Of a DNA stretch of 35,821 nt, positions 1 through 35,821 are shown one piece after another. Positions within the stretch are counted from its first letter, which is position 1; each line of letters begins with the position of its first letter. Under the pieces are notes generated by a model. That model worked only from the letters and a program-made list of their open reading frames with translations, was not told where the DNA came from and searched no databases. The DNA is from an uncultured Alphaproteobacteria bacterium (lineage in GTDB: Bacteria > Pseudomonadota > Alphaproteobacteria > Rs-D84), in contig CALXLO010000001.1 in NCBI GenBank assembly GCA_944389235.1, positions 90,956 through 126,776 on the forward strand, read 5' to 3'. Made by a program: the position numbers and the translations under genes.

Positions 1-252
1 ACAACTGTGCAGTTGCGACATAATCTTATCAAAAATATTCACCGGCATTAATGATGGTGTTCCGCCGCCAAAGAATACAGTTGGTACATTGATTTTCCCC
101 AGTATTTTTTCCCATTGTTTTATTTCTGATATAATTTCATTTGCGTAAGTATCCCAATCTGGTGTTGGACATGCGCGTGAAAAGAACGCACAATAATTGC
201 ACTTGGACATGCAAAAGGGTACATGAATATATATATTGTGTGCGGGAATCAT
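1..252 (-). CDS. hemW: HemW-like radical SAM protein, N-terminal part (gene runs off the window)
   Basis: Reading the minus strand from the ATG at 252 gives 84 residues with no stop before the window edge. The start is typical of the HemN/HemW radical SAM group: residues 8-13 YIHVPF lead into C14-x3-C18-x2-C21, the ligands of the [4Fe-4S] cluster that cleaves S-adenosylmethionine. Phe rather than Cys follows the third cysteine (YCAFFS), which favours HemW, the heme chaperone-type member, over the true oxygen-independent coproporphyrinogen oxidase HemN. A GGGTPS motif near residue 67 is the usual SAM-binding glycine stretch. It is transcribed divergently from the beta-barrel gene at 365. The C-terminal HemN_C domain lies outside the window, so the HemW call rests on the N-terminus alone. 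Confidence 0.82.
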   Translation of the reverse strand, partial: MIPAHNIYIHVPFCMSKCNYCAFFSRACPTPDWDTYANEIISEIKQWEKILGKINVPTVFFGGGTPSLMPVNIFDKIMSQLHSC

Positions 253-338
253 AATTGATGTATTCTATATAAAATTTGCATAAAATCCAGCCATTAGTTA
301 AGCAAACAAGAAAATCTCTTTTTATATAAATTTTTTTA

Positions 339-347
339 TGATATAAT
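339..347 (+). promoter_or_regulatory. Extended -10 promoter (TGATATAAT) for the beta-barrel gene
   Basis: TG-A-TATAAT ends 17 bases before the ATG at 365, which would give a leader of only about 11 bases. No good -35 hexamer is seen at the right distance. The same nine bases occur ahead of the genes at 6308 and 7316. This is a sequence match only. Confidence 0.5.
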
Positions 348-364
348 ACATAAATAATGTAGGT

Positions 365-1837
365 ATGAAACCCAGAAATATTGGATTTTTGTGTGGAATG
401 TTTGCGCCCATGGCTGCATTGGCGGCCAGCGAAGGTGTCCCATCGTATTATCAAAATGGTAATACAATGAACGCTAACCAGGCTGCGTATGGTCAATATG
501 CCGCCCAGGGATACAGTCAATATGTGGGGCAATCTGGGAACAAGCAAATTGTTGGTACGCAAACTTATTCATACCAGGTGCCGCGTCAAGATGTGCCAAC
601 AATTGCTGGGACAATGACGGCAAATGGTATCGCAATCCCAGAAACGCATAACACAACAATTTATGCGGGATACACGCGTCGTTTTGCAGATTTTGAATTC
701 AAGACCGGTGTTAATTCTGTTTTGGAATGGGACGATATGGTCTATGACGAAATTGGGGTCGGCGTAAATCATAATTTCAGTATTCGTAATTTTGATATGT
801 TTGCGTATGGCGAATACAGCATGGGTTTCTTGTCGCATGGCGGCATGTCGATGGATTATGACTTGGAACCGTTTGATGCAGCAAACCCCACCCAGGGAAT
901 ATTTACAATTTCTGTTGGGGACCAGACGGGGCGTACCAATCATTTCAAGGTTGGAATTGGTGCGCATCATATATGGGATTTAGCCGGGTGGAAAATATCG
1001 CCGTCGTTTGGATATGAAATATTTAATCATAACTTGGAAATGTCAAATCATTTGTATCCGAACCCTGGGATATATTTGCCATTAATGACCAACAAGGGTG
1101 ATTATGTATACGGTGATACAACGGGACATTATTATTCTGTGCCAATCGGTACCGCGGTGCCAGATGGATATTACCAGGTTTGTATGTCGCCCGAAGATAT
1201 TAAACTGGTTAACACCAGTGCCAGTGGTATTTTTGATTTAGGTACATCGTTACCGATGGTTGATTATGACCCTGCAATGGGGTATATACCATGGGGTGTT
1301 GACGCAGGTGAATGTGTTGTTATTGGTGGCGATGGTCCTATTTTAGTAGAAGGTACAACACACATATATAATACAACTTGGTCTGGGTTCTTTATTGGGC
1401 TGGAAATTGAAAAGCAAATGACGCTATCTGACAGTTTGCGTTTTTATTTCCAGGTTGGTTTGCCGCACTATTCATCCGAAGGTATTTGGCCGAACAGAAC
1501 AGATTGGCAACAAAACCCCAGCTTTATTGACGAGGGCGACAACGGTGCATATTCTTATGCCGCAGAAATGGAATATAATATGCGCATTTCTGACAGAATG
1601 AAACTGGCGATAAAGGTTGATACAAACTTGTTCCATATTGGCGCAATTGGTGGGGAATTATATTTGGCTGAATATACCCAGTATGTTTTGGATTCAAATG
1701 GAATGTATGTGCTGGATGAAAATGGTTTTCCGATTTTGGAAACGGTCCCGGCACAAACCCAGTATATTACAGACCAACTGGACCATGCAACATGGCAATC
1801 ATTTGGATTGCATATTGGTTTGAAATATTCTTTTTAA
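365..1837 (+). CDS. Outer-membrane beta-barrel protein, function unknown
   Basis: 490 residues. The N-terminus is a Sec signal peptide (basic MKPRN, then a hydrophobic stretch ending MAALA-A-S around residue 21). The mature protein is rich in Gly, Tyr, Asp and Asn, with alternating polar and apolar segments such as TTIYAGYTRRFADFEFKTGV, and it ends GLKYSF; a terminal aromatic residue is the usual BAM targeting signal. I therefore read it as an outer-membrane barrel. Long inserts around residues 230-330 with two Cys may be extracellular loops. I do not recognise a substrate or named family. The mltB-like gene starts 16 bases downstream, so the two are probably co-transcribed. The start has almost no Shine-Dalgarno sequence and lies just behind a TGATATAAT promoter. 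Confidence 0.7.
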   Translation: MKPRNIGFLCGMFAPMAALAASEGVPSYYQNGNTMNANQAAYGQYAAQGYSQYVGQSGNKQIVGTQTYSYQVPRQDVPTIAGTMTANGIAIPETHNTTIYAGYTRRFADFEFKTGVNSVLEWDDMVYDEIGVGVNHNFSIRNFDMFAYGEYSMGFLSHGGMSMDYDLEPFDAANPTQGIFTISVGDQTGRTNHFKVGIGAHHIWDLAGWKISPSFGYEIFNHNLEMSNHLYPNPGIYLPLMTNKGDYVYGDTTGHYYSVPIGTAVPDGYYQVCMSPEDIKLVNTSASGIFDLGTSLPMVDYDPAMGYIPWGVDAGECVVIGGDGPILVEGTTHIYNTTWSGFFIGLEIEKQMTLSDSLRFYFQVGLPHYSSEGIWPNRTDWQQNPSFIDEGDNGAYSYAAEMEYNMRISDRMKLAIKVDTNLFHIGAIGGELYLAEYTQYVLDSNGMYVLDENGFPILETVPAQTQYITDQLDHATWQSFGLHIGLKYSF

Positions 1838-1853
1838 CCAAGGGGGTGTCCCT

Positions 1854-2924
1854 GTGAATTGTTGGAAATTTATGGCGCGCCTGTGTGGTGTCGCAGTGTT
1901 TTGCCTGTCGCCGTTGTGTGTGCATGCTGCAACGGGCACATTTGACATAGACAGATGGTATACAATACTGGAAAATGTGCGTACGCGTGCGGCGGAAAAT
2001 AATATATCGCGTGAAACAATCAATGATACATTAAAATCACCGGCGTTTATACCGTCTATTGTGAAAAGCGACCGTAATCAGTCAGAATTTAGATTAACGC
2101 TGGATGAATATTTGGCGCGTACAGTTAATTCGCGGCGCATCAAAAATGGTCGCGAAATGCGCGAAATGTATCCAACAATGTTATCGCGTGTTCAACAAAG
2201 ATACGGTGTCCAGCCACATGTTATATTGGCTTTTTGGGGATTAGAATCAAATTATGGTTCATACAAGGCTGCGCATAAATTAACAGACGCATTTTTAACA
2301 CTGATGTACGATGGGCGGCGTGAAACTTTCTTTGGAAATCAGTTGCTGGCATTAATGAAAATTGCTGATGATAATAATTTGGATATTAATGATATCCGGG
2401 GCAGTTGGGCCGGCGCAATGGGGCATTTTCAGTTTATTCCAACAACATTGGCGCAATATGGTGCAGATGGCAATGGTGATGGTCGCATAGATATAATTCA
2501 CAGTGTTGGTGATGCGATGTTCAGTGCCGGGAATTATTTGAATAAACTGGGGTGGAATCCAAATGAACGCATCGTTCGTCGTGTTGCGTTGCCGGCAGAT
2601 TTTGATATTTCGTTATTAGACGGCAAAACTAAAAGACCTGTTTCTGATTGGGCAATGATGGGCGTGGTATGTGATGATGGTTCGGCTTTGCCGGTATCTG
2701 ACATGGTTGCAGGTTTGGTTGGTGATGTTAAAACAATCCAAGAAATGCGCGCCATGGCGGTGCAAAACGCAATATCTGACCCGAATGCGATTGATACAGA
2801 TATCGCACCCCAGCCAGTAATTTATGCGTATTTAACTTATCCTAATTTTTATCGCATAAAAAAGTGGAACAGTTCTAATTGGTATGCAATCGCGATTGCT
2901 ACATTGGCGGATGAATTAAAGTGA
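1854..2924 (+). CDS. mltB: Lytic murein transglycosylase, MltB family
   Basis: 356 residues from a GTG start chosen because AAGGGGGT lies 8 bases upstream and because it restores a full signal peptide (residues 1-26, ending CVHA-A). Enzymes of this family cleave the MurNAc-GlcNAc bond of peptidoglycan to 1,6-anhydro-muropeptides in the periplasm. The SLT_2 domain is clear: FWGLESNYG with catalytic Glu131, then GSWAGAMGHFQFIPT (183-197) and the calcium-loop-like DGNGDGRIDI (205-214). Unlike E. coli MltB there is no lipobox cysteine at the cleavage site, so it is probably soluble in the periplasm. The length is normal for the family, with no C-terminal peptidoglycan-binding domain evident. It follows an outer-membrane protein gene in the same operon. 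Confidence 0.92.
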   Translation: MNCWKFMARLCGVAVFCLSPLCVHAATGTFDIDRWYTILENVRTRAAENNISRETINDTLKSPAFIPSIVKSDRNQSEFRLTLDEYLARTVNSRRIKNGREMREMYPTMLSRVQQRYGVQPHVILAFWGLESNYGSYKAAHKLTDAFLTLMYDGRRETFFGNQLLALMKIADDNNLDINDIRGSWAGAMGHFQFIPTTLAQYGADGNGDGRIDIIHSVGDAMFSAGNYLNKLGWNPNERIVRRVALPADFDISLLDGKTKRPVSDWAMMGVVCDDGSALPVSDMVAGLVGDVKTIQEMRAMAVQNAISDPNAIDTDIAPQPVIYAYLTYPNFYRIKKWNSSNWYAIAIATLADELK

Positions 2925-2933
2925 TAAAAATAA

Positions 2934-2962
2934 TTGAAAACAGCCATTTGCTTTGGTATTCT
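2934..2962 (+). promoter_or_regulatory. Sigma-70 type promoter for olsBA
   Basis: TTGAAA (2934-2939), a 17-base spacer and TATTCT (2957-2962); the -10 is preceded by TGG, so it is also of the extended type. The predicted start is near 2969, about 31 bases before the olsB ATG. AAGG (2988-2991) could serve as the ribosome site. Confidence 0.6.
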
Positions 2963-2999
2963 TGATAGAGTATTAATTAATTAATAAAAGGTTTTTAAT

Positions 3000-3959
3000 A
3001 TGGCTATCAAGGTTCGCGATTACGAAGTGCGATTGACACGAAACAAAGATGAACGCCGCCAAGTTCGACAGTTGCGATATGATGTTTTCGTAGAAGAAGA
3101 GGGTGCATCTGCCACCGAAGAACAAAGAAATCTGCGCGAAGAATATGACGCGTATGACCGATTTGCAGAATACTTGGCGGTATTTCATAATGGTAAAATT
3201 GTTGGCACATATCGAATTATTGACCGCGATGCTGCTGAAAAAATGGGCAGTTTTTATACCGAAACAGAATTTAACCTGTCCAAGATAAAGAAAGTTGATG
3301 GTAATATTGCAGAAATGTCGCGTGCATGCGTTGCGCGTGAATATCGCGAAAATGCGTTGGTTATGCGTATGTTATGGGCGGGGCTGGGTGAATATGTGAT
3401 GCGGCGTAAAATTGCGATATTGTTTGGTGTTGCGTCGTGGGTCGGAACAAAACCAGTAGAATCAGCCCAGGCTATATCATATTTATACTATAATCATTTG
3501 TCGCCATTGGGATTACGGGCAACTGTTTTAAGTGAAAATTTTGCAGATGGCGTAAATCAAAAACAATCGCGCATGAATATATTGCCGCGTGATTTTGTGG
3601 ACGAAGCTGATGCGCGCCGACAAATGACCCCATTGATAAAGGGGTATCTGCGTCTGGGGGCAACATTTGGCAAGGGTGTATTCATAGACAAGCCATTTAA
3701 TACATACGATGTGTTTGTTATGGTCCAGACTAAAAAAATCAGTGCGACATATCAAAAGCATTTTCTGGGTCGTGAAAACGCTTTGGCAGATTTTGATACC
3801 AAAACCGGTCCATTAAAAACAATGGGTAAAATTATGTTATTACCAGTTACCGGTTCGTTCAAGGTTGTTCGCGCATTTTTTGAATTTTTGTTGCGCGAAG
3901 ATGCCGCCGATGCAGAATATATTGACGATTCCAAAGATAAAGATGAAGGGCGCGAATAA
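3000..3959 (+). CDS. olsB: OlsB-like L-ornithine N-alpha-acyltransferase (GNAT fold)
   Basis: 319 residues. OlsB transfers a 3-hydroxyacyl chain from acyl carrier protein to the alpha-amino group of ornithine, giving lyso-ornithine lipid at the inner membrane. Family features seen: an N-terminal LRYDVFVEEEG segment, GKIVGTYRII (GNAT beta strands), EMSRACVAREYRENALVMRMLWAGLGEYV and ILFGVASWVGT, all like the OlsB/hemolysin-type acetyltransferase domain (Acetyltransf_5). The stop codon overlaps the start of the next gene by one base (TAATG), and that gene is a PlsC/OlsA-type acyltransferase, which completes the two-step pathway. A related autoinducer-synthase-like role is unlikely given this partner. 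The acyl-acceptor amino acid cannot be proved from sequence. Confidence 0.85.
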   Translation: MAIKVRDYEVRLTRNKDERRQVRQLRYDVFVEEEGASATEEQRNLREEYDAYDRFAEYLAVFHNGKIVGTYRIIDRDAAEKMGSFYTETEFNLSKIKKVDGNIAEMSRACVAREYRENALVMRMLWAGLGEYVMRRKIAILFGVASWVGTKPVESAQAISYLYYNHLSPLGLRATVLSENFADGVNQKQSRMNILPRDFVDEADARRQMTPLIKGYLRLGATFGKGVFIDKPFNTYDVFVMVQTKKISATYQKHFLGRENALADFDTKTGPLKTMGKIMLLPVTGSFKVVRAFFEFLLREDAADAEYIDDSKDKDEGRE

Positions 3960-4786
3960 TGTCAGGCATCAGACGGCAAAATGTTTTTAACACATTGGGT
4001 GCGGTGTTAAAGTTTGCGACTTTCTGGGTTATGGTTATAATCCAGTTGCCAATAATATTTATCTTGCCACGCGGGCGTGCATCTGTGCGGTATATGGGTG
4101 TGTTTATGCGTTTTTTGCTGGTGCTGGCAGGAATTAAAATTCGTGTGCATGGGCAATTATCGTCGCGTCGGCCGTTGTTGGTAATATCTAATCATATATC
4201 AATATTTGAAATTGCTACATTTCCGGTGGCACTAGGTGGCAGTTTTATCGCCAAGAAAGAAATGGAATCTTGGCCATTGGTTGGATGGGTATCGCGCAAG
4301 TTCGGCGTTGTTTTCATAGACCGTCGTCCATCACATGCAATGGATGCCTTGAAACAAGTTCAACAGACTTTATCCAGTGTGTCATATCCTATATTTTTAT
4401 TTCCCGAAGGTACAACAACAAACGGTGCGTATGTAAAACCGTTCAAAAGTACTTTATTTAATTTTGTTGAAAATTCGGATGTTGTTGTTCAACCGCTGGT
4501 TATGAATTATCGTTATCGTAATGGCGATGTTATCAGTGATGCTGATATGGCGGAACACTTTGCATATTTTGATAATGCTAAACAAGATATGGGACCGCAT
4601 TGTTCGCGTGAACGCAGCGCGTTCGGCCAGGTGTTTCATATCATGATGCTGGGCGGATTTATGGTTGAATTAACTGTGTTGCCGCCGCCGCCGTTGGCGG
4701 GCATGGACAGAAAGCAGATTGCAGAAACACTGCATAAAATTGTTTCTGATAAATATATGGAATTAAAAAATAAACCGTTTAAGTAA
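3959..4786 (+). CDS. olsA: OlsA-like lyso-ornithine-lipid (PlsC family) O-acyltransferase
   Basis: 275 residues. PlsC-family enzymes esterify a hydroxyl group with a second acyl chain; beside olsB the likely reaction is lyso-ornithine lipid to ornithine lipid. An N-terminal membrane segment (about 18-36) precedes the acyltransferase domain. Motif I reads NHISIFEI, so His79 is followed four residues later by Glu84 instead of the common Asp. Motif III is FPEGT (148-152), and FIDRR (119-123) is the usual motif II region. HX4E is known in some PlsC homologues, so activity is expected. It overlaps olsB by one base. An alternative is a phosphatidic-acid-forming PlsC that merely neighbours olsB; no second plsC is visible here to decide. 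Confidence 0.82.
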   Translation: MSGIRRQNVFNTLGAVLKFATFWVMVIIQLPIIFILPRGRASVRYMGVFMRFLLVLAGIKIRVHGQLSSRRPLLVISNHISIFEIATFPVALGGSFIAKKEMESWPLVGWVSRKFGVVFIDRRPSHAMDALKQVQQTLSSVSYPIFLFPEGTTTNGAYVKPFKSTLFNFVENSDVVVQPLVMNYRYRNGDVISDADMAEHFAYFDNAKQDMGPHCSRERSAFGQVFHIMMLGGFMVELTVLPPPPLAGMDRKQIAETLHKIVSDKYMELKNKPFK

Positions 4787-4802
4787 AAAAGAGTTTTTAA
4801 TT

Positions 4803-6239
4803 ATGAAAACAGCAATTACGCCAACCAGGGCGGAAAATTTTAGTGAATGGTATCAAAATCTGATTGCAGCGGCTGATTTGGCAGAAAACGCGCCTGTGCG
4901 TGGATGTATGACAATCAAGCCGTATGGATGGGCAATATGGGAACTGATGCGCGACCAGATGGATAAGCGCATCAAGGCTTGCGGTGTACAAAATGCACAA
5001 TTCCCGTTATTGATACCAATTAATTTCTTTAATCGCGAAGCGGAACATGTGGCGGGCTTTGCCAAAGAAGCAGCGGTTGTAACACACTATCGATTGAAAA
5101 TGATTGACGGGGTTTTGCAACCTGACCCAAATGCAAAGTTAACAGAACCCTATATTATTCGCCCAACATCAGAAACGATTATTGGTGATGCAATGGCGCG
5201 TTGGGTTCAGTCGTATCGTGATTTGCCATTAAAATTAAACCAATGGGTTAATGTTATGCGCTGGGAAATGCGGCCGCGCTTATTCTTGCGTACATCTGAG
5301 TTTTATTGGCAAGAAGGACATAATGCGTTTGCCACACATGAAGATGCAAACGCAGATGCGCGCAAAATGCACCGTGTGTATGGCGACTATATGCGTGAGG
5401 TGTTGGCAATACCATCAATAATGGGTGAAAAAACACCAGACGAACGATTTGCCGGCGCAGACCACACATACACACTGGAACATATTATGCAAGATGGCAA
5501 GGCTTTACAGGCCGGAACATCGCATGATTTGGGTCAGCATTTTGCAAAATCATTTAATATTCAATACTTGGATACAGATGGTCAGTTAAAATATGCGTGG
5601 ACTACATCATGGGGGGTATCAACCCGCATGATGGGCGGTGTGTTCATGACACATTCTGATGATGATGGGCTGGTTTTGCCGCCATTGATTGCACCACACC
5701 AGGTTGTGATTATACCAATTACGCGTACAGAAAATGCAGATGCGTTAAACGCGTATGCAGAACAACTGGGGGCGCGGTTAAGTGCCGCAGATGTACGCGT
5801 TTTGGTTGATACATCTGATATGCGGTCATCGGACAAGATGTGGAAATGGATTAAGCGTGGTGTTCCATTGCGTGTTGAAATTGGCGCACGCGAAATGGAT
5901 GAAAATATCATCAGCATAACGCGCCGCGATTTAGGTAAATCGTCTAAACAGACAATGACCGCAGACGCGTTTGTCGCAGATGTTAAAAATATCTTGGCAC
6001 AAATTCAGCAAGATATGTATAACGCGGTTGTGGAACGCAATAAAACAATGATTCACGATGTTGCAGATTTGGCAGCATTAGAATCTGCGCTGGAATCCGG
6101 CAAAATTGGATTTTTCCGAATTAAATACGATTTGACTATGAATGACCAGTTTAACGAATTAGTGGAAAAATACAAAATTTCGCGTCGGTGTCTGGATGAT
6201 GCGGACCAGCAATATGTTTTTGTTGCAAAGTCTTATTAA
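4803..6239 (+). CDS. proS: Prolyl-tRNA synthetase, archaeal/eukaryotic-type (ProS type 3)
   Basis: 478 residues. It charges tRNA-Pro with proline in the cytosol. Class II motifs are present: RPTSET (120-125), motif 2 around MRWEMRPRLFLRTSEFYWQEGH (152-173; key Arg, Phe and Glu residues), and GTSHDLGQHFAKSF. The N-terminus (TRAENFSEWYQNLI...IKPYGWAIWE), the lack of the bacterial editing insertion and the C-terminal Tyr478 after a short extra domain all match the type 3 enzyme found in archaea, eukaryotes and some bacteria, not the insertion-free type usual in Alphaproteobacteria. The start codon follows AAAAGAGTT. A strong hairpin terminator comes right after the stop. Confidence 0.95.
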   Translation: MKTAITPTRAENFSEWYQNLIAAADLAENAPVRGCMTIKPYGWAIWELMRDQMDKRIKACGVQNAQFPLLIPINFFNREAEHVAGFAKEAAVVTHYRLKMIDGVLQPDPNAKLTEPYIIRPTSETIIGDAMARWVQSYRDLPLKLNQWVNVMRWEMRPRLFLRTSEFYWQEGHNAFATHEDANADARKMHRVYGDYMREVLAIPSIMGEKTPDERFAGADHTYTLEHIMQDGKALQAGTSHDLGQHFAKSFNIQYLDTDGQLKYAWTTSWGVSTRMMGGVFMTHSDDDGLVLPPLIAPHQVVIIPITRTENADALNAYAEQLGARLSAADVRVLVDTSDMRSSDKMWKWIKRGVPLRVEIGAREMDENIISITRRDLGKSSKQTMTADAFVADVKNILAQIQQDMYNAVVERNKTMIHDVADLAALESALESGKIGFFRIKYDLTMNDQFNELVEKYKISRRCLDDADQQYVFVAKSY

Positions 6240-6240
6240 A

Positions 6241-6267
6241 AAAATCCCGCGATTTGCGGGATTTTTT
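6241..6267 (+). terminator. Rho-independent terminator after proS
   Basis: The ten-base arm AAAATCCCGC pairs perfectly with GCGGGATTTT around a GATTT loop, followed by T residues. The T run touches the promoter of the next gene. Confidence 0.9.
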
Positions 6268-6268
6268 A

Positions 6269-6277
6269 TGATATAAT
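6269..6277 (+). promoter_or_regulatory. Extended -10 promoter (TGATATAAT) for ldh
   Basis: TG-A-TATAAT begins two bases past the terminator T run and 39 bases before the ldh ATG. No convincing -35. A ribosome site TTGGGGGC sits at 6290-6297. Confidence 0.55.
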
Positions 6278-6307
6278 ATCAAATAAAATATTGGGGGCAA
6301 AACGGTT

Positions 6308-7240
6308 ATGAAAATTGCAATTATTGGTGTTGGTACTGTGGGTTCTGCGGTTGCAACAGCAGTTAAAAATACAGGATGTGTTCACGAAATTGTTTTGTTT
6401 GACCGCGATGGTACGCGTGCGCGCGCAGCCGCAGAAGACTTAGGACATGCGGCGACATTCGGGTTTGATGTTAATATTACCGCGGTCAGTAATTATCGCG
6501 GAATCCGTGGCAGTGATATTGTTATAATTGCCGCCGGTGCGAACCAGCGTCCGGGCGAAACGCGTACAGACCTGTTGGCACATAATGCAGATGTTATTGC
6601 TGACATAATCCCGCGTGTGATGGCAAATGTTGATGCGCGGCATGTAAAAATAATTATTCTGACCAATCCATTAGATGTTATGGTAATGTATGCCCAAAAA
6701 ATATCGCGATTACCGTCGGCGCGTGTTATCGGTACTGGTGCGATGCTAGATTCTGCGCGTTTGCGCACAATTTTGGCGCGTCATTTGGGTGTGTCCAGTC
6801 AATCTGTAAATGCGTATGTTTTGGGTGAACATGGCGACAGCAGTGTTATTGACTGGTCATCAATTACAGTTGGTGCGTTGGCATTGGACGATTTTTGCCG
6901 CCAGATGCATATTCATTTGCCGGCAACGACACGCAATACAATCACGCATCGTGTTCGTAATGCGGCGTATGAGATTATACGCGGTCGCGGCGCAACATGG
7001 GATGGAATTGGCGCAGCCGCGGCGGATTTGGTTCGCTGTATAGTAAACGATGAACGGCGGATTTTAACCGTCAGTTGTGTTTCTGGGGTGGCATCAGATG
7101 CTGTTGCAATGTCTTTGCCGCGTATTGTTGGGGCGGATGGTGTGGTGGCATCGTTGCGTCCAAAATTATCTGCTGCAGAATCGGCAGCATTGCGGCGCAG
7201 TGGTAAAATAATTCGTCAGAACTATGATTCGTTGTCTTGA
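6308..7240 (+). CDS. ldh: L-lactate dehydrogenase (NAD-dependent)
   Basis: 310 residues, the normal size for the LDH/MDH superfamily. It reduces pyruvate to L-lactate with NADH, the last step of lactate fermentation. Seen: the Rossmann glycine motif GVGTVGS (7-13) and Asp32 for NAD preference. The substrate loop AGANQRPGETR carries Gln80 (equivalent of Gln102, which marks LDH rather than malate dehydrogenase) and Arg86 (Arg109). Also present are Asn120, Asp148 and Arg151 in LDSAR, and catalytic His175 in LGEHGDS. All catalytic residues are present. It has its own promoter and is probably monocistronic or read with the next gene. The Gln makes a malate dehydrogenase function unlikely. Confidence 0.92.
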   Translation: MKIAIIGVGTVGSAVATAVKNTGCVHEIVLFDRDGTRARAAAEDLGHAATFGFDVNITAVSNYRGIRGSDIVIIAAGANQRPGETRTDLLAHNADVIADIIPRVMANVDARHVKIIILTNPLDVMVMYAQKISRLPSARVIGTGAMLDSARLRTILARHLGVSSQSVNAYVLGEHGDSSVIDWSSITVGALALDDFCRQMHIHLPATTRNTITHRVRNAAYEIIRGRGATWDGIGAAAADLVRCIVNDERRILTVSCVSGVASDAVAMSLPRIVGADGVVASLRPKLSAAESAALRRSGKIIRQNYDSLS

Positions 7241-7285
7241 TTAATTTTGGCGGACAACAATCCGATTTATAACGCGCATTGCGCG

Positions 7286-7294
7286 TGATATAAT
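7286..7294 (+). promoter_or_regulatory. Extended -10 promoter (TGATATAAT) for the small GNAT gene
   Basis: TG-A-TATAAT, with a GC hairpin (ACGCGC-ATT-GCGCGT) immediately upstream at about 7271-7286. The predicted start is near 7301, giving a leader of about 15 bases that contains a weak AGGG. Confidence 0.5.
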
Positions 7295-7315
7295 TGTTAT
7301 CACAGGGCACGCGTT

Positions 7316-7618
7316 ATGTCAGATAAAACAATTTCTTATGATATTTTTCCAGATGGGCTGGGGTTCTATGCGAATTGTGATGGGCATCATGTCGGTCAAA
7401 TTACATTTGTGCGTGTCGGTATTGATAAAATGATAATAGACCACACGGATGTATCTGATGAATTCAGACATAAACATGTTGGATTATCGCTGGTTCGCTG
7501 TGCAGCAAATTTGGCGCGGAATCAACGACGCAAGATTATAACAATGTGCCCATTTGCCAGTGCAATGTTCAGTCGATATCCAGAATTTGATGATGTGCGA
7601 TTTTTGAACGCAAGATAA
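7316..7618 (+). CDS. Small GNAT-fold acetyltransferase (YidJ/PF14542 type)
   Basis: 100 residues. The central DHTDVSDEFRHKHVGLSLVR stretch (acetyl-CoA-binding loop; the usual G-x-G is here H-V-G) and the end CPFASAMFSRYPEFDD are hallmarks of the short GCN5-related family PF14542. Members are single-domain proteins of about 90-100 residues, so this is full length. The acetyl acceptor is unknown for the family in general. The next gene starts 76 bases downstream. Confidence 0.85.
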   Translation: MSDKTISYDIFPDGLGFYANCDGHHVGQITFVRVGIDKMIIDHTDVSDEFRHKHVGLSLVRCAANLARNQRRKIITMCPFASAMFSRYPEFDDVRFLNAR

Positions 7619-7694
7619 ATTGTTATTTGGTTGTTTATCTACTTGAATGATTTTTATTTTTTTACTAACATCTCTCGCCAAGAGAGGTGTTATC

Positions 7695-9098
7695 ATGTCG
7701 CGTAAATTAAAATATTGGTTAGTATTTTTAATATTCTTGAATGGTTATATCAGTTTATCGTTGGAATTGGTCGTTTTGCGCCAGTTATCTTTCTGGGTCG
7801 GGTCCAGTGCGGTTATAACTAGTATTATAATGGGGACATTTTTGGGATTTATGTCGCTGGGGTATTTTATGGGCGAATCTAAAAAAATTGCCGGTAAAAA
7901 CATGCGGCGTATATTATGTTTCAGTTTTATGTTTATTGCATTACTGGCATTATTGGCATCCAGTTTCCCGTTGGTTATGCGTTATTTTTCATGGTTGTAT
8001 CAATGGGGTATTACATCCAGTGTTATCCAGACATTTATTTATTCATTTATATTTTTATCTGTCGGACCGTTTTTGTTCGGGTTTAACACGACTTTGTTAT
8101 CGCGATGCTTGCACAAATACAATACCAGTTATACCGGCAACATTATGGCGTGGGACACGATTGGGTCTGTGTTAGGGTCGTTGTTGACAACATTAATATT
8201 AATGCCTTTCTTGGGGGTTAACTATACGGTAATGCTGGTCGTTATATTGGCAGCAGTCGCAGCATTAATAACACGACCAAAATGGTGGACTTGGTTAATT
8301 TGCGCAGTGATAGTAATTCCGACATTGTTTATAAACAGCAATTATGTACAAAAGAATAAATATGGTATTTTAGTAAACAATGCTAATTCAACGATATCTG
8401 TGTCGCCATTTGGTAAAGATGGACGAATATTATATATGAATGGTTTACCGATGTCTGAATATTATCCAGACAGAAATACTGCATCAACTTATATAAATTA
8501 TATAAATAATCATTTCTTGTACACGATGCCGCAAGATTATGTACATAATGTTTTAATCTTGGGTGCAGGCGGCTTTACCGCGGGCATGGGCGATGATTTT
8601 CACAGTTATACTTATGTCGATATTGAACATACATTACAAGATGTTGTTGAACAAGAATTTTTCCAGCGGCCACTGGGGATAAATAAACGCTTTGTTGTCC
8701 AAGATGCCAGTCAGTTCTTGAAAAATACATCTGAATTATATGATTTTATTTTGGTTGATGTGTATTCAAATTCGTATCAAATACCCGAAGGTTTTATAAC
8801 CGCAGAATTTATGCAACGGGTTAAATCGCGATTGGCACCAAATGGAATTTTGGTAATGAATGTTATCGCCAGTGCGTCTTTCCAAGATAAATATTCACAA
8901 GTATTTGATAACACATTTCATGCGGTGTTTACACATAACACATCGCGTCATGTCATAGGTTGGTATAATCCGTGGCGCATCAGCGACATGGCAAATGATG
9001 TTTCAAATATATTGTATGTTTTTTATAATTCTGAAAATGATGGGCGAATTTATACGATAAATAAAACGCCTGTGATTTATGACCGATTTGGAAAATAA
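7695..9098 (+). CDS. Membrane-embedded spermidine-synthase-like protein
   Basis: 467 residues from the ATG at 7695, chosen over an upstream in-frame start at 7647 because AGAGAGGTG lies just ahead of it. Residues 1-215 hold about six to seven hydrophobic helices (for example 8-28, 38-58, 72-95, 108-130, 155-190, 198-214). Residues 285-400 form a class I methyltransferase-like fold: LILGAGGF (287-294) as the glycine motif, Asp309 at the end of the second strand, Asp337, and VDVYS with Asp355 where aminopropyltransferases have their catalytic Asp. This architecture is that of membrane-bound spermidine synthase homologues. The second Asp-Pro of the usual D-x-x-D-P motif is missing, so true polyamine synthesis is uncertain. 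No speD or other polyamine gene is nearby. Confidence 0.75.
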   Translation: MSRKLKYWLVFLIFLNGYISLSLELVVLRQLSFWVGSSAVITSIIMGTFLGFMSLGYFMGESKKIAGKNMRRILCFSFMFIALLALLASSFPLVMRYFSWLYQWGITSSVIQTFIYSFIFLSVGPFLFGFNTTLLSRCLHKYNTSYTGNIMAWDTIGSVLGSLLTTLILMPFLGVNYTVMLVVILAAVAALITRPKWWTWLICAVIVIPTLFINSNYVQKNKYGILVNNANSTISVSPFGKDGRILYMNGLPMSEYYPDRNTASTYINYINNHFLYTMPQDYVHNVLILGAGGFTAGMGDDFHSYTYVDIEHTLQDVVEQEFFQRPLGINKRFVVQDASQFLKNTSELYDFILVDVYSNSYQIPEGFITAEFMQRVKSRLAPNGILVMNVIASASFQDKYSQVFDNTFHAVFTHNTSRHVIGWYNPWRISDMANDVSNILYVFYNSENDGRIYTINKTPVIYDRFGK

Positions 9099-9124
9099 AA
9101 AAATGGGGCAAACGCCCCATTTTT
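9099..9124. terminator. Bidirectional terminator between the SpeE-like gene and sodB
   Basis: ATGGGGC / GCCCCAT stem with an AAAC loop, flanked by A residues on the left and T residues on the right, so it works for both converging genes. Confidence 0.9.
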
Positions 9125-9710
9125 ATTTTTCAATATTTTCACGAACGAAATCCCAATTTACTAAATGGTCTATAAAGGCATTTATGAAATCAACACGACG
9201 ATTCTGATAGTCCAGATAATACGCGTGTTCCCACACATCCAATGCCAATACAGGTGTTAACCCATGCGCAATGGGGGTGTCTGCATTTGCGGTTGTAATG
9301 ATTTTCAGGGTGGTGCCATCGCGTACAATCCATGCCCAACCACTGCCGAATACGCCGGCGGCCGCATTTATAAATTCTGTACGAAATTTATCCGCACTGC
9401 CAAATGCGCGACATATTTCATCTGGAATTTCACCACCACCATTTGGGGCTATGCAATGGAAAAAGAAATCATGGTTAAATACTTGGGCGGCATTGTTAAA
9501 TATCTTTGTCGCGCCATTATCAGCCGCAGCCCGAACAATAATTTCATGTAATGGCATATCTGCATATTGCGTGTCTGCGGACAAATCGTTCAAGTTTTTT
9601 ATATATGTCGCCAAGTGTCGCCCATGATGACAGTTTATTGTATCTGGGGACATATATGGCACCAATGTGTCTGGGGCATAATTTAATGGAAATTGGGTTA
9701 AAGAAAACAT
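9123..9710 (-). CDS. sodB: Iron-type superoxide dismutase
   Basis: 195 residues. It converts superoxide to hydrogen peroxide and oxygen in the cytosol. The four metal ligands are visible: His28 (CHHG), His80 (VFNHDFF), Asp158 and His162 (DVWEHAYYLDY). Gln76 in NNAAQ is the second-sphere glutamine placed as in iron enzymes. GVFGSGWAWIV (119-129) is the conserved core. A good AAGGGAG ribosome site precedes the ATG. The gene stands alone between a terminator and a divergent promoter region shared with the CPHC protein. In a cell that also encodes a glycyl-radical enzyme it would protect against transient oxygen. Confidence 0.95.
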   Translation of the reverse strand: MFSLTQFPLNYAPDTLVPYMSPDTINCHHGRHLATYIKNLNDLSADTQYADMPLHEIIVRAAADNGATKIFNNAAQVFNHDFFFHCIAPNGGGEIPDEICRAFGSADKFRTEFINAAAGVFGSGWAWIVRDGTTLKIITTANADTPIAHGLTPVLALDVWEHAYYLDYQNRRVDFINAFIDHLVNWDFVRENIEK

Positions 9711-9799
9711 GATTTACTCCCTTGGATTTGAATATATTTTGCATTTGCTGTGTTATATGTGCAACAGGAAAATTTATTTATTACTATGATAAAAATAAC

Positions 9800-9828
9800 T
9801 TGCACCGCGGCACACAGATTTTTATAAT
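9800..9828 (+). promoter_or_regulatory. Sigma-70 type promoter for the CPHC protein
   Basis: TTGCAC (9800-9805), 17-base spacer, perfect TATAAT (9823-9828). AAAAAGGAG precedes the ATG at 9853. Confidence 0.75.
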
Positions 9829-9852
9829 CCAAATCAAGAAAAAGGAGATTTT

Positions 9853-10425
9853 ATGAAAAAACTGTCTATGTTATCTGCTTTGTGTGGTTTAGTGTTTGTT
9901 GGCGCGGCATCTGCGGCTGATATAACAATGTATTATTCGCCATATTGTCCGCATTGTCATCATGCGCGTGAATTTTTTACCACCAGCATGGTTTATGAAT
10001 ATCCAGATTTGCGTATCGTCCAGGTTAATGTTATGGACCAGACAAATATGCCGGTATTTGAACAGGCGCTAAAAAAATGTAATTATGACAGCGGTGGTGT
10101 GCCGGTAATTGTTATTGGGGATAAATGTTTCCAAGGATACGCAGAATTTATGAATCAAGAAATGCGCGACGCAGTAGAAGCTGATTTATCCGATGTGGAA
10201 AAAACGCGTGCCAAAGAAAACAGATTGGCGATGGAATCTGACCCAGATGCGTTTCGTGCAAAACATCCAGAACGCAAAAATGCAATTTCAGAATATCGTC
10301 CAAATGCGGTTGACACGGCTGAAAAAAAAACTAGTGGTTCATCAGTCTATTTCTATGTATTACTGGTTGCGTTGGTCGCAGCACTGGGGTTCGTTGTGTT
10401 AAGAAAAAATAAAAAGCAAAAATAA
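9853..10425 (+). CDS. Membrane-anchored periplasmic thioredoxin/glutaredoxin-fold protein (CPHC)
   Basis: 190 residues. The signal peptide ends ASA-A near residue 21. A thioredoxin-like domain follows at once: YYSPYCPHC with Cys32 and Cys35, and GGVPVIVIGDKCFQGY (about 93-108), where the Pro is the expected cis-Pro. A charged linker (about 115-160) leads to a C-terminal membrane helix (about 166-184) and a basic tail RKNKKQK, so the redox domain should face the periplasm and be held at the inner membrane. CPHC is the active site of DsbA, but the compact domain is nearer to glutaredoxins. The partner is unknown; cvpA follows 21 bases later. Whether it oxidises or reduces disulfides cannot be told from sequence. 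Confidence 0.75.
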   Translation: MKKLSMLSALCGLVFVGAASAADITMYYSPYCPHCHHAREFFTTSMVYEYPDLRIVQVNVMDQTNMPVFEQALKKCNYDSGGVPVIVIGDKCFQGYAEFMNQEMRDAVEADLSDVEKTRAKENRLAMESDPDAFRAKHPERKNAISEYRPNAVDTAEKKTSGSSVYFYVLLVALVAALGFVVLRKNKKQK

Positions 10426-10446
10426 TTTATTGCCACAGGATACAAA

Positions 10447-11262
10447 ATGCTGGATTTAACAACACTAGATTATATTTATGTTGGTGTTATTATTGTATCA
10501 ACCGTGTGGGCCACAATTCGCGGTGGGGTATATGAAACTGTTGCGACTTTATCGTGGGTGGTTGCGGCATTTGCGGCGCGTTTTGTATCGCCCCTGTGTG
10601 ACAGGTTGTTGCAGATTTTGTTTGATTTACCTGAATCAACGGTTGCGACATTGGTTGCATCATACTTTATTGTATTTTTTGTTATATTGATGTTGGTCAG
10701 CTTTTTCAACCAGCGTCTGCGCGAAAAAATACAAAACAGCATGATGAAGGTCACAGATCGTACACTGGGTATAATATTCGGTATTATACGCGGTATTGTA
10801 ATTATGGGTATCGTATATTGGGTCGCACTGTGGTATTATTCTGATGCACCGCGTCCGGCGGCATGGGTTGAAAATGCGCGTACGCGCCCGATTATGCAGT
10901 TAACTGCATTGAAATTAGATGAATGGTTCATCCCTGGCGAACCCAGTAAATTGCTGGCGCGTGATATGACCGGAACCCAGGCAACCCAAGAAATATTTAA
11001 TAATTTAATTAATCCAGCGGTGTCAGATAAATCTGATAATGCAGTATCTGACGCAGATACAGTGGACGGCGCAGAAACTGGCTATAAATCATCAGAACGC
11101 ACAGCATTGGAAAAGCAATTGCTGCAAATTGAAAATGCGGCCCGTGCCGAAGAAGAACGGGCGGCGGCCGATGTCGACACAGATGAAAATGCAACCACCA
11201 AATCAACTGATGATGTATCCGCAGAATATGGCAGTGCTGATGCGCCGGTTACATCAGATTAA
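10447..11262 (+). CDS. cvpA: CvpA family inner-membrane protein
   Basis: 271 residues. Four hydrophobic helices lie in residues 7-135. The CvpA signature is present: an early LDYIYVGVI...RGGVYETVATLSWVVA segment and DRTLGIIFGIIRGIVIMGIVYW (103-124), with the conserved Gly and Arg residues. CvpA proteins affect colicin V export and envelope homeostasis by an unknown mechanism. The C-terminal 100 residues are a hydrophilic, Ala/Asp/Glu-rich tail, longer than in the E. coli protein (162 residues) but common in Alphaproteobacteria. It is the second gene of an operon with the CPHC protein and ends at a terminator. Confidence 0.88.
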   Translation: MLDLTTLDYIYVGVIIVSTVWATIRGGVYETVATLSWVVAAFAARFVSPLCDRLLQILFDLPESTVATLVASYFIVFFVILMLVSFFNQRLREKIQNSMMKVTDRTLGIIFGIIRGIVIMGIVYWVALWYYSDAPRPAAWVENARTRPIMQLTALKLDEWFIPGEPSKLLARDMTGTQATQEIFNNLINPAVSDKSDNAVSDADTVDGAETGYKSSERTALEKQLLQIENAARAEEERAAADVDTDENATTKSTDDVSAEYGSADAPVTSD

Positions 11263-11285
11263 ATTGTTTAATTTAATATGTTATT

Positions 11286-11311
11286 ACCCGTCGCATTCGC
11301 GGCGGGTTTTT
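11286..11311 (+). terminator. Rho-independent terminator after cvpA
   Basis: ACCCGTCGC pairs with GCGGCGGGT (one T-G wobble) around ATTC, followed by five T residues. Confidence 0.88.
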
Positions 11312-11369
11312 GTTCCTGATGATTTTTTGTTCTTGTTTATGCAAAATAAATATGCATAGGGAGAAAACA

Positions 11370-12113
11370 ATGAAAAGAAGTTTATTTGCCGCCTTGGCAA
11401 TTATTGCAACTGCACAATCTGCATTTGCCGCAGACGCATCAGATGCTGCCCGTGGGGTTAACCCAGCGGACAATTTAACAAAAATAGAATTATTACCACA
11501 ATTGCGCGCATTTGGTAATTCGTCTATGACATCGTTGACATTGAAATACGACCATGCCATTAAACGCGTGTTTGGTATCAATGCAGAATTACCGATAATA
11601 CGATACAGCGGGAACGGTATTTCTGATAATGGTATTGGTGATTTAACATTGCGTGGTCGCGCACAACATACTTGGGGTCGCCATACATTGATTGGTGCCG
11701 CAGAATTTATTTTACCAACCGCGACAGAATATACACTGGGGGCACAACAATATACTTTTGACCCGATATTAGGTTATGTATATTCGTTTGGTCATAATGT
11801 GTTTGGTGCACTGGTTGCAAAACAGTTTATATCATTGCATAACACAGACCCTGATATAGCCCAAGATATTAATCAAGGTCAATATAGGGTCTTGCTGGGG
11901 TACGCATCAAATAATGGATGGTGGATTCTGGCAGACCCTCAGGTATGGGTGAACTATGAAACAGGTCGGCAAGAGTTTCTGGCCGAAATAGAACTGGGGA
12001 CTATGTTGAACAAAACAACCGGTGCGTGGATTCGTGCAGGTCATCGTTTAGGTGGAAATTGGACCCGTAATGATTGGACCATAATGATGGGTATTCGCTT
12101 TATGCGCTTTTAA
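11370..12113 (+). CDS. Outer-membrane beta-barrel protein, function unknown
   Basis: 247 residues from the ATG at 11370, chosen over an upstream in-frame ATG because AGGGAGA (11358-11364) precedes it and a clean signal peptide results (residues 1-20, SAFA-ADA). The mature part shows alternating strands and aromatic girdle residues (for example GRHTLIGAAEFILPTATEYT and WWILADPQVWVNYETGRQEF), and the last residues GIRFMRF end in Phe, the usual outer-membrane targeting mark. Length and repeated strand pattern suggest a 10-12 stranded barrel. No substrate can be inferred. The gene starts after the cvpA terminator and is followed 42 bases later by a small membrane protein gene. Confidence 0.7.
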   Translation: MKRSLFAALAIIATAQSAFAADASDAARGVNPADNLTKIELLPQLRAFGNSSMTSLTLKYDHAIKRVFGINAELPIIRYSGNGISDNGIGDLTLRGRAQHTWGRHTLIGAAEFILPTATEYTLGAQQYTFDPILGYVYSFGHNVFGALVAKQFISLHNTDPDIAQDINQGQYRVLLGYASNNGWWILADPQVWVNYETGRQEFLAEIELGTMLNKTTGAWIRAGHRLGGNWTRNDWTIMMGIRFMRF

Positions 12114-12155
12114 TTTTAACATATAAATATGAAACTAAAAAAAAGGAGAGAGAAA

Positions 12156-12680
12156 ATGTTTCTAAAATCAAAACTGGGGCTAACGATTTTATCGTTATAT
12201 GAAATCGCAGCAATATTATTGTTGCATCATCCAAAAACTTGTAATGCTATGTTTGGAATGTCTTTTTGTTCTGATTCTGTATTAAAGTATTTTATTTGGT
12301 GTGTGGCGGTACCGGTATTGATATTTTTAATTGCGATGTGGGTTATGGATATAATTCATCGTATTCGTCGTCGCCGGTCATTACTATATAAAGCAAAACA
12401 TGCAGTTCAAAATATGGCATCTGAATTACATGACCGTGTATCAGAATCTTTATCCAGTGCAGATATGGAACGTATGATGACAGCAGCATTATTGGTTGGA
12501 TTAAAACGGTTTGCGGACAGTAATCCGCGTGCGCATCAGATACTAGATGAAATCAGTGGTCGGGTTGATATATCTGAATATATGGATTATGAAGATATGC
12601 CTGACGAATATACAACATACGCGTCTGCAACGCGTCGTGCGCCGAAAAAGCAGCAAAGCAAGTCAAAAAAGAAAAACTAA
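12156..12680 (+). CDS. Small membrane protein, unrecognised
   Basis: 174 residues from the ATG at 12156, selected because AAGGAGAG lies at 12143-12150; an in-frame ATG at 12129 would add nine residues but has no ribosome site. Two hydrophobic helices (about 7-24 and 46-67) flank a short loop with two Cys. A basic RIRRRRS segment, an amphipathic helical region and a Lys-rich end (KKQQSKSKKKN) follow, so most of the protein is likely cytoplasmic. Residues 110-140 contain MMTAALLVGLKRFADSNP. I do not recognise a family. It lies behind an outer-membrane protein gene and ends at a terminator. Confidence 0.6.
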   Translation: MFLKSKLGLTILSLYEIAAILLLHHPKTCNAMFGMSFCSDSVLKYFIWCVAVPVLIFLIAMWVMDIIHRIRRRRSLLYKAKHAVQNMASELHDRVSESLSSADMERMMTAALLVGLKRFADSNPRAHQILDEISGRVDISEYMDYEDMPDEYTTYASATRRAPKKQQSKSKKKN

Positions 12681-12693
12681 GCAATTCCGCAAT

Positions 12694-12722
12694 AAAAACG
12701 CCGCCGAATGGGCGGTGTTTTT
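12694..12722 (+). terminator. Rho-independent terminator
   Basis: AACGCCGCC pairs with GGCGGTGTT (one wobble) around GAATG, with A residues before and T residues after. It separates the small membrane protein gene from the opposing tRNA-Thr gene. Confidence 0.85.
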
Positions 12723-12730
12723 ATTTATTC

Positions 12731-12806
12731 TGGTGCCGGATGTCGGACTTGAACCAACGACCTACTGATTACAAATCAGCCGCTCTACCAGCTGAGCTAA
12801 TCCGGC
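12731..12806 (-). tRNA. tRNA-Thr(UGU)
   Basis: On the minus strand a 76-base cloverleaf starts GCCGGAT at 12806 and ends ATCCGGC-A-CCA at 12731. The acceptor stem is seven perfect pairs, the D-arm is GCTC..GAGC, and the T-loop is GTTCAAGTC. The anticodon stem GCTGA/TCAGT encloses TTTGTAA, giving anticodon TGT (Thr, reads ACN). CCA is encoded. The gene is divergent from trhP, whose product acts on uridine-34 of this class of tRNA. Confidence 0.96.
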
Positions 12807-12904
12807 AATGTGCATACACTATACATTGTACGCGTGCGAATTTCAAGCCAAAAAATTCATAATTTACTTGCAATGTGTAATTTTGTGCGGAAAATATAAA
12901 TACT

Positions 12905-14146
12905 ATGATAAAACTACCTGAATTATTGGCACCGGCAGGAACGCTGGATGCATTCAAGACCGCAATTTTATATGGCGCAGACGCAATTTACGCCGGGTTG
13001 CCGGGATTTTCTATGCGCGCACGCGCAAAAATTACCACGGATCAAGTTCGTGCCGGCATAGACTTGGCGCACGCAGCGGGGCGCAGGGTATATTTGGCGT
13101 TCAACTTGTTCGCGCATGAACGCGATTTTGAAAATATGTCGCGTGTAGCGGATACGATTAAATATTTACAACCAGATGCTTTGATTGTATCTGACCCAGG
13201 CATTATGATGTGGGTGCGTGAAAATTTCCCAGATATGCCAATACATATATCAACCCAGGCGAATATTTGTTCGGCTGCTTCTGTTAAATTTTGGCAATCA
13301 GCTGGGGCGCAGTTATGCGTTTTAGCGCGCGAGGTTTCACATCCTGAATTCAAAATTATTCGTGAAAAATGCCCAGATATTGGGTTGGAAATATTTGTTC
13401 ATGGCGCGATGTGCATGTCTTATTCAGGTCGGTGTTTATTGTCTAATTTTATCACCGGTCGTCCGGCAAATCGTGGTGCATGTGCGCAATTATGCAGATG
13501 GAAATATGATGTGATTTTGCGTGAACATGAAACTGGTATCGAAATGCCAATCGAAGAGGATGACCATGGCGCATACATTATGAACGCGCGTGATTTGTGT
13601 TTAATGCCGCGCTTGCGTGAAGTTATTGAATCGCACCCTGATTCATTAAAGATAGAGGGCCGCAATCGCAGTGAATATTATGTCGGCGCAGTCGTGCACG
13701 CATATCGTGCGGCATTGGATGCGTATGCGCGCAATCCGGTGGCATTTGACCCCGCACCATATATGGCAGAATTGGACCGTTTGGAAACGCGTGGATATAC
13801 AACTGCGTTTTTTGATGGACCAGTGGGACCAGACGCACATAATTATGAAACAGGGCGTTCGGTATCGCAATACCATGCGGCAGGTGTTATTACCGCAACG
13901 GATGCGGAAAAAATCACACTGGAATTGCGTAATGAAATAAAGCAGGGTGATACGATAAACTTTATTATTCCGCATAGTGATACGAATATATCGGTAAAAT
14001 TGGAACGCATTATAAATGCGACAACTGGCGAAGATTTGCCGAAAATGTCTGCTGGTCAGCATAACAGTTTAATTATTCCGCGTGCGTGGTTTAATTGTGC
14101 ATCAGATATGCTGGTGCCGTATGTCTTGTCATATACACACAAATAA
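12905..14146 (+). CDS. trhP: tRNA hydroxylation protein TrhP (peptidase U32 family, YegQ-like)
   Basis: 413 residues. YegQ/TrhP uses prephenate to make 5-hydroxyuridine at position 34 of tRNAs for Ala, Leu, Pro, Ser, Thr and Val. Features seen: an N-terminal PELLAPAGTLDAFKTAILYGADAIY, the U32 signature region EIFVHGAMCMSYSGRCLLS, and four cysteines C170, C177, C193 and C197, which in U32 proteins bind an iron-sulfur cluster. SLKIEGRNRSEYYVG follows. The C-terminal beta domain (about 320-410) gives the longer YegQ-type length. UbiU/UbiV are shorter, so TrhP fits best. It starts about 100 bases from the divergent tRNA-Thr(UGU) gene. Confidence 0.9.
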   Translation: MIKLPELLAPAGTLDAFKTAILYGADAIYAGLPGFSMRARAKITTDQVRAGIDLAHAAGRRVYLAFNLFAHERDFENMSRVADTIKYLQPDALIVSDPGIMMWVRENFPDMPIHISTQANICSAASVKFWQSAGAQLCVLAREVSHPEFKIIREKCPDIGLEIFVHGAMCMSYSGRCLLSNFITGRPANRGACAQLCRWKYDVILREHETGIEMPIEEDDHGAYIMNARDLCLMPRLREVIESHPDSLKIEGRNRSEYYVGAVVHAYRAALDAYARNPVAFDPAPYMAELDRLETRGYTTAFFDGPVGPDAHNYETGRSVSQYHAAGVITATDAEKITLELRNEIKQGDTINFIIPHSDTNISVKLERIINATTGEDLPKMSAGQHNSLIIPRAWFNCASDMLVPYVLSYTHK

Positions 14147-14179
14147 ACTTATTGGCTGTATAATCGCGTGCGATAAATT

Positions 14180-14199
14180 TATCAAGCCTTGATTTTTTG
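14180..14199 (+). terminator. Weak terminator-like hairpin after trhP
   Basis: ATCAAG-C-CTTGAT followed by TTTTTT. The stem is short, so this is only a plausible end for trhP transcripts. Confidence 0.4.
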
Positions 14200-14266
14200 T
14201 GATATCAATTATTTTGTTTTTGTTTGGTATTATGTGAGTGCAATAGGGGTTGAAAAGGTGTAGATT

Positions 14267-14770
14267 TTATTTGAATCGTATTATCGCATGCTCGTGTTGC
14301 AGCAGTTGTTCTTTGGTATGTATTCCGCCAGCGTATCCTGTTAACTTACCACCCGCGCCAACAACGCGGTGGCATGGGATTATTATTGATATTGGATTGC
14401 GACCAACTGCACCGCCCACAGCCCGTGGCATGGCGTTAATACGCCCAGCAATTTCGCCGTATGTTTTTGTTTCGCCGTATGGTATTTTGCACAATTCATA
14501 CCAAACTTTGTGTTGAAATTTTGAACCAGTTGGTGCCAACGGTAAATCAGAAATATTTGGTTGTGCACCTGCAAAATATTCATCCAGCCATTTTTTAGTG
14601 CGATAAAAAATTGGTACTTCTGGTTTTACGGTGGCATTATCTGGCACGCCGGCGGAATAATATTTTTGACCGACGAACCACAGCCCAACCAGCATATTAT
14701 CGCATGCCGCCATTGTTAATCGTCCCAGTGGCGATGTATATTCATCAATAAAAAAGGGCTTATTATTCAT
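14267..14770 (-). CDS. ogt: Methylated-DNA--protein-cysteine methyltransferase
   Basis: 167 residues. It removes the methyl group from O6-methylguanine in DNA onto its own cysteine, a one-use repair reaction. The active site IPCHRVV has acceptor Cys133, preceded by the helix-turn-helix part FQHKVWYELCKIPYGETKTYGEIA (key residues Tyr and Arg) and AVGRNPISII. KLTGYAGG follows. The N-terminal ribonuclease-like domain is present, so it is the Ogt/Ada-C type without the Ada regulatory domain. It is the last gene of the nrdD operon (48 bases after nrdG), or starts its own transcript; no clear promoter was seen between them. Confidence 0.95.
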   Translation of the reverse strand: MNNKPFFIDEYTSPLGRLTMAACDNMLVGLWFVGQKYYSAGVPDNATVKPEVPIFYRTKKWLDEYFAGAQPNISDLPLAPTGSKFQHKVWYELCKIPYGETKTYGEIAGRINAMPRAVGGAVGRNPISIIIPCHRVVGAGGKLTGYAGGIHTKEQLLQHEHAIIRFK

Positions 14771-14818
14771 CGTATAAAAATACTAAAAAATAACGAGACA
14801 AATATCAAGTATATTGTA

Positions 14819-15520
14819 TTATTCCCGCCATGTAACAGAATCAAATAATGCGTTTATGCAATTGCGCAGATTTTCATCTGTGAAAAATTGCGCACGCTGG
14901 TCTGGGCTGGTATTATGCGACGCGTCTTCGTAATGCGGAATATATTTTTGAACTGCAAATTTTTTAACACCGCGTGCATGTAAGTCATTTGCAATTTCCA
15001 TTAAATCCATTTTTGATACAAAACGCGGGTCACATGTAATTCTGACTTCAAAATCTTTGCCAGTTGATTGCCATATATCCAGACTGCGCATCATGTGGTC
15101 ATGTGCAATATTTTGACCGACCAATTCACCATATTTTGCACGCGTTGCCTTGTAATCCAGACCAATCCAATCCACAACATCTGCTGCACGCGCCAATGTG
15201 TCTGGATAAAAACCATTTGTGTGCAGCCCAATCGCAAACCCCAGTTCACGAACACGGCGCATATAATCAATCAGCGCGTCTCCTTGCATCAGGGCTTCGC
15301 CGCCAGAAAATACGACAGCTTCCAATTTACCAACGCGCGTTTTTAACCATTCCAAAATTTTTGTTGGGTCGTATTCACCATCGCGAACATTTATCAGATT
15401 GGGGTTTGAACAATACGCACAACGCAATGGACAACCCGTCAAAAACAGCACCGCAGCCAATTTACCCGGATAGTCAATAGTTGTAAATGATACTAAACCA
15501 CCAATCTGAATTTCTCTCAT
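14819..15520 (-). CDS. nrdG: Anaerobic ribonucleotide reductase activating protein
   Basis: 233 residues. NrdG is a radical SAM enzyme that creates the glycyl radical on class III ribonucleotide reductase. The cluster motif is C30-x3-C34-x2-C37 (TGCPLRCAYC), with FSGGEALMQ (about 70-78) as the SAM-binding glycine motif. The N-terminus IGGLVSFTTIDYPGK is typical of the longer NrdG type. It starts seven bases after the stop of the small glycyl-radical gene, with no clear Shine-Dalgarno sequence, so its translation is probably coupled. In this operon its substrate should be the glycine on the separate 61-residue protein rather than on NrdD itself. Confidence 0.93.
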   Translation of the reverse strand: MREIQIGGLVSFTTIDYPGKLAAVLFLTGCPLRCAYCSNPNLINVRDGEYDPTKILEWLKTRVGKLEAVVFSGGEALMQGDALIDYMRRVRELGFAIGLHTNGFYPDTLARAADVVDWIGLDYKATRAKYGELVGQNIAHDHMMRSLDIWQSTGKDFEVRITCDPRFVSKMDLMEIANDLHARGVKKFAVQKYIPHYEDASHNTSPDQRAQFFTDENLRNCINALFDSVTWRE

Positions 15521-15527
15521 ATTTTTA

Positions 15528-15713
15528 TTATGCCGCTTTTTTCATTAATTCACTGTGGCGTTGACCTGTGGTCAAGCAATTTGATTCTGTAAATGTTTTG
15601 CGTTCACAAAATTCAGAATATTTACCAATGTTAAAATTAGAAACCGGTCTATAAAAACCCATAGAACGCGAAAAGACTTCACATTGTGTTCTTTGCATAT
15701 TTTCTGCTGACAT
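15528..15713 (-). CDS. Stand-alone glycyl-radical domain of class III ribonucleotide reductase
   Basis: 61 residues from the ATG at 15713, which has an excellent GGGAGG ribosome site ten bases upstream. Residues 11-35 (CEVFSRSMGFYRPVSNFN...SEF) match the C-terminal end of class III NrdD proteins, where the motif R-V-x-G-Y carries the catalytic glycyl radical; here Gly19 is the predicted radical site. In ordinary NrdD this stretch directly follows the CPxC zinc site on the same chain. The nrdD gene just upstream stops after that zinc site, and this gene begins 37 bases later in another frame. It is therefore a split subunit, comparable in idea to YfiD for pyruvate formate-lyase. Residues 36-61 are a tail I do not recognise. 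A recent frameshift is less likely because the start and ribosome site are good. Confidence 0.82.
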   Translation of the reverse strand: MSAENMQRTQCEVFSRSMGFYRPVSNFNIGKYSEFCERKTFTESNCLTTGQRHSELMKKAA

Positions 15714-15750
15714 AATATTTTTCCTCCCTTTTTTTCTGTTTTTGTTTATT

Positions 15751-17799
15751 TTATTGTGAAACTGTATCTGATTCCGCATTTTGATTAGCCGCAATTTCTG
15801 CGTCGCATTTTGGACAAAATTCATGCCGCCCCGGTATATATCCATGCTTTGGACAAATTGAAAATGTCGGGGTCAGTGTCATATATGGAATTTTGTAGTT
15901 TTCAAATATAGTGCGTACAATCTTTTGCGCCGCATCCCCACTGGATACCGGTTCGCCCATATACAGATGCAACATTGTGCCGCCAGTATATTTGCGCTGT
16001 AATTCTTCTTGGTGTTCCAGTGCGACGAACGGGTCGTCGGTATAATTCACCGGTAATTGTGTTGAATTAGTATAGTACGGTGCATCTTTTGTCCCAGCGG
16101 TAATAATATCTGGGAAATTCTTGACATCTGTTTTTGCAAACCGATAAGAGCAGCCTTCGGCCGGGGTTGCTTCTAAGTTATACAAATTGCCGGTTTGTTC
16201 TTGGAATGTTGCCAAGTTTTCGCGTATAAAGTCCATTAAATCCAACACCAGTTTCTTGCCCATTGGTGTAGCAATGTTTTCTTTATCGTTTGTAAAGTTG
16301 CGCACCATTTCATTTGCACCATTTACCCCAATGGTTGAAAAATGATGGTCCCAGTTGCCCAGATAACGACGGGTAAATGGATATAAACCGCGTTCCATGT
16401 TTTTAGTTATTATGCGGCGTTTGATTTCCAGTGAATCACGCGCCAAATCCAGCAAACGCTTTAATTCGCGGAACAGTCCATCACGGTCGCCCTTGTGCGT
16501 ATAGCCCAATCGTGCCAAGTTAATTGTAACAACGCCGATTGAGCCTGTCTTTTCGGCCGAACCGAACAGTCCGCCCCCGCGCTTTAATAATTCGCGTACA
16601 TCCAGACGCAACCGACAGCACATAGAACGAACATCTGTGGGATTCAAATCAGAATTTAGAAAGTTCTGAAAATTTGGTGTCCCATATTTTGCCGCCAAAT
16701 CAAATAAAGGTTTTACATTTGGATGATTCCATGGAAAATCTTTGGTAATATTATATGTTGGAATTGGGAATGTAAACGGACGACCCATGGCATCGCCTTC
16801 GGTCATGACTTCTAAGAAAGCCTTGTTTATCATATCCATTTCGGTCTGTAAATCACCGTATGTAAAGTCCATTTGTTTTTTACCGATAAATGGACGCTGG
16901 GACCTTAAATCTTCGGGACAAGTCCAATCAAATGTGAAATTAATAAATGGCGTTTGTGTCCCCCAGCGACATGGCACAGCACAATTAAATACCAATGTCT
17001 GCATTGCGTTTTTAACATCTTCGTATGACATATTATCAACGCGTACATACGGTGCTAAATATGTATCAACAGACGAGAATGCTTGCGCGCCAGCAAATTC
17101 GTTTTGCAATGTACCCAAGAAATTTACCATGTGCGAAATTGCAGTTGCCATGTGCTTGGCCGGTGCGCATTGCAGATAACCGGGCACGCCATTAAAACCT
17201 TCGTATAACAATTCGCGCAATGACCAGCCCGCACAATACCCCGTTAACCACCCTAAATCATGAATATGAATAGATGCGTTTTTGTGTGCTTCGGCAATTT
17301 CGCGTGGATACAAATTCAGCCAATATTCTGCGGTCACGCGTTCACTGGTGCGTAAAATCAGCCCACCAATAGAATAACCAATATTTGCATTTTCTTTGAT
17401 GCGCCAATTAGAGCCACCGACATATCCATCTATGACTTCGACCGCATCAACATAAGAATCACGAATTTCTGTACGCTTTTGGCGATATATTATATATGCT
17501 TCGGCTGTCTTGTATGCCTTGGCATCCATCAAGGATTGAATAACCATTTCTTGGACATTTTCAACCGTTGGTGTTTTATCTGGGAATGCTGATTCCAGCT
17601 TATTCAATGTGTTCTGCGTTATTATTGCAATTTTTTCATCAGAAATTTCATGTGTAACAGCCACGGCCTTTTTAATTGCGTCATAAATCTTGCGCGAATC
17701 AAAAACAACCGTTTCCCCAGACCGCTTTTGCACAACATTCAGTCGTGTGGTAAGTGTCGGAATAATCTGAATTTTATTATCTGTTTCTGGTGTTGACAT
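15751..17799 (-). CDS. nrdD: Anaerobic (class III) ribonucleoside-triphosphate reductase, large chain lacking the glycyl-radical tail
   Basis: 682 residues. NrdD reduces ribonucleotides to deoxyribonucleotides without oxygen. An ATP-cone occupies about residues 15-110 (VQKRSGETVVFDSRKIYDAI...AEAYIIYRQKR), giving allosteric control. The barrel includes GYLQCAPAKHMATAISHMVNF, FNCAVPCRWGTQTPFINF and VRSMCCRLRLD (about 395), the cysteine regions used in radical transfer, plus TGSIGVVTINL. The end has the zinc site CPKHGY...FCPKC, then about 16 residues and a stop. The usual R-V-x-G-Y radical motif is absent from this chain and is encoded by the next gene. GGGG seven bases before the ATG is the likely ribosome site. 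Expression is probably under NrdR control. Confidence 0.95.
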   Translation of the reverse strand: MSTPETDNKIQIIPTLTTRLNVVQKRSGETVVFDSRKIYDAIKKAVAVTHEISDEKIAIITQNTLNKLESAFPDKTPTVENVQEMVIQSLMDAKAYKTAEAYIIYRQKRTEIRDSYVDAVEVIDGYVGGSNWRIKENANIGYSIGGLILRTSERVTAEYWLNLYPREIAEAHKNASIHIHDLGWLTGYCAGWSLRELLYEGFNGVPGYLQCAPAKHMATAISHMVNFLGTLQNEFAGAQAFSSVDTYLAPYVRVDNMSYEDVKNAMQTLVFNCAVPCRWGTQTPFINFTFDWTCPEDLRSQRPFIGKKQMDFTYGDLQTEMDMINKAFLEVMTEGDAMGRPFTFPIPTYNITKDFPWNHPNVKPLFDLAAKYGTPNFQNFLNSDLNPTDVRSMCCRLRLDVRELLKRGGGLFGSAEKTGSIGVVTINLARLGYTHKGDRDGLFRELKRLLDLARDSLEIKRRIITKNMERGLYPFTRRYLGNWDHHFSTIGVNGANEMVRNFTNDKENIATPMGKKLVLDLMDFIRENLATFQEQTGNLYNLEATPAEGCSYRFAKTDVKNFPDIITAGTKDAPYYTNSTQLPVNYTDDPFVALEHQEELQRKYTGGTMLHLYMGEPVSSGDAAQKIVRTIFENYKIPYMTLTPTFSICPKHGYIPGRHEFCPKCDAEIAANQNAESDTVSQ

Positions 17800-17822
17800 T
17801 TTTATACCCCGATTCTTAAAAA

Positions 17823-17871
17823 ATACAATATATAGTATATATTTTGTCGTTTTGATATCAATATATAGTAT
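17823..17871 (-). promoter_or_regulatory. nrdD promoter overlapped by two NrdR-box-like operators
   Basis: On the minus strand TTGATA (17861-17856), a 16-base spacer and TATACT (17839-17834) form a promoter about 35 bases upstream of the nrdD ATG. Two near-copies of the published NrdR box (acaCwAtATaTwGtgt) cover it: 17823-17838 matches 14 of 16 positions and 17856-17871 matches 12 of 16. They share the core CAATATATAGTAT and lie 33 bases apart, close to three helical turns. This placement fits repression by the ATP-cone regulator NrdR, which is not in the window. Confidence 0.65.
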
Positions 17872-18053
17872 ATCAACTTTTCTAACAACAAATAAAAAGT
17901 AAAAAAATTTTTATTTTTTGCTTTACTTTTTGAAAAGGGGATTTTCTGCGGGGTTGGTCGATATGCGATTCACTTGACTTGCATACTAAACATAATTTTG
18001 TGTCAAAAAAATAGAGAAAAGCCACCAGGAAATGATTCGTTTTTTGTTAAAAA

Positions 18054-18100
18054 ATACAAAATATAGATATTTTTTACGAATCGTATACTATATATTGACA
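18054..18100. promoter_or_regulatory. Second NrdR-box-like pair
   Basis: ATACAAAATATAGATA (18054-18069, 11 of 16 to the box) and ATACTATATATTGACA (18085-18100, 12 of 16 in the opposite orientation) are exactly 31 bases apart, the usual NrdR spacing. The second ends in a TTGACA hexamer (18095-18100) pointing toward the gene at 18176. In such AT-rich DNA chance matches are possible. Confidence 0.4.
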
Positions 18101-18175
18101 AAATATAAATAAAAATTGTCTATTAAATCTGCGGTTGTTGTAGTATAATATCTGGTATAGACCAAGGGGCACATA

Positions 18176-18604
18176 ATGGCACAGCGAAAAAGCAGATATT
18201 TTGATTTAGATTCAGAAATTGCAAGCGTCAGGCAACAAATAGAACATAACAAATCTGAATTGAAAAATAATCATAATGACAGTGCGGACCGTCAAGAAAC
18301 CCGCCAGATACTATTAGAATTGGAAGCGGAACTGTCAGCCTTGATAAGCATGCAAAAGCGCAATTATGCAGATGCCCGCGCAAGATTAGAACAACTGCAC
18401 AAACGCCGTGAATTTTTAGAAGCGCGTTTGGAATATCTGGGTGATAAAATAGATGCGTGTGATTTGAATATGGATTCGGATGTATATGACGCACGCCAAT
18501 GTGCAGATTATGCACGCGATAAAGCCAGATTTTCAGATGAATATAAATCTGTATCATCTGAATTATCACATGTATTAAATCAAATTAAATCACAACATGA
18601 ATAA
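18176..18604 (+). CDS. Coiled-coil protein, unrecognised
   Basis: 142 residues, ATG preceded by AAGGGG at 18163-18168. Nearly the whole chain is charged helix with heptad-like spacing: residues 10-60 (SEIASVRQQIEHNKSELK...LLELEAELSALI) and 65-100 (ARLEQLHKRREFLEARLEYL), then a third helix to the end. There is no signal peptide and no membrane segment. I do not recognise the family. It is divergent from nrdD and may share its control region, but a functional link to nucleotide reduction is not supported by the protein itself. A hairpin follows the stop. Confidence 0.65.
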   Translation: MAQRKSRYFDLDSEIASVRQQIEHNKSELKNNHNDSADRQETRQILLELEAELSALISMQKRNYADARARLEQLHKRREFLEARLEYLGDKIDACDLNMDSDVYDARQCADYARDKARFSDEYKSVSSELSHVLNQIKSQHE

Positions 18605-18629
18605 AAAATGCGGTAAATGGTGCATTTTT
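18604..18629. terminator. Bidirectional terminator-like hairpin
   Basis: AAAAATGC / GCATTTTT stem around GGTAAATGGT, between two converging genes; it overlaps the last bases of both. Confidence 0.6.
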
Positions 18630-19872
18630 ATTTGCAAACAGCAATATATGGTGGCACAGATTTTTCAGAATCTATTTCGCCATCGCCACAATCAAGACAA
18701 TTAAACATTCTGTTTTGTGAGTGTTGGGCATCCATAGGTATACGATTACCTGCAACCGCGGAAACATTGTTCGCGTACGATTGACTGGGGAATCCAAAGT
18801 AAAATGCACGCGATGGACCACTGCATTCACTTTGCGCAGTGGTATAGCATGCAGGATTATTTATTTGTGTCGGGTCTGGCACACATACAGATACGCATGT
18901 ATCCGGATTTACAATCATTTTTTCACAGTCTGTACATGATGTTCGCGAAATGCCAGCTGTTGTACCAACGGCACCAAAACTGGCCCCGATTATAACATTT
19001 TCACATTTTTTCACACTGTCTGTTGCAGATGGGTCGTCAACGCATTCCCATTCCAGTGTCGAATAGTTTAATCGTGCAATTGTTCCACTGGGACATACAG
19101 TTTCAGGAAACGGGTTAACGCATTCCCATACACTGTCAACCAAAACCGCAGTTTGTTGTTCTGCACACAATGGCTTTTTTGCATCGTCGGCGACGCATGC
19201 CTGTAATTCAGAATCCCATATCATGTCGCCACCACAATCTGTTTGCAGATTCAGACCAATACATTGCCACCGACCGAAACGATATGTTTTTATTGTGCCA
19301 ACCGGGCAAATTATATCATTAGCAGCATCTGGGGTTGCCACCGTCGCAGTAATTTCTGCGGGCGGTTCATATTGCGTCATATACACCAGTTGCCCATTTT
19401 CCAGCCCCAGTTCTGTAATAATAGATTCAGGAACACTTTGTGCGTTTGCCAGACCGCCCAACATTATTTTCCCGTCCATATATATGCCAAATGTTCCGGC
19501 ATCTGGAAAGTCGGTTTCTAGTATATCCAGCATATTATTGTAATTAGTATCATTTAATGGACCTGTTGCAGTTATTATATAATAGTATTCGGGCAAGCGG
19601 TTGCGTACACCATCACATTCTGTGATGCGCATATTTGACCCTAAGCATACACGCGCACTGGATATATTATTTTGTTCAATGCAAATATCTTGAAATTCAG
19701 TATCACGAATCTGGGCATTATGTACCGCAGATGCGCATTCTGCAACCGCGCGTAAATCGGACATATTTACAGCATATTCTGTTTCTTGTTCTGGGACGCG
19801 CTGGCTGGGGCTGCTAATCATGTAAAAGCCAACCATAAACACAGCAACTAAAATCATCATAAAAATATTCAT
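18628..19872 (-). CDS. Cys-rich exported or membrane-anchored protein with repeated C-P-x-G-T-I...W-x-C units
   Basis: 414 residues, unrecognised. A single hydrophobic segment (residues 3-20) looks like an uncleaved anchor or pilin-like N-terminus; the rest should lie outside the inner membrane. About 30 cysteines are spread through the chain. Two modules are clear: CPVGTI...W202QC (189-204) and CPSGTI...W275EC (260-277). WEC at 249-251 and DC...WD...AC (212-226) look like degenerate copies. C-x2-C pairs occur at 313-316 and 392-395. Such a pattern implies many disulfides and hence periplasmic or surface exposure. The N-terminal 170 residues look separate. GAGAGAA precedes the ATG. A role in a pilus or adhesin is possible but not shown. 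Confidence 0.6.
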   Translation of the reverse strand: MNIFMMILVAVFMVGFYMISSPSQRVPEQETEYAVNMSDLRAVAECASAVHNAQIRDTEFQDICIEQNNISSARVCLGSNMRITECDGVRNRLPEYYYIITATGPLNDTNYNNMLDILETDFPDAGTFGIYMDGKIMLGGLANAQSVPESIITELGLENGQLVYMTQYEPPAEITATVATPDAANDIICPVGTIKTYRFGRWQCIGLNLQTDCGGDMIWDSELQACVADDAKKPLCAEQQTAVLVDSVWECVNPFPETVCPSGTIARLNYSTLEWECVDDPSATDSVKKCENVIIGASFGAVGTTAGISRTSCTDCEKMIVNPDTCVSVCVPDPTQINNPACYTTAQSECSGPSRAFYFGFPSQSYANNVSAVAGNRIPMDAQHSQNRMFNCLDCGDGEIDSEKSVPPYIAVCK

Positions 19873-19952
19873 TATTCTCTCTTGCGATTTATTAAAAGTC
19901 TAGGTAATATAAGGATAAATTGCAACAGGAAAACATTTATCGCAATTAAAAA

Positions 19953-20444
19953 ATGAAAAAATATTTATTACTTTTATTATTAACGGCATGCGGATTTCAA
20001 CCGCTGTATACTGACCGCGATACAGATATATATATCGCGCCAATCAGTGGCATCAATGGCATAGAATTACGCAACGGGCTGTATGCTAAATTTGGTGGGG
20101 TGCGGGATACAGATGCGCATTATCACTTGAATGTAAATCTGAACGCGCCAGTTACCCAGTACAAAGCACTGGAATCAACGGGTGATGCCACATGGCAAGA
20201 AATTATTTTAACCGCGACATATACATTAACAACAAATGATGGTACGGTTGTTGCGCGTGGTACAGAAAGTGCGTCTGAATCATATACTTTTGTGCGATAT
20301 TTGGTTGCGGCAAATGCGTCATACAATAATGCTGTTCAAAATACTATAAATGTATTGGCAGAAAAAATTGGCACACGCATTATTGCGGAAACATATCGCT
20401 ATGACCAGAACAGTACATCACCAGAAACCACAGACGACAAATAA
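19953..20444 (+). CDS. lptE: LPS-assembly lipoprotein LptE
   Basis: 163 residues. LptE plugs the LptD barrel that inserts lipopolysaccharide into the outer membrane. A very short signal ends in the lipobox LLLTAC, with Cys13 as the lipidated residue, followed by GFQPLY, the classic LptE start. The mature part shows the expected two-helix, four-strand pattern (IAPISGINGIELRNGLYAKF; ILTATYTLTTNDGTVVARGT; YNNAVQNTINVLAEKIGTRI). The stop overlaps the holA start (TAATG), the standard alphaproteobacterial arrangement. Its presence implies that this cell makes lipopolysaccharide or at least retains the Lpt machine. Confidence 0.88.
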   Translation: MKKYLLLLLLTACGFQPLYTDRDTDIYIAPISGINGIELRNGLYAKFGGVRDTDAHYHLNVNLNAPVTQYKALESTGDATWQEIILTATYTLTTNDGTVVARGTESASESYTFVRYLVAANASYNNAVQNTINVLAEKIGTRIIAETYRYDQNSTSPETTDDK

Positions 20445-21433
20445 TGAAATGGAAAGAATCTGATTTTAACAGCGGTATAGAAACAGTCCCCGCACTGTTA
20501 ATTTATGGGCCAGACGCTGGTCAGGTGGATGAATATTGCGACCGCGCAACAGAAAAACTGGAAATAGAAAAAGATAATTTGTTCGCACTGGATTCTAATG
20601 AATTACGGGACAAACAAGATGCGTTGTTCGCAGAAAGTTGCAGTCCGTCTATGTTCGGCGGGCGCAAAATGGTTATAATTTCAAATGCCGGGGACAGCGA
20701 TGCAAAATATATTGCTGATTTAATCAGGCATTCTGGGCTGTGTGCAACTGTTATTGTCAGTGCGGGTGATTTACGCGCCGGTGGCGAATTGCGTACATTA
20801 TTTGAAAATGACGATAAAGCCGCTGCGTTGGCATGTTATACAGATGATGCACGGTCGCTGGCAACACTGATACGGCGTGAATTGTCCGCCGCGGCGGGCA
20901 TTCAACAAATTACCCCAGACGCAATGGCATATATGACATCGCACCTGGGGGGCGACCGTGGCATTACGCGCAGTTTTTTAACAAAAATCGCACTGTATGT
21001 TGACGATAAAAAAATTGTTGAACTGGCAGATGTTGAAAAATGTTTGCCAGATACTGGTGCTGCGAACCTGGATGATTATTTGTATTCATTGACCTGTGGT
21101 CATATTCAACAAACTATGACCGCGCTGGACAGATTATTGTATAATAACGCAGATGCAAATATGCTGGTGCGCATGCTGAATATACATTTCAAAAAATTAT
21201 TAACCGCGGTGGTTGATGGTCAGTTGCCGCGTTTATTCTGGAAAGTTGCAGAAAAATTCAACCAGGCTGTAAAAATATGGCCAGAATCAGAAATTGTTTT
21301 GGTGCTGCGCCGATTAAATGAATTAGAACGGCAAATGCGTACCACTGGTATGCCATCAGAAATATTGCTGCGTGATTTTTCATTAAAATTGGCAATGCGC
21401 ACAATGAAATTGGCTGTCAGACGGAGGAAATAA
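20444..21433 (+). CDS. holA: DNA polymerase III delta subunit
   Basis: 329 residues, the normal length. HolA opens the beta clamp within the clamp loader. Seen: LLIYGPDAGQVDEYC near residue 18 (remnant of a P-loop-like start), MFGGRKMVII (about 72-81), LGGDRGITRSFLTKIALY (about 170-187) and the C-terminal helical domain with LVRMLNIHFKKLL, all typical of delta. It overlaps lptE by one base and carries the map ribosome site (GGAGG) in its last codons, so lptE, holA and map are translated from one message. Confidence 0.9.
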   Translation: MKWKESDFNSGIETVPALLIYGPDAGQVDEYCDRATEKLEIEKDNLFALDSNELRDKQDALFAESCSPSMFGGRKMVIISNAGDSDAKYIADLIRHSGLCATVIVSAGDLRAGGELRTLFENDDKAAALACYTDDARSLATLIRRELSAAAGIQQITPDAMAYMTSHLGGDRGITRSFLTKIALYVDDKKIVELADVEKCLPDTGAANLDDYLYSLTCGHIQQTMTALDRLLYNNADANMLVRMLNIHFKKLLTAVVDGQLPRLFWKVAEKFNQAVKIWPESEIVLVLRRLNELERQMRTTGMPSEILLRDFSLKLAMRTMKLAVRRRK

Positions 21434-21434
21434 A

Positions 21435-22196
21435 ATGCTGTCATCTGTTTATGCACCCAAAGATTTTAAGCGTCTGCGCGTTGTTGGTGATTTAGTCGCA
21501 CGCTGTTTTGATTATATCACCCCATATATACGCGCAGGAATTTCAACGGGTGAAATAGACCGCTTGGTTGCGGGTTTCTTGCACGAAAATGGTGCGCGTT
21601 CGTCTGATTTAGGCTATCAGGGGTATCCGAAAAGTATATGCACATCGGTAAATGATGTTATTGTTCATGGTATCCCCAGTGATGATGTTATATTACACGA
21701 TGGTGATATCGTAAATGTTGATTTAACCGCAGAATACAAAGGATTTCACGGCGACGCATCGCGTATGTTCATGATTGGTAATGTTGCGCCCCGCGCCCGC
21801 GAATTGGTCCAAACATGCCAAGACGCACTGAATGCGGCAATTGCTGTTTGTGGGCCTGGTGTGCCGTTATCGGAAATTGGCAAAACGATTGAATCTGTTG
21901 TTTTACCACATGGTTTTTCAATATCACGCGATTTTGTCGGTCATGGTATTGGCAAAGTTATGCACGACGAACCACAAATTTATCATTTTTATGACAAGTA
22001 TTGGGATAAAGTAAAAATGGTGCCAGGTCTGGTATTTACCATAGAACCAATGATAAACACTGGACGACCAGAATGTAAAATTGATGACGATGGTTGGACT
22101 GCGCGTACAGTTGATGGGGGACTGTCTGCCCAGTGGGAACACACACTGGGGATTACCGAAGATGGTGTAATAATATTTACAGAAAAAATGGTATGA
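21435..22196 (+). CDS. map: Methionine aminopeptidase, type I
   Basis: 253 residues. It removes the initiator methionine from new proteins. All five metal ligands are present: Asp96, Asp107, His170, Glu204 and Glu235, along with His78 in the substrate pocket (VNDVIVHGIP). There is no N-terminal zinc-finger extension, so it is the short type Ia form. The gene begins one base after the holA stop and overlaps radC (ATGA), making it the third gene of the lptE-holA-map-radC operon. Confidence 0.96.
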   Translation: MLSSVYAPKDFKRLRVVGDLVARCFDYITPYIRAGISTGEIDRLVAGFLHENGARSSDLGYQGYPKSICTSVNDVIVHGIPSDDVILHDGDIVNVDLTAEYKGFHGDASRMFMIGNVAPRARELVQTCQDALNAAIAVCGPGVPLSEIGKTIESVVLPHGFSISRDFVGHGIGKVMHDEPQIYHFYDKYWDKVKMVPGLVFTIEPMINTGRPECKIDDDGWTARTVDGGLSAQWEHTLGITEDGVIIFTEKMV

Positions 22197-22879
22197 TTAC
22201 GGACAGCAAAGATTTATCTTTTCATGCCGGCCATCGCCAGCGTTTGCGCCAGAAATTTTTAGAAAACAAACTGGCGGATTATGAATTGCTGGAATTATTA
22301 TTAAGTTTTGTTATTCCGCGTCGCGATGTGCGTCCATTGGCACGCGGACTGATTGCGCGATTTGGCGGTGTTTATCAAGTTTTAACTGCGCCACTAGAAG
22401 ATTTAATTAAATTCACAGGAATCGGGCAAAATACTGCTATATTTATCAAGGCGATTCATCAAATCATGCTTGTTGGATATAAATCTAAATTGGATAAAAC
22501 AACTATTTTTCATGATGAAAAATTATTAATCAATTATTGTACATTAATGCTTAGCGGTAAAACCAAAGAAGAAATACATATTTTATATCTGGATGTTTCA
22601 CAGCGTTTATTGGCAGATGACCTGCATAGTGTTGGCACATCTGATTGGGCGGCGGTATACCCGCGCGAGATATTGAAACGCGCACTGGATTTGAATGCAC
22701 GGTCGGTTGTTATGATGCATAATCACCCGACACCGGGTATATCTTTTTCACAAGAAGATATAGAAATCACAACAAAAGTACAAAATTTGTTGGCAAATGT
22801 TGATATTAAACTGCATGACCATTACCTGGTATCTGGTGGTATTGTATATTCTGCACGAAATATGTTTTTAATTAAATAA
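22193..22879 (+). CDS. radC: RadC family protein (JAMM/MPN domain)
   Basis: 228 residues from the ATG at 22193, which overlaps the map stop codon (ATGA); a longer reading frame would start inside map. An N-terminal helix-hairpin-helix part (LADYELLELLLSFVIPRRDVRPLARGLIARFG, then FTGIGQNTA) precedes the MPN domain with HNHPTPGISFSQED (His176, His178, Asp189), a JAMM-type zinc site. The true role of RadC is unsettled; an old link to DNA repair in E. coli was withdrawn. The last 12 bases overlap tail to tail with the gene on the other strand, with no terminator between. Confidence 0.92.
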   Translation: MITDSKDLSFHAGHRQRLRQKFLENKLADYELLELLLSFVIPRRDVRPLARGLIARFGGVYQVLTAPLEDLIKFTGIGQNTAIFIKAIHQIMLVGYKSKLDKTTIFHDEKLLINYCTLMLSGKTKEEIHILYLDVSQRLLADDLHSVGTSDWAAVYPREILKRALDLNARSVVMMHNHPTPGISFSQEDIEITTKVQNLLANVDIKLHDHYLVSGGIVYSARNMFLIK

Positions 22880-23509
22880 TTCGCGCACATCACATACAGC
22901 CGGCATATTGGTCATATCTGTTTGGATTATCGCATTATTTTTTATTTTATATGTTGTCCGCACGGCTGGACTGGGGGTGTCCCAAGAATCACGCCAATTG
23001 CGCGAAATTTTTGTAATACGAAAATCTGGCGTAAATGAAAATTGCAATTTTTGTAATGCGCATTCAGCGCCTTCGGTGGTGCGGAAACCATCTGGGGTGA
23101 TATTTATAAATCCGTTGTTTGTATTTAATTCAATTGTGTATTCATAATAAAAATGCGGTGTGCCATTTTCATTACGGGTACGCGTAATACGGTCTGGACG
23201 ACCATCGTTATTTATATCATACATAAAAATATCGCGTTCGGCAATGCCTGCACCAAATTCATCCAGCGGAAATTTTGACGATTCTTGGGGGGTACCCAGA
23301 CCGTCTGAAAAACCATCAGACTGTACCGATGTTGGAATATTTTGCGGTTCTGTTATTATTTGTGCATCTGGTGAAGAAACACCCACTGTATCGCCAATCT
23401 TTGGTATCTTGCCCCCAGCCAATATATATATTAACACCGCGATAACAACCAATATTACTATCAGTAAAATATTCAGTGCAATATTCCCAGACTGTTGATT
23501 TTTATACAT
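22868..23509 (-). CDS. Single-pass membrane protein with pilin-like N-terminus, unrecognised
   Basis: 213 residues from the ATG at 23509, chosen over a further upstream start because GGGGGAA lies just ahead and the upstream part would overlap the next gene. The N-terminus is basic, then QQSGNIALNILLIVILVVIAVLIY: a long hydrophobic helix (about 9-29) right after a Gly, similar in style to prepilin-like proteins. A Pro/Ser/Gln-rich linker follows (about 35-80). Next comes a folded part containing YDINNDGRPDRI (D-x-N-x-D-G-x-x-D), a calcium-binding loop of the FG-GAP/VCBS kind, and two late cysteines. It is the third gene of a minus-strand cluster starting at 25573. Function unknown. Confidence 0.6.
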   Translation of the reverse strand: MYKNQQSGNIALNILLIVILVVIAVLIYILAGGKIPKIGDTVGVSSPDAQIITEPQNIPTSVQSDGFSDGLGTPQESSKFPLDEFGAGIAERDIFMYDINNDGRPDRITRTRNENGTPHFYYEYTIELNTNNGFINITPDGFRTTEGAECALQKLQFSFTPDFRITKISRNWRDSWDTPSPAVRTTYKIKNNAIIQTDMTNMPAVCDVRELFN

Positions 23510-23528
23510 TTTGTTCCCCCAAGTTTTA

Positions 23529-24533
23529 TCAATATGCCACAATTTGCCCCGGTGCCCAGCCTTCGATTGTTCGTATGGCCGAAACAACACGCGCCAGTTC
23601 CCCATCAGACAAATCACGCATCAGCCGATTGATTGATAGTCCTGTTAATTCTTGGATACGGCGATGATATGCCGCGGTATCATTTTCAGACGGTGGCGCA
23701 TAACGACTGATTGCGCCGGCAATAGTTAAATTATTATAACTGTTGCTGCGCAGTAATGCGCTGATTGCGTTCATACCTGTTTCTTCGTCGGGAAATACCG
23801 CAAACCCGCCAGCCTGACCAATTGCGCCCATGCGCCGCGAAAATTCAGAATATCTGATATTACCAGGGTTTGTATTACGCCATGCACGCGTACCGCCAAC
23901 ACGACGATATTGCGTGCCGTCTGAATTAGTATAAACAACATCATTGCCATTGGCGTGCGCCTGCAGTGGTACATCTGTTGGAATATATGATGTGCTGTTT
24001 TGCAACATGCCATGACCACCAATTAATCCGACATTTATATCAGGCGGCACATCTGGGGTCATTATTGGTGCATCTGCATACGATAAAGTATGCGGGGCGG
24101 CACTGTCATAAATATAAATATTTTCATACAGTAAACTGTTTTCATCAAAATCAGCCAGTTTCAGATTTCTGGCATCCAAGACTTTATTTATTTCATTAAT
24201 TGATACGGTAATAGTCCGACATCCACGCGCGAACAAGTCGTCACCCCATATCATATTAACAATGGGTATCACCGCCGCCAATGTACCAAACATAATTGTT
24301 AAATTGCGCAGATTTATAAATATGTCATTTTTTGCGCCACGAATTAAAGATATTGCCCACCCAAACAGCAAAACACCAGTAATGCAAACAATAACAATCC
24401 ACGCGTATTCAATAAATGTTGAAAAACTGCGCAAGATACACGATGGGTCTTCTAGATACAAAACAGCCCCGTCTGTTCCCAAGATACGGAAACCGGCATT
24501 TTCCAGTAATCTAAGAATTACATCTGTGTTCAT
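23529..24533 (-). CDS. Two-helix membrane protein fused to a phage-type wall-hydrolase-like domain
   Basis: 334 residues from the ATG at 24533 (a TTG one codon upstream is the alternative). Two membrane helices (about 41-64 and 77-95) lie behind a short N-terminal part. The linker (about 130-210) is rich in Pro, Asp and Asn. Residues 215-300 read GGTRAWRNTNPGNIRY...GGFAVFPDEETGMNA...ISRYAPPSENDTAAYHRRI, which closely resembles the NPGNIR / GGFAVF / APPSEND domain of phage virion-associated and mobile-element proteins thought to act on peptidoglycan. A cell-envelope machine that needs local wall opening, such as a secretion system, is a reasonable guess. It lies between two unrecognised genes, 14-20 bases apart. 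No defined catalytic residue can be named. Confidence 0.65.
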   Translation of the reverse strand: MNTDVILRLLENAGFRILGTDGAVLYLEDPSCILRSFSTFIEYAWIVIVCITGVLLFGWAISLIRGAKNDIFINLRNLTIMFGTLAAVIPIVNMIWGDDLFARGCRTITVSINEINKVLDARNLKLADFDENSLLYENIYIYDSAAPHTLSYADAPIMTPDVPPDINVGLIGGHGMLQNSTSYIPTDVPLQAHANGNDVVYTNSDGTQYRRVGGTRAWRNTNPGNIRYSEFSRRMGAIGQAGGFAVFPDEETGMNAISALLRSNSYNNLTIAGAISRYAPPSENDTAAYHRRIQELTGLSINRLMRDLSDGELARVVSAIRTIEGWAPGQIVAY

Positions 24534-24550
24534 CAAAGACCATAATTTAC

Positions 24551-25573
24551 CTATTTCTTGGATGCAGCCTTGGTTGTAAAGAATCCCGGAATAGAAAAGT
24601 CGTCATCATTAGCAGCGATTCCGGCCCATCCGAATAAATCACCCATTAATCCAGTATCTTCGCGTTTTGCCTTTTTGAATGGTAATATGTTTTTCAATTT
24701 GCCGATTTTGCTGTGATTATCATTTTTTGGTGTATCTGGGATTTTATCCTGATTTTCGGCAAATTCTGCCGCCAGTTGTTCCAATGTTGCATCTGAATCA
24801 TCTGTATTTGTATCAGATTCTGGTAATTGTTCTGGGACTTCATTTGTTTCAATGTTTGATTCAGATTCCATATCTTCACGCAGTGGTGTCATGCTTTCCA
24901 ATAATTGTTCCAATGTTTTTTCAATTGGTGCACTGGGTGCATCATCTGTAATCATATCTGCAATGTTTACATGTTCGGCATCTGTTGTTTCACCAATAAT
25001 TTCCGCAGAAACATCAACATCAGTTATTATTTCATTTGCTTGTTCTGTGGTTTGTGTATCGTCTGGTGTCGGTTCTGATATCGATTGACGGTCTGCATCA
25101 GAATCAGATTGTTCATTTTTTGATGCCAGTATGGATAATATAGGTATTATTTTTTCGTTATTTTCATCCGCAGAGTTATTTGTTTCATTTTCCGTTATAT
25201 CCGGTTCTGGTGCGATGTCCGACGATTTTTTGACCGATTCGGTCGCATTGCGTTGACGCGTTGCACGCGTTTTTTTCAAAGGTTGCGGTTGTTCTGGCGC
25301 ATCCACAGAAGTGTTTTCTGATTCAACTATATTTGGTTCATCATTATCTGTGATTTCTGGGGTAATATCTGTATCATCTGTTGAAACAGCAACCGTCGTG
25401 GTATTTTCATCTGTTGTTGCGGCCCCCAGCGCATCATCTGCATCAACCGGCACACCAAACATAACAGTATCTGCCCCTAAACCTAATGTATTTCGCACCT
25501 CGTCAAAAGCGGCACGAATATCCGCCATATTAAATACTTCGTTTCCGGAAATATAAATGATTTTTGTCTTCAT
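24551..25573 (-). CDS. Acidic, largely disordered protein with a small N-terminal domain, unrecognised
   Basis: 340 residues. Only residues 1-45 (KIIYISGNEVFNMADIRAAFDEV...VMFGVPVD) look folded, with strand-helix-strand character. Residues 50-290 are low-complexity and rich in Asp, Glu, Thr and Ser, with an isolated basic patch KKTRATRQR near 100. LEQLLESM and LEQLAAEF repeat a short helical motif. The C-terminus (about 295-340) is basic then hydrophobic (KLKNILPFKKAKRED...LMGDLFGWAGIA). There is no signal peptide, so it is probably cytoplasmic. GGAGA precedes the ATG. As first gene of the cluster with two membrane proteins it may be a scaffold or adaptor; this is inference. Confidence 0.55.
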   Translation of the reverse strand: MKTKIIYISGNEVFNMADIRAAFDEVRNTLGLGADTVMFGVPVDADDALGAATTDENTTTVAVSTDDTDITPEITDNDEPNIVESENTSVDAPEQPQPLKKTRATRQRNATESVKKSSDIAPEPDITENETNNSADENNEKIIPILSILASKNEQSDSDADRQSISEPTPDDTQTTEQANEIITDVDVSAEIIGETTDAEHVNIADMITDDAPSAPIEKTLEQLLESMTPLREDMESESNIETNEVPEQLPESDTNTDDSDATLEQLAAEFAENQDKIPDTPKNDNHSKIGKLKNILPFKKAKREDTGLMGDLFGWAGIAANDDDFSIPGFFTTKAASKK

Positions 25574-25622
25574 TGAAACAAATCTCCAATACTAGATGGG
25601 GTCATTATATCACATTTTGGTG

Positions 25623-25651
25623 TTGAACGCATGTAAAAAATATCTTACACT
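25623..25651 (+). promoter_or_regulatory. Promoter for the zauP-like/zapA pair, predicting a leaderless mRNA
   Basis: TTGAAC (25623-25628), 17-base spacer, TACACT (25646-25651). Transcription would begin about seven bases later, at the ATG at 25658 itself. No Shine-Dalgarno sequence lies before that ATG. Confidence 0.5.
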
Positions 25652-25657
25652 GGTCGT

Positions 25658-25867
25658 ATGTCTGATATAAAACAGCAAATATTTCAAGAATTGTCCGCAT
25701 TGGACGATGCCACCGCAAAATTGCGCGCGACGGCGGCAAATGCCGGTCGCCAAACAGATTTAGAAGTGGCAATCCTGACCGAACAAGTGCGCGGATTGCG
25801 TGAAAAAAACGCCCGTGCGGCTGAAATGATTGAACAATCTGTGTCTATATTAGAGAAATTAAAATGA
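25658..25867 (+). CDS. Small coiled-coil protein upstream of zapA (ZauP-like)
   Basis: 69 residues, almost entirely helix with heptad spacing (IFQELSALDDATAKL...LEVAILTEQVRGLREKNARAAEMIEQSVSIL). The stop overlaps the zapA start (ATGA). In Caulobacter a conserved coiled-coil protein encoded directly upstream of zapA, ZauP, pairs with ZapA to focus the FtsZ ring; position, size and helix content fit that protein here. The sequence is too simple to prove orthology. Translation probably begins without a ribosome site from a leaderless message. Confidence 0.65.
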   Translation: MSDIKQQIFQELSALDDATAKLRATAANAGRQTDLEVAILTEQVRGLREKNARAAEMIEQSVSILEKLK

Positions 25868-26142
25868 GTGTCGTTTCTATACCAATTGTAAATAAAAATT
25901 ATCCGATGGGGTGCGAAGATGGTCAAGAACATCGCTTGATTGAACTGGGCAAGATGGTTGATGCGCGCGCACGCGAAATTCTGGATAAAATCGGACCTTT
26001 GCAAGAAAATGCGCTGTTGGCGACACTGTGCATCGTTTTGGCAGATGAATTACATAATCGCCCCGCACCTGCGGCAACAGATGCTGATTTGCGGGAAATA
26101 TTGGCACGGATTCGTGAAATAAAAAATAAAATCAATAATTAA
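25864..26142 (+). CDS. zapA: Cell-division protein ZapA
   Basis: 92 residues, the normal ZapA size. ZapA cross-links FtsZ filaments at the division site. An N-terminal strand pair ([33 protein letters not shown]) matches the ZapA fold, where G-x-E..H/R-L-x-x-L-A follows the C/Y-P segment. A long C-terminal helix ([14 protein letters not shown]...[15 protein letters not shown]) would form the antiparallel coiled coil. It overlaps the ZauP-like gene by four bases and ends at a strong terminator. Confidence 0.85.
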
Positions 26143-26167
26143 AAAACGCGTTAAATACGCGTTTTTT
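26141..26167 (+). terminator. Rho-independent terminator after zapA
   Basis: AAAAAACGCGT pairs with ACGCGTTTTTT around TAAAT. It precedes parC by about 44 bases, so parC needs its own promoter or read-through. Confidence 0.9.
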
Positions 26168-26210
26168 TCTGTTGTTATTTTTTTGCAAATGTTCTAAATT
26201 CTGGGATGTT

Positions 26211-28442
26211 ATGAGCAAAGAAATTATTGAAAAAATTGATTCTCAGCAGTTATCGGACGCATTGTCCGAACGCTATCTGTCATATGCGGTCAGCACGATT
26301 GTTTCGCGCGCACTGCCGGATGTTCGTGATGGGTTAAAGCCTGTACATCGTCGTATTTTGTATTCTATGTTGCGCCAAAAATTGTCCCCCAGCGCAGCGT
26401 TTCGTAAATGTGCAACGGTTGTTGGGGATGTGTTGGGGCATTATCATCCGCATGGCGATTCATCTGTCTATGATGCAATGGTCCGTCTGGCCCAGGATTT
26501 TTCCGTGCGATACCCGTTAATAGATGGCCAGGGTAATTTTGGTAATATTGATGGCGACCCCCAGGCAGCATATCGTTATACTGAATCCAAAATGACTGAT
26601 GCGGCTATGCTGATTATGGATGGCATCGACGAAGATAGTGTTGATATGGTGCCAAATTTTGACGGCACAACCACCGAACCGTCTGTAATGCCGGGGGCGT
26701 TTCCCAATCTGTTGGCAAATGGCGGTATGGGCATTGCCGTTGGTATGGCAACAAACATCCCAACACACAATGTTGCCGAAGTTTGTGATGCGCTGTCGCT
26801 GGTGGTTGATAATCCAGATGCCACCACCGCACAAATTATGAAAAAAATGGTTGGTCCTGATTTTCCAACCGGTGGAATATTGATTGATTCATTTGATACG
26901 ATTGTAAAAAACTATGACACGGGTCGTGGTGCGTTTCGTATCCGTGCAAAATGGGAAATTGAAAAACTGGACCGTGGTGCAGAACAAGTTGTTATTACAG
27001 AAATTCCATACGGAATTATAAAATCTAAACTGGTTGAACAAATTGCCAACTTAATTGATGCAAAAAAATTGCCGTTGGTTGATGATATATCAGACGAATC
27101 TACGACCAGTGTGCGAATTGTTATTACCCCCAAAAGTCGTAATGTCCCCGCAGACAAAATGATGGCGCACTTGTTTGCAATGACAGACTTGGAATACAAA
27201 TTTAACATGAATTTTAATGTTATCGATTCGCGCGGTGTTCCACGGGTTATGGGCATTGGTGATGTATTGCGCGAATTTATCGCACACCAGAAAAATGTTT
27301 TGATACGACGCACCAAGTGGCGTTTGGGTAATATTGCACGCAGACTGGAAATTCTGGGTGGATTGTTGATTGTATACTTGAACTTGGACAGGGTTATTGA
27401 AATTATCCGCAACGAAGACGACCCCAAGACTGTATTAATTGCTGAATTTAATTTAACCGATATTCAGGTAGAAGCGATATTAAACACCCGTCTGCGTTCT
27501 TTGCGCAAACTGGAAGAAATGGAAATTCGTCGCGAAGATGCGGCATTACTGGCAGAACAAAAACAATTGCAAGATTTATTGGCCAGTCCAGAAATGCAGA
27601 ACGAACAATTAAAGGCTTGGTTTGCAGATATTAAAAAGCAATACGATAAAAAAACGGCGCTGGGGCGGCGGCGTACACAATGGGTACCACAAACCACAGA
27701 AATTATCGTTAATGCCGAAGAATTTATTGAAAAAGAACCGTTAACAATAATATTGTCAACAATGGGCTGGATTCGCGCCGCCAAGGGACATCTGGATTTA
27801 AGCAATCTGGATTTGAAATTCAAAGAAGGCGACGAACTGCAATTCGCGTTCCATGCACAATCAACTGATAAAGTTAATTTGTTTGCCAGTGGGGGCAAAA
27901 TGTTTACTTTGGCGGCAAACGATTTGCCGTCAGCACGCGGGTTTGGTGAATCTGTGCGTATGATGGTTGATATCGGCGCAGATGAAAATATTGTATCTGC
28001 ATTTGTGCTGGATGTCGCGGCAAAATATTTACTGGTCGGTCGCCATGGCACTGGGTTTATTGTATCCGGTGAAAATTGTTTGGCACAAACGCGTACTGGG
28101 AAACAGGTTATGAATACTGATGCGCGCAATCAGGCAATAATGTGTGTTCCGGTTTCTGGTGATACAATTGCAATGTCGGGTTCAAACGATAAATTATTGA
28201 TATTCCCGACATCTGAAATTCCAGAAATGACCCGTGGCAAAGGTGTAATTTTGCAAAAATATAACGCTGAACGCACTTATGTTCTGGATGCAATGTTCTT
28301 TAACGCATCTGACGGTTTTGGTTGGACAACAGGTCGGGGTACAACCAAACTGGACGATTGGTCGCCTTGGGCGGGTCATCGCGCATCCCAGGGTCGCACT
28401 GTCCCGGTCGGGTTCCCGCGCAGTGGTAAATTTGGTAAATAA
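26211..28442 (+). CDS. parC: DNA topoisomerase IV subunit A
   Basis: 743 residues from the ATG at 26211 (a longer frame from 26172 is less likely; GGGAT lies before 26211). ParC with ParE unlinks replicated chromosomes. Seen: [21 protein letters not shown] (33-53) and [17 protein letters not shown], with Ser84 and Asp88 at the quinolone-relevant positions (both side chains of the sensitive type). Tyr123 in [10 protein letters not shown] is the residue that bonds DNA. The length and the lack of the GyrA box favour ParC over GyrA. The C-terminal blades are degenerate, as in ParC. Confidence 0.93.
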
Positions 28443-28509
28443 TTCATATATAAATTAGTTGAATGTTTATACTGCAAGTATGTATAATAATATACAAAGG
28501 GGGCGGCCA

Positions 28510-29679
28510 GTGAAACATTTATCATATTTAGTATTTGTTGGATTGGTGCTAGTGGCATGTTCTGGTGGTGGAACACCATCTGTTGGCACAATTCATCGCG
28601 ACGGTTTTATTCCTGGAACAAAACCGTATGCGGATTCGGTTATTAAGCAAAACCAGGCCGTCACAAATATGCTGATAACTAATACTGCCCAGGCTGAAAA
28701 ATATATCACCAGCAAACTTGTTGGCTATTCTGGCAACACATCCGGCCTGGATAAAATCGATGTTGCAAACTTGGCAATAAAAATTGCATCTGGGGGTGAA
28801 ATCGGTGATGCTGACGCAGGATTGGTAAATCCGGCATTGTATTTGATTGATACTGGATTGTATTCTGCATGTGCAAACCAAGGTGAAACATGTATATCAA
28901 ATTGGCGCGATAATAATTCTGGAACATTAAAAAACGCATTGGGTAATTTACAACGATATGCCGAAGTGCTGGATATAAAAACAGCAAATTTTACAACATT
29001 ATCATCAGAAAATGTTAATCTGACTTTTAGTGTTAATGATTCGACCGGTGCAATAGAATCAATATCGGTCGGGGATAATAAATATCAGCGCGTTGGCGCA
29101 ACAAATACATTTAATAACGGTTCAGAATTGCTGACATATAAGTCTGCCGCAGGGGCGGATATGGGACTGCGCTATTCTGATTTTGGATATTATAATATTA
29201 CCGATGGCGCAACTGTTGGACCAGATATTATGTTTGCCGGCGGTTATGGTACAAAACAAATTGCAGAATCAGAAATCAAAAAAAATATGACAGATGAAAC
29301 AATGTCATTTCGTGGTGGTGCAGCAATTGGTACTTTGACAAATAACCAGAACACTGAATCAATCAGTGCAAATAATGTATCATTGGTGTTTAACAAGAAT
29401 GACGGTTCGTCTGTATTAACTGTGCCGTTTACTGATTGGTATACAATAACTGCAACCAAAGATTTTGAATCAACAAATGCGACCATTGATTTCAGTGAAC
29501 CTGCCGACGACAGTAAACTGGTTGATATGTTTACACCAAGCACATTAACCGGCGCATTGGGTAATATGAATGTTGGGTATTATGGTCCATCAGGCACCCC
29601 GACCGAGGCCACAGGTACCGTCCAATATACAGAACCCGACGGCATGAAAATGGATGTCGCATTTGGAATAAAGAAATAA
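28510..29679 (+). CDS. Lipoprotein with a possible TbpB-like surface barrel
   Basis: 389 residues from the GTG at 28510, chosen because AAAGGGGG lies 9-16 bases ahead and because this start gives a lipoprotein signal: KHLSYLVFVGLVLVAC with lipobox LVAC and Cys17, then SGGG. An upstream in-frame ATG at 28459 would bury the signal. The mid part is helical, with a Cys pair (about 119 and 124). The C-terminal third is beta-rich: MSFRGGAAIGTL, FTDWYTITATKDF and TGALGNMNVGYYGPSGTPTEATGTVQY. G-x-YYGP...E..G resembles the barrel repeats of transferrin-binding-protein-B-type lipoproteins. The ligand is unknown; the TbpB likeness is a pattern impression only. Confidence 0.65.
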   Translation: MKHLSYLVFVGLVLVACSGGGTPSVGTIHRDGFIPGTKPYADSVIKQNQAVTNMLITNTAQAEKYITSKLVGYSGNTSGLDKIDVANLAIKIASGGEIGDADAGLVNPALYLIDTGLYSACANQGETCISNWRDNNSGTLKNALGNLQRYAEVLDIKTANFTTLSSENVNLTFSVNDSTGAIESISVGDNKYQRVGATNTFNNGSELLTYKSAAGADMGLRYSDFGYYNITDGATVGPDIMFAGGYGTKQIAESEIKKNMTDETMSFRGGAAIGTLTNNQNTESISANNVSLVFNKNDGSSVLTVPFTDWYTITATKDFESTNATIDFSEPADDSKLVDMFTPSTLTGALGNMNVGYYGPSGTPTEATGTVQYTEPDGMKMDVAFGIKK

Positions 29680-29688
29680 AAAGTAAAG

Positions 29689-29718
29689 AAAAAACGGCGT
29701 AAGATTACGCCGTTTTTT
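29689..29718. terminator. Bidirectional terminator between the lipoprotein gene and rpmG
   Basis: ACGGCGTA / TACGCCGT stem around AGAT, with six A residues before and six T residues after; it can stop transcription from both sides. Confidence 0.9.
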
Positions 29719-29735
29719 AACCCATAAAATAGCAA

Positions 29736-29915
29736 TTAATGAGGCATTTTGCCTTCGGTCATAACGACATGCTTGCGTAATTTTGGGTCGTATTTACGAA
29801 ATTTCATTTTACCCGCAGTATTTTCAGAACGGGTGTTTTTTGTTGTTGTATAGAAATAGCCGGTTTCTTTATTTTCCAGCTTTACAACTTCTTTACTGCC
29901 TTTCTTGGATGCCAT
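29736..29915 (-). CDS. rpmG: Ribosomal protein bL33
   Basis: 59 residues read on the minus strand from the ATG at 29915. bL33 is a small basic protein of the large ribosomal subunit. [17 protein letters not shown] (11-27), [19 protein letters not shown] (32-50) and the ending match the family; the usual order is KLxSTAGTGxFYxTxKN..NxxxKLxLxKYDPxxRKHV. No Cys residues are present, so it is the zinc-free form. AAGGT precedes the start. It is divergent from tRNA-Leu. Confidence 0.95.
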
Positions 29916-30005
29916 GTTATTAACCTTTTTATTTACACTGCGTCAAATTTTAGGTCAAAATTTACTGGAAATCAAGTACTTTTTATCATATTATAAGATT
30001 TACTG

Positions 30006-30090
<85 letters not shown>

Positions 30091-30103
30091 AAATATATTA
30101 TTT

Positions 30104-30223
30104 TTAATATACCGGATAATTACGCGGAAACGATGAATCTGGACGACTTAAATTAGATTTAACACCGCATGCTGCTGTGGCCAGTGTCGCAATTAATAAA
30201 AATCCTAAAAATACTTTTTTCAT
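30104..30223 (-). CDS. Mini-lipoprotein (LptM/PF13627-like)
   Basis: 39 residues from the ATG at 30223. KKVFLGFLLIATLATAAC ends in a lipobox TAAC with Cys19, then GVKSNLSRPDSSFPRNYPVY. The mature C-G-x-K-x-x-L-x-x-P pattern is that of tiny outer-membrane lipoproteins such as LptM (YifL), which stabilises the LptDE translocon, and of the alphaproteobacterial CGVKSDL..P lipoproteins, often found near lysA. lptE is elsewhere in this window, but no direct link is seen. The -10 hexamer ends eight bases before the ATG, so the message may have no leader. Confidence 0.72.
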   Translation of the reverse strand: MKKVFLGFLLIATLATAACGVKSNLSRPDSSFPRNYPVY

Positions 30224-30230
30224 GCTTTTT

Positions 30231-30258
30231 ATTATACTATTGGTATAAATGTATGCAA
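30231..30258 (-). promoter_or_regulatory. Promoter for the mini-lipoprotein
   Basis: On the minus strand TTGCAT (30258-30253), a 16-base spacer and perfect TATAAT (30236-30231). The predicted start falls at about 30224, next to the ATG at 30223. Confidence 0.5.
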
Positions 30259-30318
30259 TAAAAAACACTGGGAAATCAGTCTTGTTTATTTATATCAGCC
30301 AGTCATATTAAAATTTCC

Positions 30319-30331
30319 ATATACTGTATAT
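30319..30331 (+). promoter_or_regulatory. Perfect 13-base palindrome ahead of oleate hydratase
   Basis: ATATAC-T-GTATAT sits 20 bases before the ATG, just upstream of the AAGGAGG ribosome site. It may be an operator or include the -10 (TATACT). No known box is recognised and the composition is AT-rich. Confidence 0.3.
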
Positions 30332-30350
30332 AAAACCAAGGAGGAAAAAT

Positions 30351-32123
30351 ATGTACCACAGTAATGGAAATTACGAAGCGTTTGCTAATCCGATGCCGCC
30401 AGCAGATGCCGCAAAAAAGTCTGCATATATTGTTGGTGGGGGCTTAGCAGGTCTGGCAGCCGCCGTTTTTATGATTCGCGACGGGAAAATGCGCGGTAAT
30501 AAAATTCATATATTTGAAGAATTGCCTATTGCCGGCGGCAGCATGGACGGCATCAAAAACCCGCAACGGGGATTTATTATTCGTGGTGGTCGTGAAATGG
30601 AAGCACATTTTGAAACATTGTGGGATTTATTTCGGTCTATCCCGTCATTAGAAAATCCTGATGTATCTGTGTTGGATGAATTTTATTGGCTGAATAAATC
30701 AGACCCCAGTTTTTCACATTGCCGTGCGATTGAACGGCGTGGACATCGTATGCGCGATGATGGCAAATTAACCCTTAGTCCAACGGCTGTGCGTGAATTG
30801 ATTGATTTGGCACTGATGCCCGAAGAAAAACTGCAAGATGTGCAAATAGACCAAGTATTCGGCAAAGAATTTTTTGAATCTAATTTCTGGTTGTATTGGG
30901 CAACTATGTTTGCATTTGAACCATGGTCCAGTGCGATGGAAATGCGTCGTTATATTTTGCGATTTATTCACCATGTCGGCAAACTGGCAGATATGTCTGC
31001 ATTAAAATTTACAAAATATAACCAGTATGAATCACTGATAACACCATTGGTGCGCTGGCTGGAATCACATGGGGTAAAATTCCATTTTGATACAACAATT
31101 ACAAATATTCGTGTTAATTGTAAGCAAAATAAAAAAGTCGCACAAAAAATAGAACTGATTAAAAACGGTCGCCGTCGTGAAATAAAATTAACCCCAGACG
31201 ATTTAGTATTTGTTACAAATGGTTCAATAACAGAAAGCACCACATACGGCGACAATGACACACCTGCCAGCCAAGAACATGAACTGGGTGCGTCATGGCA
31301 ACTGTGGAAGAACATGGCTGCACAATGTGATGAATTTGGACATCCAGAAAAATTCTGTGAAAATATACCAGATGCAAATTGGGTAATATCTGCAACCATT
31401 ACTTTGACAGATGACACTGTTGTTCCGTATATAGAAAAAATATGCAAGAAAAATCCACACAGCGGTTCAATCGTCAGCAGTGGTCCGGTTACAATCAAAG
31501 ATTCTAATTGGTTATACGGATTCAGCATTTCGCGTCAGCCGCATTTTCGCGCGCAAAAATCAAATGAAATCGTTGTCTGGACATACGGGTTGCTGTCAGA
31601 TACTTTGGGGAACTATGTGAAAAAGAAAATAACAGAATGCACCGGGGCAGAATTATGTGCAGAATGGCTGTATCATATCGGGGTGCCAGAATCACAAATT
31701 GCAGATATTGCACATAATCGTTCCAGTACGGTTCCCAGCCACATGCCATACATAACAACATACTTTATGCCGCGTGCCATTGGGGACAGACCGCGTGTAG
31801 TGCCAAATGGTTCTGTAAATCTGGCGTTTATTGGCAATTATGCGGAAACAGAACGCGACACGGTATTCACAACAGAATATTCTGTCCGTACCGCGATGGA
31901 GGCTGTATATACTTTGTTGAACATAGCGCGTGGTGTACCCGAAGTGTTTGATTCTTGCTTTGACATACGCATGTTGTTGCAAAGTGTGTATTACCTGAAC
32001 GATTGCAAAAAATTACGCGAGATAGATGTTCCATGGGTTATGAAGTTGCTGGAAAAACAAGGCATGAAGCATGTGCATGGGACATACCTGGAACAATTAT
32101 TGCGTGATGCAAAATTAATATAA
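30351..32123 (+). CDS. ohyA: Oleate hydratase (FAD-dependent fatty-acid double-bond hydratase)
   Basis: 590 residues, almost the length of the Staphylococcus enzyme (591). It adds water to cis-9 double bonds of free unsaturated fatty acids, giving 10-hydroxy acids, at the cytosolic face of the membrane. The FAD motif G29-G-G-L-A-G34 is preceded by AYIV. RGGREMEAHFETLWDLFRSIPS (78-99) is the family signature with the catalytic Glu82. FAFEPWSSAMEMRRYILRF and the C-terminal EYSVRTAMEAVYTLL are also typical. It has a strong AAGGAGG and its own terminator, so it is monocistronic. Roles proposed for the family are detoxifying host or dietary fatty acids and supplying hydroxy fatty acids. Confidence 0.95.
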   Translation: MYHSNGNYEAFANPMPPADAAKKSAYIVGGGLAGLAAAVFMIRDGKMRGNKIHIFEELPIAGGSMDGIKNPQRGFIIRGGREMEAHFETLWDLFRSIPSLENPDVSVLDEFYWLNKSDPSFSHCRAIERRGHRMRDDGKLTLSPTAVRELIDLALMPEEKLQDVQIDQVFGKEFFESNFWLYWATMFAFEPWSSAMEMRRYILRFIHHVGKLADMSALKFTKYNQYESLITPLVRWLESHGVKFHFDTTITNIRVNCKQNKKVAQKIELIKNGRRREIKLTPDDLVFVTNGSITESTTYGDNDTPASQEHELGASWQLWKNMAAQCDEFGHPEKFCENIPDANWVISATITLTDDTVVPYIEKICKKNPHSGSIVSSGPVTIKDSNWLYGFSISRQPHFRAQKSNEIVVWTYGLLSDTLGNYVKKKITECTGAELCAEWLYHIGVPESQIADIAHNRSSTVPSHMPYITTYFMPRAIGDRPRVVPNGSVNLAFIGNYAETERDTVFTTEYSVRTAMEAVYTLLNIARGVPEVFDSCFDIRMLLQSVYYLNDCKKLREIDVPWVMKLLEKQGMKHVHGTYLEQLLRDAKLI

Positions 32124-32148
32124 AAAACGGGGCACCGCCCCGTTTTTT
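32122..32148 (+). terminator. Rho-independent terminator after oleate hydratase
   Basis: ACGGGGC / GCCCCGT stem around ACC, with six A residues before and six T residues after. Confidence 0.92.
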
Positions 32149-32163
32149 ATTATAGACGGATAT

Positions 32164-32189
32164 AAAAAATCCCGCAGGGTTGCGGGATT
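32164..32189 (-). terminator. Rho-independent terminator after glyQS (minus strand)
   Basis: AATCCCGCA / TGCGGGATT with a four-base loop; the A run on its left is the T run for the minus strand. Confidence 0.9.
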
Positions 32190-32192
32190 GAT

Positions 32193-33554
32193 TTATGCGT
32201 TTATTATTTCCATAACACGCCGCGGAACATCAGATATTGCAACGCGTTCTTGTACCATTGTATCGCGATGACGCAATGTAACGGTTTTATCTTCTATTGT
32301 TTGATGGTCAACCGTTATACATACCGGTGTTCCGATTTCATCATGTCGACGATAGTTTTTACCGATATTACCAGAATTTTCCAATTCTATGCGACCAATA
32401 TGCAGTGCGCGTAAATCGTTTTCTATGCCTGTTGCAATATCCAATAATTCCGGTACATTTCGTGCCAATGGTATAACCGCAGCCTTGACTGGTGCCAGCG
32501 CAGGACGCAATTTCATTACTATGCGTGATTTACCATCTGGTAATTCTTCGTCCGTATATGCGTTCAACATAACTGCCAGCATTGCGCGATTTACGCCCAT
32601 TGCAGTTTCAATAACATACGGAATAAAACTTTCGCCAGTTTGTGGGTCGCTGTATGCCAATTTTGTTGTGCTGTCTTTGTTTTCCAAAACATGCGCATTT
32701 ATTTTGAATTCATTTTGTGCCTTGGTATGCGACCCCAAATCAAAATCTTGACGGTTATGTATACCTTCTACTTCGTCAAAACCATCGGGAAATTCGTATT
32801 CGATATCACCGGCGGCCTTGGCATAATGCGCCAATTTTTCATGCGGGGTAAAGCGTAATTTATCAGCCGGTATGCCCAGGACATTAACCCACCAAGCCAT
32901 GCGAATTTCTTTCCACATTTCAAAATATTTTTCGTCTTGGTCTGGGCGGACAAAGTATTGCATTTCAGCCTGTTCAAATTCGCGCATACGAAAAACAAAT
33001 CCGCGCGGAGAAATTTCATTACGAAACGCCTTGCCAATTTGGGCAATACCAAATGGTAATTTATGCGGGCACGCGTCCAGAACATTTTTGAAATTTACAT
33101 AAGTTGTTGTGGCTGTTTCTGGGCGCAGATACGCATTAATTGCACCGTCTGCCGTGGCACCAATAGACAACCCCATCATCAATTGATATGCGCGTGGCGG
33201 GGTTAAATCAGTACTGCCACAATTGTCGCATTTTGTTGGGTCGCGCATTTTATCTTGGCGCATGCGCGCACCACATTTTTTGCATTCAACCAATGGGTCA
33301 GAAAAACTGGATTCATGACCAGAATATTTCCACAATAAACGATTGCTAATCAGGGCAGCGTCCAGACCTTCGATATCATTTCTGGAATATACCATGGCAT
33401 TCCACCATGCGTTGCGGATATTTTTCATCAGTTCAACACCGTATGGACCGTAATCGTATGCACCGCCCAGACCACCATAAATTTCAGAACCTGTGAAAAT
33501 AAAACCGCGTCGTTTGCATAGTGCGACAATATCATTAATTGTTTTTGCTGGCAT
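32193..33554 (-). CDS. glyQS: Glycyl-tRNA synthetase, dimeric (alpha2) type
   Basis: 453 residues. It charges tRNA-Gly. The N-terminus CKRRGFIFTGSEIYGGLGGAYDYGPYGVELMKNI is diagnostic of the single-chain alpha2 enzyme of eukaryotes, archaea and Gram-positive bacteria, unlike the GlyQ/GlyS alpha2beta2 form common in Proteobacteria. A C-x2-C...C-x2-C zinc-type site (ECKKCG...KCDNCG, about 91-115) follows. Class II motifs 2 (FRNEISPRGFVFRMREFEQAEMQ) and 3 (ETAMGVNRAMLAVML) are clear, and a C-terminal anticodon-binding domain begins near 350. AAAGGGAT precedes the ATG. The gene ends at its own terminator. Confidence 0.95.
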   Translation of the reverse strand: MPAKTINDIVALCKRRGFIFTGSEIYGGLGGAYDYGPYGVELMKNIRNAWWNAMVYSRNDIEGLDAALISNRLLWKYSGHESSFSDPLVECKKCGARMRQDKMRDPTKCDNCGSTDLTPPRAYQLMMGLSIGATADGAINAYLRPETATTTYVNFKNVLDACPHKLPFGIAQIGKAFRNEISPRGFVFRMREFEQAEMQYFVRPDQDEKYFEMWKEIRMAWWVNVLGIPADKLRFTPHEKLAHYAKAAGDIEYEFPDGFDEVEGIHNRQDFDLGSHTKAQNEFKINAHVLENKDSTTKLAYSDPQTGESFIPYVIETAMGVNRAMLAVMLNAYTDEELPDGKSRIVMKLRPALAPVKAAVIPLARNVPELLDIATGIENDLRALHIGRIELENSGNIGKNYRRHDEIGTPVCITVDHQTIEDKTVTLRHRDTMVQERVAISDVPRRVMEIINA

Positions 33555-33625
33555 ATTTTATCCCTTTAATATTTACGGCTGTATTGTTATACAGAATTTA
33601 TATATTTGCAACTGTTTTAACAAAA

Positions 33626-33654
33626 ATCAGCGGGGCATACACATCCCCGCTGAT
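33626..33654 (-). terminator. Strong terminator downstream of the ferredoxin gene
   Basis: ATCAGCGGGG / CCCCGCTGAT, ten perfect pairs around CATACACAT; on the minus strand it is followed by TTTTTG. Confidence 0.85.
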
Positions 33655-33673
33655 ATATTAAAATATGCGCAAT

Positions 33674-33856
33674 TTATTTTGCATCTGGTGCAATAGCAGA
33701 TACTGGACATATTGCCGCACATGTACCACAAGATATACATTTTGCTGGGTCAATAACACACTTGCCATCTGGACCCACAGAAATCGCACCAACTGGGCAT
33801 ACACCCATACATGTATGACATCCGATACATTTTGCAGAATCTATTTTATAAGCCAT
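33674..33856 (-). CDS. 2[4Fe-4S] ferredoxin
   Basis: 60 residues, the standard size for clostridial-type ferredoxins. Two full cluster motifs are present: C10-x2-C-x2-C-x3-C-P (CIGCHTCMGVCP) and CISCGTCAAICP near residues 40-51, each followed by V-x-A-I. It carries electrons at low potential in the cytosol; partners may include oxidoreductases of anaerobic metabolism, and electron supply to radical SAM enzymes such as NrdG is possible. The Bax-inhibitor-like gene lies 28 bases upstream on the same strand, so both may share a message. Confidence 0.95.
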   Translation of the reverse strand: MAYKIDSAKCIGCHTCMGVCPVGAISVGPDGKCVIDPAKCISCGTCAAICPVSAIAPDAK

Positions 33857-33884
33857 TTTGATAACTCCGTTTTATATGGTTAAT

Positions 33885-34628
33885 TTAGTTTCTGTTAAAC
33901 AAGTTCAACAAATATTGGAACATCGCAATAAATGATATGTACAAGTGCAATGCCCCCAGCACCGCCAGTTGATTTTTCTGGGTATCACCGCCAACCACTG
34001 CGTATGCGCGTTTCAAGTTTTGCATGTCGTATGCAGTAAACAGGGCGAATACTAATACCCCGATAAAGCATACTATTGTACCAAATGTACCGCCCAGCAT
34101 CGCAGGCCATATAAATGAAGCCAATCCGACCAAGATTAATCCAATCATGCCCATGAACAAGAATATGCCCAAGAAAGATAAATCTTTGACAGTTTTATAT
34201 CCAAATAATGCCATGCACGCAAACATAACGGCGGCGATTATAAATGCCGATAATATTGATAATGGATTAATTGCCAACACAGCAATTAACAGCGGGGTCA
34301 TTACAACGCCTGTTAATACAGCATATAATGCCAATAACAGTGCACCAACAGACGGCTTGAAACTGAACGCGCGAACCTGGGCCCAGATTGCCAATGCCAA
34401 TCCACCAAACAGCAATATATAATACAACGCGGAAAAACCTGTTGCTGTGATTAACACTGTCCACAGTGGTGTTGCCATTGTTATATATGCCGCCAATGCG
34501 GTTATTGCAACCGCGCCAAACATTAACGCAAAAATGCGTTTTAAGTATAATGACATGCCGCCATCATTGCCACTGCGCGCTGGTGCATCGGGTGATTTTG
34601 TTTTTAATGCAACATTTTTTATTGCCAT
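33885..34628 (-). CDS. Bax inhibitor-1 / YccA family membrane protein
   Basis: 247 residues with seven hydrophobic helices from about 28 to 243. Family marks: an N-terminal YLKRIFALMFGAVAITALAAY segment, GALLLALYAVLTGV (about 95-108), FTAYDMQNLKRAY (about 200-212) with the conserved Asp, and the ending LGALHLYISFIAMFQYLLNLF. Bacterial members form pH-sensitive calcium leak channels or modulate the FtsH protease. TAACAAGGAGAAAA before the ATG is a good ribosome site. It is probably in one operon with the ferredoxin. Confidence 0.92.
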   Translation of the reverse strand: MAIKNVALKTKSPDAPARSGNDGGMSLYLKRIFALMFGAVAITALAAYITMATPLWTVLITATGFSALYYILLFGGLALAIWAQVRAFSFKPSVGALLLALYAVLTGVVMTPLLIAVLAINPLSILSAFIIAAVMFACMALFGYKTVKDLSFLGIFLFMGMIGLILVGLASFIWPAMLGGTFGTIVCFIGVLVFALFTAYDMQNLKRAYAVVGGDTQKNQLAVLGALHLYISFIAMFQYLLNLFNRN

Positions 34629-34710
34629 GTTTTTTCTCCTTGTTATTATACAAATATATAATACAATGCGTCCGGCAATTCAAGTAAAACAAATGAAAAA
34701 AAGGAATATT

Positions 34711-34944
34711 ATGTTTACATTATATGAACCACAAATGAATATGGAAACTAAATCATCTGCATGGCAGTCAGAAGAAACTAAACAAAAATTAGCAAAATTT
34801 TCTGCTATATGCGCCGGATTAGAAAAAAAGAAAAAATATTATGCAAAATATAATGACCAAGATGCCATTAAACGCACAGATGAAAAAATAAAATTAGTAA
34901 AAATAACAATGAATAAAATAAACAAAATAAATAATCAAAGATAA
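34711..34944 (+). CDS. Small Lys-rich protein, unrecognised
   Basis: 77 residues from the ATG at 34711, chosen because AAAAGGAA lies just upstream; an in-frame ATG at 34693 has no ribosome site. The chain is hydrophilic and very rich in Lys, Asn and Gln, with predicted helix over most of residues 20-75 (TKQKLAKFSAICAGLEKKKK...IKRTDEKIKLVKITMNKI). There is no signal peptide. Composition is more AT-biased than its neighbours. lgt starts two bases after its stop, so co-translation is likely. No family is recognised. Confidence 0.5.
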   Translation: MFTLYEPQMNMETKSSAWQSEETKQKLAKFSAICAGLEKKKKYYAKYNDQDAIKRTDEKIKLVKITMNKINKINNQR

Positions 34945-34946
34945 AA

Positions 34947-35774
34947 ATGGCAATAACAATAAACCCGATTTCACCGGTTGCGTTTTCAATATTTGGATTG
35001 GATATACGGTGGTATGCGCTGGCGTATGTCGCGGCATTTGTAATTGGATATTTTATGCTGCGACATTTTACGCGTTGCCCCAACAGTCAAATTACATTGT
35101 CTAAAAAGCAACTGGATGATTTACTGACCGCAATTATTCTGGGGGTAATTATCGGTGGTCGTTTGGGATATGTGTTAATATATAATCTGCCGTTTTTCTT
35201 GGCGCACCCATTGGAAATATTTGCCGTATGGCACGGCGGAATGAGTTTTCATGGCGGTCTGGTTGGTGTCGTCGTTGCGACATTGATATTTGCATGGCAC
35301 CAGTCGCGGCGGGGGGCTTTATCTGGCAAGACATACGATAACACTTTTAAGATATTGGATATATTGTCAGTAATTGCGCCAATTGGGTTGTTCTTTGGTC
35401 GTATTGCGAATTTTATTAATATGGAGGTTATGGGCCGCCCCACAGATGTTCCGTGGGCAATAGTGTTTGCTGGTCAAACCAGCATTCCGCGTCATCCCAG
35501 TCCTTTGTACGAAGCCGCAACCGAAGGCATATTGCTGTTTATAATTATGTATTGTTTGTATCGTTTTACTGGTTTGCGTCGGCGGCCGGGTGCATTGGCG
35601 GGTGTTTTAGCAATGCTGTACGCGGTTTTCAGAATATTCTGTGAACAGTTCCGCGCGCCAGATGTCCAGATTGGTTTTTTAACCAGTTGGGGATTGACCA
35701 TGGGTCAGTTGTTGTCTGGGATACTGTTTTTTGTTGGTGTGGTAATTTTTGCGATTGCGTTTCGTAAAAAATAA
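34947..35774 (+). CDS. lgt: Prolipoprotein diacylglyceryl transferase
   Basis: 275 residues with about seven membrane helices. Lgt moves diacylglycerol from phosphatidylglycerol to the lipobox cysteine, the first step of lipoprotein maturation. Conserved parts: an N-terminal IRWYALAYVAAFVIGY, GGRLGYVLIYN (about 71-81), HGGMSFHGGLVG (about 96-107), and GRIANFINMEVMGRPTD (about 152-168) with the essential Arg, Asn and Glu. HPSPLYEA follows near 186. Its products here include LptE, the TbpB-like lipoprotein and the mini-lipoprotein. It starts two bases after the 77-residue gene and leaves 47 bases to the window end, in which nothing is recognised. Confidence 0.95.
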   Translation: MAITINPISPVAFSIFGLDIRWYALAYVAAFVIGYFMLRHFTRCPNSQITLSKKQLDDLLTAIILGVIIGGRLGYVLIYNLPFFLAHPLEIFAVWHGGMSFHGGLVGVVVATLIFAWHQSRRGALSGKTYDNTFKILDILSVIAPIGLFFGRIANFINMEVMGRPTDVPWAIVFAGQTSIPRHPSPLYEAATEGILLFIIMYCLYRFTGLRRRPGALAGVLAMLYAVFRIFCEQFRAPDVQIGFLTSWGLTMGQLLSGILFFVGVVIFAIAFRKK

Positions 35775-35821
35775 TGTAAAATAAAGCCCAGCCACGCGCG
35801 AACGAGTGGTGAGCAGCACCG

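Follow-up and report, generated by a model that had tools for sequence, protein, structure and literature searches.

Introduction

How can an anaerobic ribonucleotide reductase (RNR) function when its catalytic protein ends before the glycyl-radical loop, and a very small gene next to it appears to hold the missing end? This question is raised by a locus in the genome of an uncultured alphaproteobacterium, within a window of 35,821 nucleotides, which is the whole stretch of DNA analysed here. Class III RNR is described as a system of two proteins, NrdD and NrdG (PMC4009431). A preliminary description of the locus had proposed that the radical is carried by a separate peptide encoded between the two. 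We find it very probable that the locus encodes a two-chain class III RNR, in which a NrdD of 682 aa is completed by a glycyl-radical subunit of about 60 aa that would be activated by NrdG2, could be renewed, and is probably also fed by phages.

A class III reductase encoded in two parts

The nrdD body (15751..17799, minus strand) encodes 682 aa with an ATP-cone, the NRDD barrel domain and the finger-loop cysteine of MCCR, and the S-M-C-C-R finger-loop cysteines are invariant in our alignment of NrdD bodies (A1). The zinc site CPKH...CPKC lies within the same coordinates on the minus strand, where the glycyl-radical loop is absent. The protein ends with CPKHGYIPGRHEFCPKC and 17 further residues, close to the 16 or so that had been claimed after the zinc site, and no R-x-x-G-Y motif occurs beyond CPKHGYIPGRHEFCPKC in the window's NrdD. 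The same-chain C-terminal glycyl-radical domain, a hallmark of class III, is therefore missing from this protein; the radical glycine, in R-x-x-G-Y/F...N-x-G-K, is present, but on a separate chain of 61 aa.

The gene of this putative glycyl-radical subunit (15528..15713, minus strand) runs from an ATG at 15713 to a stop at 15528 in a frame that differs from that of nrdD; its product starts with MSAENMQRTQCEVFSRSMGFYRPVSNFNIGK and carries the predicted radical Gly19 in FSRSMGFYRPVSNFNIGK. The ATG lies 37 nt after the NrdD stop and 9 nt from a Shine-Dalgarno-like GGGAGG (15723..15728, minus strand). The activase gene nrdG2 (14819..15520, minus strand; TIGR02495, radical SAM) starts at 15520, 7 nt past the small gene. 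The ORF coordinates agree with the preliminary description in the change of frame, both distances, the GGGAGG and the position of Gly19. The activase is assigned to NrdG2 with 186.6 bits against TIGR02495, the curated cut-off being 131.15.

Profile searches divide one protein family between the two ORFs. The body matches PF13597 at positions 1-529 of 562 (575 bits) and NF006126 at positions 4-658 of 684 (1036 bits). The small protein matches PF13597 at positions 531-562 (22 bits, E 7e-5, below the gathering cut-off of 26.2), the end of NF006126 (649-682 of 684) and the end positions 590-623 of 624 of NF006358 (E 6e-6). Since the NrdD profile is covered jointly by both ORFs, the match is not due to chance, a matter that conservation in relatives settles. 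The complementary coverage means that the two ORFs jointly correspond to one ordinary class III enzyme, and it bears out the proposal that the small gene is the missing radical end of NrdD. Among 33 aligned small subunits, R, M-G, R-P, N-x-G-K, E and R are invariant. With the small protein as query, phmmer found no match in the PDB at E <= 1.

A structure was modelled with AF2 for a single read-through chain of a relative (L054, 92% identical to the window's NrdD; 26 alignment rows). Its mean pLDDT is 76.5 and its pTM 0.72; the stretch covering stop and gap (684-698) falls below 50, and the radical part reaches 62-79 by blocks of ten. Compared with the Prevotella copri NrdD (8p2s_B), the model gives Z 32.9 and an rmsd of 3.0 Å over 547 residues, model residues 117-738 being aligned to 91-735, a range that marks the first and last aligned residue only. 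The model agrees with docking of the radical part at the known place in NrdD; since one read-through chain was modelled, this docking is not independent evidence.

The split enzyme in its genome and genus

The window's genome (G000; 823 kb, 97.9% complete) has one NrdD match by family search, and neither a match to the class I/II RNR barrel PF02867 nor a PF01228 protein was found in it. The split enzyme is therefore the sole RNR found there, and the second intact nrdD that would have spoken against the split was not found in this genome. Among the 35 genomes of the genus, the window's own included (G000-G034), the small gene occurs in 29 and always adjoins the body; these are all the genus genomes with an uncut nrdD end (29/29). 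The search for the same split in related genomes, recommended earlier, thus gave a uniform result, and the idea of a lone frameshift among fused relatives is contradicted by relatives that are split too.

Six genomes of the genus are without the small gene. The body is cut at a contig end in three of them (G007, G008, G032), and no NrdD was found in the other three (G012, G019, G022). G012 and G022 yielded neither NrdD nor a class I/II (PF02867) ORF. G019 has a 655-aa ORF (L175, 1986-3953) with a weak PF02867 match, which by eye resembles a B12-dependent RNR and is a possible replacement of the anaerobic enzyme.

Spread and history of the split

The separation reaches far beyond the genus. A scan of genome contigs via conserved peptide patterns found 590 NrdD relatives, and the best 80 of them, picked by score, comprise 77 split loci, 2 fused and 1 undetermined. 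The first scoring of these best 80 had given 74 split, 2 fused and 4 unscored; among the four, one (L056) is split, two bodies (L065, L105) have no small neighbour, and L071 lies near a contig end. In a phylum sample of 199 genomes, NF006126 was found in 10; NrdD is split in 8 of these and fused in the other 2. Sampling of the class (387 genomes) gave the NrdD family in 37 (6 fused, 31 split), and all 31 split genomes have a separate small gene. It adjoins the body in 26 of the 31 and lies on another contig in 4 (G331, G465, G486, G605), while in G582 the linkage is unreadable, the body being cut at the contig end. Since several relatives are fused, separation is not required for function.

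Similar gene pairs were suspected to stand unremarked in databases, and this is the case. RefSeq lists body and small gene as two genes in Cupriavidus necator H16, Bradyrhizobium, Sulfuricystis and Sulfuricurvum, the small one being named 'nrdD' with no comment. In Thiothrix the small gene and the activase are listed, and an unlisted frame ahead of them holds the body's end; this frame has only 321 aa, so the body may be broken. Paracoccus and C. metallidurans have both parts in their DNA without listed genes, and NrdD is fused in Acidithiobacillus and Actinomyces. A tblastn search of plasmid records gave 29 records with matches, of which 10 were examined. The Allochromatium plasmid pALVIN01 carries the small gene, with no body end within 3 kb on either side. 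Named isolates with the split include Pseudomonas chlororaphis, P. brassicacearum, Stutzerimonas stutzeri, Parasutterella secunda, Thiobacillus thioparus and Microbulbifer marinus; metagenome bins account for the few split loci with labels such as Omnitrophota, Elusimicrobia, Acidobacteria and Actinobacteria. Within this widespread class III RNR variant, which RefSeq annotates, the window's enzyme is unexceptional.

A quick LG+G4 tree was built from 66 bodies, of which 50 are split, 5 orphan and 11 fused (rows L098, L144, L147, L049 and L167 left out). It requires no fewer than 6 transitions between the fused and the unfused state, and starred branches force at least 4 of these. When the root is placed at the two fused outgroup rows, the shortest history is one early split followed by several re-fusions. 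This history is tentative, since long branches meet at the root and the tree is a quick one.

Frames, linkage and extra copies

Scored against the frame of the body, the small gene of 74 split loci falls in frame 0 in 26 cases, in frame 1 in 27 and in frame 2 in 21, which is near random, and the gaps range from a 23-nt overlap to 247 nt under the start rule used. This spread of frames and gaps argues against a recoding signal common to the loci.

Where no small gene was in view beside the body (8 cases), the genome was searched for it. It lies elsewhere in the genome for 6 of the 7 uncut bodies that lack an adjoining small gene (L065, L105 and the bodies of G465, G486, G605 and G331). In G582, with its body cut at the contig end, the small gene sits at the end of another contig, and none was detected in G614, whose body L071 stops 135 nt short of the contig end. 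Away from the body, the small gene adjoins NrdG2 in G465, G612 (that of L065) and G613 (that of L105), three of the six genomes. Because the small gene lies elsewhere in six genomes, three times beside the activase, the radical loop is, judging by sequence and gene placement, a trans-acting subunit. The order body / radical peptide / activase, to which the preliminary description had attached weight, is indeed common; it is not obligatory, the small gene being unlinked in those six genomes.

At three loci (L224, L228, L229) radical subunit and NrdG2 stand together with the NrdD body elsewhere, and in G465 (L224) the genes of ribosomal protein S20 and DnaA follow them. The unlinked subunit ORF of G331 (L227, 2707-3078) has 124 aa and a long N-terminal extension. 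G547 has a radical-subunit gene (L235, 3012-3212), and the NrdD family search found no body there.

Extra copies occur as well. More than one radical-loop match is present in 7 of the class sample's 31 split genomes, namely two each in G303, G319, G397, G473, G536 and G593 and three in G600, the second copy of G397 being of the other loop type. Four copies were found in G054 and two in the genome of L130. Extra copies lie close to a recombinase together with an M15 endolysin in G303, to an endolysin in G593, to a phage portal protein in G397 and to a relaxase in G054; the remaining copies have no telling neighbour. The three extra genes of G054 (L231, L232, L233) stand without adjoining NrdD or NrdG, and L232, on contig 107, is near a MobA-type relaxase and a nuclease, a mobile-element setting.

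Lone radical genes in phages

A first viral scan (IMG/VR), with the small-subunit alignment A2 as query, gave 222 pattern-found relatives. Among the best 80 of these, 77 loci have a radical-loop gene without a NrdD body in the fetched stretch (at most 6 kb on each side), and 3 have a body. The 50 longest of the 77 lone records (19-212 kb) were searched whole with PF13597; in 49 the match is confined to the radical end of the profile, mostly from about position 530, and one (G651) has a NrdD body too. At 11 of the 77 lone loci the stretch holds less than 2.1 kb upstream, so that a body could be cut off, and 2 of these 11 are among the records searched whole; the stretch of L289 begins at a contig end. 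As IMG/VR records are often fragments, absence of a body means absence in the record. The open frame exceeds 120 aa at 5 of the 77 lone loci, and 66 of 76 extracted peptides are distinct.

The whole viral records supplied 188 neighbours, of which 80 were hand-picked for a family scan. The commonest among these 80 are tail proteins (Mtd_N, 8) and lysozymes (5), followed by integrase, holin and DNA polymerase A (3 each). At L257 the radical gene comes after DNA polymerase A with one ORF between, and thymidylate synthase lies slightly farther upstream.

The core motif is present in all 77 lone phage copies, and pN/pS is 0.22 in phage copies (824 pairs) against 0.21 in hosts (2567 pairs), figures that come from non-independent pairs and, given a pattern-based search with a fixed motif, partly reflect search conditions in both motif conservation and low pN. 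The signature SR[S/A]MG is shared by 39/39 host sequences from the window's genus or its closest relatives (a set that includes the window and may contain repeats), and it occurs in 0/68 other hosts and at 15/77 phage loci (13 distinct peptides); this last figure does not measure frequency, because the signature was part of the query. Phages with SR[S/A]MG probably infect relatives of the window's organism.

A second viral scan used A7, the loop type of fused NrdDs, and scored frames from stop to stop. The best 80 of 355 comprise 55 that are lone within the fetched stretch (at most 4 kb on each side), 22 fused, 2 with a body nearby and 1 cut. As fused-type loops also occur alone in viruses, lone radical peptides extend beyond the split clade. 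The lone loci among L237-L315 (first scan) and L316-L395 (second scan) belong to two loop types. In the ANMV-1 virus the radical-loop protein is 144 aa long, and the 6 kb displayed include no further annotated NrdD. Searches of the annotated phage collection matched just 3 records with the window's protein and 2 with each of two other queries; with so few matches, the phage claim rests on uncultivated IMG/VR contigs. The lone NrdD radical-loop gene is probably an overlooked phage auxiliary gene, and the lone viral copies suggest that the radical part can be swapped or supplied from outside.

Two further observations concern viral sequences. The phage family PHROG phrog_4132 (function unassigned, 179 positions) matches the small protein with its own positions 119-159 (E 0.001) and may be a lone NrdD radical protein. 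One IMG/VR locus (L236) carries a pair of body and small gene, its small protein being 85% identical to the window's; it is either host DNA or a two-gene phage.

Comparison with known systems

The window's system shares with the class III NrdD enzymes of P. copri, T4 and T. maritima the fold, the ATP-cone (not in all), the zinc site, the finger-loop cysteine, the sequence of the glycyl-radical loop and the radical-SAM activase. In P. copri NrdD, according to PMC11226230, the glycyl-radical domain (676-739) belongs to the same chain, with the zinc site and the radical Gly711, and is mobile under dATP; in the window, by contrast, the radical loop is a separate gene.

Small separate glycyl-radical proteins are known as spare parts for pyruvate formate-lyase (PFL), namely YfiD/GrcA and T4 Y06I (PMC8683613). 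These resemble the small protein in being bacterial and phage proteins that complete a glycyl-radical enzyme. However, GrcA serves PFL and duplicates a domain of the intact enzyme, whereas the partner in the window is NrdD and the domain was found nowhere else. Activation of YfiD needs cleaved PFL, and spare parts are shown only for PFL and proposed for other glycyl-radical enzymes (PMC8683613). PF01228 gave no match at E <= 1 in the small protein and 7 others tested. Membership in GrcA was ruled out by this and by the sole NrdD found in G000, which is without the domain.

Another RNR made of two chains is NrdJa-NrdJb of Pseudomonas. Its chains come from one operon and both are needed; it is a B12-dependent class II enzyme, the small chain of which mediates thiol-disulfide exchange (PMC4520616). 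The difference is that of class, G000 being without a PF02867 match.

Plasmid pHG1 of C. necator H16 (L033) has the same order of body (759-2789), 66-aa 'nrdD' (2932-3132) and activase, published as NrdD and NrdG. PMC2864759 gives nrdDG of C. necator as essential for complete denitrification, and nrdDG of strain CH34 as Rmet_5137 and Rmet_5139. The 66-aa neighbour in C. necator holds the radical loop TRVMGYHRPVSSFNVGK. Siedow et al., in 1999, reportedly named G650 of C. necator NrdD as the radical glycine. In the body, residue 650 falls within CPTHGYLAGEH, where it is the HGY glycine of the zinc site.

Among phages, nrdD is the commonest split RNR gene, by way of introns, inteins or fragmentation (PMC3653736). 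An intron or intein as the cause in the window is disfavoured by the short gap, by the start that the small gene has of its own and by Rfam, which found only two tRNAs in the window. The available parts of PMC9669993, PMC9531940, PMC3019208, PMC4860495, PMC2795772, PMC4390871, PMC3267527 and PMC8365446 mention no split class III enzyme of bacteria. The literature search, confined to open-access PMC papers (subscription papers lying outside its scope), listed none on a split bacterial class III RNR or on a lone NrdD radical gene.

A proposed renewable radical subunit and its alternatives

Gene anatomy, conservation, co-occurrence and independence of frame and linkage are direct observations. 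From sequence we infer that the small protein would carry the radical, dissociate and be exchanged after oxygen damage, steps made more plausible by the unlinked, multicopy and phage-borne copies. NrdG2 would put the radical on Gly19 of the small protein, which would sit in the body like the C-terminal domain of a fused NrdD and pass the radical to the body's finger-loop cysteine. As a separate chain, it could be replaced after oxygen cleavage without a new body. Phages with the lone gene would probably provide the host enzyme with a radical subunit of their own, securing dNTPs, and their copies may repair, boost or deregulate host NrdD. Whether the subunit is an exchangeable trans-acting part for hosts and phages alike, with body-less phages inserting matched subunits during infection to restore oxygen-damaged host NrdD or to lift dATP control, we judge to be close to an even call, falling slightly on the doubtful side.

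Only the exchange step is opposed by the rival of a permanent subunit, which would bind the body once and tightly, the split being neutral gene fission rather than a repair device. The small gene adjoins the body throughout the genus (29/29) and in 26 of the class sample's 31 split genomes, and fused forms occur several times in the tree, all of which fits permanence; unlinked, multiple and lone phage copies, however, are difficult to account for unless existing bodies can take up a subunit made separately. We take permanence to be a serious possibility with less than an even chance, and its probability overlaps with that of the best explanation. A role as YfiD/GrcA-like spare part only, in which the small protein rescues a complete, oxygen-cleaved NrdD, draws on the resemblance to YfiD in its working (PMC8683613) and on lone viral copies that include the fused-NrdD loop type. 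It is very improbable, and for the window already contradicted, since no complete NrdD was found in the window's genome and, in the split genomes searched, the radical glycine comes from the small gene; phage copies may have such a role in hosts with fused NrdD.

It is harder still to believe in a regulator or decoy that resembles the radical domain and bears no radical, another protein supplying it. The radical on the small protein is a prediction, which favours this idea, but the radical Gly, the Arg and G-K are invariant in 33/33 aligned subunits, and no other NrdD or PF01228 protein was found in G000. The probability is next to nil for a frameshift, a sequencing error, a pseudogene, or recoding into one chain by programmed frameshift or stop read-through. 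The small gene does lie in another frame and close downstream, but the split is kept across genera and phyla, the three frames are about equally used, the gaps extend from overlap to 247 nt, and unlinked genes lie on other contigs. A lone frameshift, sequencing error and one-chain recoding were ruled out on the conserved split, the frames of 26/27/21 and the unlinked copies.

A two-chain enzyme with a separate radical subunit thus places the radical loop of a large clade, with isolates of Pseudomonas, Stutzerimonas, Thiobacillus and Cupriavidus, on a short peptide of its own. Such a peptide is a simple way to part radical storage from catalysis. The split enzyme allows repair of an oxygen-cleaved RNR to be tested and the G650 genetics of C. 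necator to be re-read. The phage copies that stand alone hint at a neglected auxiliary gene for dNTP supply, and with them the spare parts proposed for other glycyl-radical enzymes (PMC8683613) become testable. The phage part is more novel than the split itself, and trans-acting and phage-borne subunits are of interest beyond the window's genome.

NrdR-like boxes near nrdD

Two NrdR-box-like sequences, both CAATATATAG, lie upstream of nrdD at 17826..17835 and 17859..17868 (plus strand), the second 33 bp from the first. A third NrdR-like core (18088-18097) stands before a divergent ORF at 18176. With CWATATATWG as core, which we take to represent the NrdR-box consensus, the window has three perfect cores against 0.34 expected, and as many appeared in 1 of 100 shuffles. 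A nrdR gene is present elsewhere in G000.
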